DNA of 64,000 bases, taken from assembly GCF_963667135.1 (NCBI RefSeq), contig NZ_OY762974.1, forward strand, positions 2,170,001 to 2,234,000, written 5' to 3'. The position numbers and the translations under genes were made by a program. Origin of the DNA: an uncultured Macellibacteroides sp. Its GTDB lineage: Bacteria; Bacteroidota; Bacteroidia; Bacteroidales; Tannerellaceae. Of this stretch, positions 1 to 64,000 are shown one piece after another (the first letter of the stretch is position 1; every line of letters begins with the position of its first letter). The notes under the pieces were generated by a model that was not told the DNA's origin, ran no database searches, and saw nothing but the letters and a program-made list of their open reading frames with translations.

Positions 1-789
1 TTGTACACGCGAAGGAATAGCACCAAAGTAATGGTCGTCAAGCTGTTGGTTTTTTGCACTTTCGTGTCCCATCAGGGTACGCTCGGTAAGGGATAAGTCG
101 GGACGGGCCGTGTACAGATCCTCGTCAACCAGAAAATATTCCTGTTCCCAGCCCAGGTAGTTAATCACCTTTTTTACTTCGGGATTAAAGTAGCGGCAAA
201 CATTTGCTGCTGCCTGATTTAGTGCTTCTACAGAGCGGATCAGCGGAGTCTTGTAATCCAGGGCTTCACCGGTATAAGAAATAAATACGGTAGGGATACA
301 TAGGGTGTCGTCTACAATAAAAGCGGGCGACGAAGGATCCCAAGCAGAATATCCCCGTGCTTCGAACGTGTTACGTAATCCACCGCTTGGAAAGCTTGAT
401 GCATCCGGTTCCTGCTGAACGAGCAGTTTGCCACTGAATTCCTCGATCATTCCACCAACGCCGTCGTGTTCCACAAAGGCATCGTGCTTTTCGGCGGTAC
501 CATCTGTAAGCGGTTGGAACCAATGTGTATAGTGGGTAACACCTTTTTCCAATGCCCACATACGCATGCCGGCGGCCACATGATTCGCAATTTCGCGATC
601 TATAGGCGTTCCGCTTTCGATTGAATCGGTAAGATGTTTGTGCGTTTCTTTCGAGAGATATTTTTTCATTGCCTTGTTGTTGAAGACATTCTCTCCAAAG
701 TATTCAGAGACCTTTTCATTAGGGGTAATTGCTTCAATTGCTTTTCGGTTTGAAGCTTTTTCTACTGCATTAAAGCGAGACATTGACAT
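1..789 (-). CDS. glnN: Glutamine synthetase type III, N-terminal part (runs off the window)
   Basis: Makes glutamine from glutamate, ammonia and ATP in the cytoplasm; the type III (GlnN) form is the usual one in Bacteroidales. The visible 263 codons begin [13 protein letters not shown] and contain the GSIII-specific N-terminal region with FGENVFN, the [11 protein letters not shown] segment, and the block ending in [15 protein letters not shown], which carries the first active-site glutamates. The family is about 730 residues long, so roughly two thirds lie beyond base 1. The start is the ATG at 789-787; a second ATG two codons on is equally possible. A TATCTTTG box upstream at 826-819 supports this start. 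Confidence 0.93.
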
Positions 790-818
790 AATGCTGTTGT
801 TTTGTTGTTTTGTGAGTA

Positions 819-826
819 CAAAGATA
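819..826 (-). promoter_or_regulatory. -7 promoter box for glnN
   Basis: Read on the minus strand this is TATCTTTG, an exact match to TAnnTTTG, ending 30 nt before the glnN start. No clear -33 TTTG is visible at the right distance. Confidence 0.5.
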
Positions 827-1041
827 ACAGCATTTCTTTATTCCATTTCTTTGTCAGATGTTAATTTTAATCATTAAACGGGGAGCGTATAGCACATATT
901 GACGTTACTAACGATGGTTTACAATCAATTTGTACTCTTAACAAAATTGTAAGATAAGTTTGGTTGATTTTTACGTGCATAAAGCGATGAAAGCACAAAA
1001 AAAATTAGCATATTTGTTTCCAGCTAATTATAAAGCAACTG

Positions 1042-1890
1042 ATGAAAAATAATATGAACGACAATAAGCATAAATTAGGCTTAGCTCTTAGTGGAGGAGG
1101 ATCCAAAGGGTTTGCGCATATTGGTGTTTTTAAATTGCTGGAAGAATGCGGAATCAAACCAGATATAATAGCGGGAACCAGTGCCGGAGCATTGATGGGC
1201 GTTTTATTCGCCGACGGATATTCGGCCGGTGAAATAAAGGAGCTCTTTACAGGCAGAGAATTTTCAGAGTTTGCTGAGCTGCAGATTCCTAAAGCCGGAC
1301 TTTTCGACAGCAAACGTTTTCGTTACTTCTTGAAAAGGCACTTGAGGGCTAAGACCTTTGAAGATCTTCAAATACCCATGGTGGTGATGGCAACGGATCT
1401 GGATAATGGGGAAAGTCACGAGTTCCGTACCGGACCTATTGTTGAGGCAGTAACAGCATCCTGTAGTGTCCCCATTATATTTAATCCGGTTGTCATTAAA
1501 GGAATTCATTATGTGGACGGCGGGCTTTTTCATAATTTTCCGGTTTCGATAATAAGAAACGAATGCGACAAGATTATAGGTGTTAATGTGAGTCCTCTGG
1601 TTCCTCAAAAATACAAACAGACACTGGTACATATAGCGGAACGTTCGTATCACTATATGTTTCGTGCCAATACGATGGAAGACCGGATGATGTGCGACGT
1701 GCTGATAGAAGCAGAAGAATTTGGCCAGTTCAAAACATTTGATTTGGAAAATGTAGACCTTATCTCTGGAGTTGGGTACGCTGCTGCTGTACGTGCGTTC
1801 GATAAGGTGGTGAATGAGGCTAAACACGATTCGCTGGTAAAAGCCCTTTCTGCAAGCAAAGGTCTACTTTTACCTGACAGCGAATTGTAA
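1042..1890 (+). CDS. Patatin-like phospholipase (RssA/YjjU type)
   Basis: Predicted serine lipid acyl hydrolase with a Ser-Asp dyad. The 282-residue protein shows the oxyanion glycine loop SGGGSKG (residues 17-23), the nucleophile elbow GTSAG (Ser47) and the catalytic DGG (Asp158), all in the expected order and spacing. It has no signal peptide or lipobox, so it is probably cytoplasmic or peripheral at the membrane, unlike the larger Bacteroidetes patatins with an outer-membrane barrel. The start could also be the ATG four codons downstream. It lies 44 nt ahead of the GH13 gene on the same strand; the two may be cotranscribed, but no functional link is evident. The physiological lipid substrate cannot be read from sequence. 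Confidence 0.88.
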   Translation: MKNNMNDNKHKLGLALSGGGSKGFAHIGVFKLLEECGIKPDIIAGTSAGALMGVLFADGYSAGEIKELFTGREFSEFAELQIPKAGLFDSKRFRYFLKRHLRAKTFEDLQIPMVVMATDLDNGESHEFRTGPIVEAVTASCSVPIIFNPVVIKGIHYVDGGLFHNFPVSIIRNECDKIIGVNVSPLVPQKYKQTLVHIAERSYHYMFRANTMEDRMMCDVLIEAEEFGQFKTFDLENVDLISGVGYAAAVRAFDKVVNEAKHDSLVKALSASKGLLLPDSEL

Positions 1891-1934
1891 TAATTAAGAG
1901 TTCGTGAGGAATTATATAATAAAAGAATGTCATT

Positions 1935-3632
1935 ATGAAACAGTATGATAAGCCTATTATTTACCAGGTTATTCCCCGTTTGTTCGGGAACCTGAATGCT
2001 TCTTGTGTAAAACATGGAAGAATTACTGAAAACGGATCGGGTAAATTTTCGTTCTTTACACCTAAAGCCCTGAATTCGATTAAAGAACTCGGTATTACCC
2101 ACATTTGGTATACCGGAGTGATCGAACATGCGACAAAGACGGATCACTCTGCATATAATATTCTCAAAGACCATGGAGCCGTGGTTAAGGGTAGGGCCGG
2201 TTCGCCCTATGCAATCAAGGACTATTACGATGTAGATCCTGATTTGGCTGACCATATTCCCAGCCGGATGGATGAGTTTGAAGCTCTTGTGGAAAGAACC
2301 CATGCGGCCGGACTTAAAGTTATTATTGACTTTGTACCAAACCATGTTTCCAGACAGTATCATTCCGATGCCAAATTGAGCTATGTTGAAGATCTGGGAC
2401 AAACAGATAATTGCTCCCGATCTTTTGATCCACAGAATAATTTTTACTACTTGCCCGGTCAAACTCTGCGATTTGATTTCGGTGCAAAGCAAGAAGATTT
2501 TATGTACAGCGAGTTTCCGGCAAAGGTAACAGGTAACGATTGCTTTTCTTGTTCTCCGGGCATGAATGATTGGTACGAGACTGTTAAGTTAAACTATGGC
2601 GTCGATTATCAGAATGGAAATATTGGCTATTTCAATCCTATACCGAATACCTGGAGTAAAATGCTTGACATTCTTATGTTCTGGGCTGGTAAAGGCATAG
2701 ATGGATTTCGTTGTGACATGGCAGAGATGGTTCCTGTCGAATTCTGGCATTGGGCTATTCCTCATGTGAAGAATTGTTTTCCTGTTGTTTTTATTGCAGA
2801 AGTATATAACCCAGAAAAGTATAGAAGTTACCTTTCTTACGGAAAATTCGACTATCTGTACGATAAAGTTGGGTTGTATGATACCCTTCGGGCTGTAACG
2901 TGCAAGCAAGCTTCGGCAAGTAATATCATAAAATGCTGGCAGGCGGTGGAAGATATTCAGCCGCATATGCTTAATTTTATGGAAAATCACGATGAGCAAC
3001 GCATAGCTTCAGACTTTTTTGCCGGGAATGCCAGTGCTGGGATACCGGGTATGATGGTGGCAGCCCTGATGCATGTAAATCCGGTAATGATCTATAGCGG
3101 GCAAGAACTGGGAGAACCTGGTATGGATAATGAAGGCTTCAGCGGATTGGATGGACGTACTACCATTTTTGACTATTGGAGTCTGACTACCGTACGAAAT
3201 TGGATTAACGGCGGAGCTTTTAACGAGGAAAAACTTACTCCAGCACAAATAGAGCTACGCAAAATATATGCTTGGTTGCTTAATTTGGCAAGTACAGAGG
3301 AGGCTATTTCAAAAGGGTTGTTTTACGACCTTACCTATGCTAACATGACAAATAAATGTTTTAATCCAAGCCGGCAATATGCATTCATGCGAAAATACCT
3401 GAACGATGTTGTTCTTGTGGTCGTAAATTTTGATAAGTCCGACCAGACTGTTCGGGTAAAGATTCCTGTAGAAGCTTTTGTTTATCTGGGTATTGGAGAT
3501 AATCAACCCGCGACACTAACCGATTTGTTTACTGGCGAAAAAAGCATTAGTACACTTACAGAAGTCTCTCCGTTTAAGGTGGTTATCCCTGCATTTTCAG
3601 GAAAGGTTCTTAAGTTTACTTATAAGAAATAA
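1935..3632 (+). CDS. GH13 alpha-amylase-family glycoside hydrolase
   Basis: Intracellular alpha-glucan-acting enzyme of glycoside hydrolase family 13. All four conserved regions are visible: region I DFVPNH (132-137), region II GFRCDMAE with the nucleophile Asp261, region III FIAEVYNP with the acid/base Glu289, and region IV MENHDEQR with the transition-state Asp353. There is no signal peptide, so it acts on cytoplasmic glucans or oligosaccharides rather than on external starch. The C-terminus (about 480-565) looks like the usual beta-sandwich C domain. Hydrolase, transferase or cyclodextrinase specificity cannot be decided here. It has no polysaccharide-utilisation neighbours (no SusC/SusD), so it stands alone. 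Confidence 0.9.
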   Translation: MKQYDKPIIYQVIPRLFGNLNASCVKHGRITENGSGKFSFFTPKALNSIKELGITHIWYTGVIEHATKTDHSAYNILKDHGAVVKGRAGSPYAIKDYYDVDPDLADHIPSRMDEFEALVERTHAAGLKVIIDFVPNHVSRQYHSDAKLSYVEDLGQTDNCSRSFDPQNNFYYLPGQTLRFDFGAKQEDFMYSEFPAKVTGNDCFSCSPGMNDWYETVKLNYGVDYQNGNIGYFNPIPNTWSKMLDILMFWAGKGIDGFRCDMAEMVPVEFWHWAIPHVKNCFPVVFIAEVYNPEKYRSYLSYGKFDYLYDKVGLYDTLRAVTCKQASASNIIKCWQAVEDIQPHMLNFMENHDEQRIASDFFAGNASAGIPGMMVAALMHVNPVMIYSGQELGEPGMDNEGFSGLDGRTTIFDYWSLTTVRNWINGGAFNEEKLTPAQIELRKIYAWLLNLASTEEAISKGLFYDLTYANMTNKCFNPSRQYAFMRKYLNDVVLVVVNFDKSDQTVRVKIPVEAFVYLGIGDNQPATLTDLFTGEKSISTLTEVSPFKVVIPAFSGKVLKFTYKK

Positions 3633-3684
3633 TAAATTTTGAACTAAACTTTCTATGTTATAGAACATTTTACAATAAGTTTTG

Positions 3685-3692
3685 TACTTTTG
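3685..3692 (+). promoter_or_regulatory. -7 promoter box for prs
   Basis: TACTTTTG matches TAnnTTTG exactly and lies 44 nt before the prs ATG at 3737. The in-frame GTG at 3692 shares its first base with this box, so transcription must begin downstream of it and that GTG cannot be the start. Confidence 0.65.
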
Positions 3693-3736
3693 TGGCACGA
3701 TTCGGAACATTCACAAATAAGATAAATATTCAGATA

Positions 3737-4678
3737 ATGAGTGCACAAACTCCTTTCTTGGTGTTTTCGGGAACCAACTCCCGGTATCTTGCAGAGAAAA
3801 TTTGCAACAGTCTTGGTTGTCCCCTTGGACAAATGAACATTCAGCACTTCGCCGACGGAGAATTTTCGGTTTCATACGAAGAGTCTATTCGCGGAAAAGA
3901 TGTCTTTTTGGTTCAGTCAACTTTCCCAAATGCGGACAACCTGATGGAGTTACTCCTGATGATTGACGCGGCAAAGCGTGCTTCTGCACACTCTATAATC
4001 GCCGTTATTCCCTACTTTGGATGGGCTCGTCAGGACAGAAAGGATAAGCCTCGTGTTTCTATCGGCGCCAAGCTAATGGCAGACCTGTTGGCTGTTGCCG
4101 GAATTAACCGGTTAATAACAATGGACCTTCATGCAGATCAGATTCAGGGATTTTTTAATGTTCCTGTAGATCACCTTTATGCATCGGCTATTTTCCTCGA
4201 TTACATTAAGAACTCATTGTCTGCGGATAATCTTGTAATTGCTACTCCCGATGTTGGAGGTACTAAACGTGCCAGCAGTTATGCCAAATACCTGGGTGTA
4301 CCTATGGTAATTTGCCATAAATCACGTTTACGTGCAAACGAAGTTGCCGAGATGCGTATTATCGGTGATGTAAAAGGTGCAGATGTTCTTTTGATTGACG
4401 ACATGGTTGATACAGCCGGAACAATTACTAAAGCAGCTAATCTGATGTTGGAAAACGGAGCGAAGTCAGTTCGCGCTATTGCCAGTCATGCTGTAATGAG
4501 TGATCCAGCTTCGACCCGCGTTGGTGAATCTGCATTAACTGAAATGATCTTTACCGACTCGATTCCTTATACAAACCATTGCGAGAAAGTAAGAGTACTT
4601 TCTGTAGCCGATATGTTTGCCGAAGCAATTCGTCGTGTATGTAAAAACGAATCAATCAGCACGCTATACGCTATTTAA
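3737..4678 (+). CDS. prs: Ribose-phosphate pyrophosphokinase (PRPP synthase)
   Basis: Transfers pyrophosphate from ATP to ribose 5-phosphate, giving PRPP for purine, pyrimidine, histidine, tryptophan and NAD synthesis (nadC and purA are also in this window). The 313-residue protein is the family's normal length. It shows FADGEFSV (38-45), the metal-binding DLHADQIQGFF (130-140) and the PRPP-binding loop DDMVDTAGT (221-229). I take the ATG at 3737 although the frame stays open to a GTG at 3692, because the promoter box overlaps that GTG and the shorter product matches the family N-terminus. A strong terminator follows directly. Confidence 0.96.
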   Translation: MSAQTPFLVFSGTNSRYLAEKICNSLGCPLGQMNIQHFADGEFSVSYEESIRGKDVFLVQSTFPNADNLMELLLMIDAAKRASAHSIIAVIPYFGWARQDRKDKPRVSIGAKLMADLLAVAGINRLITMDLHADQIQGFFNVPVDHLYASAIFLDYIKNSLSADNLVIATPDVGGTKRASSYAKYLGVPMVICHKSRLRANEVAEMRIIGDVKGADVLLIDDMVDTAGTITKAANLMLENGAKSVRAIASHAVMSDPASTRVGESALTEMIFTDSIPYTNHCEKVRVLSVADMFAEAIRRVCKNESISTLYAI

Positions 4679-4697
4679 GCCATAACAACTATAAAAT

Positions 4698-4733
4698 AAA
4701 AAGGCCGCTCTTCCTATGAAGAGCGGCCTTTTT
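4698..4733 (+). terminator. Intrinsic terminator after prs
   Basis: Thirteen-base perfect stem AAGGCCGCTCTTC (4701-4713) pairing with GAAGAGCGGCCTT (4718-4730) across a CTAT loop, flanked by A and T runs. Confidence 0.9.
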
Positions 4734-4741
4734 CGTGAAAA

Positions 4742-4842
4742 CATCTGTCATCCCTCACTTTTGGAAGATAACAGCCTGTTTGTCAGTAATTAAAAAAGTG
4801 AGGGATGCCTAAAATCCATCTATCACTTTTTTTCATCTGTCA
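4742..4842. repeat. Intergenic repeat cluster with 14-bp inverted repeat
   Basis: CATCCCTCACTTTT (4749-4762) is perfectly inverted as AAAAGTGAGGGATG (4794-4807) across 31 nt. The word CATCTGTCA precedes the left arm (4742-4750) and recurs at 4834-4842, and a related CCATCTATCACTTTT starts at 4816. The arrangement looks like a degenerate small palindromic element. No coding potential is evident in 4734-5223. Confidence 0.55.
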
Positions 4843-5003
4843 CCACCGGAAAACCCACTCCCTTCCCTGTTTCCCATAGCTAATTCCCTCTTCCTTGTCA
4901 GCACAACCGCGTCCGTTCCGGAACCAATGCAAGATCTTTCCTTAATATATAAGTAAAGTAAGTCAAAGACTATATACAAGTACCGTTTTGCATACAAAGA
5001 ATT

Positions 5004-5073
5004 AATCATCGGACCATGGTCAAACATTCATCGGACCTGGGTCCGATGATAAGTTGACCCAGGTCCGATGAAT
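5004..5073. repeat. Palindromic repeat cluster built on CATCGGACC
   Basis: CATCGGACC occurs at 5007-5015 (followed by the palindrome GACCATGGTC, 5012-5021) and at 5029-5037. The second copy forms a near-perfect 20-bp palindrome with GGTCCGATG (5040-5048). The 18-base word at 5027-5044 is then perfectly inverted at 5056-5073. The RNA can therefore fold in two mutually exclusive ways. Its function is unknown; it is compatible with a REP-like element or a protein-binding site. Confidence 0.6.
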
Positions 5074-5167
5074 AGTTTTTCAAAGTGCCGGCAATAGTTT
5101 ACTGTATACAAAAAGATAGAACACAAAGTCTCAGGGATTAAATAGAGAAGGAGGGTTGGGATACAGA

Positions 5168-5207
5168 GGGTAACTTCTTCTCGGGTGTACCAGAAAAGAA
5201 GTTGCCC
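5168..5207. other. Hairpin downstream of mnmA
   Basis: GGGTAACTTCTT (5168-5179) pairs with AAGAAGTTGCCC (5196-5207), with one G-U pair. It sits 17 nt past the mnmA stop (minus strand). There is no T-run on the minus strand, so it is at best an untypical terminator or a 3'-end stabiliser. Confidence 0.4.
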
Positions 5208-5223
5208 TGCTAAATTGGAGGGG

Positions 5224-6300
5224 TTATACCTGTTCGTCTATAATCATACCGCTGCCGAGGCAGAGGTGACTTTCTTTATCGTATATAACGCTGAATTGAC
5301 CAGGAGCAATACCTTGGATTTTATCGTCAGATTCAATTCTGTACAAGTCGCCGATACGTTGAATCCTTCCGTGTGAGAATTCAGGGGTGTGACGTATTTT
5401 GAATGTAATCTCTTTTTCGCCTTCAAATTCTCCCCAGGGATCTTCCGTAATGAAATTGAATCCCTGCAGGTTGATTGTTTTACCATACTGACTCTCTACA
5501 CCGTATCCATTCGATACATATATAATGTTTCGTTTGATGTCTTTCTTGATAACAAACCATGGACCTCCGCTTAATCCAAGGCCTTTCCGCTGACCAATGG
5601 TATGGAACCAGTAACCATTGTGCTTGCCCAGTATTTTTCCTGTCTCAAGTTCAATAATTTTTCCTGTTCGTTTTCCTAAGTAACGCTCAATAAAATCGTT
5701 GTAGTTTATTTTCCCCAAAAAGCAAATGCCCTGACTATCCTTACGCTTTGCGCTAGGCAGATTCTGAGCGGCAGCTATTTCACGTACTTCGCTTTTCAAT
5801 AGATTACCTATAGGAAACATCAGCTTAGATATCTGCAAATAATCCACCTGGGCCAAAAAGTCGGTCTGGTCCTTTAACTTATCCTTTGCTGTAGAAAGAT
5901 ATACTTTTCCATTCAGATCGGTCGTGGTGGCATAATGGCCTGTAGCCGTCTTGTCAAACTCCTTACCCCATTTCTGTTCGAAGCAACCAAATTTGATCAG
6001 CTTGTTGCACATCATGTCAGGGTTAGGAGTAAGTCCGCGCTTCACTGCATCAATCGTATAACTCACCACATTCTCCCAGTATTCCTCGTGCAGAGAAACA
6101 ACTTCCATCCGGCAACCGTATTTTCGGGCAATAAACGTAGTGATTTCAATATCCTCTTCGGCCGGACAATCGATGTATCCATCTTTATCCTCCATGCCGA
6201 TGCGAATATAAAAAATGGTTGGATCATATCCAGCCTCTTTCAGCTGATGTACTACAACCGAACTATCTACCCCTCCCGAAACCAATGCTGCAATATTCAT
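5224..6300 (-). CDS. mnmA: tRNA-specific 2-thiouridylase
   Basis: Thiolates U34 in the anticodon of tRNA-Lys, -Glu and -Gln using ATP and a persulfide relay. The 358-residue protein has the N-terminal PP-loop SGGVDSS (8-14), the catalytic Cys98 in NPDMMCNK and the partner Cys193 in GICFLGK, followed by IGQRKGLG and the C-terminal beta domain. Bacteroidetes often carry two MnmA paralogues, so this may not be the only copy. It has its own promoter box at 6362-6355 and is monocistronic. The next gene upstream on the minus strand is separated by 110 nt. Confidence 0.95.
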
Positions 6301-6354
6301 ATTCTTTTCCTTTCCAAAAACGGTCTTTCCCGTTATCCGTTAAAAATCAAGGTG

Positions 6355-6362
6355 CAAAGATA
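6355..6362 (-). promoter_or_regulatory. -7 promoter box for mnmA
   Basis: TATCTTTG on the minus strand, 55 nt ahead of the mnmA ATG. Confidence 0.55.
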
Positions 6363-6410
6363 CGAAATTTATTGCGTTTACTATCGCTGGTTTTACAGGT
6401 TCCTGCGCAA

Positions 6411-7514
6411 TCAAACTTTTAGAAAGATTTTCTTTTTGTATAGGAAGTAAAGAAATGTCCAACAAACTGCTATGTATCCAATGCAAGAAACAAGATTGGC
6501 TGCATTTTCCGGAATGAATTTCACAACTCCTCCTAAAAAGAAATTGGCTATTCCCTGAAAGTTGATAATCTCCTGTGCCAGATAAATGGTAATGGAATTC
6601 ATCCCGATCACTGTGAAAAATAAAGTCCATTTCCGGAATTCCCAAACATCAATTACAAGGTAAAAGGCGGCAAACAATAACATGGATAAACCTCCCACAT
6701 AGCAAGTAAATGAGCTGGTCCATAAGTTTTTGTTAATAGGAAAAACAACATTCCATGCCTGACCGATTATACACAAAGCCAAACCGAATATAACCAGTGA
6801 ACCCACTTTTTTATAGGGAGTCAGGTTCTTCGACTTACTTTTTATCAATTCGCCGGTAAACATTCCAAGTAAGGCCGTTACTATAGCAGGGAACAAAGAC
6901 GCAATACCTTCCGGATCGTGTATCGTAAGATGCAATCTGCCTGGAACAATGAGGCGGTCTATGTATCCCACAATCGAACCTTCCATACTAAACCGATCAG
7001 CGCCATTCGCCTCCGGAGATGGAACAAAAGCAAGCAAGAGCCAGTAACCAACCAATATAGCCACGCAAATAGCACCTCGGCTAATTCGTTTCGTATTCAT
7101 GAAAATTAAAGAAGCAATCATCCAGGCTAAACCTATTCGTGCAAGAACACTGGCAAAGCGAATGTTCCCAAAGTCCAGTTGCAGCGCACCGTTATAAATA
7201 ATGCCAAGCAAAACCAGGGTAAGGCCTCTTCTTATGATATTAGTATAGATGGATTTTCGGGGAATACCCTTTTCAATCTGACTTTTTAGGGAAAACGGGA
7301 ATGAAATACCCGCTATGAACAGAAAGAGTGGAAACACCATATCGTACAATGTGAATCCCGACCATTTGGTATGTTCCATCTGTTCTGCGAAAGCAGTGCC
7401 AAAGGAAGTGGGGAAACATTGATTTAAGGCAATAAAGAGGGTACTTCCCCCCATGATGAATAACATGTCGAATCCTCTTAGTGCGTCAAGAGACTGTAAT
7501 CGTTGTTGTTGCAT
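6411..7514 (-). CDS. DUF5009 / heparan-alpha-glucosaminide N-acetyltransferase-like membrane protein
   Basis: Polytopic inner-membrane protein of the YeiB/HGSNAT-related acyltransferase group (COG4299 type). It begins QRLQSLDALRGFDMLFIMGG, the characteristic N-terminal motif in which the Asp-Ala-Leu-Arg-Gly core is conserved. It then shows about ten hydrophobic segments, with HLTIHDPEG in a loop near residue 200. Members are thought to move acetyl groups across the membrane onto cell-surface or periplasmic sugars, but the bacterial substrate is unknown. The length (367 aa) fits the family. A -7 box precedes the start by about 29 nt. No glycan-processing neighbour gives further clues. Confidence 0.8.
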   Translation of the reverse strand: MQQQRLQSLDALRGFDMLFIMGGSTLFIALNQCFPTSFGTAFAEQMEHTKWSGFTLYDMVFPLFLFIAGISFPFSLKSQIEKGIPRKSIYTNIIRRGLTLVLLGIIYNGALQLDFGNIRFASVLARIGLAWMIASLIFMNTKRISRGAICVAILVGYWLLLAFVPSPEANGADRFSMEGSIVGYIDRLIVPGRLHLTIHDPEGIASLFPAIVTALLGMFTGELIKSKSKNLTPYKKVGSLVIFGLALCIIGQAWNVVFPINKNLWTSSFTCYVGGLSMLLFAAFYLVIDVWEFRKWTLFFTVIGMNSITIYLAQEIINFQGIANFFLGGVVKFIPENAANLVSCIGYIAVCWTFLYFLYKKKIFLKV

Positions 7515-7542
7515 AGTATCTATAGGTTAAAAATACAGGATC

Positions 7543-7550
7543 CAAAGATA
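7543..7550 (-). promoter_or_regulatory. -7 promoter box for the DUF5009-type gene
   Basis: TATCTTTG on the minus strand, 28 nt ahead of the start at 7514. Confidence 0.5.
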
Positions 7551-7727
7551 AAAGTTAATTTCCATTTATTGTTTATTCCGGACTCATTAATTTGAAAAAT
7601 ATTCCTCCGAAATTAGTTGAACGTCAACCGCTTTCTTTTTTATACTGTCAGGTCATTTTATGCGTCCAATAGCCAAAAATAAATTGGATGATGTTATGTA
7701 ATAAGAGGCTAATTAAATATAATTATG

Positions 7728-7735
7728 TAACTTTG
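7728..7735 (+). promoter_or_regulatory. -7 promoter box for the DPP III gene
   Basis: TAACTTTG, 75 nt ahead of the ATG at 7811. The remainder of 7551-7727 shows no gene. Confidence 0.55.
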
Positions 7736-7810
7736 CATTTGGTATGTGCTTTCTGGTAAAGGTGGTTAAACCAGTTGTATGTATTTGTAAGATAGATAAA
7801 TAATTACGAT

Positions 7811-9862
7811 ATGAAGAAAATAATGTTATCCGTTATGACAGCAATTGCTTTTACAGCTTGTACGGGAAGCAAGACCGTCGAAGTTGAAACGGCGTCTCAG
7901 TTTTCCTACGAGGTAGATAAGTTTGCCGACCTGCAGATTCTGCGCTATCAGGTGCCGGGATTCGAATCTCTTTCTTTGAATCAGAAACAGTTATTATATC
8001 ACTTGTCTGAGGCGGCTCTGATGGGTCGTGATATTTTGTTTGATCAGAATTGCCGGTACAACCTGGCCGTGCGCCGTACCCTGGAGGCTGTGTATGCCGG
8101 TTACAAGGGAGATCGTAACAGTGCTGATTTTAAAGCCATGGAGGTGTATCTGAAACGGGTGTGGTTTTCCAATGGCATTCATCATCATTATGCCGAAGAT
8201 AAGTTTGCTCCCGGTTTCACCAAAGAGTTTTTTGTTGATGCAGTAAAGCAGCTCGATGCCGCTACTGTGCCTGTTCGTAAAGGACAGACTGTTGATCAGT
8301 TTATCACCGAAATTACGCCGGTTATCTTTGATTCAACCGTGTTGGCTAAGCGTACCGTGCAGAGTGGGGACGAAGACTTGATTTTGGCTTCCGCCAATAA
8401 CTATTATGGAGGAGGTATTACTCAGGATGAAGTAGAAAGCTTCTATGCCAAGATGAAAGATCCGAAAGATGAAACACCTGTTTCCTATGGATTAAATAGC
8501 CGCTTGGTGAAAGAAAACGGTAAAATCGTTGAGAAGGTATGGAAAGTTGGAGGTTTATATACACAAGCTATCGAAAAGATTGTGGCCGAACTGGAACTTG
8601 CTGTTTCTTTTGCAGAAAACGAGGCTCAAAAGAAAGTAATTGAGACTTTGATTTCGTATTACAAGAGCGGGGACTTGAAGGAATTCGACGCTTATGCTGT
8701 TTTGTGGGTGAAAGATACTGCTTCCGAAGTAGATTTTGTAAATGGTTTTACCGAAACATACGGAGATCCCCTTGGATTGAAGGCCAGCTGGGAGTCGACA
8801 GTCAACTTTATCAACAAAGAGGCCACCAAACGTACCATTATTATTAGCAATAATGCCCAATGGTTTGAAGATAATTCTCCTGTAGATAGCCGTTTCAAGA
8901 AGAAAGAAGTAAAAGGGGTTTCTGCCAAGGTAATAACCGTTGCCATGCTGGGGGGGGATTGTTATCCTGCTACACCTATTGGAATTAACCTGCCTAACGC
9001 AGATTGGATCAGAAAGGATCATGGATCTAAATCGGTAACCATCGAAAATATTACCGAAGCTTACGATAAGGCCTCGCTGGGAAGTGGTTTTAATGAAGAG
9101 TTTGTGTGGAGCGAAAAAGAACGCGAAGCAATTAAAAAATATGGTTTCCTTACCGGAAATCTTCATACCGACCTGCACGAGTGTCTTGGTCACGGTTCTG
9201 GAATTATTCTTCCGGGTGTTAGTTCGGATGCTCTAAAAGCGTATAGTTCTACCTTGGAAGAAGCGCGTGCCGATTTGTTTGGGTTGTATTATATGGCAGA
9301 TCCTAAATTGGTAACATTAGGTCTCGTTCCGGATGCAGAAGCCTATCAGTCGGAATATTACACCTTTGTTATGAATGGTTTAATGTCTCAGTTGGTTCGT
9401 ATCGAACTGGGTAAGCAGGTGGAAGAAGCTCACATGCGTAACCGTCAGCTTATAGCCAAGTGGGCATTTGAACATGGCAAAGCGGACAAGGTGATTGAAA
9501 TGAAAAAGAAGGATGGAAAGACTTACGTGGTGATTAACGACTATGCTAAACTACGTGATCTGTTCGGTAAGTTGCTTGCCGAAGTTCAAAGAATTAAGAG
9601 CGAAGGAGATTTTGCCGCAGGTAAGAAGCTGGTTGAAGATTATGCGGTGAAGGTAGACCCTGAGTTACATGCCGAAGTTCTGAAACGTTATGCTGCACTT
9701 AATCTGGCACCTTACAAAGGATTCGTGAATCCTGTTATGAGCCTGGTAAAAAATGAAAAGGGAGAGGTTACGGATGTTGTGCTTGACTATACCGAAGGGT
9801 ATGCCGATCAGATGATTCGTTACGGTAAATCCTATTCTTTCCTTCCAACATATAACGAGTAA
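7811..9862 (+). CDS. Dipeptidyl-peptidase III (peptidase family M49), lipoprotein-like
   Basis: Zinc exopeptidase releasing dipeptides from the N-terminus of short peptides. The bacterial M49 zinc motif HECLGH is at 456-461, and the second motif EEARAD (483-488) supplies the third zinc ligand. Length (683 aa) agrees with the characterised Bacteroides DPP III. The N-terminus MKKIMLSVMTAIAFTACTG has a lipobox ending at Cys17, so I expect a membrane-anchored, periplasm-facing lipoprotein. Such proteins are often mislabelled dihydrofolate reductase in databases. The AlkD-like gene starts 6 nt after the stop, so the two are probably one transcript. Confidence 0.93.
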   Translation: MKKIMLSVMTAIAFTACTGSKTVEVETASQFSYEVDKFADLQILRYQVPGFESLSLNQKQLLYHLSEAALMGRDILFDQNCRYNLAVRRTLEAVYAGYKGDRNSADFKAMEVYLKRVWFSNGIHHHYAEDKFAPGFTKEFFVDAVKQLDAATVPVRKGQTVDQFITEITPVIFDSTVLAKRTVQSGDEDLILASANNYYGGGITQDEVESFYAKMKDPKDETPVSYGLNSRLVKENGKIVEKVWKVGGLYTQAIEKIVAELELAVSFAENEAQKKVIETLISYYKSGDLKEFDAYAVLWVKDTASEVDFVNGFTETYGDPLGLKASWESTVNFINKEATKRTIIISNNAQWFEDNSPVDSRFKKKEVKGVSAKVITVAMLGGDCYPATPIGINLPNADWIRKDHGSKSVTIENITEAYDKASLGSGFNEEFVWSEKEREAIKKYGFLTGNLHTDLHECLGHGSGIILPGVSSDALKAYSSTLEEARADLFGLYYMADPKLVTLGLVPDAEAYQSEYYTFVMNGLMSQLVRIELGKQVEEAHMRNRQLIAKWAFEHGKADKVIEMKKKDGKTYVVINDYAKLRDLFGKLLAEVQRIKSEGDFAAGKKLVEDYAVKVDPELHAEVLKRYAALNLAPYKGFVNPVMSLVKNEKGEVTDVVLDYTEGYADQMIRYGKSYSFLPTYNE

Positions 9863-9868
9863 CCCATA

Positions 9869-10531
9869 ATGCAGGAAACGATACAACAGATACGAAAGCA
9901 ACTCCGTTTGGCAATGAACGGGGTTGTTTCTTCCAGTATGCGTGAAAAGGGAATGGATTATAAGATGAACTTCGGTGTTTCAGTTCCCAAGATTAAAGAG
10001 ATTGCATCTCAGTATCAGCCAAATGAGGAGCTAGCCTCCCTGATGTGGGTTCAGGATGTAAGAGAACTGAAAATCATGGCTACGCTGTTGTTCCCGGTGG
10101 ATCTGTTCACTCCCGATGTCGCTGAAAGATGGGTGCGCGAGATAAAGCATCTGGAGATTTCCGAACAGCTGGCAGCCAATTTGTTGCCAAAGCTTTCCTT
10201 TGCGGAGGAGTTAGCTGCCGGATTTATTACTGATGAAGAAGAATTTGTGTCGGTAACAGGCTATCTCTTATTTGCCCGGTTATGTTCGTTGGGAAAATCA
10301 TTGCAAGAAGTTCATGTCAACTTGTTGCTTGATGAAGCATATAAGGTTTTGGATAAGGGGCTTTCACGCAAGCAAAGAGCGGCAAGCCTTGCATTGAAAA
10401 GATTCGGACGTCAGTCTGCTGAACAGGGAACTGCTGTTTTGAATGCGATAGCGGAATTTAAAAATTCCGAATCGCCGGAGAGAACAGAAATATACAATGA
10501 CATCAAATTTGAATTTGAATATTACGAGTAA
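9869..10531 (+). CDS. AlkD-like DNA alkylation repair protein (HEAT-repeat)
   Basis: Member of the DNA_alkylation (PF08713) HEAT-like superfamily, whose characterised proteins excise bulky or charged alkylpurines. The 220-residue, almost entirely helical protein has the family pattern: an N-terminal GVSVPKIKEIASQ segment, then WVQDVRELKIMATLL, and a C-terminal SRKQRAASLALKRFG. It lacks a signal peptide. It is tightly coupled to DPP III (6-nt gap), a pairing without an obvious functional reason. Whether the glycosylase site residues of AlkD are all present cannot be judged without alignment; some family members are structural DNA binders only. Confidence 0.8.
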   Translation: MQETIQQIRKQLRLAMNGVVSSSMREKGMDYKMNFGVSVPKIKEIASQYQPNEELASLMWVQDVRELKIMATLLFPVDLFTPDVAERWVREIKHLEISEQLAANLLPKLSFAEELAAGFITDEEEFVSVTGYLLFARLCSLGKSLQEVHVNLLLDEAYKVLDKGLSRKQRAASLALKRFGRQSAEQGTAVLNAIAEFKNSESPERTEIYNDIKFEFEYYE

Positions 10532-10556
10532 GCTTTTGCTTTTTAAATAAATGCAC

Positions 10557-10564
10557 TAACTTTG
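10557..10564 (+). promoter_or_regulatory. -7 promoter box for the Fur-family gene
   Basis: TAACTTTG, 27 nt ahead of the ATG at 10592. The in-frame TTG at 10562 lies inside this box, which excludes it as a start. Confidence 0.65.
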
Positions 10565-10591
10565 CCAATTCGCGATGTATATGCACTAAAA

Positions 10592-11062
10592 ATGGATAAG
10601 AACTCAGCGTTACAAAAACGAGAACTGTTTACCGAATATCTTACGAGAAAAGGCCACCGAAAAACACCGGAACGGTATGCTATTCTGGATCTGATTTGCT
10701 CTATAAACGGACACTTCGATGTAGATTTGCTTTACAAGAGTCTGGAAAGTGCAAATTTTCACGTAAGCAGGGCTACATTGTATAATACAATTGAACTGTT
10801 GGTAGATTCGCGTTTACTTGTAAGGCACCAATTCGGGACACAAGGTGTTCAATATGAATGTGCCGACAGGGCATGCACGCACTTCCATTTGGTTTGCACA
10901 CATTGTGGGAAAATTCAGGAACAAAAGGATCAGGCATTCAATGCAATGGTTCTTACAAAGAAATTGACTAAATTTACACCGGAGTATTATTCGTTGTATA
11001 TATTTGGATTGTGCAGCAAGTGCAAATACGCGCTTAAGAGAAAAGAACAGAAAGAATATTAA
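10592..11062 (+). CDS. Fur-family metalloregulator
   Basis: Dimeric winged-helix repressor of the Fur/PerR/Zur family, 156 aa. The DNA-binding helix region is RKTPERYAILDLI and HVSRATLYNTIELL. The zinc-binding Cys pairs are both present: CTHCGK in the dimerisation domain and CSKCKY near the C-terminus. The histidine-rich CTHFHLVC segment fits the regulatory metal site. Iron, zinc or peroxide specificity cannot be assigned. The start at 10592 is set by the promoter box immediately upstream. The purA start lies 19 nt after its stop, so both may be cotranscribed, an arrangement seen in other Bacteroidales to my knowledge. Confidence 0.92.
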   Translation: MDKNSALQKRELFTEYLTRKGHRKTPERYAILDLICSINGHFDVDLLYKSLESANFHVSRATLYNTIELLVDSRLLVRHQFGTQGVQYECADRACTHFHLVCTHCGKIQEQKDQAFNAMVLTKKLTKFTPEYYSLYIFGLCSKCKYALKRKEQKEY

Positions 11063-11081
11063 CGACTATATTTATAGTAAG

Positions 11082-12353
11082 ATGAAAGTAGATGTTTTAT
11101 TAGGATTGCAATGGGGTGACGAAGGCAAGGGAAAGGTTGTCGATGTACTAACTCCGAGGTATGATGTGGTAACACGTTTTCAGGGAGGTCCCAATGCAGG
11201 GCATACACTGGAATTTAACGGTGAAAAATATGTCCTCCGATCCATTCCTTCAGGAATCTTTCAGGGAGGAAAAGTAAACATTATCGGTAATGGTGTAGTA
11301 CTGGATCCGTTATTGTTTAAACAGGAAGCCGAAGCACTTGCAGCTAGTGGTCACAACTTAATCGAAAGACTTTTCATATCAAAGAAAGCCCATCTTATCT
11401 TACCTACGCACCGGATGCTGGACGCTGCTTACGAAGCAGCTAAAGGTACAGGCAAAATTGGTACCACAGGAAAGGGGATAGGTCCGACTTATACGGATAA
11501 AGTGAGCCGCAACGGTGTACGTGTGGGAGATGTACTGCATAATTTTGAAGAGAAATATGCAGCTGCCAAAGCCAAGCACGAAAACATCTTACGTTCTCTA
11601 AACTTCAGCTATGATATTACTGAGCTTGAAAAGGAGTGGTTTGACTCTATTGAATTTTTGAAGAAATTCACGTTAATCGACAGCGAACATGTGATAAATA
11701 ACTTCCTTACCGAAGGAAAGTCTGTTCTTGCCGAAGGGGCTCAGGGTACCATGTTGGATATTGACTTTGGTTCTTATCCATTTGTTACATCTTCCAATAC
11801 AATATGTGCCGGAGCTTGTACCGGAATGGGAGTTGCTCCCCGTAATATAGGCGAGGTATACGGTATATTCAAAGCCTACTGTACCCGTGTAGGCAGCGGT
11901 CCGTTCCCAACCGAATTATTTGACGAAACAGGAGACGAACTTTGTACTAAAGGACACGAGTTCGGATCTGTTACAGGACGTAAACGTCGTTGTGGCTGGA
12001 TTGATCTGGTTGCGTTAAAATATGCGGTCATGATTAACGGTGTTACAAAGCTGATCATGATGAAGAGCGATGTGATGGACGAATTTGAAACAATCAAGGC
12101 TTGTGTGGCCTACGATATTAATGGCGAAGAAGTTACCGGATTCCCATTTGAAATAGATGATAACGTAAAACCTGTTTACGTAGAGTTGCCGGGATGGAAG
12201 ACCGACATGACAAAGATGCAAAATGAGGATGAATTTCCGGAAGAATTTAATGCTTATCTTTCTTTCCTTGAAGAAGAGTTAGGTGTTCCGGTGAAAATTG
12301 TGTCTGTTGGTCCTGACAGAGAGCAGACAATAGAACGATATACAGAAGACTGA
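11082..12353 (+). CDS. purA: Adenylosuccinate synthetase
   Basis: GTP-dependent joining of IMP and aspartate, the first committed step to AMP. The 423-residue protein opens MKVDVLLGLQWGDEGKGK; the GDEGKGK P-loop-like GTP site is at 12-18. It carries GGPNAGHT, TGKGIGPTYTDK and SVTGRKRRCGW, all family hallmarks. The frame is open upstream to 11004, but that extension lies within the preceding Fur gene and is not conserved, so I use the ATG at 11082. A terminator follows the stop by 8 nt. Confidence 0.97.
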   Translation: MKVDVLLGLQWGDEGKGKVVDVLTPRYDVVTRFQGGPNAGHTLEFNGEKYVLRSIPSGIFQGGKVNIIGNGVVLDPLLFKQEAEALAASGHNLIERLFISKKAHLILPTHRMLDAAYEAAKGTGKIGTTGKGIGPTYTDKVSRNGVRVGDVLHNFEEKYAAAKAKHENILRSLNFSYDITELEKEWFDSIEFLKKFTLIDSEHVINNFLTEGKSVLAEGAQGTMLDIDFGSYPFVTSSNTICAGACTGMGVAPRNIGEVYGIFKAYCTRVGSGPFPTELFDETGDELCTKGHEFGSVTGRKRRCGWIDLVALKYAVMINGVTKLIMMKSDVMDEFETIKACVAYDINGEEVTGFPFEIDDNVKPVYVELPGWKTDMTKMQNEDEFPEEFNAYLSFLEEELGVPVKIVSVGPDREQTIERYTED

Positions 12354-12361
12354 TACTATAC

Positions 12362-12398
12362 AAAATGGCAGACGAATCATACTCTTCTGCCATTTTTG
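12362..12398 (+). terminator. Intrinsic terminator after purA
   Basis: Perfect 11-bp stem AAAATGGCAGA (12362-12372) with TCTGCCATTTT (12386-12396), then further T residues. Confidence 0.9.
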
Positions 12399-12448
12399 TC
12401 TTTGGCAGACTTTTTGCACTATACTTTTAAACATTAAAACGAAATAGT

Positions 12449-13129
12449 ATGTATTGGATTATATTTATAGGCTTTGCTTTGTTAAGCTGGCTTGTTTCAT
12501 CCCGACTTAAGAATAAGTTTGAAGCTTATTCGAAAATTGCCTTGCCTAATGGTATGACTGGGAAGGATGTGGCGGAAAAGATGTTGAGGGATAATGGTAT
12601 TTATGACGTGAAAGTGATTTCTACTCCCGGACATCTGACCGATCACTATAACCCTGCAAATCAGACCGTGAATTTGAGTGAGTCTGTATTTTACAGCAAT
12701 AGTATCGCTGCGGCTGCTGTAGCTGCCCACGAATGTGGTCACGCTGTACAACATGCAACGGCATATACTCCACTTAAAATGCGTTCAGCTTTGGTTCCGG
12801 TTGTTAGCTTTGCTTCCAACTGGGTTCAATGGGTATTGCTTGGCGGTATCCTTTTGATTAACTCATTTCCTCAGTTGTTGCTGTTTGGTATAATTCTTTT
12901 TGCATTTACTACAATCTTTAGTTTCGTAACCTTGCCGGTAGAAATTAATGCAAGCAGCAGGGCATTGGCCTGGTTAAGCAATGCGGGAATTACGAACAAC
13001 GCTACACACGATAAAGCCGAAGATGCTTTACGTTCCGCTGCCTATACATATGTAGTAGCTGCCTTAGGCTCGCTGGCTACTTTACTATACTATGTAATGA
13101 TATTTCTTGGTAGCCGCAGCCGCGACTAA
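12449..13129 (+). CDS. Membrane zinc metallopeptidase (YugP type, PF04298)
   Basis: Small integral-membrane peptidase, 226 aa, with the zinc motif HECGH at 94-98 (AAHECGHAVQH). It has an N-terminal membrane segment (residues 2-18) and two or three hydrophobic helices after the active site (around 110-128, 132-155 and 195-220). Family function is undefined; a role in membrane-protein quality control has been suggested by analogy with M48 enzymes. It stands between two terminators and is therefore monocistronic. Start codon: the only nearby ATG, with an A-rich stretch in front rather than a Shine-Dalgarno. Confidence 0.85.
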   Translation: MYWIIFIGFALLSWLVSSRLKNKFEAYSKIALPNGMTGKDVAEKMLRDNGIYDVKVISTPGHLTDHYNPANQTVNLSESVFYSNSIAAAAVAAHECGHAVQHATAYTPLKMRSALVPVVSFASNWVQWVLLGGILLINSFPQLLLFGIILFAFTTIFSFVTLPVEINASSRALAWLSNAGITNNATHDKAEDALRSAAYTYVVAALGSLATLLYYVMIFLGSRSRD

Positions 13130-13152
13130 CAGGTTTGTTGTTGAGAAATATT

Positions 13153-13183
13153 AAAAGAGTGCTCCGTTAGGGGGCACTCTTTT
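13153..13183 (+). terminator. Intrinsic terminator after the zinc peptidase gene
   Basis: AAAAGAGTGCTCC (13153-13165) pairs with GGGGCACTCTTTT (13171-13183) with one G-U pair and a 5-nt loop. Confidence 0.88.
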
Positions 13184-13213
13184 GTTATTTTATATAGAAA
13201 TGTACTACCTTTG
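13181..13213 (+). promoter_or_regulatory. Promoter of hisS
   Basis: TTTG at 13181-13184 and TACCTTTG at 13206-13213, 21 nt apart; a full -33/-7 match. The -33 box overlaps the tail of the preceding terminator. The ATG follows 15 nt after the -7 box, so the leader is very short. Confidence 0.7.
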
Positions 13214-13228
13214 CATCTAGAATAAAAA

Positions 13229-14599
13229 ATGTCAGAAATCATGCAGAAACCGTCAATTCCAAAAGGAACCCGTGATTTTTCGCCCGTAGAGATGGCGAAA
13301 CGTAACTATATATTCAATACCATACGTGATGTATATCATTTGTATGGATTTCAGCAAATAGAAACACCGGCTATGGAAAACCTGTCTACTTTGATGGGTA
13401 AGTACGGCGAAGAAGGGGATAAATTGTTGTTTAAGATTTTGAATTCGGGTGATAGTCTTGCGGGTGTGACCGACGAGGAGTTGATGGAACGTAATCCGTT
13501 GAAGTTTGCTTCACGTGTTTGTGAGAAAGGGTTGCGGTATGACCTGACTGTTCCTTTTGCCCGTTTTGTGGTTCAGCACCGGAACGAGATTAGTTTTCCA
13601 TTTAAACGTTACCAAATTCAACCTGTATGGCGTGCAGATCGTCCGCAGAAAGGTCGGTATCGCGAGTTTTACCAATGTGATGGAGACGTAGTGGGTTCTG
13701 ACTCATTGATTAATGAAGTTGAACTCATTCAGATTATGGATGAGGTGTTTCGTCGTTTTGGCATACGCGTATGTATCAAAATGAATAACCGAAAGATTTT
13801 AACAGGTATAGCTGAGATCATTGGTGAAGCTGATAAGATTGTTGATATTACCGTGGCAATCGATAAACTGGATAAGATTGGGTTGGAGAATGTGAACGAA
13901 GAACTTCGCGGCAAAGAATTAAGTGAAGAAGCTATCGCTAAGTTGCAGCCTATTATTCAGTTGAGCGGAACTAACAGAGAGAAGATTGCTGTACTAAAAG
14001 AGGTGCTTGCCGCTTCAGAAACAGGATTAAAAGGCGTGTCCGAGCTTGAATTTATACTCGATAAAGTTGATTTGCTTTCTGTGAACGCAGAATTAGAACT
14101 CGATCTGACGTTAGCCAGAGGTCTTAATTATTATACAGGTGCTATCTTTGAAGTGAAAGCGCTTGATGTACAGATTGGAAGCGTTACCGGTGGAGGGCGT
14201 TATGATAACCTCACAGGGGTATTTGGCATGGAAGGCGTTTCCGGTGTAGGTATTTCATTTGGAGCTGATCGTATTTTCGACGTACTCAATCAATTGGAAT
14301 TATATCCGGCGGATTCGCTGCTTACCACCCAGCTGATGTTTGTGAACTTTGGTGAAAAGGAAACAGCTTACTTGTTGCCTTTGATTGCTAAGGTGCGTGC
14401 TGCCGGTATAAGAACCGAGATTTATCCGGAGTCTGTAAAGATGAAGAAACAGATGGGGTATGCTGATACCAAAAACATTCCATTTGTGGCTTTGGTTGGT
14501 GATTCCGAAATGACTGAAGGTAAGATTAACCTGAAGAATATGATCACAGGCGAGCAGGAGTTGCTTACCATAGAACAACTTATTGAATCTTTTAAATAA
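13229..14599 (+). CDS. hisS: Histidyl-tRNA synthetase
   Basis: Class II aminoacyl-tRNA synthetase charging tRNA-His, 456 aa. Seen: KGTRDFSP near the N-terminus, motif 2 [17 protein letters not shown], the histidine-binding [10 protein letters not shown] (HisA motif) and GGGRYDNL, then the C-terminal anticodon-binding domain from about residue 360. Bacteroidetes HisRS is somewhat longer than the E. coli enzyme, as here. The start ATG gives [13 protein letters not shown]; a second ATG at codon 5 is possible. It is transcribed from its own promoter. Confidence 0.97.
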
Positions 14600-14668
14600 A
14601 TAGATAAAAGGCGCACTTGTTGCGCATGGAGGATACTCTTCTGCAAATTACCTAAACTAATCTTATAT

Positions 14669-16102
14669 ATGAAAACCTGTATTTTTATCCCGGTTATCGT
14701 AGTTTTATTCGCTTCCTGTACCTTTCAACAAAGTGCAGAGTGGGTTTCTACTACAGAGGGTTCACCCTGGGAGGAACAGCCTGATTTAAGAGCAGTGTCG
14801 GCTGATTCAATTTCATTTGTCGATGTTGAAATCGAATTGGATGAAAAACAGCAGAAAATGGAAGGGTTTGGAGCCTGTTTCAACGAACTGGGCTGGATTT
14901 CGCTTAGCAGACTGGAGCCTTCTCAACGGGAAGATGTTATGGAGGAGTTGTTTTTCCCCAATCTTGGAGCTAATTTTAATTTGTGTCGGATGCCCATAGG
15001 CGCCAATGACTTTTCCCGCGATTGGTATTCGTACAACGAAAAAGACAGCGATTTTGTAATGAGCAATTTTACTGTTGCCAACGATTTGCAGACATTGATT
15101 CCATTTATAAAGAATGCGCAAAAATATAATCCTGATTTAAATTTATGGGCTTCGCCGTGGAGTCCTCCTTCCTGGATGAAGTATAATAAGCATTATGCAA
15201 GTGCTTATACAGGTTTAGAAGTGGATACATTATATAGAAACGGACTTCCTGCTGATAGAGTAGGGTACGAGGGTACCGATATGTTTATACAGGATTCTGC
15301 TTACCTTGCGGCTTATGCGCTCTATTTCACCAAATTTATTGAGTCATACAGGGAACAAGGAATCGAAATATCAGCAGTAATGCCTCAGAATGAATTTAAT
15401 TCCGCACAAATATTTCCCAGTTGTTGCTGGACTGCCGCTTCATTGTCAGATTTTATAGGTAATTATTTAGGTCCGGCTATGCGTGAATTGGATGTGAACG
15501 TTCTGTTTGGTACTGTTGAGCGTGCAAATGAGCAACTTGTTGATACTGTTCTTACAGATCCTCTTGCAAAGAAATATGTGAAAGGAGTCGGATTTCAATG
15601 GGCAGGCAAAGGGGCTATCAAAGGAATTCATGAACGTTATCCTGAAATGAAGTTATATCAGACCGAACAGGAGTGTGGCGATGGAAAGAACGATTGGAAA
15701 GGGGCTGTATATTCATGGGAGTTGATGAAACATTATCTTGATAACGGTGCGTCGGCTTATATGTACTGGAATATATCTCTCGAAAAAGGGGGTATCAGCC
15801 GATGGGGCTGGGCGCAAAACTCTTTGGTGGTGATCGATCCTGAGTCGAAGACCTTTACCTACACGCCTGAATATTATGTACTGAAGCATGTTAGTCATTA
15901 CGTTCAATCTGGTGCGCGGAAGCTTGCTGTTACCGGATCGTACGAAAATGTGATGGCTTTTCGTAATCCGGACCGCAGTCTTGTGATCGTGATTGCCAAT
16001 GAAGATAACATTGATAAAACAATATCCATCAAGGTTAAAGATATGGTTTTTGCTCCAAAGCTTAAAGCAAACTCGTTTTCGACCATTCAGCTGAAGCAGT
16101 AA
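14669..16102 (+). CDS. GH30 family glycoside hydrolase (glucosylceramidase-like) lipoprotein
   Basis: Retaining beta-glycosidase of family GH30. The acid/base is Glu242 in MPQNEFNSA and the nucleophile Glu333 in YQTEQECG. EGFGACFNELG near residue 65 is the start of the (beta/alpha)8 barrel, and a beta-sandwich C-terminus (about 400-477) completes the fold. The signal VVLFASC gives a lipobox with Cys17, so it is a lipoprotein likely exposed at the periplasm or outer membrane. No SusC/SusD or regulator is adjacent, so it is an orphan enzyme and its substrate (beta-glucosyl, beta-1,6-glucan or other) is open. Confidence 0.88.
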   Translation: MKTCIFIPVIVVLFASCTFQQSAEWVSTTEGSPWEEQPDLRAVSADSISFVDVEIELDEKQQKMEGFGACFNELGWISLSRLEPSQREDVMEELFFPNLGANFNLCRMPIGANDFSRDWYSYNEKDSDFVMSNFTVANDLQTLIPFIKNAQKYNPDLNLWASPWSPPSWMKYNKHYASAYTGLEVDTLYRNGLPADRVGYEGTDMFIQDSAYLAAYALYFTKFIESYREQGIEISAVMPQNEFNSAQIFPSCCWTAASLSDFIGNYLGPAMRELDVNVLFGTVERANEQLVDTVLTDPLAKKYVKGVGFQWAGKGAIKGIHERYPEMKLYQTEQECGDGKNDWKGAVYSWELMKHYLDNGASAYMYWNISLEKGGISRWGWAQNSLVVIDPESKTFTYTPEYYVLKHVSHYVQSGARKLAVTGSYENVMAFRNPDRSLVIVIANEDNIDKTISIKVKDMVFAPKLKANSFSTIQLKQ

Positions 16103-16206
16103 AATAGCTATAGCCGTCAGCCATAACCGTCATCCTGTCAGCTTTGTCTTGCTTTTAAGGGGAGTCAGATACGTAAAAATGGCAGAGAGTTCCCTGTAAA
16201 CAATTT

Positions 16207-16222
16207 TGGCACATTATTCGCA
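16207..16222 (+). promoter_or_regulatory. Sigma-54-like -24/-12 promoter ahead of groESL
   Basis: TGGCAC (16207-16212) and TTCGCA (16217-16222) give the diagnostic GG-N10-GC spacing of sigma-54 promoters (consensus TGGCAC-N5-TTGCW, one mismatch in the -12 box). Transcription would start near 16233, 59 nt ahead of groES. No TAnnTTTG box is present in 16103-16291. Confidence 0.5.
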
Positions 16223-16291
16223 TAGATAAAGACGTGAGCGAAAGGTCCCACAAACTAAATTAATATTATTAACAATTAAAATACCAAGAAT

Positions 16292-16561
16292 ATGAACATT
16301 AGACCATTAGCAGACAGAGTGCTTATCAAGCCAGCTGCGGCAGAAGAAAAGACAGTTAGCGGAATTATCATTCCTGATTCAGCTAAAGAAAAACCGTTGA
16401 AAGGTGAAGTAATCGCTATCGGAAACGGAACTAAAGATGAAGATATGGTGGTTAAACAAGGCGATACTGTACTTTACGGCAAATATGCAGGTACAGAGAT
16501 TGAACTTGAAGGCGATAAATTCCTTATCATGCGTCAGTCAGACATTCTGGCTATTATCTGA
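16292..16561 (+). CDS. groES: Co-chaperonin GroES (Cpn10)
   Basis: Seven-membered lid of the GroEL folding chamber, 89 aa. It starts [15 protein letters not shown] and contains the mobile loop around residues 16-32 ([12 protein letters not shown]) and [13 protein letters not shown]. Length is as expected for Bacteroidetes GroES. It is followed by groEL after 31 nt and clearly forms an operon with it. Confidence 0.98.
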
Positions 16562-16580
16562 TTTATTGTACAATATATAA

Positions 16581-18233
<1,653 letters not shown>

Positions 18234-18252
18234 TTTCAGACTCCATTATACT

Positions 18253-18287
18253 AAAAAGAGGTTGTCCGTTGGGCAGCCTCTTTTTTT
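18253..18287 (+). terminator. Intrinsic terminator after groEL
   Basis: AAAAAGAGGTTGTCC (18253-18267) pairs with GGGCAGCCTCTTTTT (18271-18285) with two G-U pairs, ending in a 7-T run. Confidence 0.9.
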
Positions 18288-18361
18288 GCATACTATCTTT
18301 GTACTTTTACTATTTGTCGTGAAAATGGGGACAAACTCAGTCTGCTTCCTTCGATTATAAA

Positions 18362-19159
18362 TTAAATAAACAGGAATAAACTTAGAGCCATTACTACCAT
18401 ACCTCCTACCATCCCGGATATAGATAAATGGTGCTCACCGTATTTTTGGGCACTGGGAAGAAGCTCGTCTATCGATATAAATACCATAATACCGGACACT
18501 GCAGCCAAAATAAACCCATTGATAGCGGGAGTCCAGAAGGGAAGCAAAATAAGAAATCCAAAGAGGGCTCCAATTGGTTCGGCCATTCCCGAGAGGAAGG
18601 AGAGCCAGAAGGCTTTTTTCTTGTTTCCTGTAGCTTGATAGATGGGTACAGATACAGCGATCCCCTCTGGAATGTTGTGGATAGCTATAGCTGCAGTAAT
18701 GGGTAGTGCGATCTCCATACTATTTAGTGCAGAGGTAAAGGTTGCGATCCCTTCCGGAAAATTATGTATTCCAATAGATAATGCAACCAGCATTCCCGTT
18801 TTTTTAAGTCCGGTTTGTTTATTTGAAAGCTCTTCCACATTGTGCATCTCGTGAGGGTTTTTATCTTCTGGGATAAGAAAATCGATAAGCGTAATTAATC
18901 CCATTCCTCCAAAAAAGGCAATTAAAAGGTAAAGTGTTCCCAGACGGTCGCCGAAACTTTGCAATAAATTACTTTTTGCCTGGGGCATCATTTCCATAAA
19001 GGATACATAAATCATCACACCGGCCGAAAATCCAAGCGATGTGGAAAGAAATTTTGTATTTGTGCGTTTGGTAAAAAAGGCGAGTATACTACCAATTCCT
19101 GTAGATAGGCCTGCAAATAAAGTTAAACCAAATGCTATTAAGATTGTCTCTGTACTCAT
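18362..19159 (-). CDS. zupT: ZIP-family zinc transporter ZupT
   Basis: Inner-membrane divalent-metal importer, 265 aa with eight hydrophobic helices. The two signature motifs, HNFPEGIA and HNIPEGIA, form the binuclear metal site in helices 4 and 5; FMEMMPQA in helix 2 is also typical. The His-containing loop between helices 3 and 4 is short (NPHEMHNVEEL). It is monocistronic with its own promoter box and lies convergent to groEL. A Fur-family regulator is 8 kb away, but no operator is recognisable here. Confidence 0.92.
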   Translation of the reverse strand: MSTETILIAFGLTLFAGLSTGIGSILAFFTKRTNTKFLSTSLGFSAGVMIYVSFMEMMPQAKSNLLQSFGDRLGTLYLLIAFFGGMGLITLIDFLIPEDKNPHEMHNVEELSNKQTGLKKTGMLVALSIGIHNFPEGIATFTSALNSMEIALPITAAIAIHNIPEGIAVSVPIYQATGNKKKAFWLSFLSGMAEPIGALFGFLILLPFWTPAINGFILAAVSGIMVFISIDELLPSAQKYGEHHLSISGMVGGMVVMALSLFLFI

Positions 19160-19176
19160 ATTGTGCGTATATTAGG

Positions 19177-19184
19177 CAAAGTTA
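19177..19184 (-). promoter_or_regulatory. -7 promoter box for zupT
   Basis: TAACTTTG on the minus strand, 17 nt ahead of the zupT ATG; the leader would be about 12 nt. Confidence 0.55.
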
Positions 19185-19214
19185 ATAAGATTATTTCATA
19201 TATTTACTCCCAAA

Positions 19215-19775
19215 ATGGATAGGATGCAACAATATAACGAGGAGGAAATAGTGCTGCAACTTCGTGATCCGGACACCCAACGTAACGCATTTTCGAAGGT
19301 GGTAGGATATTACGGAGAAAAATTGTATTGGCATATACGTAAACTGGTGTTAAATCATGAGGATTCGAACGATTTGCTTCAAAATACATTTATGAAAGCA
19401 TGGGCAAATATCGATTATTTCAGAGGAGAAGCCAAATTGTCGACGTGGCTTTATAAGATTGCCTTTAATGAGTGCATAACTTTTCTGAACAAACAACGTA
19501 TGCAAAACAACGTACCCCTCGATGGTGAAGATGTATTTTTATTGGAAAGGCTAAAAGGGGATACTTATTTTGACGGAGATGCTGTTCAGCTAAAACTTCA
19601 GGAAGCCATTCTTACCCTTCCCGAAAAGCAGAGAGCGGTATTTACGTTACGCTATTACGATGATATGAAATACGAGGAGATGTCGGACATATTCGGGACC
19701 TCAGTCGGAGCTCTAAAAGCTTCGTATCATCATGCAGTTAAAAAAGTTGAAGAGTTTTTAACTAAAGACATTTAA
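19215..19775 (+). CDS. ECF-type RNA polymerase sigma factor
   Basis: Sigma-70 family extracytoplasmic-function sigma factor, 186 aa. Region 2 includes DSNDLLQNTFMKAWANIDYF (core and -10 binding), followed by KLSTWLYKIAFNECITFLNK. Region 4 is LPEKQRAVFTLRYYDDMKYEEM with a helix-turn-helix ending in KASYHHAVKKVE. Two small genes follow on the same strand: a one-helix membrane protein and a secreted Spy-like protein. This suggests an envelope-stress module in which the first is the anti-sigma factor. Start could also be the ATG three codons in. Confidence 0.92.
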   Translation: MDRMQQYNEEEIVLQLRDPDTQRNAFSKVVGYYGEKLYWHIRKLVLNHEDSNDLLQNTFMKAWANIDYFRGEAKLSTWLYKIAFNECITFLNKQRMQNNVPLDGEDVFLLERLKGDTYFDGDAVQLKLQEAILTLPEKQRAVFTLRYYDDMKYEEMSDIFGTSVGALKASYHHAVKKVEEFLTKDI

Positions 19776-19854
19776 ACCTTTTATGTTATAGCCTGTCAAA
19801 ATGAAGTAAAAAGCATGTTGACGTGCTTTAACAAGTATAAAACAAAAAGAGAGT

Positions 19855-20250
19855 ATGAAAAAAGTGAATGATAACCTGGACAAACTGAAAGGGGAGAATC
19901 CATTCAAAGTTCCTGAAGGCTATATGGAGGGATTAACTGATTTGATTATGAGTCAGCTTCTTGAAAAGAGTGCAGAAGATTCACCTAAAGTGATTTCTTT
20001 TGCAGAGAGAGCTCGTCCGTGGTTATATCTCGCTGCTGTATTTGTCGGTTTGGGCCTGTTCTTTAAAGTTGTTATTGGCCCGAACTTTCAGGGAAATAAT
20101 AATTCCTCCGATTCGTTGCTTGTAAAGTCGCAGGGTTCAGAACAGACGATTTCTACCTTGACTTCGGTAGATGACAACGAATATCAGGAATATATCGAAA
20201 ACCGGTATGCTAATTATGTTTTAGAAGGCGAATTGAGATATTCTGAATGA
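19855..20250 (+). CDS. Small single-pass membrane protein, probable anti-sigma factor
   Basis: The 131-residue protein has a charged cytoplasmic-type N-terminus (about 1-55, with the motif NPFKVPEGYMEGLTDLIM common to proteins encoded next to Bacteroidetes ECF sigma factors). One membrane helix follows (about 57-75, WLYLAAVFVGLGLFFKVVIG), then a short Ser/Gln-rich outer part. Position directly after the sigma gene and this topology suggest it holds the sigma factor at the membrane. No zinc-binding anti-sigma motif (HxxxCxxC) is present. Function is inference from context. Confidence 0.65.
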   Translation: MKKVNDNLDKLKGENPFKVPEGYMEGLTDLIMSQLLEKSAEDSPKVISFAERARPWLYLAAVFVGLGLFFKVVIGPNFQGNNNSSDSLLVKSQGSEQTISTLTSVDDNEYQEYIENRYANYVLEGELRYSE

Positions 20251-20290
20251 AAATAAAGTTATTAGGTTATTATTTGAAAAAAATGTTTGT

Positions 20291-20749
20291 ATGAATAAAA
20301 TATTTTTTATTACATTTGTCACGATTTCGTTTTTGTTGTCAGTTTCAGTGAGTGCACAAGAAAATGGTCAGCAGCGAAAACATTTCGATCGGGAAGCGTT
20401 TCAAGCTAAAAGAAATGCTTTTATAACGGCTGAGGTTGGCCTTACACCAGAAGAAGCAGCTTTATTTATACCCTTAAGCGATGAACTTAAGAAAAAGAAG
20501 TTTGAATTGGGAAGCTCCTACCGAAAGTACATTAAAGAAATGAGATCGAAAAAAAATCCAACGGATGCTGAATTCACAAAAGCGGTGGATGATTACCTGA
20601 ATTTGTGTATAAAGGAGGCAGAATTGGAAAAGGAATATGCTAAAAAGTTTAAGAGAATCTTATCACCCGAAAAGCTATATAAGTATCAAGGGGCTGAGCT
20701 TAAATTTGCTCGTGAGTATATGAGAGGTCCTAAGCCTGAAAGGAGATAA
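20291..20749 (+). CDS. Secreted Spy/CpxP-like helical protein
   Basis: A 152-residue protein with a clear signal peptide (MNKIFFITFVTISFLLSVSVSAQ, cleavage near residue 22) and an all-helical, highly charged mature part. EVGLTPEEAALFIPLSDELKK resembles the LTxxQ-type repeat of Spy/CpxP periplasmic chaperones and stress sensors. It is the last gene of the sigma-factor module, 40 nt after the preceding gene. By analogy it could sense or buffer misfolded envelope proteins; this is inference. Confidence 0.65.
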   Translation: MNKIFFITFVTISFLLSVSVSAQENGQQRKHFDREAFQAKRNAFITAEVGLTPEEAALFIPLSDELKKKKFELGSSYRKYIKEMRSKKNPTDAEFTKAVDDYLNLCIKEAELEKEYAKKFKRILSPEKLYKYQGAELKFAREYMRGPKPERR

Positions 20750-20824
20750 GAATTTATTAATAGAAAGATATTATCATTATTTGTGTTTTTTGTTTAGATT
20801 TAGTTTTGGCGTTTAAGTTAAGGG

Positions 20825-20860
20825 AGGGGTGGCGACGTGAGTCGGTTCCCCTTTTGTTTT
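20825..20860 (+). terminator. Probable terminator after the ECF module
   Basis: AGGGG (20825-20829) and CCCCT (20848-20852) close an imperfect hairpin with an inner CGAC/GTCG stem, followed by TTTGTTTTTTT. Confidence 0.6.
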
Positions 20861-20873
20861 TTTATTACCCGTG

Positions 20874-21515
20874 TTAAGTAAGTGGATGCAATTTGACTTT
20901 TGGGTTGTTTTGCATTGTTTTTAAACGCATTTCTATCTCTTTCCAGTTAAACCGTTTATCGCCTGTCATTTTAATAGGTTCCCTGAAATTTATCTCATCA
21001 AAATACGTAATGGCTTTAAGAGGGATAATTATGCTGGTGGTCTTGTATTTTTGCTGATAAGCTTCCAGCATGCTGTTTAATGACAAGTACCCCGAAAGGT
21101 AAGCAATGTCAATATAATCTTTGATTCTGGTTCCATTGCCCGAGATGGCATTTAGCTTCATTGCAGCAATATCTTCCAGACTGGCAAGTCGGATGCCTTC
21201 ATATGCATTGATTGGATTTACCAGCGGATAGGTATGAGACAGGCAATCAATTTGTACACCGGCGATTTCTCCTTTTACAGTACTACGGGCCAGGAAGTCT
21301 AATTCCATTCCATAGGTCGAGCTAAGGTATTCTGCCAACTCAGACTCGTCAAAAGGATGGGTGGAAAACAAATCAAGGTCTACACTTACTCTGTGCCCAA
21401 TTTGCAATGCCAGCGAGGTTCCCCCAACAAGCGTAAATGCACTAAGAAATTCATCCCCCATTAACGTATTCAGGAGATTCAGTGTTGATAGAGAGACTGT
21501 TTCCTTATGTAACAT
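20874..21515 (-). CDS. AbiEii/AbiGii-type nucleotidyltransferase toxin
   Basis: Nucleotidyltransferase of the AbiEii family (PF08843), 213 aa. The family core is seen near residues 31-52: LVGGTSLALQIG followed by RVSVDLDLFS, where the GG(T) loop and the DLD metal-binding aspartates form the active site. A second conserved patch, AAMKLNAISGNGTRIKDYID, supplies the Lys and Asp. Characterised homologues block growth by modifying tRNA acceptor ends. The gene overlaps the upstream partner (the next minus-strand gene) by 37 bases, as expected for a translationally coupled toxin-antitoxin pair. No helix-turn-helix AbiEi antitoxin is adjacent. Confidence 0.82.
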   Translation of the reverse strand: MLHKETVSLSTLNLLNTLMGDEFLSAFTLVGGTSLALQIGHRVSVDLDLFSTHPFDESELAEYLSSTYGMELDFLARSTVKGEIAGVQIDCLSHTYPLVNPINAYEGIRLASLEDIAAMKLNAISGNGTRIKDYIDIAYLSGYLSLNSMLEAYQQKYKTTSIIIPLKAITYFDEINFREPIKMTGDKRFNWKEIEMRLKTMQNNPKVKLHPLT

Positions 21516-21787
21516 TTCAAATCTTCTTTATTAAGATCAAATACAGAGCAGACAAATGATATGTCTTTTGCATTAAGGCAGGGGATTTCTTTGATAGCCT
21601 CCCTGACTCCGTTGATTCCATACAGATTGAGAATGGCATAATAATCTTCCATCCGGCCACGTTCAACAACCCGCTGTACAACAACTGTCCGCATGTCGTG
21701 ATAGTCGAAGTTCTCAAGCTCGTATTCCCATAGAAGAGAATCCCTTACTTTGGCATCTTTATGTAATTCAAAATCGTCAAAAAACAT
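21479..21787 (-). CDS. DUF6922-like partner (putative antitoxin) of the AbiEii protein
   Basis: Small protein of about 102 residues starting MFFDDFELHKDAKVRD and containing VVQRVVERGRMEDYYAILN and GVREAIKEIP. This resembles small proteins regularly encoded in front of AbiEii-like genes in Bacteroidetes; I label it DUF6922-like from memory. The VVxRVxERG stretch, in which place and strand order matter for recognising mispositioned residues, is the most conserved part. I place the start at 21787 because a TATCTTTG promoter box (21819-21812) lies upstream, excluding the longer in-frame start at 21823. It may neutralise the toxin or guide it; there is no direct evidence here. Confidence 0.68.
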   Translation of the reverse strand: MFFDDFELHKDAKVRDSLLWEYELENFDYHDMRTVVVQRVVERGRMEDYYAILNLYGINGVREAIKEIPCLNAKDISFVCSVFDLNKEDLKCYIRKQSLYQH

Positions 21788-21811
21788 AGTTGAAATAATC
21801 GCTTTATATCC

Positions 21812-21819
21812 CAAAGATA
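21812..21819 (-). promoter_or_regulatory. -7 promoter box for the toxin pair
   Basis: TATCTTTG on the minus strand, 24 nt ahead of the 21787 ATG. Confidence 0.55.
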
Positions 21820-21928
21820 GCAAATCTATTTGATATTTTAGCTGAGTTTAAGGAAATAATTAAGCCTATATACTTTACTTACAAAGTATATAGGCTTATC
21901 TATATGATCAGGAATTATCTCTTAGAGG

Positions 21929-24607
21929 TTATTTCACACCGAAAAGACGGATAATCTCTCCAATCCAAAGAACCACGGAAGTACCACCAACGATCCAACC
22001 CCAGTCTTCCCAGCTTAATGGAACTACGCTGAACATCTGTCCGCCGAATGTTACAATAAGGTATTGTCCTACCAGAATCAGCAGAGCCACAAGCAAAAAT
22101 CCTTTGCTGTCTTTCAATTCAGCAAAAGCAGACTTGTTGGTGCCGAACGCTTTGGCATTGAACATATTCCAGAATTGAAGCAGAACAAAGATAGAAAAGA
22201 ACTGAGAAAGTTCGTAGTCACTTAGTTTGCCTTCTGTCTGGTTGAAATAAACCAACACACCAAGCAAAAAGATTACGAAGATAATTCCTACACTGAAAAT
22301 ACGGTAAGACATTCTTTTCGAAATAATGAAGTCACCCTTCGGACCGCTTTTACGTGGTTTACTTTTCATCACGCGTTCATTGGGAGGAAGCGAAGCCAGT
22401 GCCCCGGCCGCAAAAGTATCCATAATAAGGTTTACCCATAACATCTGAGTAACTGTAAGCGGTGATTCCGTTCCCAGAAAGGATCCCACCAATACAATGA
22501 TACAAGCCACAACGTTGATGGTTAGCTGGAAGAGAATAAACTTTTGAATATTCTGATACAACGAACGACCCCACATCACAGCGCGGGTAATGCTCATGAA
22601 CGAGTTGTCAATAATCGTAATGTCGCTGGCTTCCTTGGCAACGGAAGTTCCATCACCCATAGACAAACCAACCTGTGCAGCTTTAAGAGCTGGAGCATCA
22701 TTTGTTCCGTCGCCCGTTACAGCCACAACCGCATCTTTTTGCTGCAGAAGCTGAACAAGCCGCTGTTTATCCGTTGGGCGCGCACGACACATGATTTTAA
22801 GGTCCAAAACACGGTCTAAAGCTTCTTCATCAGAAAGAGCTTCAAATCCCGGTCCTGTTATAATATTACGCTCAGTATCCGATTCTTTCCAGATTCCAAC
22901 CTGGCGGCCAATTTCTTTGGCAGTGCCCGGAGTATCTCCGGTTACTATTTTTACATCAATACCTGCATTCAGACAGCTTTGTACTGCGTCGGGTACATCC
23001 GAACGTACAGGATCCGATATGGCGACAAACCCCAGGAAGGTAAGATCTGCATCTTTGAGACGTCCGTCTTCAAAGAACGATTTTTCCTGATCATCGTCCA
23101 CCAACTGATAGGCAAATCCCAACGTACGCATCGCTTGATTCTGATAGTCCAGCAATTGTTTTTCGATGGAAACTTTGCACGATTCCACAGAGGCATAACT
23201 TCCGTTTATAGCTACACGGTTACAGTTCTGGAGAACAATCTCGGGCGCTCCTTTTACATACAGCACCTTTCTTCCCAGTTGGGGAGATTGAACAAGCGTA
23301 GCCATGTATTTTCTTTCGGTAGAGAAGGTAAGCTGTTCTACCACCTTAGCCTCTTCACGTAACGAATGATAATTTTGGTTATTTCCATGCAACCAGAGAA
23401 GCAATGCTGCTTCGGTAGGGTTTCCCATGGTTTTTGGCTTTTCTTCACTCAAATCAAGAAAAGCCGTAGAGTTTACAGCAATACCCTCTTTAATCAATCG
23501 GCTAACTTCTTCGTTGCCCACTTTCTGGTCCTGCAAATTAAAGAAATTAGTCTGATACACCTGCATTTGGTTTTGGGTTAGCGTACCTGTTTTATCCGTA
23601 CAGATAACAGTCGTAGCCCCCATTGTTTCGCAAGCATGCATTTTTCGTACCAGGTTATTGGTTTTCAGCATACGATTCATGCTCAAAGCCAGACTCAAGG
23701 TTACACTCATAGGTAAACCTTCCGGAACCGACACCACAATCAGGGTAACGGCAATCATGAATATATTCAGAATAGCTCCGATCAAATCCATCACCGGAAG
23801 ATCGGGATTAGTCATAAACAGTTTTATTACCAAGCCAAAGAAGGTAACTCCTGCAATGGTATATCCGGCTTTGCTGATGATTTTAGCAAGACCAGCCAAC
23901 TGACCCTGAAGTGGAGTCTGAACGTTGTTCTCTATCTGAGATCCTTCGTATACTTTTCCGTATCCCGTGGCATCACCCACTTTGTCAACAATCATCACCC
24001 CATGTCCATCAACAACTGTCGTACCTCGCATCACAACATTGGAAGCGTAGGTAGCTTCCTTGTCAAATTCTGCTTCATCAACCGTTTTATCTATTATTGG
24101 TTCTCCTGTAAGCGTCGATTCATTTATCTGAAGGGAGATAGCTTCCTGCAATGTGCCATCGGCAGGCACTTCTTCGCCGGTTTGCAGAACAACAACATCA
24201 CCTACCACAACCTCTTTACGGGGAACTTCAGTGATTGCGCCTTCGCGAATCACTTTCACCATGATGTCGTCATTTACGGTATTGAGAATATCGAAGGCCT
24301 TGTTGGCTTTTAGCTCAAAAAAGAAGGAGACACAACTTGCTAAAATGATGGCAAAGAATATACCAATCGGTTCAAGGAATGCGCTAAATCCTTTGGCTTC
24401 CGGTCCCCAGCAATGTACACCGGCAATAATAAGCGAAAGGCCCCATGCGACTAGCAAAATCCGAATAATAGGATCGTCGAATTTCTCAAGAAAAAGAGTC
24501 CATAACGATGTTCTGGCCGGGGGAGTTAACACATTCTCACCGTTTGCCTCTCTGCTGGCGATAACCTGTTCTTTAGTAAGCCCCTGAAAATGTTGTTTTG
24601 TATCCAT
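21929..24607 (-). CDS. Calcium-translocating P-type ATPase (PMCA type)
   Basis: P2-type cation pump, 892 aa, exporting Ca2+ at the expense of ATP. Seen: actuator LTGEP (166-170), the membrane motif VPEGLP in helix 4 (294-299) that ligates calcium, the phosphorylated Asp338 in DKTGTLT, the nucleotide domain around KGAPEIVL, and the hinge GDGTNDAPALK. About ten membrane helices are predicted, and the C-terminal six include NLIMDTFAAGALA. Length and motifs fit the eukaryote-like PMCA family common in Bacteroidetes rather than Mg2+ or K+ pumps. It is monocistronic; the 215 nt upstream carry no clear promoter box. Confidence 0.93.
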   Translation of the reverse strand: MDTKQHFQGLTKEQVIASREANGENVLTPPARTSLWTLFLEKFDDPIIRILLVAWGLSLIIAGVHCWGPEAKGFSAFLEPIGIFFAIILASCVSFFFELKANKAFDILNTVNDDIMVKVIREGAITEVPRKEVVVGDVVVLQTGEEVPADGTLQEAISLQINESTLTGEPIIDKTVDEAEFDKEATYASNVVMRGTTVVDGHGVMIVDKVGDATGYGKVYEGSQIENNVQTPLQGQLAGLAKIISKAGYTIAGVTFFGLVIKLFMTNPDLPVMDLIGAILNIFMIAVTLIVVSVPEGLPMSVTLSLALSMNRMLKTNNLVRKMHACETMGATTVICTDKTGTLTQNQMQVYQTNFFNLQDQKVGNEEVSRLIKEGIAVNSTAFLDLSEEKPKTMGNPTEAALLLWLHGNNQNYHSLREEAKVVEQLTFSTERKYMATLVQSPQLGRKVLYVKGAPEIVLQNCNRVAINGSYASVESCKVSIEKQLLDYQNQAMRTLGFAYQLVDDDQEKSFFEDGRLKDADLTFLGFVAISDPVRSDVPDAVQSCLNAGIDVKIVTGDTPGTAKEIGRQVGIWKESDTERNIITGPGFEALSDEEALDRVLDLKIMCRARPTDKQRLVQLLQQKDAVVAVTGDGTNDAPALKAAQVGLSMGDGTSVAKEASDITIIDNSFMSITRAVMWGRSLYQNIQKFILFQLTINVVACIIVLVGSFLGTESPLTVTQMLWVNLIMDTFAAGALASLPPNERVMKSKPRKSGPKGDFIISKRMSYRIFSVGIIFVIFLLGVLVYFNQTEGKLSDYELSQFFSIFVLLQFWNMFNAKAFGTNKSAFAELKDSKGFLLVALLILVGQYLIVTFGGQMFSVVPLSWEDWGWIVGGTSVVLWIGEIIRLFGVK

Positions 24608-24822
24608 TAATCTATTTTTATGTTCGATGAAAATATGGGAACAAATTTCGTAAAGTTATTTGTATCTGCAAAATGGTTAACGATAATTCTGTTTTATAAG
24701 CGCGAATGAGAGTCAATGTATAGTAAATGTTATTTAATTGTATAGAGTTAAACAATATTTGCCGACAAATTGTATTATATCTGGAACGTAAGTAGATTTA
24801 GGGTTGTTAAATTTAGAAGGAT

Positions 24823-25326
24823 ATGAAAGCAAAACGTTTATTGTTACTACTAATGATTGGGTTTATGACTTGTATTCATGTACTGGTTGCCCAATCTAAA
24901 GAGGAAAAAAAGGAACTTAAAGCTAAACAAGTGAAAGAACTTGTGGAAGCGAAAGATTTTAAAATTACAGTCGACAGGGTTCTGCCCATGAAAGGACGTT
25001 CGAGAAGCCTGACTTCAGAATACACTTTAGCGATAAAGAATGATTCTGTATTTTCTCATTTACCTTATTTTGGACAAGCGTACAGTTTGCCTTATGGAGG
25101 CGGGGTAGGAATGATTTTCAAAGCACCGGTTAGCGAATATAAACAATCGTATAACAAAAAGGGTACTGCTCAGATATACTTTCGTACTCGCTCTTCGGAT
25201 GATACCCATCAGTTTAACGTGCAAATATTTCCCAATGCTTCGGTAACCATTATGGTGACTAGCATTAACAGGCAGGGCATTACCTATTACGGTACGCTGG
25301 ATCTTACAGAAGAGACGAAGGAATAA
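24823..25326 (+). CDS. DUF4251 domain-containing exported protein
   Basis: Bacteroidetes-specific exported protein of 167 aa. It has a signal peptide (MKAKRLLLLLMIGFMTCIHVLVAQ), a Lys/Glu-rich linker, and the DUF4251 domain with DFKITVDRVLPMKGRS, YFGQAYSLPYGGG and VTSINRQGITYYG. Members are predicted beta-rich periplasmic or outer-membrane-associated proteins of unknown function. Its last 23 bases overlap the 3' end of the convergent radical SAM gene, so the coding regions end in each other and no terminator separates them. Confidence 0.85.
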   Translation: MKAKRLLLLLMIGFMTCIHVLVAQSKEEKKELKAKQVKELVEAKDFKITVDRVLPMKGRSRSLTSEYTLAIKNDSVFSHLPYFGQAYSLPYGGGVGMIFKAPVSEYKQSYNKKGTAQIYFRTRSSDDTHQFNVQIFPNASVTIMVTSINRQGITYYGTLDLTEETKE

Positions 25327-26242
25327 AGGTACGCCCCTGATAAGCGCCTCTTTCTTTCATCCGTTTAAGCACTTTGGCCGTGAACTCAAAATTCTTTAAT
25401 CCCCAATCAGGGGCGATAAGAAGTTCTTTGGGTGATTGGGAGACAAATCGTTCGATGGTGAAGGAAGGATTTAACTTCTCAACAAAATCAATTACCAGTT
25501 CAATGTATTCGTCCGCGGTGTACAGATGAAACTCCCCTGGACGGTCGCTGAATTCTTTTGCCATGCGGGTGTTTCGGATCAGCTGAAGCTGATGTAGCTT
25601 TACCGTTGTAAGGGGAAGTGAGGAAATGATATCGGCATGATGTAAAATTTCTTCTTTTGTTTCGCCGGGGAGTCCCAGTATCAGGTGCGCCCCGGTATAG
25701 ATACCCCTGCAGGCTGTTTTCCGGATAGCTTCTTCCGAATCTGCCTGCGTATGTCCGCGGTTAATGCGTATCAGCGTTTTATCAAGTGTACTCTCCAGTC
25801 CATATTCAACCATCACAAAGGTCTTTTTCGACAATTCCGCAAAATAATCAAGCAAAGCATCGGGTACACAATCCGGACGGGTTCCCACAATCAGTCCAAC
25901 AACTCCCGGATAGTTCAAAGCCTCTTCATAAATGGCTTTTAGTCTCTCCATTTCGTCGTAAGTGTTTGTGTAGGCCTGAAAGTAGGCCAGATATTTCATG
26001 TCAGGATATTTCCGTGAAAAGAAACGGACACCTTCTTCCAGTTGTTGTGTTATGCTTTTTTCCGTGTGGCAATATTCGGGACTGAATGTTTGGTTGTTAC
26101 AATAGGAGCATCCACCCCAACCCTTTGATCCATCGCGGTTTGGACAGGTGAATCCGGCGTTTAAAGATATCTTCTGTACTTTGTAAGGGAATATATTCCG
26201 TAGAAAGTCGCCTAAATCGTTATATGGTTTAGTATTTTTCAC
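25304..26242 (-). CDS. Radical SAM protein, YhcC/TIGR01212 family
   Basis: Member of the ELP3-like radical SAM group (TIGR01212), function unknown. The [4Fe-4S]-binding cysteines are in the segment around CPNRDGSKGWGGCSYCNNQ (C-x13-C-x2-C form typical of this family). SAM-binding blocks VGTRPDCVP and EYGLESTLD follow. The frame is open to an ATG at 26266, but a TATCTTTG box lies at 26254-26247, so the mRNA should begin near 26241. I therefore favour the GTG at 26242, giving VKNTKPYNDLGDFL; the orthologue-like segment YNDLGDFL follows closely. This start would be almost leaderless. Confidence 0.78.
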   Translation of the reverse strand: MKNTKPYNDLGDFLRNIFPYKVQKISLNAGFTCPNRDGSKGWGGCSYCNNQTFSPEYCHTEKSITQQLEEGVRFFSRKYPDMKYLAYFQAYTNTYDEMERLKAIYEEALNYPGVVGLIVGTRPDCVPDALLDYFAELSKKTFVMVEYGLESTLDKTLIRINRGHTQADSEEAIRKTACRGIYTGAHLILGLPGETKEEILHHADIISSLPLTTVKLHQLQLIRNTRMAKEFSDRPGEFHLYTADEYIELVIDFVEKLNPSFTIERFVSQSPKELLIAPDWGLKNFEFTAKVLKRMKERGAYQGRTFIPSSLL

Positions 26243-26246
26243 AATG

Positions 26247-26254
26247 CAAAGATA
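26247..26254 (-). promoter_or_regulatory. -7 promoter box for the radical SAM gene
   Basis: TATCTTTG on the minus strand. It is inside the longest possible coding frame, which limits the start to about 26242. Confidence 0.5.
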
Positions 26255-26287
26255 GAGATTTATCATTGCTTTACTGTCACTTTTAAC

Positions 26288-26295
26288 TAACTTTG
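26288..26295 (+). promoter_or_regulatory. -7 promoter box for DPP IV-lipA
   Basis: TAACTTTG, 27 nt ahead of the DPP IV ATG. It lies 33 bp from the oppositely directed box of the radical SAM gene. The in-frame TTG at 26293 is inside the box and is excluded. Confidence 0.6.
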
Positions 26296-26322
26296 CCAGA
26301 TATTATTAAATTGAAAAGATTC

Positions 26323-28497
26323 ATGAAAGTATTGGGACTAAGTTTGTTGCTCTCTTTGGTAATGCTTGGCGGATTGTCTGCCCAGAACGGAAGCAAACAG
26401 GTTGACTTGAAAGAAATAACCGACGGAAAATTTCGTCAGGTGTCAGCAATAGGTGATATGCGTTCGCTGCCGGACGGAGAACACTACACCGCGATGAACA
26501 GCGACCGTAACATGATTATTAAATATTCCTACCGTACAGGACATCCTGTGGATACCTTATTTAATGCTAAAACTGCCAGGGAATGTACCTTCAAAGACTT
26601 TGAAGGATATCTGATAAGCAGTACCGGACATCGTATTCTGGTTTGGCGCGACAGTGAATCCATTTACCGTCGTTCATCTAAAGCAGTTATATACGATTAC
26701 GATGTGCGCCGTAATTTTGTAAAACCTCTTACGGAATCAACCAGTAAACAGATGATTCCCACATTCTCACCAGACGGACGCATGTGTGCTTATGTGCGCG
26801 ACAATAATATCTGGATAAAGAAATTTGACTTTGATACGGAAACGCAGGTAACTAAAGACGGCGAAATAAATAAAGTCCTCAACGGAATCACCGACTGGGT
26901 TTATGAAGAAGAATTTTCTGTTACGAATTTAATGGCATGGTCTCCCGATAATGAATACCTGGCCTTTGTAAAGACAAACGAAACGGAAGTTCCTACGTAT
27001 TCAATGCAGAAGTTCGATAATAACCTCTACCCTGATTTTTATACTTATAAGTATCCGAAAGCAGGACAAAAGAATTCTAAAATAACGCTTCATTCGTACA
27101 GTGTGGCATCAAAGGATATAAAAGAATTAAAACTTCCTGTAAACGAAGAGACTTATATTCCCCGTATAGTTTTTACGACTAATGCCGATCAGCTGGCGGT
27201 TATGACGCTCAACCGTACGCAGAACGTATTTAATATGTATTACGCCAATCCCAAAAGTGGTGTATTTCGGTTGGTGCTTCGCGAAGAAAACAAAAGCTAT
27301 GTAGATTCTGAATATCTTACTTCCATTCGTTTTTCAGCAAGCGGATTTACTTACCTGAGCGAACAAAATGGGTATGCGCATATCTATTTATATTCACCTA
27401 CAGGGGTAATGCAACGTCAGGTTACCAAAGGAAACTGGGATGTAACACGCCTGATAGGTATAGATGAGGTAACGAAGACGGTTTATTACGAATCGGCCGA
27501 AGAGAGTCCGCTTCGTCGTGCCGTTTACAAAATTGATGCAAAAGGTGTAAAAACGAAATTAACGACGCAGACAGGTACAAATAGTGCCGAGTTCAGCGCT
27601 AATTTCGCTTATTACGTGAATAAATATTCCAACGCAAACACGCCGATGCAAATAACGGTTTATGAAGCAAAAAAGGGAACTGCCCTGCGTGTGTTACAGG
27701 ACAACAATGCTTTAAAGAAAAAACTGGCTGAGTATGGATATACTAAGAAAGAGTTCTTTACAGTGCAGACAGCTTCGGGTTACGAGTTAAATGCCTGGAT
27801 GGTGAAGCCTGTTAACTTCGACGAAAATAAAAAATATCCTGTTTTGATGGTCCAGTACAGCGGCCCCGCTTCGCAAGAGGTAACCGATAGTTACGGCTTC
27901 GACTGGGAACATTATCTTGCTTCCAAAGGAATTATGGTAGTTAGTGTAGATGGTCGGGGTACAGGAGCCAGAGGAGAAGCATTCCGTAAATGTACCTATA
28001 TGAAAATGGGATTGTTGGAGAGTCAGGATCAGGTTGAAGCTGCTCAGGCATTGGGCAAGCTTTCCTATGTTGATGCCAATCGTATCGCAATCTGGGGATG
28101 GAGTTTCGGTGGCTATTGTACCCTTATGTCTATGAGTACCGGCAACGGAACTTTTAAAGCAGGCATTGCCGTAGCACCTCCAACCGACTGGAAATACTAT
28201 GATTCTATCTATACGGAACGTTTTATGCGTACACCAAATGAAAACTTTGAAGGATATGCAGCGACTTCTCCGATCAAGCTTGCCGATAAATTACAAGGTA
28301 AGTTGCTATTGATTCACGGATCGGCAGACGATAATGTGCACTTCCAGAATAGTATGGAGTATGCCGAAGCTCTTGTTCAGGCAAACAAACAATTCGACAT
28401 GCAAGTGTATAAAGACCGTAACCACAGTATCTATGGAGGAAATACCCGTTTCCATTTATATACAAAAATGTCGGACTTCTTATTTAATAATCTCTGA
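26323..28497 (+). CDS. Dipeptidyl peptidase IV (peptidase family S9B)
   Basis: Secreted or periplasmic serine exopeptidase releasing Xaa-Pro dipeptides; 724 aa. A signal peptide (MKVLGLSLLLSLVMLGGLSAQ) is followed by the N-terminal beta-propeller, with the substrate-anchoring double Glu in DWVYEEEF, and the C-terminal alpha/beta hydrolase domain. Catalytic Ser594 is in GWSFGGY, the Asp in ADDNVHF (668-674), and the His in RNHSIYGG. DPP III and DPP IV in one window suggest active oligopeptide use. The stop codon overlaps the lipA start (TGATG), so lipA is translationally coupled. Confidence 0.95.
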   Translation: MKVLGLSLLLSLVMLGGLSAQNGSKQVDLKEITDGKFRQVSAIGDMRSLPDGEHYTAMNSDRNMIIKYSYRTGHPVDTLFNAKTARECTFKDFEGYLISSTGHRILVWRDSESIYRRSSKAVIYDYDVRRNFVKPLTESTSKQMIPTFSPDGRMCAYVRDNNIWIKKFDFDTETQVTKDGEINKVLNGITDWVYEEEFSVTNLMAWSPDNEYLAFVKTNETEVPTYSMQKFDNNLYPDFYTYKYPKAGQKNSKITLHSYSVASKDIKELKLPVNEETYIPRIVFTTNADQLAVMTLNRTQNVFNMYYANPKSGVFRLVLREENKSYVDSEYLTSIRFSASGFTYLSEQNGYAHIYLYSPTGVMQRQVTKGNWDVTRLIGIDEVTKTVYYESAEESPLRRAVYKIDAKGVKTKLTTQTGTNSAEFSANFAYYVNKYSNANTPMQITVYEAKKGTALRVLQDNNALKKKLAEYGYTKKEFFTVQTASGYELNAWMVKPVNFDENKKYPVLMVQYSGPASQEVTDSYGFDWEHYLASKGIMVVSVDGRGTGARGEAFRKCTYMKMGLLESQDQVEAAQALGKLSYVDANRIAIWGWSFGGYCTLMSMSTGNGTFKAGIAVAPPTDWKYYDSIYTERFMRTPNENFEGYAATSPIKLADKLQGKLLLIHGSADDNVHFQNSMEYAEALVQANKQFDMQVYKDRNHSIYGGNTRFHLYTKMSDFLFNNL

Positions 28498-29342
28498 TGG
28501 CCGAACATGTAAGGAAGCCTGACTGGCTTAAAATTCGTTTGGGCGGAAACGAACAGTTCACCCAAACGAAACGTATTGTAGAATCACATTGTCTCCATAC
28601 CATATGCACCAGCGGTAAATGTCCTAATATGGGAGAATGCTGGAGCAGGGGTACGGCTACTTTCATGATTGGAGGAGAAATTTGTACCCGTTCGTGCAGG
28701 TTCTGTAATACGTTGACCGGAAAACCGCTTCCCCTCGATTTGAATGAGCCGGTTAATGTAGCAGAATCCATCCGCCTGATGGAGTTAAAGCATGCCGTGG
28801 TTACATCTGTAGACCGCGACGATTTACCGGATATGGGGGCTTCTCATTGGGTTAAAACTATTCAAGCCATTAAAACCGTGAATCCGGGAACAACGCTCGA
28901 AGTCCTGATTCCAGATTTTCAGGGAAATCTGGATCTTGTGGATCTTATTGTGTCGGCCCGCCCCGAAATTATTTCGCATAATATGGAGACGGTAAGACGC
29001 CTTACCCCCCAGATACGCAGTGCGGCTAAATATGATGTAAGTCTGGCTGTGCTCAAACGCATTGCCGAAGGAGGCGTTGTGGCCAAAACAGGTATTATGC
29101 TTGGGCTGGGAGAGACTGAAGATGAGGTTCTTGTCTTAATGGACGATGTACTGAAGACTGGCGTATCCGTGTTAACCATCGGGCAATATCTGCAACCGTC
29201 CCGTAAAAATATACCGGTATCAGAATACATCACACCCGACTGTTTTGAGCAATATAGGGTAGCTGCTCTTTCAAAAGGATTTACCCACGTTGAGAGCGCT
29301 CCTCTGGTTCGTTCGTCTTATCATGCAGAAAAGCACGTTTAA
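28497..29342 (+). CDS. lipA: Lipoyl synthase
   Basis: Radical SAM enzyme inserting two sulfurs into octanoylated lipoyl domains. The 281-residue protein shows the auxiliary-cluster cysteines C37, C42 and C48 (CTSGKCPNMGEC) and the radical SAM triad C63-x3-C67-x2-C70 (CTRSCRFC). The conserved C-terminal RSSYHAEK contains the Arg-Ser-Ser-Tyr that supplies the serine ligand of the auxiliary cluster. It overlaps the DPP IV stop by one base and shares its transcript, an unexpected pairing of cofactor synthesis and peptidase. No lipB is adjacent. Confidence 0.97.
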   Translation: MAEHVRKPDWLKIRLGGNEQFTQTKRIVESHCLHTICTSGKCPNMGECWSRGTATFMIGGEICTRSCRFCNTLTGKPLPLDLNEPVNVAESIRLMELKHAVVTSVDRDDLPDMGASHWVKTIQAIKTVNPGTTLEVLIPDFQGNLDLVDLIVSARPEIISHNMETVRRLTPQIRSAAKYDVSLAVLKRIAEGGVVAKTGIMLGLGETEDEVLVLMDDVLKTGVSVLTIGQYLQPSRKNIPVSEYITPDCFEQYRVAALSKGFTHVESAPLVRSSYHAEKHV

Positions 29343-29486
29343 ATCAATAACCTTTCTCCTTTAATGTTTGTTATATTATCGAATGGAGAAATGAGTAAGG
29401 CCAGTAACGTATAAATAAGCCTGTGTTTTGCATTTCTCTTTTTAGAATAAACAGAGACTAAAAGTTACGATGAACACTGGAGCGTT

Positions 29487-30668
29487 ATGAATAAAATAGA
29501 GACCAAGAATAGATTAGACAATCAAGCGTTAGGGCTACTGCCATTATTATTATATATGTTATTGGATAATTTCTTTAATTATCTTTATTCATTTATCATA
29601 GCCCTTACGTTTAGCTTTGTATCACTTTACCTTTATTCCGATTTAAAAAAGAGGAAAATACATCAATTTCTGTTGCTGGTATCTGCAGTAACATTGGTTG
29701 TGACTTCCATTTTTCTTTATTTGCCACTCGGAAAGATATTGTATCCGTATTCTTCACTTATCAGCGAAATTTTGCTGGTAGTCGTACTTACGTTTGTGGG
29801 ATTCACTCGACGGTATATGCTCCGGCAAATCAGAACTTCCAGTCATCCTTTGTTCAGAAGAACCATATTGCGGTCGTCGCTGAACGAATTCACATTCATT
29901 TCACAAGTAGTACAGAATCTCTTTACCCTGCACTTGTTTGCTATTTTGGTCTATAATGTATTGCCTCTGGAATGGCATTCTGTTGGAACCAGCCAGTTCT
30001 TGTACAATCAACTTGGACTGATTATTGGTGGAGCTGTTATTCTGTACGAACAGGTCCGTATGTTGGTTATGAAAGGAAGTCTGCAGAAAGAAATGTGGTT
30101 GCCTGTACTTAATGACGAAGGAAAAGTGGTAGGCTGCATCGCAAGGTCGGTAAGCCGTACGGTTAAAAAGAAATATTGCCATCCCATCGTTCGTGTGGCA
30201 GTTATTCATGATGGAAAATTATACCTGACCAAAAGGTCTCCTGATTCCTACGTTGCCCCTGGGACATACGATTATCCTTATGAAAGCTATGTGTTATACC
30301 GTCATAAAATAGAAAATACAGTACGTGAAACCATTGGAAACCTCAATGGAGAGCCCGGAATAACAGTCCGTTGTCTTATTCGTTACATGTACGAAGACGA
30401 AAAGGTAAAGCACCAGGTTTCGCTTTATGTGGTATGTGTACGCAACGAAAAACTGATGCCTCTCTGCTCTCGCGAAGGAGGAAAGCTGTGGACTTCAAAA
30501 CAAATAGAGGAAAACCTGTCTACAGGTATATTCAGCGGATACTTTGAGAAAGAATTTCCCTATCTTCAAAACACTATTTTGCTGGCCGAAAACTTCTGTT
30601 GCCAACGACCAGATTCCAGCTGCGAAGAGCTAACAGAAGAATCTGTAGAACACCCCATGCTAGTTTAA
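29487..30668 (+). CDS. Membrane protein with C-terminal degenerate Nudix-like domain
   Basis: The 393-residue protein has an N-terminal membrane part of five or so helices (roughly residues 15-40, 42-52, 58-78, 85-105, 145-195 as two). A cytoplasmic domain from about 205 follows, reading like a Nudix fold: VLNDEGKVVGCIARS, RVAVIHDGKLYLTKR, then YVAPGTYDYPYESYV. The Nudix box is decayed: RETIGNLNG stands where REUXEEXG is expected, so the metal-binding Glu pair is missing. Catalysis is therefore doubtful; a ligand-sensing role is possible. The stop abuts the convergent methylase gene. No name is known to me. Confidence 0.7.
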   Translation: MNKIETKNRLDNQALGLLPLLLYMLLDNFFNYLYSFIIALTFSFVSLYLYSDLKKRKIHQFLLLVSAVTLVVTSIFLYLPLGKILYPYSSLISEILLVVVLTFVGFTRRYMLRQIRTSSHPLFRRTILRSSLNEFTFISQVVQNLFTLHLFAILVYNVLPLEWHSVGTSQFLYNQLGLIIGGAVILYEQVRMLVMKGSLQKEMWLPVLNDEGKVVGCIARSVSRTVKKKYCHPIVRVAVIHDGKLYLTKRSPDSYVAPGTYDYPYESYVLYRHKIENTVRETIGNLNGEPGITVRCLIRYMYEDEKVKHQVSLYVVCVRNEKLMPLCSREGGKLWTSKQIEENLSTGIFSGYFEKEFPYLQNTILLAENFCCQRPDSSCEELTEESVEHPMLV

Positions 30669-31373
30669 TTACTTATAAATAAGAAAAATAGTAGGCTTTT
30701 TGGATAGATCGGGTATTTTTCCGGCCCATTCCTTTACAGGCTTTGTCTTTATGTACTCATCCTCGCAGGTAATATTGGATGCTATACACAATTTGGTGGA
30801 AGGACGGCAAGTCCGCACCAGATCTTCTGCCAGCTTATTATTTCTGTAAGGCGTTTCGATAAACAACTGTGTTTCGTGTTCGGTGTAGATCCGTTGCTCT
30901 ATATGTTTGATCCGGCTGGTACGATCGGTCGCATCTATGGGAAGATATCCGTGAAAAGCAAAGCTCTGACCGTTAAAACCGGAAGCCATTACCGACATGA
31001 TAATCGACGATGGACCGACTAAAGGTACCACAGGATAATTCTTCTGCTGTGCTACAGCAACCACATCGGCTCCGGGATCGGCAACGGCCGGACAACCGGC
31101 TTCGGATATAACCCCCACAGAAAGTCCTTTGCTTAATGGAAGCAGATAGTCGGCTACCATTTCGGGAGATGTATGTTTGTTTAACTCGTAAAAGGTGAGC
31201 TCATCAATTACGATTTCAGGAGCAGTCTTCTTTAGGAAACGTCGTGCCGTACGCACATTTTCCACAACAAAATGTTTTATCTGCAGGATGATATCTTTGT
31301 TATATTCGGGCAATACCTTTCGGTGATCTGTATCTCCCAGTGGAACCGGGATAAGAAAAAGTGACGCTTGCAT
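30669..31373 (-). CDS. RsmI-like SAM-dependent methyltransferase (tetrapyrrole methylase family)
   Basis: TP_methylase-fold protein of 234 aa related to RsmI, the 16S rRNA C1402 ribose methylase. Seen: LFLIPVPLGD at the N-terminus, the SAM-binding SEAGCPAVADPG and VVPLVGPSSII, and the FIETPYRN motif. It lacks the long C-terminal part of E. coli RsmI (about 286 aa), and Bacteroidetes commonly encode this short paralogue besides a full-length RsmI, so substrate identity is uncertain. Its stop is immediately next to the stop of the convergent gene. Confidence 0.82.
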   Translation of the reverse strand: MQASLFLIPVPLGDTDHRKVLPEYNKDIILQIKHFVVENVRTARRFLKKTAPEIVIDELTFYELNKHTSPEMVADYLLPLSKGLSVGVISEAGCPAVADPGADVVAVAQQKNYPVVPLVGPSSIIMSVMASGFNGQSFAFHGYLPIDATDRTSRIKHIEQRIYTEHETQLFIETPYRNNKLAEDLVRTCRPSTKLCIASNITCEDEYIKTKPVKEWAGKIPDLSKKPTIFLIYK

Positions 31374-31387
31374 ACCTGTTTTTTTTG

Positions 31388-31395
31388 CAAAAGTA
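31388..31395 (-). promoter_or_regulatory. -7 promoter box for the RsmI-like gene
   Basis: TACTTTTG on the minus strand, 14 nt ahead of the ATG at 31373. A near-match TACTTTTA on the plus strand (31397-31404) may serve the divergent rRNA methylase gene. Confidence 0.5.
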
Positions 31396-31423
31396 GTACT
31401 TTTACCCCAAATTATAGACTACA

Positions 31424-32806
31424 ATGGCATTTCCCCCGGAATTTATTACGCGAAGCAAGGCAATATTGGGTGACGAATACGATAAGCTGGAAGAAGCATT
31501 ACTTGCCGATTCGCCTGTAAGCATCCGTATGAACCGAAAGAAAAGTAACCATATACCTTCGGAAGAACCTGTTTCCTGGTGCGAGACAGGATACTATCTT
31601 CCTGAACGACTTTCGTTTACTTTCGATCCGCTTTTTCATGCCGGTGTATATTATGTTCAGGAGGCTTCTTCCATGTTTCTTGAACAAGCCATCAAACAGC
31701 ACGTAGCTTCGCCGGTTGTTTGTCTGGACCTTTGCGCGTCACCCGGAGGAAAATCAACCCATCTTCTGTCGGTCCTGCCCGAAGGAAGTCTGCTGGTAAG
31801 TAACGAAATAATCCGTACACGCAGTCACATTCTGGCCGAAAACCTTAGTAAATGGGGATATCCGGCATCCATTGTTACCAATAATGATCCAAAGGATATA
31901 GGGAAACTAACCCACCTTTTTGATGTAATTGTTACCGATGTACCCTGTTCCGGCGAAGGAATGTTCAGGAAAGATGCAGGGAGTATGGACGAATGGAGTC
32001 CTGCCAATGTTGAATTGTGTGCAGGCAGACAGCGTCGCATCCTTCATGACGTGTGGGAGGCATTAAAGCCCGGAGGTCTTCTTATTTACAGCACCTGTAC
32101 CTATAACACCGAAGAAGACGAAGAAAATATTCAATACATAATTGACAACCTGGGAGCCGAACCTCTTTCTGTGGAGACAGATAATGCATGGAATATATCC
32201 GGTCCACTGAAATATACCAATCCTGTGTACCGTTTCTTTCCCCATAAAACCAAAGGAGAAGGCTTCTTTCTTGCGGTATTAAGGAAAAACGAAGAAGAAG
32301 AAGGTCCTTCTAAACGAAATTCCAAAGACAAAAAAGGCAAGGAAAAAGGGAAAGCTCCTGTAATACCTCCTGTAACCGCGAACTGGATTCAGGATCCAGC
32401 GCACTATCAAGTGGAAGTTCGCGGAGAAACTGTACGTGCATTCCCTACAGCTTATTATCCCGTGTTGCAACAACTGTACACTTCCCTTCGGGTGGTTAGC
32501 GCCGGTATTTGTCTGGGCGAGATAAAAGGAAAAGACGTAGTGCCGGATCAGTCATTAGCCCTTTCGTCTGTACTTAACCGCGAAGCCTTTGTCAGCACCG
32601 AAATAAGTTGGGACGAAGCCATCAAATACCTTCGGAAAGAAGCGCTTGTGTTATTCTTCGATCTTCCTAAAGGGTACGTATTGCTTACCTATAAAGGAGC
32701 TCCGTTGGGCTTTGTAAAACATCTGGGAAACAGGGCAAATAACTTATACCCTCAGGAATGGCGCATCCGTTCCGGTTATCTGCCGGAAGAGGTTAAGCTG
32801 CTTTAG
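31424..32806 (+). CDS. RsmF/YebU-like rRNA (cytosine-C5) methyltransferase
   Basis: NOL1/NOP2/Sun family m5C methyltransferase, 460 aa. SAM-binding CLDLCASPGGKSTHLL is near residue 103. The two family cysteines are in VTDVPCSGEGMF (release Cys) and STCTYNTEEDEEN (nucleophile Cys). A Lys/Glu-rich linker (around 287-310) joins the C-terminal RNA-binding PUA-like part ending in GNRANNLYPQEWRIRSGY, as in RsmF. Substrate is probably 16S or 23S rRNA cytosine; the exact base is unassigned. It converges with ppk1, with only 4 nt between the stops. Confidence 0.9.
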   Translation: MAFPPEFITRSKAILGDEYDKLEEALLADSPVSIRMNRKKSNHIPSEEPVSWCETGYYLPERLSFTFDPLFHAGVYYVQEASSMFLEQAIKQHVASPVVCLDLCASPGGKSTHLLSVLPEGSLLVSNEIIRTRSHILAENLSKWGYPASIVTNNDPKDIGKLTHLFDVIVTDVPCSGEGMFRKDAGSMDEWSPANVELCAGRQRRILHDVWEALKPGGLLIYSTCTYNTEEDEENIQYIIDNLGAEPLSVETDNAWNISGPLKYTNPVYRFFPHKTKGEGFFLAVLRKNEEEEGPSKRNSKDKKGKEKGKAPVIPPVTANWIQDPAHYQVEVRGETVRAFPTAYYPVLQQLYTSLRVVSAGICLGEIKGKDVVPDQSLALSSVLNREAFVSTEISWDEAIKYLRKEALVLFFDLPKGYVLLTYKGAPLGFVKHLGNRANNLYPQEWRIRSGYLPEEVKLL

Positions 32807-32810
32807 GCAG

Positions 32811-34898
32811 CTAACCCTGGTGTGGTGCATAACGTTGTTTCAGGTAATTGTAAATAGCCACTTGAGAACGTGTCTTAACAGGATTATCATCCCATTTAAA
32901 AACATTCGTCAGCTTCTCGTCGATCAGACAAGCCTTCACATTATCCTGTAACTGAATACGGAGTATATCAATAATCTCTTCCTTGATAGGAGTATCCAGA
33001 ATAGGAAACGCCGTTTCTATACGTCTGCTTAAATTACGTTGCATCCAGTCGGCCGATGTCAGGAACAAATCATCCTTCCCGTCATTATAAAAATACCAGA
33101 TACGTGAATGTTCCAGAAACATGTCAACAATACGGGTAATACGTATATTCCGGCTGTAAGGCTGATTAGGAATAAGGCAACAGATTCCGCGAACAAGTAA
33201 ATCAATTTCTACACCCTGTTCGCTTGCCTTATAAAGCTCGTCGATCATTGCCCTGTCGTGCAGTCCGTTCATCTTCAGGATAATCCGACCCTTTCTGCCC
33301 TCCTTTACATGCTCGATTTCACGCTGTATCATATGTACCAATGTCGGAACCATATTATACCTGGCAACCAGCAAATGCGCAAAAGTAGCTTCGCAGATAC
33401 GCCCTTCCAAAATGGCAAAAACCTTATTTATATCATTAACCAATTCTGTCTGCGCCGTAAGCAAAGCAATATCAGAATAAATTTTAGCCGTCTTCTCGTT
33501 AAAATTGCCTGTGCTGAGGTACGCGAAATGTTTTCGCTGCACCCCTTCCCGGGTATCTTTGCGAATAATAACCGCAACCTTGGCATGCACTTTCAGCCCG
33601 GGGATACTATATATAATCCGTATACCCGCCTGCGTCATCTTTTCGGCGGTAAGCATATTGTTCTCTTCATCAAAGCGAGCCTTCAGTTCTACAAAGACAG
33701 TCACTTTCTTTCCGTTCTGAGCCGCACTGATCAAGGTATTTATCACAGCCGAATTTTCGGCCACGCGGTATTGCGTAATCTTTATTTCGTCTACTTTGGG
33801 ATCGAAAGCAGCCTCCATAAGCATCCGAATCAGGTAGTCGAACGACTGATACGGAAAGTGCAGCAACACATCCTGTTTTTTGATTGCCTTTAAAACAGAA
33901 CCGATCTCATCCAGATAAGGGATACGCATCGGCAAAAGAGGCTTTGCTTCCAGTTCCTTTCCCCTTGGATTAGGAAACTTGATTAAGTCCTGTAGATTCA
34001 GATACCTTCCGCCCACAACCAAATCGTCGTGAACAATACCGAAGGCATCGCAAATAAACAAAAGGAAATCGTCGGGCATGGCACGGTCATACATAAAACG
34101 ACTCAAAGCGCCTATCTTACGTTTCTTTACTTTTTTGCGGATCTTCTCCACAATATTGCCTGCTTTCTCGTCTTCTATGTAAATATCCGCATCCCTTGAT
34201 ATCTTAATGCTATAGCAACTGTCGATAATGTATCCGGGGAAAATACTTGAAAGATTGGCACGGATAATATCGTCGATGAACATAACGTAATGTTTCCCCT
34301 CGTGTTCCGGCAGTTCAATAAACCGGGGAACCTTGGCATAAGGAATCTTCATCAGCGCGTAATAATATTCCGGAATATAATCCGGATCGTTTAGCCGTTT
34401 GCTACGCTTTATCATTCGTATCACCAGATAGAGCCGGCGGTCGCGAATGAATGTTCTTATTTCGCCGGCCTGAATCATTACCGGCGAAAGGAAAGGAAAA
34501 ATCTCTTCATTAAAGAAATTATGGACAAAGTCTTCGTGGTACGGCTCTGGCACACAATTCTGATACAGAAATATGTTTTCTTTATTTAACTCCGGAAGAA
34601 CAAGATCAGAAAAGATGCGATAGTATTCTCTTTGCTGGTGGTTAACTTCCTGCGTAATCTCCTCAAGCGTTTGTTCGGCTTCGGTATAACTCTCGTCGGC
34701 ATACTGCTTTTTTATAATTACGCCCCGGTGTTCTGCAACGCGGATTTCGTAAAACTCCTCGAGGTTCGAAGAGTAAATCGATAAAAATTTAATCCGTTCA
34801 TACACAGGCAGCGTTACATCTTCCGCCTCCAGCAAAACCCGGTAGTTGAAAGATAGCCAGCTGATATCCCTTTTAAAGTATTTGTATGAATTTTCCAT
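32811..34898 (-). CDS. ppk1: Polyphosphate kinase 1
   Basis: Membrane-associated, ATP-dependent synthesis of long-chain polyphosphate; 695 aa, typical length. N-terminal domain starts MENSYKYFKRDISWLSFNYR. The phosphohistidine is in GLKVHAKVAVI and the second catalytic His in the C2 domain around NGLHDRAMIDELYKAS; STGNFNEKTA is also typical. The frame is open 136 codons further upstream, but that extension crosses the divergent YfcE gene and its promoter, so I use the ATG at 34898. The divergently transcribed neighbour leaves only 57 nt for both promoters. Confidence 0.96.
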   Translation of the reverse strand: MENSYKYFKRDISWLSFNYRVLLEAEDVTLPVYERIKFLSIYSSNLEEFYEIRVAEHRGVIIKKQYADESYTEAEQTLEEITQEVNHQQREYYRIFSDLVLPELNKENIFLYQNCVPEPYHEDFVHNFFNEEIFPFLSPVMIQAGEIRTFIRDRRLYLVIRMIKRSKRLNDPDYIPEYYYALMKIPYAKVPRFIELPEHEGKHYVMFIDDIIRANLSSIFPGYIIDSCYSIKISRDADIYIEDEKAGNIVEKIRKKVKKRKIGALSRFMYDRAMPDDFLLFICDAFGIVHDDLVVGGRYLNLQDLIKFPNPRGKELEAKPLLPMRIPYLDEIGSVLKAIKKQDVLLHFPYQSFDYLIRMLMEAAFDPKVDEIKITQYRVAENSAVINTLISAAQNGKKVTVFVELKARFDEENNMLTAEKMTQAGIRIIYSIPGLKVHAKVAVIIRKDTREGVQRKHFAYLSTGNFNEKTAKIYSDIALLTAQTELVNDINKVFAILEGRICEATFAHLLVARYNMVPTLVHMIQREIEHVKEGRKGRIILKMNGLHDRAMIDELYKASEQGVEIDLLVRGICCLIPNQPYSRNIRITRIVDMFLEHSRIWYFYNDGKDDLFLTSADWMQRNLSRRIETAFPILDTPIKEEIIDILRIQLQDNVKACLIDEKLTNVFKWDDNPVKTRSQVAIYNYLKQRYAPHQG

Positions 34899-34928
34899 AG
34901 TTAGACACTTGTTGTCCGTAAATATAGG

Positions 34929-34936
34929 TACTTTTG
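34929..34936 (+). promoter_or_regulatory. -7 promoter box for the YfcE-type gene
   Basis: TACTTTTG, 19 nt ahead of the ATG at 34956. It shares the 57-nt gap with the ppk1 upstream region. Confidence 0.55.
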
Positions 34937-34955
34937 TGATAACAACGATACGGAA

Positions 34956-35450
34956 ATGATTAAAATTGGACTTCTTTCGGATACACATGCTTACTGGGAC
35001 GACCGCTATGCAACTTATTTTGCCGATTGCGATGAAATATGGCATGCAGGCGACATAGGTTCTGATACTCTGGCACTTCAGCTCGCTTCCCTTAAGCCAT
35101 TGCGTGCCGTGCACGGTAATATCGACGGTTATTCGCTCCGTATACAATATCCGCGGGTACTCCGATTTAAAGCGGAAGAGATGGAAGTGGTGATTACACA
35201 TATCGGAGGATATCCCGGAAGGTATGCCCCTGAGATACGGGAAGAATTGTATGCCAATCCGCCGCAGATTTTCATAGCCGGGCATAGTCATATACTGAAA
35301 GCGCAATACGATCAGAAGCTAAAATGCATGCATCTTAATCCAGGTGCAGCAGGAAAAAGCGGCTTCCATCAGGTAAGGACACTGATGCGTTTTGTTATTG
35401 ACGGAAAACAACTTAAAGACCTCGAAGTTATTGAACTTGGTAACGATTAA
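34956..35450 (+). CDS. YfcE/MJ0936-type metallophosphoesterase
   Basis: Small calcineurin-like phosphodiesterase of 164 aa. All five metal-binding blocks are visible: LLSDTHAYW, WHAGDIGS, VHGNIDGY, VVITHIGG and IAGHSHILK. Homologues such as YfcE hydrolyse artificial phosphodiesters; the natural substrate is not established. The hexapeptide acyltransferase gene starts 8 nt after its stop, so the two are probably cotranscribed. Confidence 0.9.
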   Translation: MIKIGLLSDTHAYWDDRYATYFADCDEIWHAGDIGSDTLALQLASLKPLRAVHGNIDGYSLRIQYPRVLRFKAEEMEVVITHIGGYPGRYAPEIREELYANPPQIFIAGHSHILKAQYDQKLKCMHLNPGAAGKSGFHQVRTLMRFVIDGKQLKDLEVIELGND

Positions 35451-35458
35451 TAAAGCAT

Positions 35459-36034
35459 ATGGAAAATTATAAGGCTCACGAAACCTCCGTAATAGACCCG
35501 GGCTGTACTATTGGCGAAGGAACCCGTATATGGCACTTTTGCCATATTATGGAAGGATGCTCGATTGGTAACAATTGCAATATCGGACAAAACGTGGTTG
35601 TTTCGCCCGGCGTAGTTCTAGGAAATGGTGTAAAAGTGCAGAACAATGTCTCCATCTACACCGGCGTAACCTGCGACGATGATGTTTTTCTTGGACCCTC
35701 CTGTGTATTTACGAATGTTATAAATCCCCGAAGCTTTATCAGCCGGAAGGATGAATACCTGCAAACTCATGTAGGAAAAGGAGCATCTATTGGAGCCAAT
35801 GCTACGATTGTATGCGGAAATTCCATCGGAAGCTATGCCCTGGTCGGAGCCGGAGCCGTAGTAACCAGACCCGTTCCACCCTTTGCCCTAGTGGCCGGCA
35901 ATCCAGCCAGGCAGTTAGGCTGGGTAAGCAAATACGGACATAAGCTTGATTTCGATTACAACGGCCGTGCATCCTGTCCCGAAAGCGGAGAATGGTATCG
36001 CTTTTCGGATGGAGTGGTAGTAAGTGAAGGGTGA
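35459..36034 (+). CDS. Left-handed beta-helix acyltransferase (WbpD/WlbB type)
   Basis: Hexapeptide-repeat O- or N-acyltransferase, 191 aa. Repeats such as IGEGTRIWHF, IGNNCNIGQNVVVS, LGNGVKVQNNVSI and IGANATIVCGNSIG form the beta-helix. GAGAVVTRPVPPFALVAGNPAR is the classic end of acetyltransferases. Similarity to WbpD/WlbB suggests N-acetylation of a UDP-3-amino sugar for surface polysaccharide, but no polysaccharide cluster surrounds it. The C-terminal extension (about 155-191, CPESGEWYRF) occurs in WbpD-like members. Substrate remains open. Confidence 0.83.
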   Translation: MENYKAHETSVIDPGCTIGEGTRIWHFCHIMEGCSIGNNCNIGQNVVVSPGVVLGNGVKVQNNVSIYTGVTCDDDVFLGPSCVFTNVINPRSFISRKDEYLQTHVGKGASIGANATIVCGNSIGSYALVGAGAVVTRPVPPFALVAGNPARQLGWVSKYGHKLDFDYNGRASCPESGEWYRFSDGVVVSEG

Positions 36035-36123
36035 AAGATCTTTTCGGGTAAAACATTTACAGAAAATATAAAACAGGATTCAGATGCCGGTCCGACCATT
36101 TGAATCCTTACCAATTGGGTTTT

Positions 36124-36185
36124 CCAAAGATATATGATTGGAACTTCAAACATATATCTTTGAAAAACAATTCATATATCTTTGG
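36124..36185. repeat. Three-copy 12-13-bp repeat, one copy inverted
   Basis: CCAAAGATATATG (36124-36136) is inverted as CATATATCTTTG (36151-36162) and again as CATATATCTTTGG (36173-36185). The first copy can pair with either of the others. The rest of the 36035-36360 gap has no gene; an orphan TACATTTG promoter-like box sits at 36237-36244. Confidence 0.55.
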
Positions 36186-36360
36186 GAATAATCCAACTAT
36201 GATCTGAAAATATACTTTTACGATTGAATTCTCAACTACATTTGACATAAAAAGTCACGAGAAACTTTTCAAAAAATATGTGCTTTTTGAAGTAAAAGTC
36301 CACACAAATTTTCTCCATTTATAGTAGAGTGTTTTAATTATCTGGGAAATAAGAACTTTT

Positions 36361-36780
36361 TTATTGCTTATCTAATTTTAGGGTAAGCGTTTGTTTTCCA
36401 AACGATTCACCAGCTATTTTGCCTGAATATCTAAATGCTTGGTTACTTTTGGCTGTATATAAGCCTTCAAAACGATATCCGGTATCAGATTTTTCGATTG
36501 ATACATTTTTTATCTGAGATTCAGCCTCCCCTTCAATTACACTGTAAAAGGTAATTGAAGCTATTTTCAGATCTTCAGTCTTAAAAGCTACTTTTTTATC
36601 ACTTAAGGTTACACCATTAAATGTAAAGTTTAAAAGCTTCAGCGAAGCATCCGTATTTTCATACACTCCATTTAGATAAGACTCTTGTCTGGATGATGGG
36701 TGATCATCTCCATTACTGCAAGAAAAGAGAACTAAACTTATTATGCCAGAAATTAAGAGGTAGTTGATTATTGCTTTCAT
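36361..36780 (-). CDS. Small hypothetical lipoprotein
   Basis: A 139-residue lipoprotein with lipobox LVLFSC (Cys21) followed by a Ser/Asp-rich linker and a beta-rich domain containing LNGVYENTDASLKLLNFTFNG. It resembles the short calycin-like or immunoglobulin-like lipoproteins common in Bacteroidetes, but I do not recognise a family. No partner gene: it is flanked upstream by the divergent remnants of an outer-membrane barrel gene. A TATATTTG box precedes it. Confidence 0.7.
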   Translation of the reverse strand: MKAIINYLLISGIISLVLFSCSNGDDHPSSRQESYLNGVYENTDASLKLLNFTFNGVTLSDKKVAFKTEDLKIASITFYSVIEGEAESQIKNVSIEKSDTGYRFEGLYTAKSNQAFRYSGKIAGESFGKQTLTLKLDKQ

Positions 36781-36811
36781 AGCTTATGATAATTGATTGA
36801 TTTGTCCGCGA

Positions 36812-36819
36812 CAAATATA
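36812..36819 (-). promoter_or_regulatory. -7 promoter box for the small lipoprotein
   Basis: TATATTTG on the minus strand, 31 nt ahead of the ATG at 36780. TTTGTC-CGC-GACAAA (36801-36815) is a 6-bp-arm palindrome overlapping the expected transcription start and could be an operator. Confidence 0.45.
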
Positions 36820-36881
36820 ATGTAAATAATTAATTCAACAATAATTAACGTGTGATAAATTAGTCATACTGATTAAAATAT

Positions 36882-36889
36882 TATATTTG
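36882..36889 (+). promoter_or_regulatory. -7 promoter box ahead of the barrel pseudogene
   Basis: TATATTTG, 34 nt ahead of the first ATG of the remnant. The promoter appears to have outlived the gene. Confidence 0.4.
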
Positions 36890-36923
36890 TCGTCGTTATT
36901 ATATATTGTAATAATTCGGATTT

Positions 36924-37289
36924 ATGGAAGTCGGAGTCAGTTATAAATACGGGCTTACTATACATTTCCATTTGAGCCCGAACTAAATGTGAAATCATAT
37001 GACGTAACGGAGAATAGTATGTATATTGAAATTCCGCTTATGCTAGTACATAGAATCACCTTTGCCAAAAACTTGAAGTTGGTGTTAAATGGATGATAGT
37101 TCAAAACTAACGTGTCATTATAACACCTTTATTATTGAATATGAACGATTTGATCTAGGTATTGCAGCCGGAATTTCACTTGAATACAGTCGTTACATCA
37201 TCGGATTAATCGGAGATTTTGGATTAAAAAATCTAAGTCCAAATTATAAGAACCAAACACTTGGGATTAACTTAGATTATAAGTTCTAA
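36924..37289 (+). pseudogene. Remnant of a PorT-family outer-membrane beta-barrel gene
   Basis: Three pieces in shifting frames resemble one PorT-like (PF13568) barrel. MEVGVSYKYGLTI (from 36924) runs into a stop. Shifting frame near 36975 continues as PELNVKSYDVTENSMYIEIP and LMLVHRITFAKNLKLVLNG, then TGA at 37094. The original frame then carries YERFDLGIAAGISLEY to LGINLDYKF, ending at 37289. YIEIP and the closing aromatic-ended strand are PorT hallmarks. The signal peptide, first strands and the region between NG and YERF are missing or scrambled, so deletion and frameshift have destroyed the gene. An intact 66-residue frame at the end is unlikely to be functional. Confidence 0.62.
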
Positions 37290-37357
37290 TCTATTCTTCC
37301 GTTAATGGAAAGTCTACAATTACTTCTTACCCTGGGATACAAATTGTAACGAGGTTT

Positions 37358-39538
37358 CTATGGTTGTTTTGATAAATACTTAGGTAATTCGAACTCGAAA
37401 TTATGCATTTGAAAGTCGTCATTGCATACATTGCCCTCTTTATTAATAACAATATAGCGGGGGATTCCGTTAAACTTAAACAACTGCCGAAGATAATTCA
37501 TTTCATCCGCACTAATCCGGTGAATATTTTTCAACTCCTGTTCGGCTACAAACTTATCGTAGTCATTACGTGGTGAAGTTCGGTCGTCTGTTATGAAAAC
37601 GAAATCAAAATCGGGATTCCCTGCGTATTTGGCCCGGGTGTCTTTCATGTTTTTGATACCACCTACACACGGTCCGCATGTAGTTGCCCAAAAGTCGACA
37701 AAGAGAACTTTCCCTTTCAGAGGATCTATAATTTTACGGAATATATTCGTTGCTTCTCCTTCGGGTAGTTCATAAGCCGTTTTTTCTTCCGATGGAAAAA
37801 CTAAATCATAGATACGTCTGGCTTCATTTTTAAGGAATGGATTTGTAATCCCTTCAGATAATGCAGTTAAGTACATGGCGGCATATTCCTTTTTAAATCT
37901 TTGGAGTGTGAAATTCAAGGAACGTACTTTTGCAATTTCGTATACAAGATTGGGCTCCAAATGCAGATTTTTAATTAACAGCGAGTCCTTGGCTTTCCAT
38001 TGAGCAAGTTCATGTTCATGCATCGGAATTTCTTTGATGCTTTCCTTTCGGTACGTTTCTAGTTGCGTCTTGAATTTCTTGTTGATGGCCTGAGTTAAAT
38101 AATCTTTCTTTTTAAATTCAGCCTCTATTTCCGGTGTTATTTTTACAAATCTTAATTCATCTAACCAGATTACATGTTTTTTTTCTTCGGGCGTAAGCAG
38201 ATGATCTTCTTTGGTGTTTTTCAAATATTGGAAAAAACTGATTGCGGGAATAACAGATGGTCTGTTGATGGGTTCCGAAAGAGGGGTGCAATATTCGAAC
38301 CGGTTTATAAACGTACTGAATTCCGTAGATATCAGTAACTCTTTATCCTGAAGATCCAAAACTTGCAGAAAATCATAGAATTCTGAAGGTAGAGGTGTTT
38401 GTAAGGCCGCATTTTCCTTGTTGGCTCTTGCGCTGTAACTTCGGTTGCTTTCATAATCAAACAAGTAGCTTGCCCACGTTAGCAGAATGTTATTTTTGAG
38501 TAGGCGCACAGCTTTAGGAGAAAAGGATTTTTCTTTTGCTTGCAAATTCAGATTAGACAAATTTTCATCCTTCAAAGCTATTTGTTGTTTTAGTAATTGG
38601 TTCGGATCCAGTTTATCCCCCATTTCGTAAAGTAGTCTGTAGTCTGGACGTTTAAGAGTGAAGCTATTCAACTCCGTATTTAATGATGCTAAAGAACCGA
38701 GGAACTCAATTCTTTTATAAGTATAAGGCATATTCCTTTTTCTGTCAGCCTCAAGAAATTCGGTCCAATCCAGAATCAATCCCACTGTTTCTCCCGGCTC
38801 AATGTAAAAAGGTATCCAGTTTTGCTTGAATGTTATATTGGTACAAATAGGATGATTAATTTCAAAATCAGCATGAAAATAACCATTGGAATCGATTTGG
38901 GCCACAATGGGATAGTCTTCGCGTGTTAGCACATTGCCAATATACAGTATTCCGGTTGTGAACCCTGCTCGTGGATCGTAGCCTTTGATGCATCCCCTCA
39001 ACCGGGCTGTATCTTTACGGAAGAAGGATGAGTTTTCTGTTCGTCTTTTCTCCGCATTCTCTACCTCTGTTTTAACTTTGTTAATAATCTGCACCGATTT
39101 CAAGTCTTTATTATCGTCCGTCCGGACTTTCTTACCAATGTTGATCCCGTAAATATCCGGAGTATCGTTTTCTCCGAAGTTGATTTTCTTTACCGATTTG
39201 TCTAATGGCGGGAAAATGAGAATCAGTGTTGTGTCTCCAGATTCGGGCATGTACGTTTCTTTCCCAAATTCAGATCCTTCAATCCCTGTAGTAAATAACT
39301 TTTCACCCGAAGCATCTACCTGTATATATGTCTCACGTGTAAACTTTACCCACCAACCGGGTATAAATGTACAATGCAGAGTAAGCCGGGTTTCTTTGTT
39401 AGTCTGTTGGACTTGCTCAACATGGTAAATGCCTACTTTCGTAAAATCGACGGAAGGATTTGCTACCTTTCGGTTTTTTGCTTGTAGAAGGGTTCCAATA
39501 CAAAGAAAAATAAGGGAAAGTGTGATCAGTCTTTTCAT
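37358..39538 (-). CDS. TlpA-like thiol-disulfide protein with large N-terminal domain
   Basis: Exported protein of 726 aa with a signal peptide (MKRLITLSLIFLCIGTLLQA). A long N-terminal region of unknown type spans about 25-590. A C-terminal thioredoxin fold follows with VDFWATTCGPCVGG, the active-site cysteines being Cys621 and Cys624. Bacteroidetes encode many such TlpA/ResA-like proteins in which the N-terminal part resembles a DUF4369/peptide-binding region; the exact domain is not recognisable here. Likely a periplasmic reductase acting on a specific client. It is monocistronic, with a TATATTTG box ahead of the start. Confidence 0.8.
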   Translation of the reverse strand: MKRLITLSLIFLCIGTLLQAKNRKVANPSVDFTKVGIYHVEQVQQTNKETRLTLHCTFIPGWWVKFTRETYIQVDASGEKLFTTGIEGSEFGKETYMPESGDTTLILIFPPLDKSVKKINFGENDTPDIYGINIGKKVRTDDNKDLKSVQIINKVKTEVENAEKRRTENSSFFRKDTARLRGCIKGYDPRAGFTTGILYIGNVLTREDYPIVAQIDSNGYFHADFEINHPICTNITFKQNWIPFYIEPGETVGLILDWTEFLEADRKRNMPYTYKRIEFLGSLASLNTELNSFTLKRPDYRLLYEMGDKLDPNQLLKQQIALKDENLSNLNLQAKEKSFSPKAVRLLKNNILLTWASYLFDYESNRSYSARANKENAALQTPLPSEFYDFLQVLDLQDKELLISTEFSTFINRFEYCTPLSEPINRPSVIPAISFFQYLKNTKEDHLLTPEEKKHVIWLDELRFVKITPEIEAEFKKKDYLTQAINKKFKTQLETYRKESIKEIPMHEHELAQWKAKDSLLIKNLHLEPNLVYEIAKVRSLNFTLQRFKKEYAAMYLTALSEGITNPFLKNEARRIYDLVFPSEEKTAYELPEGEATNIFRKIIDPLKGKVLFVDFWATTCGPCVGGIKNMKDTRAKYAGNPDFDFVFITDDRTSPRNDYDKFVAEQELKNIHRISADEMNYLRQLFKFNGIPRYIVINKEGNVCNDDFQMHNFEFELPKYLSKQP

Positions 39539-39583
39539 GGTTTAACTATTAAAGTTGGTAATACGTATAGATTCAAGTCCTCA

Positions 39584-39591
39584 CAAATATA
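39584..39591 (-). promoter_or_regulatory. -7 promoter box for the TlpA-like gene
   Basis: TATATTTG on the minus strand, 45 nt ahead of the start at 39538. Confidence 0.45.
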
Positions 39592-39716
39592 CATAATATA
39601 TTATTTAATCAGTAATTAAAATACACTTTTATTACTAATTATGGGCATACAAATTATAAAGACTTTTCCCGCATACAACTGGGTAGCATATTGCAGGTAG
39701 ATAAAAGATACCCTGT

Positions 39717-39763
39717 AAAATAAATAAGAGGGTATCCCCTAAGGGAACCCTCTTATTTATTTT
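39717..39763 (-). terminator. Terminator after nadC, very long stem
   Basis: A 17-base arm (39717-39733, ending AAGAGGGT) pairs perfectly with 39747-39763. The loop itself contains TCCC/GGGA. AT-rich ends give a T-run on either strand; the minus-strand user is nadC. Confidence 0.88.
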
Positions 39764-39777
39764 AGGTGTCAGACTAC

Positions 39778-40620
39778 TTATTCGCAGGCTTTCAAGCTCA
39801 TATCGAGACTCTTTACCGAATGGGTAAGGGCGCCAACAGAGATATAGTCTACGCCACATTCCGCATAGGCACGCAATGTGGTGAAAGTAATTCCTCCCGA
39901 TGATTCGGTTTCGAAACGTCCGGCAATACGGCGAACAGCCTCTTTTGTATTTTCAATATTGAAGTTATCAAGCATGATGCGATCGATACCACCTACTTGC
40001 ATGGCTTCTTCAAGCTCGTCAAAATTACGGACCTCGATTTCAATCTTTAAATCTTTGCCTTTAGTCTTCAGGTATTCCTGCGCGCGGGTAATGGCCTGGG
40101 TGATACCCCCGGCAAAGTCCACGTGATTATCTTTAAGCAGTATCATGTCGAAAAGACCGATGCGATGGTTTACGCCTCCGCCAATTTTAACGGCTTCTTT
40201 CTCGATCATACGCATACCCGGAGTTGTTTTGCGGGTATCCAGTACGCGGGTTTTCGTTCCCTCCAGCAATTTTACATAACTACGTGTTGTTGTGGCAATA
40301 CCACTCATGCGTTGCATTACGTTCAGCATCAGGCGTTCGGTCTGCAAAAGAGACTGAACCTTTCCTTCCACTTTCAATGCTATATCGCCAACCTTAACCT
40401 CTGCTCCGTCGTTTATAAAGACTGTAACCTTCAGACTTGGGTCGAAATAATGGAAAATTCGTTTTGCCATTTCGACACCGGCAAGTACTCCATCCTCTTT
40501 AATGATTAGCTGAGATTTGCCCATGGCAGTATCCGGGATACATGAAAGGGTGGTGTGATCGCCATCACCAACATCTTCAGCAAAAGCTAATTTAATAAGC
40601 TCGTCTATTAAATGTTCCAT
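39778..40620 (-). CDS. nadC: Quinolinate phosphoribosyltransferase (nicotinate-nucleotide pyrophosphorylase)
   Basis: Converts quinolinate and PRPP to nicotinate mononucleotide in NAD synthesis; 280 aa. Seen: EDVGDGDHTT near the N-terminus, QRMSGIATTTRSYV, the substrate-binding DTRKTTPGMR, KIGGGVNHR, and LLKDNHVDFAG. The C-terminal ESSGGITFTTLRAYAECGVDYIS closes the barrel. It follows the DUF4783 gene by 7 nt on the same strand, so the two form an operon. PRPP comes from the Prs encoded earlier in the window. Confidence 0.96.
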   Translation of the reverse strand: MEHLIDELIKLAFAEDVGDGDHTTLSCIPDTAMGKSQLIIKEDGVLAGVEMAKRIFHYFDPSLKVTVFINDGAEVKVGDIALKVEGKVQSLLQTERLMLNVMQRMSGIATTTRSYVKLLEGTKTRVLDTRKTTPGMRMIEKEAVKIGGGVNHRIGLFDMILLKDNHVDFAGGITQAITRAQEYLKTKGKDLKIEIEVRNFDELEEAMQVGGIDRIMLDNFNIENTKEAVRRIAGRFETESSGGITFTTLRAYAECGVDYISVGALTHSVKSLDMSLKACE

Positions 40621-40627
40621 CTGTAAT

Positions 40628-40999
40628 TTATTCTATTCTGATTGATTGTATTAAAATTGAATCTCCCGATATTTTGTACGTAATGTTTACACGGTAACTT
40701 GATTGTCCGCAGGTTAGTTTACCCACGTAAAATCCGGTAGTTGTTTTTTCGGCCTGGTGTACAATCGTAAATCCACTAGGCTTATTGGATGCAAAGAATT
40801 CGGCAAGTAACTGAACGGCCTCTTTTCCAGAGCAGTTTTTAGTATTGGATAACAGTACAAAATCCACTTCTTTATCCATACTGTTTTCGAGTGCTGAGGC
40901 ATTTCCGCTTGTAAAAGCAGAGGAAATAGGATTCACATTCGCTGCATAAATACTCAGTGAAAGAATCAGTAGCGACAACATAAAGGTAATTCTTCTCAT
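40628..40999 (-). CDS. DUF4783 exported protein
   Basis: A 123-residue exported protein: signal peptide MRRITFMLSLLILSLSIYAA, then a SnoaL/NTF2-like small alpha+beta domain with FTSGNASALENSMDKEVDF and LLAEFFASNKPSGFTIVHQ. DUF4783 proteins are restricted to Bacteroidetes and are repeatedly found beside nadC and rlmH, as here. Function is unknown. It is the promoter-proximal gene of the nadC operon. Confidence 0.85.
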   Translation of the reverse strand: MRRITFMLSLLILSLSIYAANVNPISSAFTSGNASALENSMDKEVDFVLLSNTKNCSGKEAVQLLAEFFASNKPSGFTIVHQAEKTTTGFYVGKLTCGQSSYRVNITYKISGDSILIQSIRIE

Positions 41000-41028
41000 A
41001 GCTTTCTCCTTTTTTGTGTTCTAGCATA

Positions 41029-41036
41029 CAAAGGTA
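41029..41036 (-). promoter_or_regulatory. -7 promoter box for DUF4783-nadC
   Basis: TACCTTTG on the minus strand, 29 nt ahead of the ATG at 40999. Confidence 0.55.
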
Positions 41037-41084
41037 TATATTTTTAGCGTAACTTAGCCCCTTAAACAGGTTAAATATAGGTAG

Positions 41085-41558
41085 ATGAAGATTTCACTTG
41101 TCGTAATTGGTAAAACTGACGCCGCGTATTTTGTGGATGCGATTAATGAATACAAGAGCAGACTGGTTCATTATATACCCTTCGAAATGGAAGTGATACC
41201 CGATATTAAGAATGTAAAAAACTTACGGGAAGATCAGCAGAAAGAGAAAGAAGGAGAATTGATTTTAAAGACGTTACAACCGGGAGATTACCTGGTTTTG
41301 CTAGATGAACATGGAAAGTCTTTTACCTCCATGGAGTTTGCCACATACATAGAACGGAAGATGCATGTTGTTCCCAAGCGACTGGTTTTTGTTATCGGCG
41401 GACCGTACGGTTTTAGTGAGGCTGTTTATAAAGCGGCTTCGGAGAAAATATCTCTTAGCAAAATGACATTCTCGCATCAGATGATTCGTCTTATCTTTGT
41501 GGAACAGATTTACAGGGCAATGACAATTCTAAATAACGAACCTTATCATCACGAATAG
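41085..41558 (+). CDS. rlmH: 23S rRNA (pseudouridine-1915-N3)-methyltransferase
   Basis: SPOUT-family methylase acting on 70S ribosomes in the H69 loop; 157 aa, the usual length. Seen: MKISLVVIGKT, LDEHGKSFTSMEFA, the SAM-binding trefoil-knot loop FVIGGPYGFSE and the C-terminal LSKMTFSHQMIRLIFVEQIYRA, split here only for length. Divergent from the DUF4783-nadC operon with an 85-nt spacer. Confidence 0.96.
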   Translation: MKISLVVIGKTDAAYFVDAINEYKSRLVHYIPFEMEVIPDIKNVKNLREDQQKEKEGELILKTLQPGDYLVLLDEHGKSFTSMEFATYIERKMHVVPKRLVFVIGGPYGFSEAVYKAASEKISLSKMTFSHQMIRLIFVEQIYRAMTILNNEPYHHE

Positions 41559-41577
41559 GGTAATGCCTGCAAAATAC

Positions 41578-41628
41578 AAAAAACCGGATAACAGTTTCTT
41601 TTCGTAAAAGACTGTTATCCGGTTTTTT
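41578..41628. terminator. Bidirectional terminator between rlmH and aroC
   Basis: An 18-base arm (41578-41595, containing ACCGGATAACAGT) pairs perfectly with 41611-41628, with a second inner stem CTTTT/AAAAG. A and T runs on both sides let it serve both convergent genes. Confidence 0.9.
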
Positions 41629-41644
41629 GTATGCGGTAAATAAA

Positions 41645-42718
41645 TTAACCTCTTGTTTTCTGAAGCAGCAGGTAATCCAGTATGGTCATGGCTGCCATGG
41701 CTTCCACAATGGGTACCGCGCGAGGCAACACACATGGGTCGTGACGGCCTTTTGCTTTCAGAATAGTTTCTTCTCCGGTTTTGGTAACCGTTTGCTGTTC
41801 CATTAAAATGGTGGCAACCGATTTAAATGCAACGCGGAAATAAATATCCTGACCGTCTGATATACCTCCCTGGATACCTCCGGAATAATTTGTGCGTGTA
41901 TTGATTTTACCGTTGTCGTTATAGAAACGGTCGTTTCGTTCGGAGCCACGGTAAAGAGCCGCTTCGAAACCGTCGCCGTATTCGAAACCCTTTACGGCGT
42001 TGATGCTTAACATGGCATTGCCCAGTGCTGCATGCAACTTTCCGAAAACAGGTTCGCCAAGTCCAACCGGCGTTCCTTTTATAACACAGGTGATAATACC
42101 TCCAATGGTATCTCCCTGGGATTTTACTTCGGCAATAAGTTCTTCCATTTCGGCGGCCATTTGCATATCCGGACAGCGAACGGCATTACTTTCTGTAAGA
42201 CTCAAGTCGTACTCCTGATAAGATTTATCCAGTTTTAAAGGACCCACTTGCGAAGTGAATGCCTGGATATTTACACCTTCCTGTTTTAATGCAAGTTTGG
42301 CAATGGCTCCTGCCACACAGCGCGCTATGGTTTCGCGGGCAGATGAACGTCCACCTCCACGGTGATCGCGGATACCATATTTAGTCTGGTAGGTATAATC
42401 GGCATGTGAAGGTCGGAATACCTCCTTCATATTGTCGTAATCCGCCGAATGCTGATTGTCGTTCCATATAATGAATCCGATGGGGGTGCCTGTAGTCTTT
42501 CCTTCAAATACACCCGAAAGAAATGTTACCTCATCGGCTTCTTTCCGTGGTGTAGTGATTTTGGACTGTCCGGGCTTGCGCCTGTTCAGTTCATTCTGAA
42601 TAAACGTCATGTCCAGTTCAATGCCTGCGGGACAACCGTCGATAACTCCGCCAATGCCTGCTCCGTGCGATTCTCCGAACGAAGTTAACCTGAATAAATT
42701 TCCGAAAGAGTTCATCAT
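41645..42718 (-). CDS. aroC: Chorismate synthase
   Basis: FMN-dependent last step of the shikimate pathway, forming chorismate from EPSP; 357 aa. Seen: [19 protein letters not shown] at the N-terminus, the FMN/EPSP-binding RPSHADYTY and [18 protein letters not shown] and [11 protein letters not shown]. Two adjacent ATGs (42718, 42715) are possible starts. It lies 63 nt downstream of slyD, with a hairpin terminator in the gap, so it probably relies on readthrough or on a promoter I cannot see. Confidence 0.97.
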
Positions 42719-42739
42719 AATCAGTAGTATGAAAATTAA

Positions 42740-42765
42740 AAAGGGCAGCCTTGCGGTTGCCCTTT
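42740..42765 (-). terminator. Terminator after slyD
   Basis: AAAGGGCAGCC (42740-42750) pairs with GGTTGCCCTTT (42755-42765) with one G-U pair. On the minus strand it is followed by TTTTTAATTTT. It lies between the slyD stop and the aroC start. Confidence 0.8.
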
Positions 42766-42781
42766 CGTTACTATTTCTTAA

Positions 42782-43384
42782 TTAGTGACAGCCGCAACCG
42801 CTTCCGCAACCACAACCGCTTTCTTCTTTTTCTTCCGAGCCACATCCGCAACCGCTTCCGCAACCTTCGCCATCGCTTCCGCAACTGCAACCACCTGCAG
42901 GAGCAAGTAATTTGGCAAGTTCTTCGGCAGTTGGTTCGTGTACGTCAAGTACTTCACCTGTAAAGTGTAAAGTTTCACCTGCAAGCGGATGATTGAAGTC
43001 CATTTTAATGGTTTCTTCTCCAACTTCAAGTACAGAACCGTTCAAACGGTTTCCGTTTGAATCCATCATAGGAACAGTATTGCCTTCCTGAATCATTTCG
43101 TCGTCGAATTTGCCATCTACTTCGAAGATATGTTTTGGAAGATCAAGAACGTGTTCATCATCATATTCGCCATAGGCATCGGCAGGAGACAGAGAAAAGT
43201 CAAACTTTCCGCCAACTTCCAGACCAGCTAAAGCTTTTTCGAATGCAGGGAGCATGGAGTCCGTGCCAAAAATAAAGCTAAGAGGGGCTTCAACAGATGC
43301 TCTTTCCATCAATTCCTGTTCTCCGCCTTCACCAACGTTCAGGTCGTAAGTAACCGAAACGAACTTATTTGCTGCAATTTTCAT
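42782..43384 (-). CDS. slyD: SlyD-like FKBP peptidyl-prolyl isomerase with metal-binding tail
   Basis: FKBP-type prolyl isomerase and chaperone of 200 aa. The FKBP core surrounds an inserted IF chaperone domain: DLNVGEGGEQELMERA, FIFGTDSMLPAFEKAL, then ADAYGEYDDEHV and FNHPLAGETLHF. From about residue 164 the tail is almost only Cys, Gly, Ser, Glu and His (CSCGSDGEGCGSGCGCG and so on, ending CGCH), with 14 or so cysteines. Nickel, zinc or copper binding is likely; the E. coli SlyD tail supplies nickel for hydrogenase. A promoter box lies 37 nt ahead. Confidence 0.92.
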   Translation of the reverse strand: MKIAANKFVSVTYDLNVGEGGEQELMERASVEAPLSFIFGTDSMLPAFEKALAGLEVGGKFDFSLSPADAYGEYDDEHVLDLPKHIFEVDGKFDDEMIQEGNTVPMMDSNGNRLNGSVLEVGEETIKMDFNHPLAGETLHFTGEVLDVHEPTAEELAKLLAPAGGCSCGSDGEGCGSGCGCGSEEKEESGCGCGSGCGCH

Positions 43385-43420
43385 TTGTTTTTATTTTAAT
43401 GTATATTGAAAAAATGTTTG

Positions 43421-43428
43421 CAAAGATA
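43421..43428 (-). promoter_or_regulatory. -7 promoter box for slyD
   Basis: TATCTTTG on the minus strand, between the patB stop and the slyD start. Confidence 0.5.
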
Positions 43429-43433
43429 CTAAA

Positions 43434-44606
43434 TTATTTTTGTTCAACCGCTTTCTTTAATCGGTTCAGTGACTCTTCTATAACAGAACGGGGGCAGCCA
43501 ATGTTCAAACGCATAAAACCTTCTCCTTCTTTTCCAAATATAGACCCATCGTTCAACGCAAGACCCGCCTTGTCGCGGAAGAGTTTTACAAGTTCAGACT
43601 GCGATAAGCCAAGTTCTTTGCAATCCAGCCAGATCAAAAATGAGGCCTGTGGCTCGTAGGCCTTTATTTTAGGGAGTTTCGTTTTTAAGAAAGTATCTAC
43701 AAAACGAACATTTTCCATTATATAAGTGCGCATTTGTTGCAACCATTCTGCCCCGTAAGAATAGGCGGCTGTAGTGGCTTCGTACGCAAAAATAGTACCG
43801 TCATTAAATTCTCCGGCTTCCAGAAAAGAGTAAAATTTCTCTCTTATGGCTTTATTCGGGACAATAGCGTACGAGGTTACGATTCCTGCAATATTAAATG
43901 TTTTGCTTGGAGCCATAAATGTGATAGAGTTGTTTGCGGCTGCTTCCGAAGCTACGGCAAACGGGTGGTGTGGGGATTGAGGGTACGTAAGCTCTGCATG
44001 AATTTCGTCCGATATTATCAATACGCCATGCTTTGCACATAGATCGGCCAGCTTGGCTAACGTTTCATTGTCCCATACAATTCCGGCTGGATTATGAGGA
44101 TTACATAAAATAAGCACTTTGCACCCGTCAATAACAGATTCCAGCTGATCGAAATCCATTTTGTATATCCCGTCAACTAGTTTAAGCGGATTATAAACCA
44201 TTTCACGCTTCATCTTTTCGGGTACAATCCGAAACGGGTGGTATACCGGTGGCTGGATGATAATCTTATCGCCAGGATTGGTAAAACACTGCAGTGCGAA
44301 GGCAATTCCTTTTACAATGCCGGGTATATAGGTTAACCATTCACGCTGGATTTTCCAGTTATGCTTGTAATCGACCCAGTTAATAATGCTTTCGTAGTAG
44401 CTGTCGCCGGCAAACGTGTATCCAAATACTTCATGGTTGCAACGTTCCTTCAGGGCATCGACAATAAAATCGGGGGTCCGGAAATCCATATCGGCGACCC
44501 ATAGGGGAGTGAGGTCTGCATTCCCGTAACGCTCAATCAACGCATCCACTTTTACACAGTTGGTACCTCGTCTGTCAATTATCTCATCAAAATTATAATG
44601 TTTCAT
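43434..44606 (-). CDS. patB: PatB/MalY-type PLP-dependent aminotransferase or cystathionine beta-lyase
   Basis: Fold-type I PLP enzyme of 390 aa in the MalY/PatB group, which cleave C-S bonds of cystathionine or cysteine. PLP Lys235 is in APSKTFNIAG. ISDEIHAEL (198-206, with Asp200 facing the PLP ring) and CNPHNPAGIVW are both seen, and PLWVADMDF near residue 35 is a hallmark of this group. A 125-nt leader containing a CCGGTT/AACCGG hairpin precedes it, unusually long for this window. Exact substrate (cystathionine, cysteine or other) is not decidable. Confidence 0.88.
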   Translation of the reverse strand: MKHYNFDEIIDRRGTNCVKVDALIERYGNADLTPLWVADMDFRTPDFIVDALKERCNHEVFGYTFAGDSYYESIINWVDYKHNWKIQREWLTYIPGIVKGIAFALQCFTNPGDKIIIQPPVYHPFRIVPEKMKREMVYNPLKLVDGIYKMDFDQLESVIDGCKVLILCNPHNPAGIVWDNETLAKLADLCAKHGVLIISDEIHAELTYPQSPHHPFAVASEAAANNSITFMAPSKTFNIAGIVTSYAIVPNKAIREKFYSFLEAGEFNDGTIFAYEATTAAYSYGAEWLQQMRTYIMENVRFVDTFLKTKLPKIKAYEPQASFLIWLDCKELGLSQSELVKLFRDKAGLALNDGSIFGKEGEGFMRLNIGCPRSVIEESLNRLKKAVEQK

Positions 44607-44736
44607 CCTTCCAGTTTATTTATCATTATAAGGAACAGAGGAGTTCGCCTGTTTATTCCTTACTATTATTAATAAGAACGTAGACCCTTATTTCATCTGC
44701 AATACGAATGGAGATGTTTCCGGTTACAAAACCGGG

Positions 44737-44744
44737 CAAAGATA
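44737..44744 (-). promoter_or_regulatory. -7 promoter box for patB
   Basis: TATCTTTG on the minus strand, 130 nt ahead of the patB start; implies a long leader that begins with a CCGGTT-TTGT-AACCGG hairpin (44720-44735). Confidence 0.45.
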
Positions 44745-44922
44745 CAAATTAATTGTTTTCTCTTTTATAGATTAACAGTCTTACCCTTAAATTAACGCCT
44801 CTAAAGAAGGCTGTTTCCTGTTGATTTAGCCCATATATGCGGGTTTTTATATTAAACTGGAATGTAATCCGCCTTTTTTTATTTATAATTGAAAGAAAAA
44901 ACAATAAAAAAATGATGAATTC

Positions 44923-44953
44923 TTTGCAGGTAAAAAATAATGTTCTACATTTG
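44923..44953 (+). promoter_or_regulatory. Promoter of the ilv operon
   Basis: TTTG at 44923-44926 and TACATTTG at 44946-44953, 19 nt apart; a full -33/-7 match. Transcription should start near 44959-44961, about 23 nt ahead of the leader peptide. Confidence 0.75.
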
Positions 44954-44982
44954 CGCCATCATAAATATTGAATAAACGAAAT

Positions 44983-45045
44983 ATGATTAACGGCGTTCTA
45001 CATAGCATTATTCTCGTGGTGGTTCTTCTAGTCATTAGAAGATAA
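44983..45045 (+). CDS. ilv operon leader peptide
   Basis: A 20-codon frame from ATG 44983 to TAA 45043-45045 reads MINGVLHSIILVVVLLVIRR: 13 of 20 residues are Ile, Leu or Val, with ten in a row (codons 9-18). This is what attenuation control by the three branched-chain amino acids needs. It lies just after a strong promoter and ahead of ilvD. The peptide has no other predicted function. Ribosomes short of charged tRNA-Ile, -Val or -Leu would stall between codons 9 and 18, leaving the sequence behind the stop codon free for antitermination pairing. Confidence 0.88.
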   Translation: MINGVLHSIILVVVLLVIRR

Positions 45046-45046
45046 G

Positions 45047-45119
45047 GAGAAAGGTGTGTAAGGAATTGCGTGTTGTAAGAAATTCTTAAAGCCTTTCTCT
45101 GTAGAGAAGGGCTTTTTTT
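45047..45119 (+). promoter_or_regulatory. ilv attenuator: antiterminator strand and terminator
   Basis: The terminator is AAAGCCTTTCTC (45088-45099) with GAGAAGGGCTTT (45104-45115; one G-U pair) and T residues to 45119. The 8-base word GAGAAAGG (45047-45054), starting 2 nt after the leader stop, is exactly complementary to CCTTTCTC (45092-45099), the left arm of the terminator. The two pairings exclude each other. A ribosome at the leader stop covers 45047-45054 and lets the terminator form; a stalled ribosome leaves it free. Confidence 0.85.
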
Positions 45120-45153
45120 ATTAAAAAAATAAGAACGATAAATAAAAGGAAAG

Positions 45154-46986
45154 ATGAAAAATCCGTTGAGAAGTTCATATAGTACACAAGGCCGTCGTAT
45201 GGCTGGAGCCCGTGCCTTGTGGCGCGCCAATGGCGTAAAAGAAGATCAGTTTGGCAAACCTATTATAGCAATCGTAAACTCATTTACCCAATTTGTTCCG
45301 GGACACATGCACTTGCATGATATCGGTCAGATGGTAAAAAAAAGAATTGAGGAGTTGGGTTGCTTTGCCGCCGAATTCAATACAATTGCAATTGACGACG
45401 GTATCGCCATGGGACACGACGGTATGTTGTATTCGCTTCCTTCCAGAGATATTATTGCTGATAGTGTGGAGTATATGGTGAATGCGCACAAAGCTGATGC
45501 CATGATCTGTATCAGTAACTGCGATAAAATTACTCCGGGTATGTTGATGGCTGCCATGCGTCTGAATATTCCCACCATATTTGTATCGGGCGGACCAATG
45601 GAAGCAGGCGAACTGGACGGAAAGGCTCTCGATCTGATAGATGCAATGATGGATGCCGCAGACGATACAGTGAGTGATGAACAGGTTTCGCGCATTGAAC
45701 ATTCAGCTTGTCCTACTTGCGGAAGCTGTTCAGGAATGTTTACAGCCAACTCGATGAACTGCTTAAACGAAGCGCTTGGTCTTGCTTTACCGGGTAACGG
45801 AACAATCGTTGCCACTCATGGCAACCGTAAACGTTTGTTTGAAAACGCAGCTCAATTAATTGTTGAAAATGCTTATAAATATTACCGCGACGGAGACGAT
45901 TCGGTTCTTCCACGGTCGATCGCCACACGGCAGGCTTTCCTGAATTCAATGGCCCTTGATATTGCAATGGGAGGTTCCACCAATACGGTTCTTCACCTTT
46001 TGGCCGTTGCACATGAAGCCGAAGTGGATTTCACCATGAAGGATATCGATGCCCTTTCCCGTAAGATTCCTGTAATATGTAAAGTGGCGCCCAGTTCTTC
46101 TTACCATGTACAGGACGTAAACAGGGCTGGTGGAATTCTTGGAATTATGGATGAACTTCTCAAAGCGGGTCTTGTTGATGGTTCGGTGAAACGTGCCGAT
46201 GGGAGAACGCTGGATGAAGCAGTGGAGGCAATGAGCATTACTAAACCGAACCCGGACGAGATGGCGGTAGCATTATATAAGAGTGCACCGGCTGGAAAGT
46301 TTAATCTGGTTATGGGATCGCAGGAATCTGCGTATAAAACATTGGATGCCGACCGTGTTTCGGGGTGTATCAGGGATGTGGAGCATGCCTACGTAAAAGA
46401 TGGCGGATTAGCTGTATTGTATGGAAACATTGCCGAAGGTGGCTGTGTTGTAAAAACAGCGGGTGTAGACGAAAGTATTTTCCGTTTCTCTGGTCCTGCC
46501 AAAGTATTTGATTCGCAGGATGCCGCATGTGATGCTATTCTGAGGAATCAGGTTGTGGCGGGCGATGTGGTTGTTATTACATACGAAGGTCCAAAGGGTG
46601 GACCAGGTATGCAGGAAATGCTTTATCCAACAACCTATATTAAATCAAGACATTTAGGAAAAGAGTGCGCCTTAATAACCGACGGACGTTTCAGTGGAGG
46701 AACCTCAGGATTGTCTATCGGCCATGTGTCTCCGGAAGCAGCAGCAGGGGGAGCCATCGGGCTGGTTCGTAATGGCGACATCATAGAAATAAATATACCC
46801 GAGCGTTCTATTCGGGTGAAACTTGCAGACGAGGAGCTGGCAGAACGAAGAACCGAAGAAGAATCCCGCGGAACAAAGGCATTTACTCCTCAGATTCGCC
46901 AGCGTACGGTATCAAAGGCTCTACGTGCCTATGCTAAAATGGTAAGCTCTGCCGATAAAGGAGCAGTAAGAATAGTAGAAGATTAA
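45154..46986 (+). CDS. ilvD: Dihydroxy-acid dehydratase
   Basis: Fe-S dehydratase giving 2-oxoisovalerate or 2-oxo-3-methylvalerate; 610 aa. Cluster-binding Cys residues are in SNCDKITPG and [10 protein letters not shown]. Also seen: [24 protein letters not shown] and [11 protein letters not shown] near the C-terminus. First structural gene of the ilv operon, 34 nt after the attenuator. Oxygen-sensitive cluster enzymes fit an anaerobe. Confidence 0.98.
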
Positions 46987-47014
46987 ACACGCAGAACAAA
47001 GAAGCATTAATGGT

Positions 47015-48718
47015 ATGGAAACAAAAAAAATAACCGGATCGGAAGCCTTCTTACGCACTTTGATCGCAGAAGGCGTTGATACAATTTTCGGGTATCCCGG
47101 GGGGGCTATTATTCCAGTATATGATTGCCTGTATGATTTCAGAGATCAGATAAGACATATATTGGTCCGGCACGAGCAAGGGGCAACCCATGCTGCACAA
47201 GGATATGCCCGTGTAAATGGAAAAGTAGGTGTTGCCCTGGTAACCAGCGGTCCGGCTGCAACCAATGCCATTACAGGTATTGCCGATGCAATGATGGACA
47301 GTACACCTATCGTTGTGATAACAGGTCAGGTTGCTTCTCCTTTGCTTGGAACGGATGCGTTTCAGGAAACCGATGTGGTGGGTATAACACAACCTATCAG
47401 TAAATGGTCTTATCAGATTCGTAAACCAGAAGAAATCGCCTGGGCTATTTCCAGAGCTTTTTATATTGCGTCGACTGGTCGTCCGGGTCCTGTAGTGATA
47501 GACTTTGCCAAAGATGCGCAGATCGGATTGGTCGATTATAAATACGAGAAGGTGGATTATATCCGCAGCTATCAGCCGGTTCCAGATCTGGATATGGATC
47601 TTATAGCCGAGGCTGCCGACTTAATTAACAATGCTAAAAAACCGTTTGCCTTAGTAGGACAAGGGGTTGTGATCGGCAATGCTGAAAAAGAATTGATGAC
47701 TTTCCTTGAAAAGGCAGATATTCCTGCGGCTGCTACCGTGCTTGGACTTTCGGCAATGCCTACCGATTTTCATTTGAATAAGGGCATGTTGGGAATGCAT
47801 GGAAATGTAGGGCCTAACCGTAAAACCAATGAGTGCGATGTGCTGATTGCCATTGGTATGCGTTTCGACGACCGTGTTACGGGAGATTTAAAGACCTATG
47901 CCAAACAGGCTAAGATAATTCATTTCGATATTGATATTTCCGAGATAGGAAAGAATGTGATTCCTGCAGTTCCGGTGGCTGGCAATGCCAAGTATACTTT
48001 GGCTGCTATAACGGAATTGATTACGCCGGCCAAACATACCGAATGGGTCGATTCATTTAAGGTCGACGAAAAAGAGGAAGACGAGAAGGTTATTCAGGAT
48101 GAACTTTTTCCAAAGTCAGGCATGTTGAGGATGGGAGAGGTGATACGCCGGGTTTCCGAAGCAACCAACAATGATGCAATTCTTGTAACGGATGTAGGTC
48201 AGAATCAAATGATGGCAGTTCGTTATTTTAAATACAAGCAAACCCGAAGTGTTGTTACCAGCGGAGGCTTGGGAACCATGGGCTTTGGTTTACCTGCGGC
48301 CATTGGAGCAAAGGTGGGAGCACCAAACCGTGAAGTTTGTATGTTCTGTGGCGATGGTGGTATTCAGATGACTATACAGGAGTTTGGTACTATTATGCAG
48401 GAGCATCTTAACGTAAAAATGATCATTCTTAATAACAACTTCCTCGGAATGGTTCGTCAGTGGCAGGAGCTTTTCTATAAGGAGCGTTACTCCGCAACCA
48501 TCATGGAGAACCCCGATTTTGTTGCCATTGCCGCGGCTTATAAAATTGCCGCAAAGCATATATACGAGCGTGAAGAACTGGATGGAGCTATCAAGGAAAT
48601 GCTTTCGCACGACGGCCCCTATCTGTTGGTGGCTGAAGTGGAAGAAAGAGGGATGGTTTATCCGATGGTGCCCGCCGGGACATGCGTGACTAATATCATT
48701 ATGGGTGATAATCAATAA
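47015..48718 (+). CDS. ilvB: Acetolactate synthase, large subunit
   Basis: ThDP-, FAD- and Mg-dependent condensation of pyruvate with pyruvate or 2-oxobutyrate; 567 aa. Seen: FGYPGGAIIPVYD, the catalytic Glu in VRHEQGATHAA, the FAD-binding GMHGNVGPN and the ThDP motif CGDGGIQMTIQEFGT followed by NNNFLGMVRQW. 28 nt after ilvD, 17 nt before the regulatory subunit. Confidence 0.98.
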   Translation: METKKITGSEAFLRTLIAEGVDTIFGYPGGAIIPVYDCLYDFRDQIRHILVRHEQGATHAAQGYARVNGKVGVALVTSGPAATNAITGIADAMMDSTPIVVITGQVASPLLGTDAFQETDVVGITQPISKWSYQIRKPEEIAWAISRAFYIASTGRPGPVVIDFAKDAQIGLVDYKYEKVDYIRSYQPVPDLDMDLIAEAADLINNAKKPFALVGQGVVIGNAEKELMTFLEKADIPAAATVLGLSAMPTDFHLNKGMLGMHGNVGPNRKTNECDVLIAIGMRFDDRVTGDLKTYAKQAKIIHFDIDISEIGKNVIPAVPVAGNAKYTLAAITELITPAKHTEWVDSFKVDEKEEDEKVIQDELFPKSGMLRMGEVIRRVSEATNNDAILVTDVGQNQMMAVRYFKYKQTRSVVTSGGLGTMGFGLPAAIGAKVGAPNREVCMFCGDGGIQMTIQEFGTIMQEHLNVKMIILNNNFLGMVRQWQELFYKERYSATIMENPDFVAIAAAYKIAAKHIYEREELDGAIKEMLSHDGPYLLVAEVEERGMVYPMVPAGTCVTNIIMGDNQ

Positions 48719-48735
48719 AAACGGGAGGAAATAAT

Positions 48736-49302
48736 ATGTCAGATAAAACATTATATACCGTTACTATTTTTTCGGAGAATACCGTCGGGTTACTTAATCA
48801 GATCACGATTATCTTTACCCGTCGTCAACTAAACATTGAAACGTTGTCGGTATCTCCTTCGGCATTGCAAGGAATACACAAGTTCACCATAACTACTTTT
48901 TCGGACGAATCTACAATCGATAAAATAGTAAAGCAGATTGATAAGCGGGTGGATATCCTAAAGGCATTTTACAATACGGACGAAGATCTTGTTTTTCAGG
49001 AGATAGCTTTGTATAAGTTAAGTACCGAATTGTTTCTGAAGATGGGATCTGTCGAAGAACTTATCCGGAAACACAATGCCCGTATTCTGGAAATTAATGA
49101 AGTATGCGTTGTGCTGGAAAAGACAGGACATTATGTTGAAACACAGGCTTTATTTAAAGAATTAAGCGAATCGATCGGTGTTTTGCAATTTATTCGCTCT
49201 GGTAGAATAGCCATTAATAAAAGCAAGGTCGAACGTTTGAGCGACATGCTTTCTTTAATGGAAAAGAAAAGACTGGAAAAAGAAGCAGACTATCATGAGT
49301 AA
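48736..49302 (+). CDS. ilvN: Acetolactate synthase, small regulatory subunit
   Basis: ACT-domain subunit that activates the large subunit and gives feedback inhibition by valine; 188 aa. It starts MSDKTLYTVTIFSENTVGLL, an ACT domain with NQITIIFTRRQLNIETLSV, followed by the C-terminal dimerisation domain with ELFLKMGSVEELIRKHNARI. Its last 8 bases overlap the thioesterase start, so those two are translationally coupled. Confidence 0.94.
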   Translation: MSDKTLYTVTIFSENTVGLLNQITIIFTRRQLNIETLSVSPSALQGIHKFTITTFSDESTIDKIVKQIDKRVDILKAFYNTDEDLVFQEIALYKLSTELFLKMGSVEELIRKHNARILEINEVCVVLEKTGHYVETQALFKELSESIGVLQFIRSGRIAINKSKVERLSDMLSLMEKKRLEKEADYHE

Positions 49303-50029
49303 AATAGGTGAGTTCCATTTTGTTTCAGAATCTTATTTATTGGATTTCAGAGGCCGTGTAACAATTCCCATGATGGGGAATTACCTGCTTCATGCATCTA
49401 GCACGCATGCTGAACAAAGGGGCTTCGGGTTTAATGATATGAAAAAACAGGGATGTGCGTGGGTGCTTTCGCGAATGGTCATCGAGATGATTTCTCATCC
49501 AACCATGCTGCAGCCATTCACTATTACAACCTGGGTGGAAGAGATAAATAAGTTCTTTACCAGCCGTTGTTTTGCCATAAGAAACGAAGCGGGAGAGGCT
49601 ATCGGGTATTGTCGTACCTTGTGGGCGGCCATTGATCTGGAAACACGCAAGCCAACCGATTTATCTTTGCTGCAAAATAACCTGGGTTCTTTTATCGTGG
49701 ATGAACCTTGTCCGATCGAGAAGCCGGGAAAGATTCAGGCCGCAGAGCGTGATACGCCGGGAATGCCTTACAAGGTCTGTTATAGCGACCTGGATGTGAA
49801 CGGGCATCTCAACAGCATAAAGTATATGGAGCATCTGCTCAATATGTTCGATATCGAGATGTTTAGACACAAAGAGGTAAGCCGTTTCGAAATAGCCTAT
49901 TTGGCTGAGGGAAAATATGGAATGGAATTATCCTTGCATAAAAAAGAAATTACTCCCGACCGGTATATTACTTCTATTTGCGATGAAGCAGGTAAAGCAA
50001 TATGTCGTGCGGAAATAACATGGAAATAA
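49295..50029 (+). CDS. Acyl-ACP thioesterase
   Basis: Double hot-dog thioesterase of the FatA/FatB-like PF01643 family, 244 aa, releasing fatty acids from acyl carrier protein. The N-terminal hot dog includes DFRGRVTIPMMGNYLLHAS and WVLSRMVIEM; the C-terminal hot dog has the catalytic-type segment VCYSDLDVNGHLNSIKYMEH with Asp, Asn and His. It sits between ilvN and ilvC and overlaps ilvN by 8 bases. The position suggests a link between branched-chain amino acid synthesis and branched-chain fatty acid release; that link is inference. The same order occurs in other Bacteroidales to my recollection. Confidence 0.9.
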   Translation: MSKIGEFHFVSESYLLDFRGRVTIPMMGNYLLHASSTHAEQRGFGFNDMKKQGCAWVLSRMVIEMISHPTMLQPFTITTWVEEINKFFTSRCFAIRNEAGEAIGYCRTLWAAIDLETRKPTDLSLLQNNLGSFIVDEPCPIEKPGKIQAAERDTPGMPYKVCYSDLDVNGHLNSIKYMEHLLNMFDIEMFRHKEVSRFEIAYLAEGKYGMELSLHKKEITPDRYITSICDEAGKAICRAEITWK

Positions 50030-50068
50030 TAAAGTATAATTGGTTTTTAATCTTAAAATAGAAAAAAA

Positions 50069-51115
50069 ATGGCAGTAATGAATTTCGGCGGTGTAGAAGA
50101 AAACGTAGTTACCCGCGAAGAGTTTCCATTGGAAAAGGCAAGAGAAGTATTGAAAAATGAAACAATTGCAATCATTGGTTATGGTGTACAGGGCCCGGGT
50201 CAGAGCCTTAACCTGCGCGATAATGGATTCAATGTAATCGTTGGTCAGCGTAAGGAATCAAAAACATGGGACAAGGCTGTTGCAGATGGTTGGGTACCAG
50301 GCGAAACGTTGTTTGATATAGAAGAAGCTTGCGAAAAAGCAACGATCATCCAGTATCTTCTTTCGGATGCTGCGCAGATTGAAGTTTGGCCAACTGTACA
50401 GAAACATCTTACTCCGGGTAAGGCTCTTTACTTCTCTCATGGCTTTGCAATCACTTACAAAGAACGTACAGGGATTGTTCCTCCTGCTGATGTTGATGTT
50501 ATTCTAGTTGCTCCAAAAGGTTCAGGAACGAGTCTTCGTCGTATGTTCCTGCAAGGTCGCGGCTTGAACTCTAGCTACGCTATTTTCCAGGATGCTACAG
50601 GTAAAGCATACGATCGTGTTGTTGCTTTAGGTATTGGCGTTGGTTCTGGTTACTTATTCGAAACTACTTTCAAACGTGAAGTATATTCAGACTTAACCGG
50701 CGAACGTGGTACATTGATGGGTGCTATCCAGGGTATTTTTGCTGCTCAGTACGACACTCTTCGTGCCAATGGACATACTCCATCCGAAGCATTCAACGAA
50801 ACAGTTGAAGAACTTACTCAGAGTCTTATGCCTCTGGTAGCAGAAAACGGAATGGACTGGATGTATGCAAACTGCTCTACAACGGCTCAACGTGGTGCTT
50901 TGGATTGGTGGAAGAAGTTCCGCGATGCAAGCAAGCCTGTATTTGAAGAACTTTACAGCGAAGTTGCCAAAGGTAACGAAGCGCAGCGTTCTATTGATAC
51001 AAACAGCAAACCAGACTACCGTAAGGGTCTTGAAGAAGAATTGAAAGAAATGCGCGAAAGCGAAATGTGGCAGGCCGGTATGGTAGTTCGTAAACTACGT
51101 CCGGAAAACAACTAA
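50069..51115 (+). CDS. ilvC: Ketol-acid reductoisomerase
   Basis: NAD(P)H- and Mg-dependent isomeroreductase, class I, 348 aa. Rossmann motif IIGYGVQGPGQSLNLRDNG, the metal-binding SDLTGERG and the C-terminal knotted domain with EELTQSLMPLV are visible. VGQRKESKTW after the second strand would select NADPH or NADH. Last gene of the operon; a terminator follows the stop by about 20 nt. Together ilvD-ilvB-ilvN-ilvC cover all reactions from pyruvate/2-oxobutyrate to the 2-oxo acids. Confidence 0.98.
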   Translation: MAVMNFGGVEENVVTREEFPLEKAREVLKNETIAIIGYGVQGPGQSLNLRDNGFNVIVGQRKESKTWDKAVADGWVPGETLFDIEEACEKATIIQYLLSDAAQIEVWPTVQKHLTPGKALYFSHGFAITYKERTGIVPPADVDVILVAPKGSGTSLRRMFLQGRGLNSSYAIFQDATGKAYDRVVALGIGVGSGYLFETTFKREVYSDLTGERGTLMGAIQGIFAAQYDTLRANGHTPSEAFNETVEELTQSLMPLVAENGMDWMYANCSTTAQRGALDWWKKFRDASKPVFEELYSEVAKGNEAQRSIDTNSKPDYRKGLEEELKEMRESEMWQAGMVVRKLRPENN

Positions 51116-51135
51116 TCGGATTTTCTGCAAGTATA

Positions 51136-51180
51136 AAAGCCCGGAAGTATTCAACTGAATGCATCCGGGCTTTCTTTTTT
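51136..51180 (+). terminator. Terminator of the ilv operon
   Basis: AAAGCCCGGA (51137-51146) pairs with TCCGGGCTTT (51164-51173), with an inner ATTCA/TGAAT stem and a T-rich tail. Confidence 0.9.
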
Positions 51181-51195
51181 ATTTGATGTAGCAAC

Positions 51196-52728
51196 TTATA
51201 AGGGCATGTTGCCATGCTTTTTAGGCGGATGGGTAACACTCTTGTTTTGTGTCATTTCTAGTGCCTGGATTAGTTTAAAACGAGTTTGCTTAGGCAGGAT
51301 AATCTCATCTATATATCCCAATTCGGCAGCACGGTACGGATTGGCAAACTTTTGGGTATATTCGTTTATAGCCTCAGCTTTAGCCTCTTCATTTTGGGAA
51401 CGATACAGGATGTTTACTGCTCCCGAAGCACCCATAACGGCAATTTCTGCCATGGGATAAGCCAGGTTTACGTCGGCGCCGGTCTGCTTGCTTGACATTA
51501 CTATATAGGCACCCCCGTAAGCTTTGCGCGTAATAAGGGTAATTTTAGGAACAGTAGCTTCTGCATACGCATAAACGACCTTGGCTCCGTGACGGATTAT
51601 GCCGTTATGCTCCTGATTGGTACCCGGCAAGAAGCCCGGAACATCTTCGAAAGTAATGAGGGGGATATTAAAACAGTCGCAGAAGCGAATAAAGCGTGCG
51701 GCTTTGTCTGATGCATCAATATCCAGCACCCCGGCATAATAGGCCGGCTGGTTGGCCACAATACCAACAGAACGTCCTCCCATACGGGCAAATCCAATTA
51801 CCACGTTCTTAGCAAACAAAGGCATTACTTCGAAGAAATAATGGTCGTCCACCACCGGTTCAATAATATCTTTTATATCGTATGGTATATTGGGATCGTC
51901 TGGAATAACATGTTGAAGATCCTCTTCTTCCCTTCGTATATCATCATTACATGGACGGATAGGAGCATCTTCCATATTGTTTGAAGGAAGAAAACTTAAC
52001 AGCTCGCGTATACCCGTCAGCGTTTCCTCTTCGGTATCATTCATAAAATGCGCCACCCCACTTTGAGCTGTGTGGGTATAGGCCCCGCCAAGCTCTTCTT
52101 TGGAAACCTCTTCGTGGGTTACAGCCTTTACCACATCCGGACCGGTTACAAACATGTGACTCTTTTCTTTTACCATAAAGATAAAATCGGTCAGTGCCGG
52201 CGAGTAACAAGCACCTCCGGCACACGGGCCCAGAATGGCCGAAATCTGTGGAATTACACCCGAAGAAAGCGTGTTTTGATAGAAAATGGAAGCATAACCG
52301 GTAAGACTTTCGACCCCTTCCTGTATTCGGGCGCCACCCGAATCGTTCAACGCAATTACCGGTGCTCCGTTTTTAAGTGCCAATGTCTGCACTTTAATGA
52401 TTTTATTGGCATTGGATGCGCTAAGAGATCCCCCCAGTACGGTGAAATCATAGGCATAAACAAAAACCAGCCGGCCATCTATTTTACCATAACCCGAAAC
52501 AACCCCGTCGCCGGCCATCTTCGATTTCTCCATGTTAAAGTCCGTGCAACGGTGCACAACCAACTTATCCATTTCCACAAAAGTTCCCTTATCCAGCAAC
52601 AGGTCTATGCGTTCGCGGGCAGTTAGTTTACCGGCTTCGTGTTGCTTATCTATTTTGTTGATTCCCCCTCCAAGCAAAGCAGCCTTGTCGAGCTCAATAA
52701 ATTCCTTGTATCGTTTTTCGTTTTCCAT
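51196..52728 (-). CDS. Acyl-CoA carboxylase, carboxyltransferase (beta) subunit
   Basis: Carboxyltransferase of the propionyl-/methylmalonyl-CoA type (PccB/MmdA), 510 aa. Two crotonase-like halves are seen: N-terminal [11 protein letters not shown]-like region to [14 protein letters not shown], with oxyanion [13 protein letters not shown]-terminal [19 protein letters not shown] and [13 protein letters not shown]. In Bacteroidales this enzyme joins the succinate-propionate pathway, either carboxylating propionyl-CoA or (as part of a decarboxylase) releasing CO2 from methylmalonyl-CoA. One nucleotide separates its start from the biotin-carrier gene upstream. No integral membrane decarboxylase subunit is present in the cluster, which favours the ATP-dependent carboxylase. 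Confidence 0.93.
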
Positions 52729-52729
52729 C

Positions 52730-53248
52730 TTATTCTTCTTTATTATTAATTTCGAGGGTAATCAATACCTGATCGTTTGTTACGGTATCGCCTTCTTTAA
52801 CAAATACATCTTTCACACTACAGTCGGAGTTCACCTTGTAATTGCTTTGCATTTTCATCGCCTCAATTACCACTACGGTATCACCCGCCAACAGCTTGTC
52901 TCCCTCTTTTACAAGAACCTTCACCACTTTTCCCGGCATGGGAGCGACTATCTTATTATCCGGTTTGATTTCATCTTTGCGTCGCATACGCAGGTACTTG
53001 GCTTGTGTATCCACAATCTCCACCGGATAGGACGAAAAGTAGGTGCTCACTTTATAAACGCGTCCGTTTTCTGACCGTATAAGCTCTGCATTATAGGACT
53101 TCCCTTCGTGTAAGATAGAGCAATAACCATTTTCCACAATCGTAATATCCACCTCAAATTCCTTACCGTCTATAGTAAGTAATACCTTGTTACCCTCTTT
53201 GCTCTTTAATTCCACTTCAGCAACTCTGTTCCCTATATGTATTTCCAT
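52730..53248 (-). CDS. Biotin carboxyl carrier protein of acyl-CoA carboxylase
   Basis: A 172-residue carrier with a C-terminal biotinyl domain. The biotin-accepting lysine is in [10 protein letters not shown], preceded by [12 protein letters not shown] and followed by [17 protein letters not shown]. The N-terminal half (about 1-95) is a distinct beta-rich linker as found in stand-alone BCCPs of such operons. Middle gene of the carboxylase operon. Confidence 0.94.
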
Positions 53249-53258
53249 AACATTCCTT

Positions 53259-54770
53259 TTAAATTCTTAATACTCCCTTTTGCATTCCAAATTCTTTCCA
53301 CCGGCTGATCAGTCTGTTATCCGACGTTTGAGGCGATTTGTTTTCATCCAGATTCATCAGGTAATCAATATAGGCGGCAATCAGGGCAATGTTTTCGGAC
53401 TTTTCTTTGTTGATGCTAACCCCTTTGATCAAAAAGGCTGCATTGGTCTCAATAAATTTGGTATCGTACGTACCCTGTTCGAAATCGGGTGTATCCAATA
53501 AATGACGCAGGTAACTGATATTCGTTTTAATCCCCGTGATTTTATATTCGTGAAGGACGCGCTTCATCCGCTCGATGGCAAATTTGCGGGAAGTAGCCCA
53601 TACAATCAGTTTTCCTATCATTGGATCGTAGTAGACAGGTATTTCGTAGCCCTCGTAGGCATAACTGTCTATGCGTACTCCAATGCCGGTGGGTTCGGAA
53701 AGTTGACGAATAATTCCGGGAGAAGGCATGAAATTGTTTTCGGTGTCTTCAGCACAAATACGACACTCAATGGCATGTCCGCGCTGAACAATGTCTTCCT
53801 GACGTAAATGCAGTCGTTCGCCATTGGCTACACGTATTTGCTCCTTCACCAGATCTACACCAAGTACCTCTTCGGTGATGGGATGTTCTACCTGCAGACG
53901 CGTATTCATCTCCAAAAAATAAAAGTTGTATTCGTTATCCACAAGGAACTCGATGGTTCCAGCATTTATATAGTTTACTGCTTTTGCCGCGGCAACGGCT
54001 TTCTTTCCCATCTCTTCACGAAGAGCCTGAGTAATAAAAGGAGAAGGTGATTCTTCCACCATTTTCTGATTCCGTCGCTGGATGGAACATTCCCGTTCAC
54101 AGAGGTGTATTACATTCCCGTAGTTGTCGCCTAAAATTTGAAATTCAATATGGTGAGACTTTTCTATATACTTTTCCACGTATACGATTTCGGAACCAAA
54201 GGAGGACAGAGCTTCTGAACGGGCTGCAAGAAAGGCTTCGGCTGCTTCGTTTTCTTCCCTGATCAGACGCATCCCTTTACCACCTCCTCCCATGGAGGCT
54301 TTCAGAATAACGGGGAAACCAATCTCTTTACAAATACGAATAGCTTCTTCGGGACTTTCAATCTGCCGTTCAATGCCTGGTACAACCGGTACGCCTGCTT
54401 TGATCATTTGCTTTCGGGCGGATATTTTATCACCCATCGCTTCCATGGATTCTGGAGAGGGACCAATAAAGATGATTCCCGACTCGCGAACCCGGCGAGC
54501 GAATTCGGCATTTTCAGACAAAAATCCATAACCTGGATGAATGGCATCGGCTCCCGATTTGAGGGCTACTTCAACAATTTTGTTGATATTCAGGTAACTT
54601 TCCTGAGAGGAAGCAGGACCTATTGGGTAGGCTTCATCGGCATACAAGACATGTCTTGATGATCGGTCTGGTTCAGAAAAAACAGCGACCGATTTAATAT
54701 TCATCTCCCTGCAAGAGCGCATAATGCGAATGGCAATCTCTCCACGATTGGCTATTAAGATCTTTTTTAT
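53259..54770 (-). CDS. accC: Biotin carboxylase subunit of acyl-CoA carboxylase
   Basis: ATP-grasp biotin carboxylase of 503 aa. MIKKILIANRGEIAIRIMRS is the family N-terminus; the glycine-rich ATP loop KASMGGGGKGMRLI, the catalytic MNTRLQVEHPITEE and CRICAEDTENNF are visible. The frame is open to 54815, but residues before MIKK are not conserved, so the ATG at 54770 is used. First gene of the operon accC-BCCP-carboxyltransferase, which acts on propionyl-CoA or a related acyl-CoA rather than acetyl-CoA, judging from the partner subunit. The inverted repeat ATTCAAC-TGAAAG-GTTGAAT (54792-54811) sits just upstream of the start. Confidence 0.95.
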   Translation of the reverse strand: MKKILIANRGEIAIRIMRSCREMNIKSVAVFSEPDRSSRHVLYADEAYPIGPASSQESYLNINKIVEVALKSGADAIHPGYGFLSENAEFARRVRESGIIFIGPSPESMEAMGDKISARKQMIKAGVPVVPGIERQIESPEEAIRICKEIGFPVILKASMGGGGKGMRLIREENEAAEAFLAARSEALSSFGSEIVYVEKYIEKSHHIEFQILGDNYGNVIHLCERECSIQRRNQKMVEESPSPFITQALREEMGKKAVAAAKAVNYINAGTIEFLVDNEYNFYFLEMNTRLQVEHPITEEVLGVDLVKEQIRVANGERLHLRQEDIVQRGHAIECRICAEDTENNFMPSPGIIRQLSEPTGIGVRIDSYAYEGYEIPVYYDPMIGKLIVWATSRKFAIERMKRVLHEYKITGIKTNISYLRHLLDTPDFEQGTYDTKFIETNAAFLIKGVSINKEKSENIALIAAYIDYLMNLDENKSPQTSDNRLISRWKEFGMQKGVLRI

Positions 54771-54791
54771 CATGTTCCTACACACTTTTTT

Positions 54792-54811
54792 ATTCAACTG
54801 AAAGGTTGAAT
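54792..54811. promoter_or_regulatory. Inverted repeat ahead of the carboxylase operon
   Basis: ATTCAAC and GTTGAAT arms (7 bp) around TGAAAG, 22 nt ahead of the accC start; could be an operator or an mRNA hairpin. Confidence 0.3.
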
Positions 54812-54931
54812 TCAATTTAACATTACTATATATAACAAAGTATATGCGAAAATGGGTTAGAAGAAGCTCGCATTAATTGACTCAATGCCTGCTTTTCTTA
54901 TTATATTTAGTGTGTAATCAGGTTTAACAAA

Positions 54932-54966
54932 AAAAAATCAACTGCAATTATTGCAGTTGATTTTTT
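54932..54966 (-). terminator. Terminator after tRNA-Thr
   Basis: AAAAAATCAACTGCAA (54932-54947) pairs perfectly with TTGCAGTTGATTTTTT (54951-54966) around a 3-nt loop; the T-run serves the minus strand. Confidence 0.85.
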
Positions 54967-54970
54967 GCTG

Positions 54971-55043
54971 AGCCGAAAGCCGGACTCGAACCGGCGACCT
55001 ATTCATTACGAATGAATTGCTCTACCAACTGAGCTATTTCGGC
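54971..55043 (-). tRNA. tRNA-Thr (anticodon CGU)
   Basis: Complete cloverleaf of 73 nt on the minus strand: acceptor GCCGAAA/TTTCGGC, D arm GCTC-AGTTGGTA-GAGC, anticodon arm ATTCA-TTCGTAA-TGAAT with anticodon CGT, five-base variable region AGGTC, T arm GCCGG-TTCGAGT-CCGGC, discriminator U. The CCA end is not encoded. It reads ACG codons. It has its own promoter box (55071-55064) and terminator. Confidence 0.96.
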
Positions 55044-55063
55044 AACTTTTTTTAATTCGGGTG

Positions 55064-55071
55064 CAAAGGTA
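55064..55071 (-). promoter_or_regulatory. -7 promoter box for tRNA-Thr
   Basis: TACCTTTG on the minus strand, 20 nt ahead of the tRNA 5' end. It overlaps no gene: the neighbouring hypothetical gene ends at 55078. Confidence 0.55.
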
Positions 55072-55077
55072 ATGAGT

Positions 55078-55539
55078 CTAATCGATATCTGAAAGAAGTT
55101 TTGTTAAAAAATCATCCAGATCCGAGTCTAAATCCTTCAGCAAAGGATCGTCAACACGAAGAGTATCATCGTCGATAAATAGTAATTCTTCTATCTCAAC
55201 AAAATCGTCGTCTGTTAATGTTACAGACAATGGCTTCATAAAATAATCACGGTCGAATACGCCTTTGTTGGCTAAAGCTGTAAGCGCAGCCTTGGCAGGT
55301 ACAGAAACACGTTTGTTAAATGTTTCTTCGTCTTCCGAATTGTTAATCCAGTCGAAGATGATGATTTTGTCCAGCAGTTTTTCGCTATCATCGTAAATCT
55401 GTAATTCGCCGCTTTCAGGGTCTGCCTGCAGAAATAAGTCGCTGATAAAGCCGGCGGACTCATTTATTGCTACTTTATCGATAGCCGACAAAATAGCAGT
55501 TTCGATTACAGCTTGTACCTTTGCATTATTTGCGCTCAT
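55078..55539 (-). CDS. Acidic hypothetical protein
   Basis: A 153-residue, strongly acidic cytoplasmic protein with no recognised motif. It is mainly helical, with NAKVQAVIETAILSAIDKV at the N-terminus, a central FDWINNSEDEETFNKRVSV and a C-terminal Asp/Leu-rich stretch. No signal peptide or membrane segment. It has its own promoter box. The family may be confined to Bacteroidales; I do not know a function. Confidence 0.72.
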   Translation of the reverse strand: MSANNAKVQAVIETAILSAIDKVAINESAGFISDLFLQADPESGELQIYDDSEKLLDKIIIFDWINNSEDEETFNKRVSVPAKAALTALANKGVFDRDYFMKPLSVTLTDDDFVEIEELLFIDDDTLRVDDPLLKDLDSDLDDFLTKLLSDID

Positions 55540-55576
55540 ATGCCTTTTCTTATTAATTCTTGTTCGAATAATTTGC

Positions 55577-55584
55577 CAAAAGTA
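55577..55584 (-). promoter_or_regulatory. -7 promoter box for the acidic hypothetical
   Basis: TACTTTTG on the minus strand, 37 nt ahead of the ATG at 55539. Confidence 0.5.
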
Positions 55585-55608
55585 ATAAAAAAATGATAAA
55601 ACATGCTG

Positions 55609-56655
55609 TTATTCCTCACCAAATTGAATATTTAGTTTTTTGTCCGCCTGTACACGTTCAATCAGAATCTGAACGTACAGGTTGATTTGTTTCAAGTTAT
55701 TATCCTTTTCATTTGAAGTTTGTGCTTTAAAAAGGGCAGCCGATTTATTAGCCCAGTCAAGTGCTTCAGTCAGTTTCCCGGTCATTTCGCATCCCAGGGC
55801 AAGGTTAGAAGCAGCTTCCGCCTTGTAAATCTTGTTCTTCTGACTATCATAAATCAAACGCCAGAGTGCAGTCGCTTCCTCCCATTTTTCACTGGCAGCA
55901 AAAGCAGAGGCTTCTTTCCATCGCGCTCCCTGATTCGTATAATACCAACGTTGGGTCTGTATCCAATGCGGAACGAAATTTGCGTAAGCTTTTGAAATCA
56001 TATATTTGCCTGTCTCCCGTATGGCTACTTCAGGCTTTGGAAGGTATAATTCCAGTAGTTTGAAACTCGGGGTGGTTTCTGTCCAAAACAAGCTGTCCTT
56101 CATATAGACAGTAGCCATCGAATTTGATCGTCCGGGTATATAAGCACGAATCACGGCAGTCGATTGTACCTCCATAGCACCAACAGTGTAACCTTCACCA
56201 AGAGGATATACATCTTTTTTCAGGTTGAAAAGAAGGCGATCGATGGAGATTATCGCATCAGCGCCACTTTCTTCACAGATAGACTCAACCTGCGAGCTCG
56301 TTAGTTTCGTGTCTGTAAAGAAAAGACTATCCAGGCGGGTTGGTTCATGATATAGCCGAACATCCTTAAAATACGGCTGTTCGGCTATAGCCTCACCCAG
56401 AACCCGGCAAGCATCTGTTAATGCGCTGTCTGTAACCAGATGCGTTGTATCCTGCATTATTCCCAACAGCTTATACTCATATCCTAAATCAGATGGCTGA
56501 GGTACGGCATTATTCACAATCACAACTGTTTCCACTTTATCCGGAAAAGTTATCTCTGCCGGACTATAGGTTTCAATACCAAAGTAATTAATCGAACCGC
56601 AAGCAGTTAAGAGACTTGCCAGTATAATTAAAGCGATGAATACTGTATTTTTCAT
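55609..56655 (-). CDS. DUF6340 family lipoprotein
   Basis: Lipoprotein of 348 aa with lipobox SLLTAC (Cys19). It has the DUF6340 pattern: an N-terminal domain PAEITFPDKVETVVIVNN followed by TDACRVLGEAIAEQPYFKD, a middle part with SGADAIISIDRLLF, and a C-terminal TPR-like helical part (about 240-320: WEEATALWRLIYDSQKNKIY and AASNLALGCEMTGKL). Membership of a Bacteroidetes envelope complex is possible, function unknown. It is monocistronic. Confidence 0.82.
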   Translation of the reverse strand: MKNTVFIALIILASLLTACGSINYFGIETYSPAEITFPDKVETVVIVNNAVPQPSDLGYEYKLLGIMQDTTHLVTDSALTDACRVLGEAIAEQPYFKDVRLYHEPTRLDSLFFTDTKLTSSQVESICEESGADAIISIDRLLFNLKKDVYPLGEGYTVGAMEVQSTAVIRAYIPGRSNSMATVYMKDSLFWTETTPSFKLLELYLPKPEVAIRETGKYMISKAYANFVPHWIQTQRWYYTNQGARWKEASAFAASEKWEEATALWRLIYDSQKNKIYKAEAASNLALGCEMTGKLTEALDWANKSAALFKAQTSNEKDNNLKQINLYVQILIERVQADKKLNIQFGEE

Positions 56656-56708
56656 TTTTTCAGTTATAAAATTAAGGACATTGGGAAAAACAAGACACGT
56701 TATGCTAT

Positions 56709-57566
56709 TCAGGCTATATCGCTAACCGCTTTGAAATATCCGATAGATTCGGCTATTCCCAGAAACGGATCTTTCATGTCTTTTTCATATTCAAGACTGC
56801 AAACACCTGTATAATTTACTTCACGCAACATGCGGATGAGCTCAGGGAAATCAATCTTTCCCCTACCTAATTCAATTCCCTTACCGGCTTTCGAAGCATC
56901 GGTAACATCCTTGATGTGCACGTCAAATACACGGGCGCGATACTTCTTTAGATCAGCTACAGGGTCGCATCCGTTACGTAAATCGTGACCGACATCAAGG
57001 CACATGCCGATACGGGGATCAAGCATATGGGTATGGTTCCATACATCAGTAGCATCCGGGTAAGTCGCAATATCAGGTCCATGCAGGTGAATCGCATAGT
57101 TGAAGTCGTATTCTTTCACCTTCTTGTCAACATAAGGAAGCAAATCGTAATTGGGAACACCAACGATAGTCTTTACGCCAACCCGTTTGGCATAAGCAAA
57201 AGCCCTGTCAATTTCGGCCTCACTTTTCATATAGATCGGACCTACTGCATAACCGGTCACCTTTTTAGCCGCAAGCTTTTCGTGGAAAGCAGCAATTTGT
57301 TCGTCAGTACTGTCCAGAGGAAGATGGAAATCCTTTATGCAAAGATAATGAACATCCAGTCTTTCCATGATATCAAGTGTTTTGTCAATATCAAAGTTCA
57401 CAAACGTGTAACCCGCCATACCCAAGCGAAAAGGGTTAACAGCCTTCGGTGCTTTAGGTTTTACCGGATCGGTCACTCCGGCTTTAACAAAGGGCGCCGC
57501 ACCCAGCAAAAGGGCGCCGGCTAATCCTTGTTTAAAAAAGGTTCTTCTTGTACGATTCATGGTCAA
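56709..57566 (-). CDS. Tat-exported sugar phosphate isomerase/epimerase-like protein
   Basis: A 285-residue TIM-barrel protein (AP endonuclease family 2 / xylose isomerase-like). The N-terminus NRTRRTFFKQGLAGALLLG is a twin-arginine signal (TRRTFFK), so the protein is exported folded. Metal-site segments such as YTFVNFDIDKTLDIMERLD, GMCLDVGHDLRNG and VFDVHIKDVTD carry the expected Glu, Asp and His ligands. Related Tat-exported proteins occur near glycan-processing genes, but none is next to it here. Start could be either of two ATGs (57566 or 57560). Confidence 0.85.
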   Translation of the reverse strand: MTMNRTRRTFFKQGLAGALLLGAAPFVKAGVTDPVKPKAPKAVNPFRLGMAGYTFVNFDIDKTLDIMERLDVHYLCIKDFHLPLDSTDEQIAAFHEKLAAKKVTGYAVGPIYMKSEAEIDRAFAYAKRVGVKTIVGVPNYDLLPYVDKKVKEYDFNYAIHLHGPDIATYPDATDVWNHTHMLDPRIGMCLDVGHDLRNGCDPVADLKKYRARVFDVHIKDVTDASKAGKGIELGRGKIDFPELIRMLREVNYTGVCSLEYEKDMKDPFLGIAESIGYFKAVSDIA

Positions 57567-57583
57567 TCAATGTTTGAGAAAAA

Positions 57584-60205
57584 TTATTTCAAGGCAGCAA
57601 TGCTATCCTGCAGACTATTAATCTTGCTTTCGGCATCCGCCAGTTTTTTGCGTTCCATATCAATTACCTTGGCAGGAGCTTTACCAACAAAACTCTCGTT
57701 GCTTAGCTTCTTAAGTACCGATTCGCGGAATCCAATCTGATAGGTCAATTCCTCGTTAAGCTTAGCCAGTTCTTCTTCCACATTAAGCATCGAGCCAAGA
57801 GGAACGGCATATTCGGTAGTACGTACAAGGAAAGAACCAGCCCCTACAGCTTTTTCTTCTACACTTACAATTTCAGTCAGGTTACACATCTTGGCGATAA
57901 CCGTATTAAAACGATCGTTATGCTCACCCAATACCTCAAGTGTAAGCGGTTCCTTATTCGGAATATTCTTTTGCAGGCGGACTGCACGTACACCAGCGAT
58001 GATTTCTTTTACAATTTCGAATGCTTCAAGGAAAGAGTTATCAACAGTTCCGGGCTGAGGCATACGTTCCATCATGATACTTTCACCCTCTTTGCGGGTA
58101 TAAGTAGCTTGCCATAACTCCTCTGTAATGAAGGGCATAAAGGGGTGAAGCAACTTTAACAAGTCGTCGAAGAAGCCAAGAGTTGCTTCGTATGTAAACT
58201 TATCAACAGGTTGTTGATAACCTGGTTTTACTAACTCCAGATACCAGGAAGAGAACTCATCCCAGAAGAGTTTGTAAACGGCCATCATGGCTTCGCTCAA
58301 GCGATACTTACCAAACGAATCATCCACTTCAGCAATGGTTTTATCCAATTGCATCTTAAACCAGCGGATAGCCGTAGCCGAAGCTTCGGGCTGTTCGATG
58401 GTTTCGTCTACCGTCCATCCCTTAACCAGACGGAAGGCATTCCATATCTTGTTGTTGAAGTTACGTCCCTGTTCGCATAAAGCATCTTCGAAAAGAACAT
58501 CGTTACCCGCAGGAGCCGCCATCATCATACCCATACGAACGCCATCGGCACCGTATTGTTCGATCAGTGTAAGAGGATCCGGTGAGTTACCAAGCGATTT
58601 AGACATTTTACGTCCCAGCTTGTCGCGAACGATACCCGTAAGATACACATTACGGAAAGGCATCTCCTTCTTATATTCGTAACCGGAAATGATCATACGG
58701 GCTACCCAGAAGAAAAGAATATCCGGACCAGTTACCAGGTCGTTGGTAGGATAATAGTAATTCAACTCTTCGTTATCCTTATCCATTACATTACCAAATA
58801 CAGAAATAGGCCATAACCAGGAAGAGAACCAGGTATCCAGACAGTCCGAATCCTGACGCAGGTCTTCGGCCGTAAGATCGTTGTTACCCGTCTTTTCTTT
58901 GGCAAGCTTCAGCGCATCTTCCACATTAGATGCAACCACATATCCCCCTTCGGGCAAGAAATAAGCCGGAATCCGATGTCCCCACCAAAGCTGACGGGAG
59001 ATACACCAGTCCTTCACATTCTCCATCCAGTGGCGGTATGTATTTTTGAACTTGGCAGGGTGAAGCTTGATATCGTCATTCATTACCGCATCCAGAGCCG
59101 GCTTGGCAAGATCTGTCATTTTCAGGAACCACTGCATGGATAGCTTTGGTTCGATAGGCACATCCGTACGCTCGGAATAACCCACCTTGTTATCGTAATC
59201 TTCGATCTTTTCCATTAAACCCGCGGCAACAAGATCTTTTTCAATCTTTTCGCGTACATCAAAGCGGTCCATACCGGCATATTGTTCGCCGTGTTGGTTC
59301 AGCGTACCGTTGTCATTAAAAATATCGATTGTTTGCAGGTTATACTTTTCACCCAGCATATAGTCGTTCACATCATGAGCCGGAGTAACCTTTAGGCAAC
59401 CGGTACCGAACTCGATATCCACATAGTCGTCCATGATAATAGGAACAGCACGGTTGATGAGCGGAACAAGCACTTTCTTCCCTTTCAGGAAACCGAAGCG
59501 CGGATCATTTGGGTTTACGCAAACAGCGGTATCACCTAAGATAGTCTCCGGACGGGTAGTGGCAACAACAATATATTTGCCTTCTTCGCCCTCAATCATA
59601 TAACGAAGGTAGTACAGCTTGCTGTGAACTTCCTTGTAAATAACTTCTTCGTCCGAAAGAGCCGTAAGTGCTTTAGGATCCCAGTTAACCATACGTACGC
59701 CACGGTAAATCAGCCCTTTGTTAAAAAGGTCGATAAACACGTCGATTACACTTTCGGAACGAACCTCGTCCATCGTGAAAGCGGTACGGTCCCAGTCGCA
59801 TGAAGCACCCAGCTTTTTAAGCTGCTCGAGGATAATACCCCCGTGCTTGTGCGTCCACTCCCAGGCATGCTTAAGGAATTCTTCGCGGGTAAGGTCGGTT
59901 TTCCTGATCCCTTCCTGCGCCAGTTTATTAACCACCTTGGCTTCGGTAGCGATAGAAGCATGGTCGGTACCAGGAACCCAGCAAGCATTCTTACCCATCA
60001 TACGTGCACGACGTACAAGGATATCCTGGATGGTATTGTTAAGCATGTGTCCCATATGGAGTACCCCGGTGACGTTGGGAGGAGGAATCACAATTGTATA
60101 AGGCTCTCTTCCGTCGGGCTTTGATTTAAAAAAGCCATTCTCCAACCAATACTGATACCATTTGTCCTCTACTTCCGCAGGGTTGTACTTACTCGCAATT
60201 TCCAT
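57584..60205 (-). CDS. valS: Valyl-tRNA synthetase
   Basis: Class Ia synthetase of 873 aa with editing domain. HIGH motif variant HMGH is in [15 protein letters not shown]; the KMSKS loop is in [10 protein letters not shown]. The editing CP1 domain is visible around ARTRP-like [13 protein letters not shown]. The C-terminal coiled coil ([16 protein letters not shown] and so on) binds tRNA. The frame is open upstream to 60262, but the family N-terminus begins at [13 protein letters not shown], so ATG 60205 is used; a promoter box at 60278-60271 precedes it. Confidence 0.97.
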
Positions 60206-60270
60206 AATTCTATCTAATTCTAAATTATTGTTCAGTGTAAATTGAGGGCACAAACGCCCCAATGAATTTG

Positions 60271-60278
60271 CAAAAGTA
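60271..60278 (-). promoter_or_regulatory. -7 promoter box for valS
   Basis: TACTTTTG on the minus strand, 65 nt ahead of the valS start. The leader contains a small GGGC/GCCC hairpin but no leader peptide. Confidence 0.5.
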
Positions 60279-60349
60279 AAAATAATATTGAAACGAATCT
60301 TTACTAAATGTGTTACTTCTATTAATAAATCCTTAATTCCTTCGTTTTA

Positions 60350-60380
60350 TTTGAGTTTTAACCGAATCATTGTACCTTTG
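60350..60380 (+). promoter_or_regulatory. Promoter of the RluA-type gene
   Basis: TTTG at 60350-60353 and TACCTTTG at 60373-60380, 19 nt apart; the ATG follows 18 nt after. Confidence 0.7.
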
Positions 60381-60398
60381 TAAGCTATTAAACTGAAT

Positions 60399-61316
60399 AT
60401 GAAACAAAGACGTACCGCTGCAAAAGCCAAATTCCGCGCCACTCCTTCCAGGGGCAGGCTAATTACAGTAAATGAAAATACAACCCTGCTGCCTTTTCTT
60501 TTCGATCTGCTTAAAGAACAGAGTAAAAGCTCTGTAAAGAGCATTCTCGCCAACCGCCAGATTTCGGTAAACGGCCGTACAACGACTCAGTTCGACACAC
60601 CTCTTGCTGCCGGCGATGAAGTGAGAATCAGCTTTGACCGTGGAAAAGAAGATTTTCATCACCCGATGCTTCGGTTGGTATGGGAAGACGATTACCTTAT
60701 TGTTGTGGACAAGAGGAACGGATTACTATCTATGTCGACCGACAAGATCAAGGAGAAAACGGCTTATCACTTGCTGAGCGACTACGTTAAAAAGTCAAGT
60801 CCCGAAAACAAGATATTTATTCTGCATCGTCTGGACCGTGATACTTCCGGTTTAATGATGTTCGCCAAAAGCAGAAAGGTACAACAAATACTTCAGGCCG
60901 ACTGGAACGAGATGATTACCGAAAGAAGCTATGTGGCCGTTGTGGAAGGAAAGCCGGCGAAAGAAACGGACCTGCTCACCTCTTACCTTATGGAGAATTC
61001 CGCCATGAAAGTATATGTTACCACGCAGGGAGACGGACAAGAAGCAATTACCCGCTATAAAGTGCTTAAAAGTAACAACCAGTATTCGCTGTTGCAATTA
61101 GACCTGGAAACCGGACGAAAGAATCAGATACGTGCCCAGCTCGAATCGATTGGACACCCCATAGCAGGCGACGATAAATACGGAGCTGCCACAAATCCGG
61201 CCGGAAGGCTTGCGCTGCATGCCCGTAAACTGTGTTTTATTCATCCTGAAACACACGAAGAGTTACGATTTGAAACAGCAATCCCTGCTATTTTTAATGC
61301 AGTTGTTAAACAATAA
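60399..61316 (+). CDS. RluA-family pseudouridine synthase
   Basis: rRNA or tRNA pseudouridine synthase of 305 aa. It has an N-terminal basic segment and S4 RNA-binding domain (about 35-85: LKEQSKSSVKSILANRQISV), then the catalytic domain with the catalytic Asp in HRLDRDTSGLMMFAKS. LDLETGRKNQIRAQLESIGHP and the C-terminal ALHARKLCF are also typical. It is in the RluC/RluD group, but the target uridine is not decidable. It is monocistronic or leads into dsbD 38 nt downstream. Confidence 0.92.
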   Translation: MKQRRTAAKAKFRATPSRGRLITVNENTTLLPFLFDLLKEQSKSSVKSILANRQISVNGRTTTQFDTPLAAGDEVRISFDRGKEDFHHPMLRLVWEDDYLIVVDKRNGLLSMSTDKIKEKTAYHLLSDYVKKSSPENKIFILHRLDRDTSGLMMFAKSRKVQQILQADWNEMITERSYVAVVEGKPAKETDLLTSYLMENSAMKVYVTTQGDGQEAITRYKVLKSNNQYSLLQLDLETGRKNQIRAQLESIGHPIAGDDKYGAATNPAGRLALHARKLCFIHPETHEELRFETAIPAIFNAVVKQ

Positions 61317-61354
61317 ACCTTACGAATTGTTTTAATACGAATAAATCAGACCCT

Positions 61355-63406
61355 ATGAAGAGAATTGTAAACGTATTATTGATGACCTTTGTGGTTTTGG
61401 CTGCCCAGGCGCAGATTCATACCCCGGTTAAGTGGAAAATTAAACTGGAAGATTCAGGCAAGCCGGAAAAGGCGATTGTCTTTACCGCTGTAGCGGAAAG
61501 AGGATGGCACCTGTACGACATGAATCTACCGGCAGGTGGTCCGGTGTCTACCTCCATTACTTTCGAAACACTTAAAGGCGCCGAATTGGTAGGAAAACCT
61601 GTTGCATCGGTTGCTCCAACTTCAGTTTATGACGAATTGTTTGCCATGAACCTTCGGTGGTATAGTGGTACGGTTGCATTTACTCAAAATATAAAAGTAA
61701 CAGACGCCAAGGCTTTCAAAGTGTCCGGCGAACTGGAATTCATGGCTTGTAACGATGAAACCTGTCTTCCTCCGGAAAGGGTAGAGTTCTCTTTCAACAG
61801 AAAGAATATTACGATGACAGAAACAGCAGCGGCCGATCAAACTTCAGCTACTGCTCCTGCAGACAGTCTTCTGCTTTCCGACGCAACCGATACGGCCGGC
61901 GAAGACACAACACAAACAGCACTAGGTCATCTTACTACTCCCTTAAAGATTGCGGATGCCCTTTCGGATGATGTGGATCTTTGGACGCCGGTGATAGATG
62001 AGCTGAAGGCATATGGAGAGAATCCTCTCGACAGCGCCAATTCCGGCTTGTTGTTTATTTTCTTTGCAGGTTTTGTAGGAGGTTTTATCGCTCTGCTTAC
62101 CCCTTGCGTTTGGCCGATGATTCCTATGACTGTGAGCTTCTTCCTTAAACGGACTAAAAATAAAAAGAAAGCTATCCAGGATGCGCTGACGTATGGTGCA
62201 TCAATTATAGTTATATACCTTGCATTGGGATTACTGATTACCGGTGTATTCGGAGCAAGCGCGTTAAACGACCTTTCCACCAATGCGGTATTCAATATCC
62301 TGTTCTTTGCATTGCTGGTTTTATTTGCTGTTTCTTTCTTCGGAGCATTCGAACTGGTATTACCTTCCTCGTGGACAAATAAACTGGATGCTAAAGCAGA
62401 CTCTTCCAAGGGTATTATCAGCATATTCTTTATGGCTTTCACCCTGGCGTTAGTTTCCTTCTCCTGCACAGGTCCTATTATTGGTACCTTACTGGTTCAG
62501 GCTGCTACCATGGGATCGGTTGTCGGTCCGGCTGTAGGAATGTTTGGTTTTGCCTTTGCGCTAGCTATCCCGTTCAGCTTTTTTGCCATCTTCCCCAATA
62601 TGCTTCAGAGTATGCCTAAATCGGGCGGCTGGCTTAATTCAGTTAAGGTGGTACTCGGATTTCTGGAACTGGCGCTTGCGCTTAAGTTCTTCTCCGTAGC
62701 CGACCTGGCTTATGGCTGGCGTATTCTTGACCGTGAAACTTTCCTTGTCCTTTGGATCGTTATCTTTGCTTTATTAGGATTCTACCTGTTGGGTAAGATT
62801 AAATTTAGTCACGACAGCGATGTAAAATATGTTTCTGTTCCTCGTCTTTTCATGGCTATCATTTCTCTGGCTTTTGCCATTTACATGATACCTGGCTTGT
62901 GGGGAGCACCTTTAAAATCGATCAGTGCTTTCGCACCTCCTTTGTATACGCAGGATTTTAGTTTGTATAAAGGAGAAGTACATGCCCAATTCGACGATTA
63001 CGAAACAGGTATGGCGTACGCAAAGAAACACAATAAACCGGTAATGGTCGACTTTTCCGGATTCGGTTGTGTGAATTGCCGTAAGATGGAAGCTTCTGTG
63101 TGGACAGATCCGAAGGTGAAGCAGATTCTTGAAAACGACTATGTGCTGATTACCTTGTTCGTGGACGACAAGGCTAAACTTCCCGAAGTAATTGAAATTG
63201 AAGAAAACGGAAAGACACGTAAGCTTAAAACTATCGGCGACAAGTGGAGCTACCTGCAACGGAGTAAATTCGGAGCAAATGCGCAACCTTTCTATATTTT
63301 GCTGGATAACGCCGGAAAACCTCTTGCTCCGTCTTACGCTTACGACCAAGACATAAACAAGTATGTTCAATTCCTGCAAGGCGGATTAAAGAATTACAAG
63401 AAATAA
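61355..63406 (+). CDS. dsbD: Thiol:disulfide interchange protein DsbD
   Basis: Transfers electrons across the inner membrane to periplasmic thiol proteins; 683 aa. It has a signal peptide (MKRIVNVLLMTFVVLAAQAQ) and an N-terminal alpha domain with the redox pair in FMACNDETCLPP. Eight membrane helices follow, with LTPCVWPMIPMTVSF and SCTGPIIGTLL carrying the transmembrane cysteine pair. A C-terminal thioredoxin domain with GFGCVNCRKM completes it. It could feed electrons to TlpA-like proteins such as the one at 37-39 kb (inference). One base separates its stop from the mazG start. Confidence 0.94.
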   Translation: MKRIVNVLLMTFVVLAAQAQIHTPVKWKIKLEDSGKPEKAIVFTAVAERGWHLYDMNLPAGGPVSTSITFETLKGAELVGKPVASVAPTSVYDELFAMNLRWYSGTVAFTQNIKVTDAKAFKVSGELEFMACNDETCLPPERVEFSFNRKNITMTETAAADQTSATAPADSLLLSDATDTAGEDTTQTALGHLTTPLKIADALSDDVDLWTPVIDELKAYGENPLDSANSGLLFIFFAGFVGGFIALLTPCVWPMIPMTVSFFLKRTKNKKKAIQDALTYGASIIVIYLALGLLITGVFGASALNDLSTNAVFNILFFALLVLFAVSFFGAFELVLPSSWTNKLDAKADSSKGIISIFFMAFTLALVSFSCTGPIIGTLLVQAATMGSVVGPAVGMFGFAFALAIPFSFFAIFPNMLQSMPKSGGWLNSVKVVLGFLELALALKFFSVADLAYGWRILDRETFLVLWIVIFALLGFYLLGKIKFSHDSDVKYVSVPRLFMAIISLAFAIYMIPGLWGAPLKSISAFAPPLYTQDFSLYKGEVHAQFDDYETGMAYAKKHNKPVMVDFSGFGCVNCRKMEASVWTDPKVKQILENDYVLITLFVDDKAKLPEVIEIEENGKTRKLKTIGDKWSYLQRSKFGANAQPFYILLDNAGKPLAPSYAYDQDINKYVQFLQGGLKNYKK

Positions 63407-63407
63407 G

Positions 63408-64000
63408 ATGAGTACAAGAGAAGAAAAGATGGAGGCTTTTGGCCGTTTGCTGGATGTAATGGAAGAACTACGGGAAAAGTGTCCGTGGGACCGGAAGCAA
63501 ACCAACGAAAGCCTTCGTACCAACACAATAGAAGAAACATACGAGTTGTGCGATGCCATCATTCGCGACGACAATAATGAGATAAAGAAGGAGCTGGGCG
63601 ATTTGCTGCTGCATATTGTTTTTTACTCCAAAATAGGAGAGGAGAAGCAGGTGTTCGACATCAAGAGCGTATGCGATAGTCTTTGCCAAAAACTTATTTA
63701 CCGTCACCCGCACGTCTTTGGCGACGCTGTTGCCGATACGGCAAAAAAGGTGGAGCAAAGCTGGGAACAACTAAAGCTAAAAGAAAAGGGCGGAAACAAA
63801 ACCGTACTCGAAGGTGTTCCCGCCTCTTTGCCATCTGTAGTGAAAGCCCACCGGATGCAAGACAAAGCCCGCAATGTGGGCTTTGACTGGGAGCAACGCG
63901 AACAGGTATGGGACAAGGTACTCGAAGAGTTTACCGAACTGAAAGACGAAATAAACAAAATGGATGCCGATAAGATGGAAAACGAATTCGGCGATCTGTT
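63408..64000 (+). CDS. mazG: Nucleoside triphosphate pyrophosphohydrolase MazG (3' end outside window)
   Basis: All-alpha NTP pyrophosphatase that cleans up abnormal or excess nucleotides. The 197 codons present start MSTREEKMEAFGRLLDVMEE. The first MazG domain carries CPWDRKQTNESLRTN, the metal-binding EETYEL and ELGDLLLHIVF. The second domain begins with EEFTELKDEINK and ENEFGDL at the window edge. Family length is about 260 aa, so roughly 60 residues are missing. Cotranscribed with dsbD. Confidence 0.93.
   Translation, partial: MSTREEKMEAFGRLLDVMEELREKCPWDRKQTNESLRTNTIEETYELCDAIIRDDNNEIKKELGDLLLHIVFYSKIGEEKQVFDIKSVCDSLCQKLIYRHPHVFGDAVADTAKKVEQSWEQLKLKEKGGNKTVLEGVPASLPSVVKAHRMQDKARNVGFDWEQREQVWDKVLEEFTELKDEINKMDADKMENEFGDL

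Follow-up and report, generated by a model that had tools for sequence, protein, structure and literature searches.

The window, by which we mean the whole 64,000-nt stretch of DNA analysed here, covers positions 2170001-2234000 of the 4.46-Mb single-contig genome of an uncultured Macellibacteroides sp. It contains a predicted ilv operon for the synthesis of branched-chain amino acids that is preceded by a short leader region (Table 1). A gene predicted to encode a thioesterase-like protein is located inside this operon between ilvN and ilvC, and overlaps ilvN by 8 nt. A gene for a PatB-type C-S lyase (43434-44606) is divergent from the operon. Between the end of this gene at 44606 and ilvD there is no plus-strand frame of at least 100 aa, so there is no other evident gene that the terminator in the leader region could end. 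Among 80 loci, a Tannerellaceae MAG (L003) was the nearest named relative, with 82% ilvD identity.

Table 1. Features of the ilv locus and its leader region, in window coordinates.
Feature	Position	Strand	Basis
Promoter, Bacteroidetes-type	TTTG 44923-44926, 19-nt spacer, TACATTTG 44946-44953	+	sequence
Leader peptide frame MINGVLHSIILVVVLLVIRR, 20 codons	ATG 44983 to TAA 45043-45045	+	sequence, relatives
Run of ten regulatory codons (Ile Ile Leu Val Val Val Leu Leu Val Ile)	45007-45036	+	sequence
Segments 1:2, protector (pause) hairpin of leader codons with antiterminator segment	44988-45075	+	predicted fold, covariation
Segment 2, antiterminator left arm GAGAAAGGT, leader stop 1 base away	45047-45055	+	sequence, fold, alignment
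Inner antiterminator helix, left side (partner 45083-45088)	45059-45064	+	fold; weakly supported
Segment 3, common to antiterminator and terminator	45091-45099	+	sequence, fold, alignment
Segments 3:4, intrinsic terminator (12 pairs, loop 4, stem 45088-45115, T run to 45119)	45088-45119	+	sequence, covariation
ilvD, dihydroxy-acid dehydratase	45154-46986	+	NCBIfam TIGR00110, 788 bits, cut-off 618
ilvB, acetolactate synthase large subunit	47015-48718	+	TIGR00118, 686 bits, cut-off 538
ilvN, acetolactate synthase small subunit	48736-49302	+	TIGR00119, 78 bits, cut-off 57
Acyl-ACP/acyl-CoA thioesterase-like gene	49295-50029	+	weak TIGR00051 match, below cut-off
ilvC, ketol-acid reductoisomerase	50069-51115	+	TIGR00465, 326 bits, cut-off 226

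An earlier sequence-only reading of this DNA had placed a promoter, a 20-codon leader with ten Ile/Leu/Val codons, and a terminator upstream of ilvD, and we found all three at the positions it gave. Transcription would start at approximately 44960. The same reading had pointed to an 8-base complement of the terminator left arm just past the leader stop. This complement is exact: GAGAAAGG (45047-45054), which begins at the second base after the stop codon, can pair fully with CCTTTCTC (45092-45099). The interval 44700-45400 contains three terminator-like sites compared with a mean of 0.5 in shuffled sequences, and the T run ends 34 nt before the start of ilvD at 45154. A search of the window's own genome with the exact pattern CCTTTCTC-N(2-14)-GAGAAAGG gave no match because the right arm in the window is GAGAAGGG, which contains a U-G pair.

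Folding of 44983-45087 gave a structure of -23.6 kcal/mol with the 1:2 hairpin, the outer pairs of which differ in detail from the family consensus, and the 3:4 terminator folded at -16.1 kcal/mol. The minimum free energy structure of the full-length leader without translation contains 1:2 plus 3:4, which is the off state, yet in the equilibrium fold before segment 4 is present the 2:3 pairing is favoured even without a ribosome (P 0.99). This leaves the untranslated state uncertain.

We then examined the regions upstream of 166 distinct ilvD loci, sorted by record title into 87 from Tannerellaceae, 62 from other Bacteroidota, and 17 from other phyla. The 87 family loci include that of the window and of a second genome of its species; 90 loci were taken from the 111 family matches listed. 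Three duplicates (L087, L090, and L154) and a locus at a contig end (L121) were dropped, and the Tannerella locus L014, the same as L154, was counted among the 62 other Bacteroidota. When a leader was defined as an ATG-started short frame within 260 nt having at least eight Ile, Leu, or Val in 12 codons, 69 of the 87 Tannerellaceae loci, 33 of the 62 other Bacteroidota, and none of the 17 loci from other phyla contained one. Dinucleotide shuffles of the three groups contained such a frame in 5/870, 6/620, and 0/170 cases (11/1,490 for the first two pooled), and the opposite strand in 2, 1, and 0 loci.

With a looser cut (7 of 12 codons, 450 nt) plus inspection, a leader was present in 74 of the 87 family loci. 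It was detected by frame in 71 of these, and the 74 include L086, L093, and L106, where a contig end or the start codon hides the leader; a 72nd locus by frame, L163, was set aside as false. Among the 13 family loci left without a leader, L159, L161, and L166 keep a motif like segment 3, whereas L153 and L169 have a mechanical open frame that extends up to ilvD. In the other Bacteroidota 24 of the 62 loci had no accepted leader. One of these, L012, carries a leader without an ATG; L061 and L072 had satisfied the looser cut but were rejected as false. Thus, the leader is common without being universal. The earlier expectation that relatives would keep a leader frame of Ile/Leu/Val content was borne out in the 74 family loci; the leaderless loci are exceptions to it.

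Fifteen of the 24 leaderless loci from other Bacteroidota are Prevotellaceae or rumen MAGs by title, counting Marseilla (L066), which we take to belong to the Prevotellaceae. Loci with no leader upstream of ilvD include L036, L050, L053, L059, L060, L065, L072, and L073 in addition to other Prevotellaceae or rumen loci. Two loci also titled Prevotellaceae, L019 and L029, carry a leader. This distribution suggests that attenuator control may have been lost or replaced in part of the Prevotellaceae/rumen lineage.

Changes in the core codons of the leader showed only a mild bias: they were synonymous or stayed within Ile, Leu, and Val in 108 of 158 cases compared with 44 of 81 single-base neighbours, in rows that are related and were preselected for these residues. 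This count covers nine core codons, with nine of the 72 listed rows dropped. A search for exact GAGAAAGG...CCTTTCTC in 296 genomes of the phylum matched 20, compared with 22 for the backwards control. The match in the window is the only one of the 20 that is a known attenuator, the others being judged from their letters alone. This search says nothing about how widely the element is spread because only two genomes of the same order besides that of the window (G000) were sampled.

In the region approximately 60-355 nt upstream of ilvD, three loci contain a second terminator: L067 (Marinifilum), L068 (Labilibaculum), and L069 (a Marinifilaceae MAG). L068 and L069 also have a further Ile/Val-rich frame (MQFNSVIIISVIIRVLLDTIRG), and in both of them this frame and the second terminator are located upstream of the first. 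These loci possibly contain two attenuators in tandem.

The promoter motif is also retained. The sequence TAnnTTTG, stated to be the -7 motif of Flavobacterium psychrophilum in PMC9723704, precedes the leader ATG by 5-80 nt in 65/69 Tannerellaceae and 28/31 other loci. Mononucleotide shuffles contained it in 86/1380 and 37/620 cases, respectively.

To compare the helices among relatives we used RNAalifold with 54 of the 68 distinct family regions; the 14 more divergent regions were left out. Unprompted, the program returned two helical domains, one that pairs leader codons with the segment after the stop codon (1:2) and one that corresponds to 3:4. At 14 of the 29 pairs at least one sequence is changed on both sides with pairing kept. 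In the 1:2 helix 96.7% of cells are paired and 41 cells are changed on both sides, compared with 37-57% and no more than 9 cells in slid controls (54 sequences). Both-sided changes occur at 9 of its 18 consensus pairs, where shuffled alignments had a mean of 2.3 and none of 500 were as high. For instance, alignment columns 21 and 85 contain A-U in 21 sequences, G-C in 20, and G-U in 11, and are unpaired in 2; the base in column 21 is at the third position of a Leu codon, and column 85 is five columns behind the core of segment 2. For the 3:4 terminator, 98.7% of cells are paired compared with 34-75% in slid controls, and 5 of its 11 pairs are changed on both sides, where the shuffled mean was 1.4. 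The compact layout previously proposed, with one alternative pairing and apparently without a separate pause hairpin, is therefore incorrect. The coding region of the leader pairs with the antiterminator segment, this conserved and covarying 1:2 hairpin spans the leader, and all four classical segments are present.

The pairing between segments 2 and 3 is conserved in another manner. Within the family its 8-nt core is paired in 98.6% of cells and nearly invariant, and the inner antiterminator helix is paired in 66.9% of cells. Seven pairs in the 2:3 structure are changed on both sides, of which the inner helix accounts for six; shuffled alignments had a mean of 5.4 such pairs in the whole structure, and 47 of 500 were as high. 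Because segments 2 and 3 hardly vary here, the support from within the family is retention rather than covariation. Between families the two segments change jointly, as in GAATGGTTT/AAACCATTC in L045, GGAAGGGC/GCCCTTCC in L063, and GAAGAAAGGT/ACCTTTCTTC in L017. The compensatory changes between 45047-45054 and 45092-45099 that had been proposed as a check were found between families, with near-invariance within the family.

At a p of 0.05 against shuffles, the best duplex with the terminator left arm was recovered in 56/69 Tannerellaceae and 21/33 other loci. This test started from 112 leaders, with nine that had no scanned terminator and L072 left out; the terminator scan missed some likely terminators (for example in L006, L062, L099, and L144), and the affected loci do not enter the later counts. 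Where the family keeps the leader it also keeps the 2:3 and 3:4 pairings, and some of the other Bacteroidales have both in altered sequence. The comparative check proposed in the sequence-only reading was largely borne out.

In 74 of 103 loci, the exact complement that best matches the left arm begins 0-2 nt past the stop codon. For counts of spacing, eight loci with a duplex p above 0.13 were left out. In 7/67 Tannerellaceae loci and 7/27 others, the leader frame reads through segment 2 and stops behind it. Measured from the first base of the last Ile/Leu/Val codon, segment 2 is 13-16 nt away in 63/67 Tannerellaceae loci and 12-18 nt away in 21/27 others. For the read-through frames this spacing is 13 nt in 5/7 family loci and 12-18 nt in 3/7 others, and only 8 of these 14 frames are at 12-18 nt.

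We modelled the ribosome as a mask on the leader RNA and took its leading edge to lie 12 nt from where the A-site codon starts. In the window, P(2:3) was 1.0 for each A-site position up to and including Ile18, 0.75 at Arg19, 0.31 at Arg20, and 0 at the stop codon. In this model, a ribosome at the regulatory codons would free segment 2 and a ribosome at the stop codon would cover it. Such a switch was predicted in 94 of 102 loci compared with 109 of 306 with shuffled spacers (no duplex filter). Since so many shuffled spacers pass, part of the effect comes from the layout of the test. With leading edges of 10, 12, and 14 nt, the number of loci that switch was 87, 87, and 86 of the 94 filtered loci.

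We conclude that this region is very probably a ribosome-mediated transcription attenuator of the classical kind that controls the synthesis of branched-chain amino acids. The leader contains cognate codons, an intrinsic terminator is located between it and the first structural gene, antiterminator and terminator are mutually exclusive because both use segment 3, and leader codons form a protector hairpin with segment 2. From the sequence elements and their conservation, the covariation of 1:2 and 3:4, the spacing, and the joint changes that segments 2 and 3 undergo between families, all of which are observed here, we infer promoter use, leader translation, ribosome stalling, and termination in the cell. 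After transcription begins near 44960, a ribosome would translate the leader through its run of ten regulatory codons. If the cell runs short of charged tRNA for one or more of Ile, Leu, and Val, the ribosome would stall within this run and open the 1:2 protector hairpin, leaving segment 2 free to pair with the nascent segment 3. This pairing would block the terminator, and RNA polymerase would continue into ilvD-ilvB-ilvN-thioesterase-ilvC. When all three amino acids are plentiful, the ribosome would reach the stop codon with its leading edge over segment 2, the 3:4 terminator would form, and transcription would end near 45119. The earlier proposal that attenuation logic of the enteric type operates in a Bacteroidales species is supported by the conservation of the leader and by the 2:3 and 3:4 pairings that are kept with it.

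Other explanations were weighed against this one. The frame could encode a real small membrane peptide, with the terminator separating it from ilvD without any sensing of amino acids. The peptide is short and hydrophobic, and nearly identical in many Tannerellaceae (MNNVLHIILVVVLLVISR). However, the core of 102 leaders contains 991 Ile, Leu, or Val in 1224 residues compared with 27 other hydrophobic residues (Ala, Phe, Met, Trp, Cys, and Gly), a contrast that is flattered because the leaders were picked for Ile/Leu/Val content. For strongly hydrophobic 12-mers in the long open frames of the window (all six frames, partly non-coding) the figures were 209 vs. 198. Polar residues also break up the run in relatives, and where leader codons pair with downstream RNA, changes at their third bases are compensated; together these points make a membrane peptide very unlikely. 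A ligand-binding riboswitch or an RNA-binding protein might control the terminator, with the short frame being incidental, and a structured 5' region with alternative folds would suit this. We consider it extremely unlikely, as no Rfam family apart from a distant tRNA reached its gathering score in the window, and the spacing from the last Ile/Leu/Val codon to segment 2, which is kept in the family and, loosely, outside of it, is not expected under a ligand mechanism.

The terminated transcript of approximately 160 nt might itself be a small RNA acting in trans, since promoter and terminator define a discrete RNA. There is a weak full-length Rfam match to the Bacteroides small RNA GibS (RF04182; 32 bits, E 0.0056-0.0077) with no flagged non-standard pair at paired positions. 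This score is far under the GibS gathering score of 115, on which ground we set the GibS identity aside, and the letters in common are mostly at the 5' end, the terminator, and the tail. Conservation of the region tracks ilvD and the coding frame, and a trans-acting small RNA is an exceedingly improbable account of it. The terminated leader of an attenuator may have a small-RNA role as a by-product, and in transcriptome maps it could pass for a small RNA.

Candidate leaders were also found at other amino acid operons of the same genome. A candidate leu leader, MIQHTANSFIIISLIDILLWERTGK (FIIISLIDILL), is at 9734-9882 of L177 (G000:C1 2249734-2249882), with leuA at 9922. The left arm of its terminator carries CCTTTCTCACTTCC, and the core CCTTTCTC is common to the leu and ilv terminators. 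Segment 2 overlaps the leader stop codon (duplex p 0.011). A candidate his leader, MKVNTLHHHHHYNGQ (HHHHH), is located on the minus strand of L178, where it precedes hisG (start 3503) and is followed by a terminator at 3576-3543 on that strand (duplex p 0.05). The poly-His pattern occurs in 33 of 123 family genomes compared with 4 for the backwards control. Ten poly-His loci were read: five, including that in the window's genome, have the leader followed by hisG, and five have no hisG. Similar leaders precede hisG in L184, L185, L186, and L189. A trp leader, MKTILVNAYWWRFLQLIKS, with tandem Trp codons (WW) is on the minus strand of L179 (4123-4253), and this region scores 66.9 bits against Rfam Bacteroid-trp (RF01692, gathering score 49). 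The duplex search placed the trp antiterminator inside the Trp codons, a placement that we do not trust. No leader-terminator pair was seen upstream of the aspartokinase-homoserine dehydrogenase gene of the threonine operon.

We lean towards the view that leader-peptide attenuators at ilv, leu, his, and trp are common to the Bacteroidales as a set. For ilv, the conserved quantity would be a ruler of approximately 13 nt between the last regulatory codon and the antiterminator, which mostly holds on whichever side of the antiterminator the leader stop lies. Bacteroidota largely do without Shine-Dalgarno initiation. If the shared set and the ruler are real, the first ribosome must stay close behind RNA polymerase in this phylum, and coupling of transcription and translation would be directly measurable in Bacteroidota. 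The ilv switch is a ready test of this coupling because it works only with a ribosome close behind the polymerase. It also stands as a concrete and well-supported element for regulating the synthesis of branched-chain amino acids in Bacteroidales.

Among the matches listed from the open-access literature, titles and abstract openings described no ilv attenuator in Bacteroidota. A 2010 study by Lopatovskaya et al., cited in PMC4833913, may already include attenuators of Bacteroidetes, and we claim no priority for the element. At gathering score the ilv leader of the window and of seven relatives matched no Rfam family, Bacteroid-trp included, and twelve further ilv loci, several from termite-gut relatives, had no match at E 0.5, Termite-leu included. 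Bacteroid-trp (RF01692), a motif listed in Table 1 of PMC2864571, is of the same phylum and mechanism class as the ilv leader and differs from it in its Trp codons and its RNA. In F. psychrophilum strong clues for leader-peptide attenuation are reported before amino acid biosynthesis operons, in the same phylum; the available portion of that paper does not name an ilv leader (PMC9723704). Short frames reminiscent of leader peptides are reported in B. thetaiotaomicron (PMC7366714), and a general discussion of his regulation does not use the word leader in the portion available (PMC8305728). In another phylum, the ilvBNC attenuator/uORF of Corynebacterium is likewise reported to control ilv genes through a leader (PMC10272879, PMC11857589). 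The sequence-only reading called attenuators far less documented in Bacteroidota; the mechanism is little studied in Bacteroidales, but for the phylum Bacteroid-trp and the F. psychrophilum candidates were on record already. The mechanism is known, and the element in the window is apparently an undescribed ilv member in Bacteroidota.

The enteric ilvGMEDA and ilvBN (ivbL) attenuators consist of an Ile/Leu/Val-rich leader peptide followed by protector, antiterminator, and terminator helices, with ilv genes downstream. Compared by layout alone, the ilv leader in the window has the same arrangement. In E. coli, a ribosome at the leader stop codon favours the terminator (PMC5373646), as would be the case in the mechanism proposed above. 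Unlike the enteric ilv attenuators, the one in the window has a Bacteroidetes promoter, and segment 2 starts at or just after the leader stop codon in many of its relatives (74/103).
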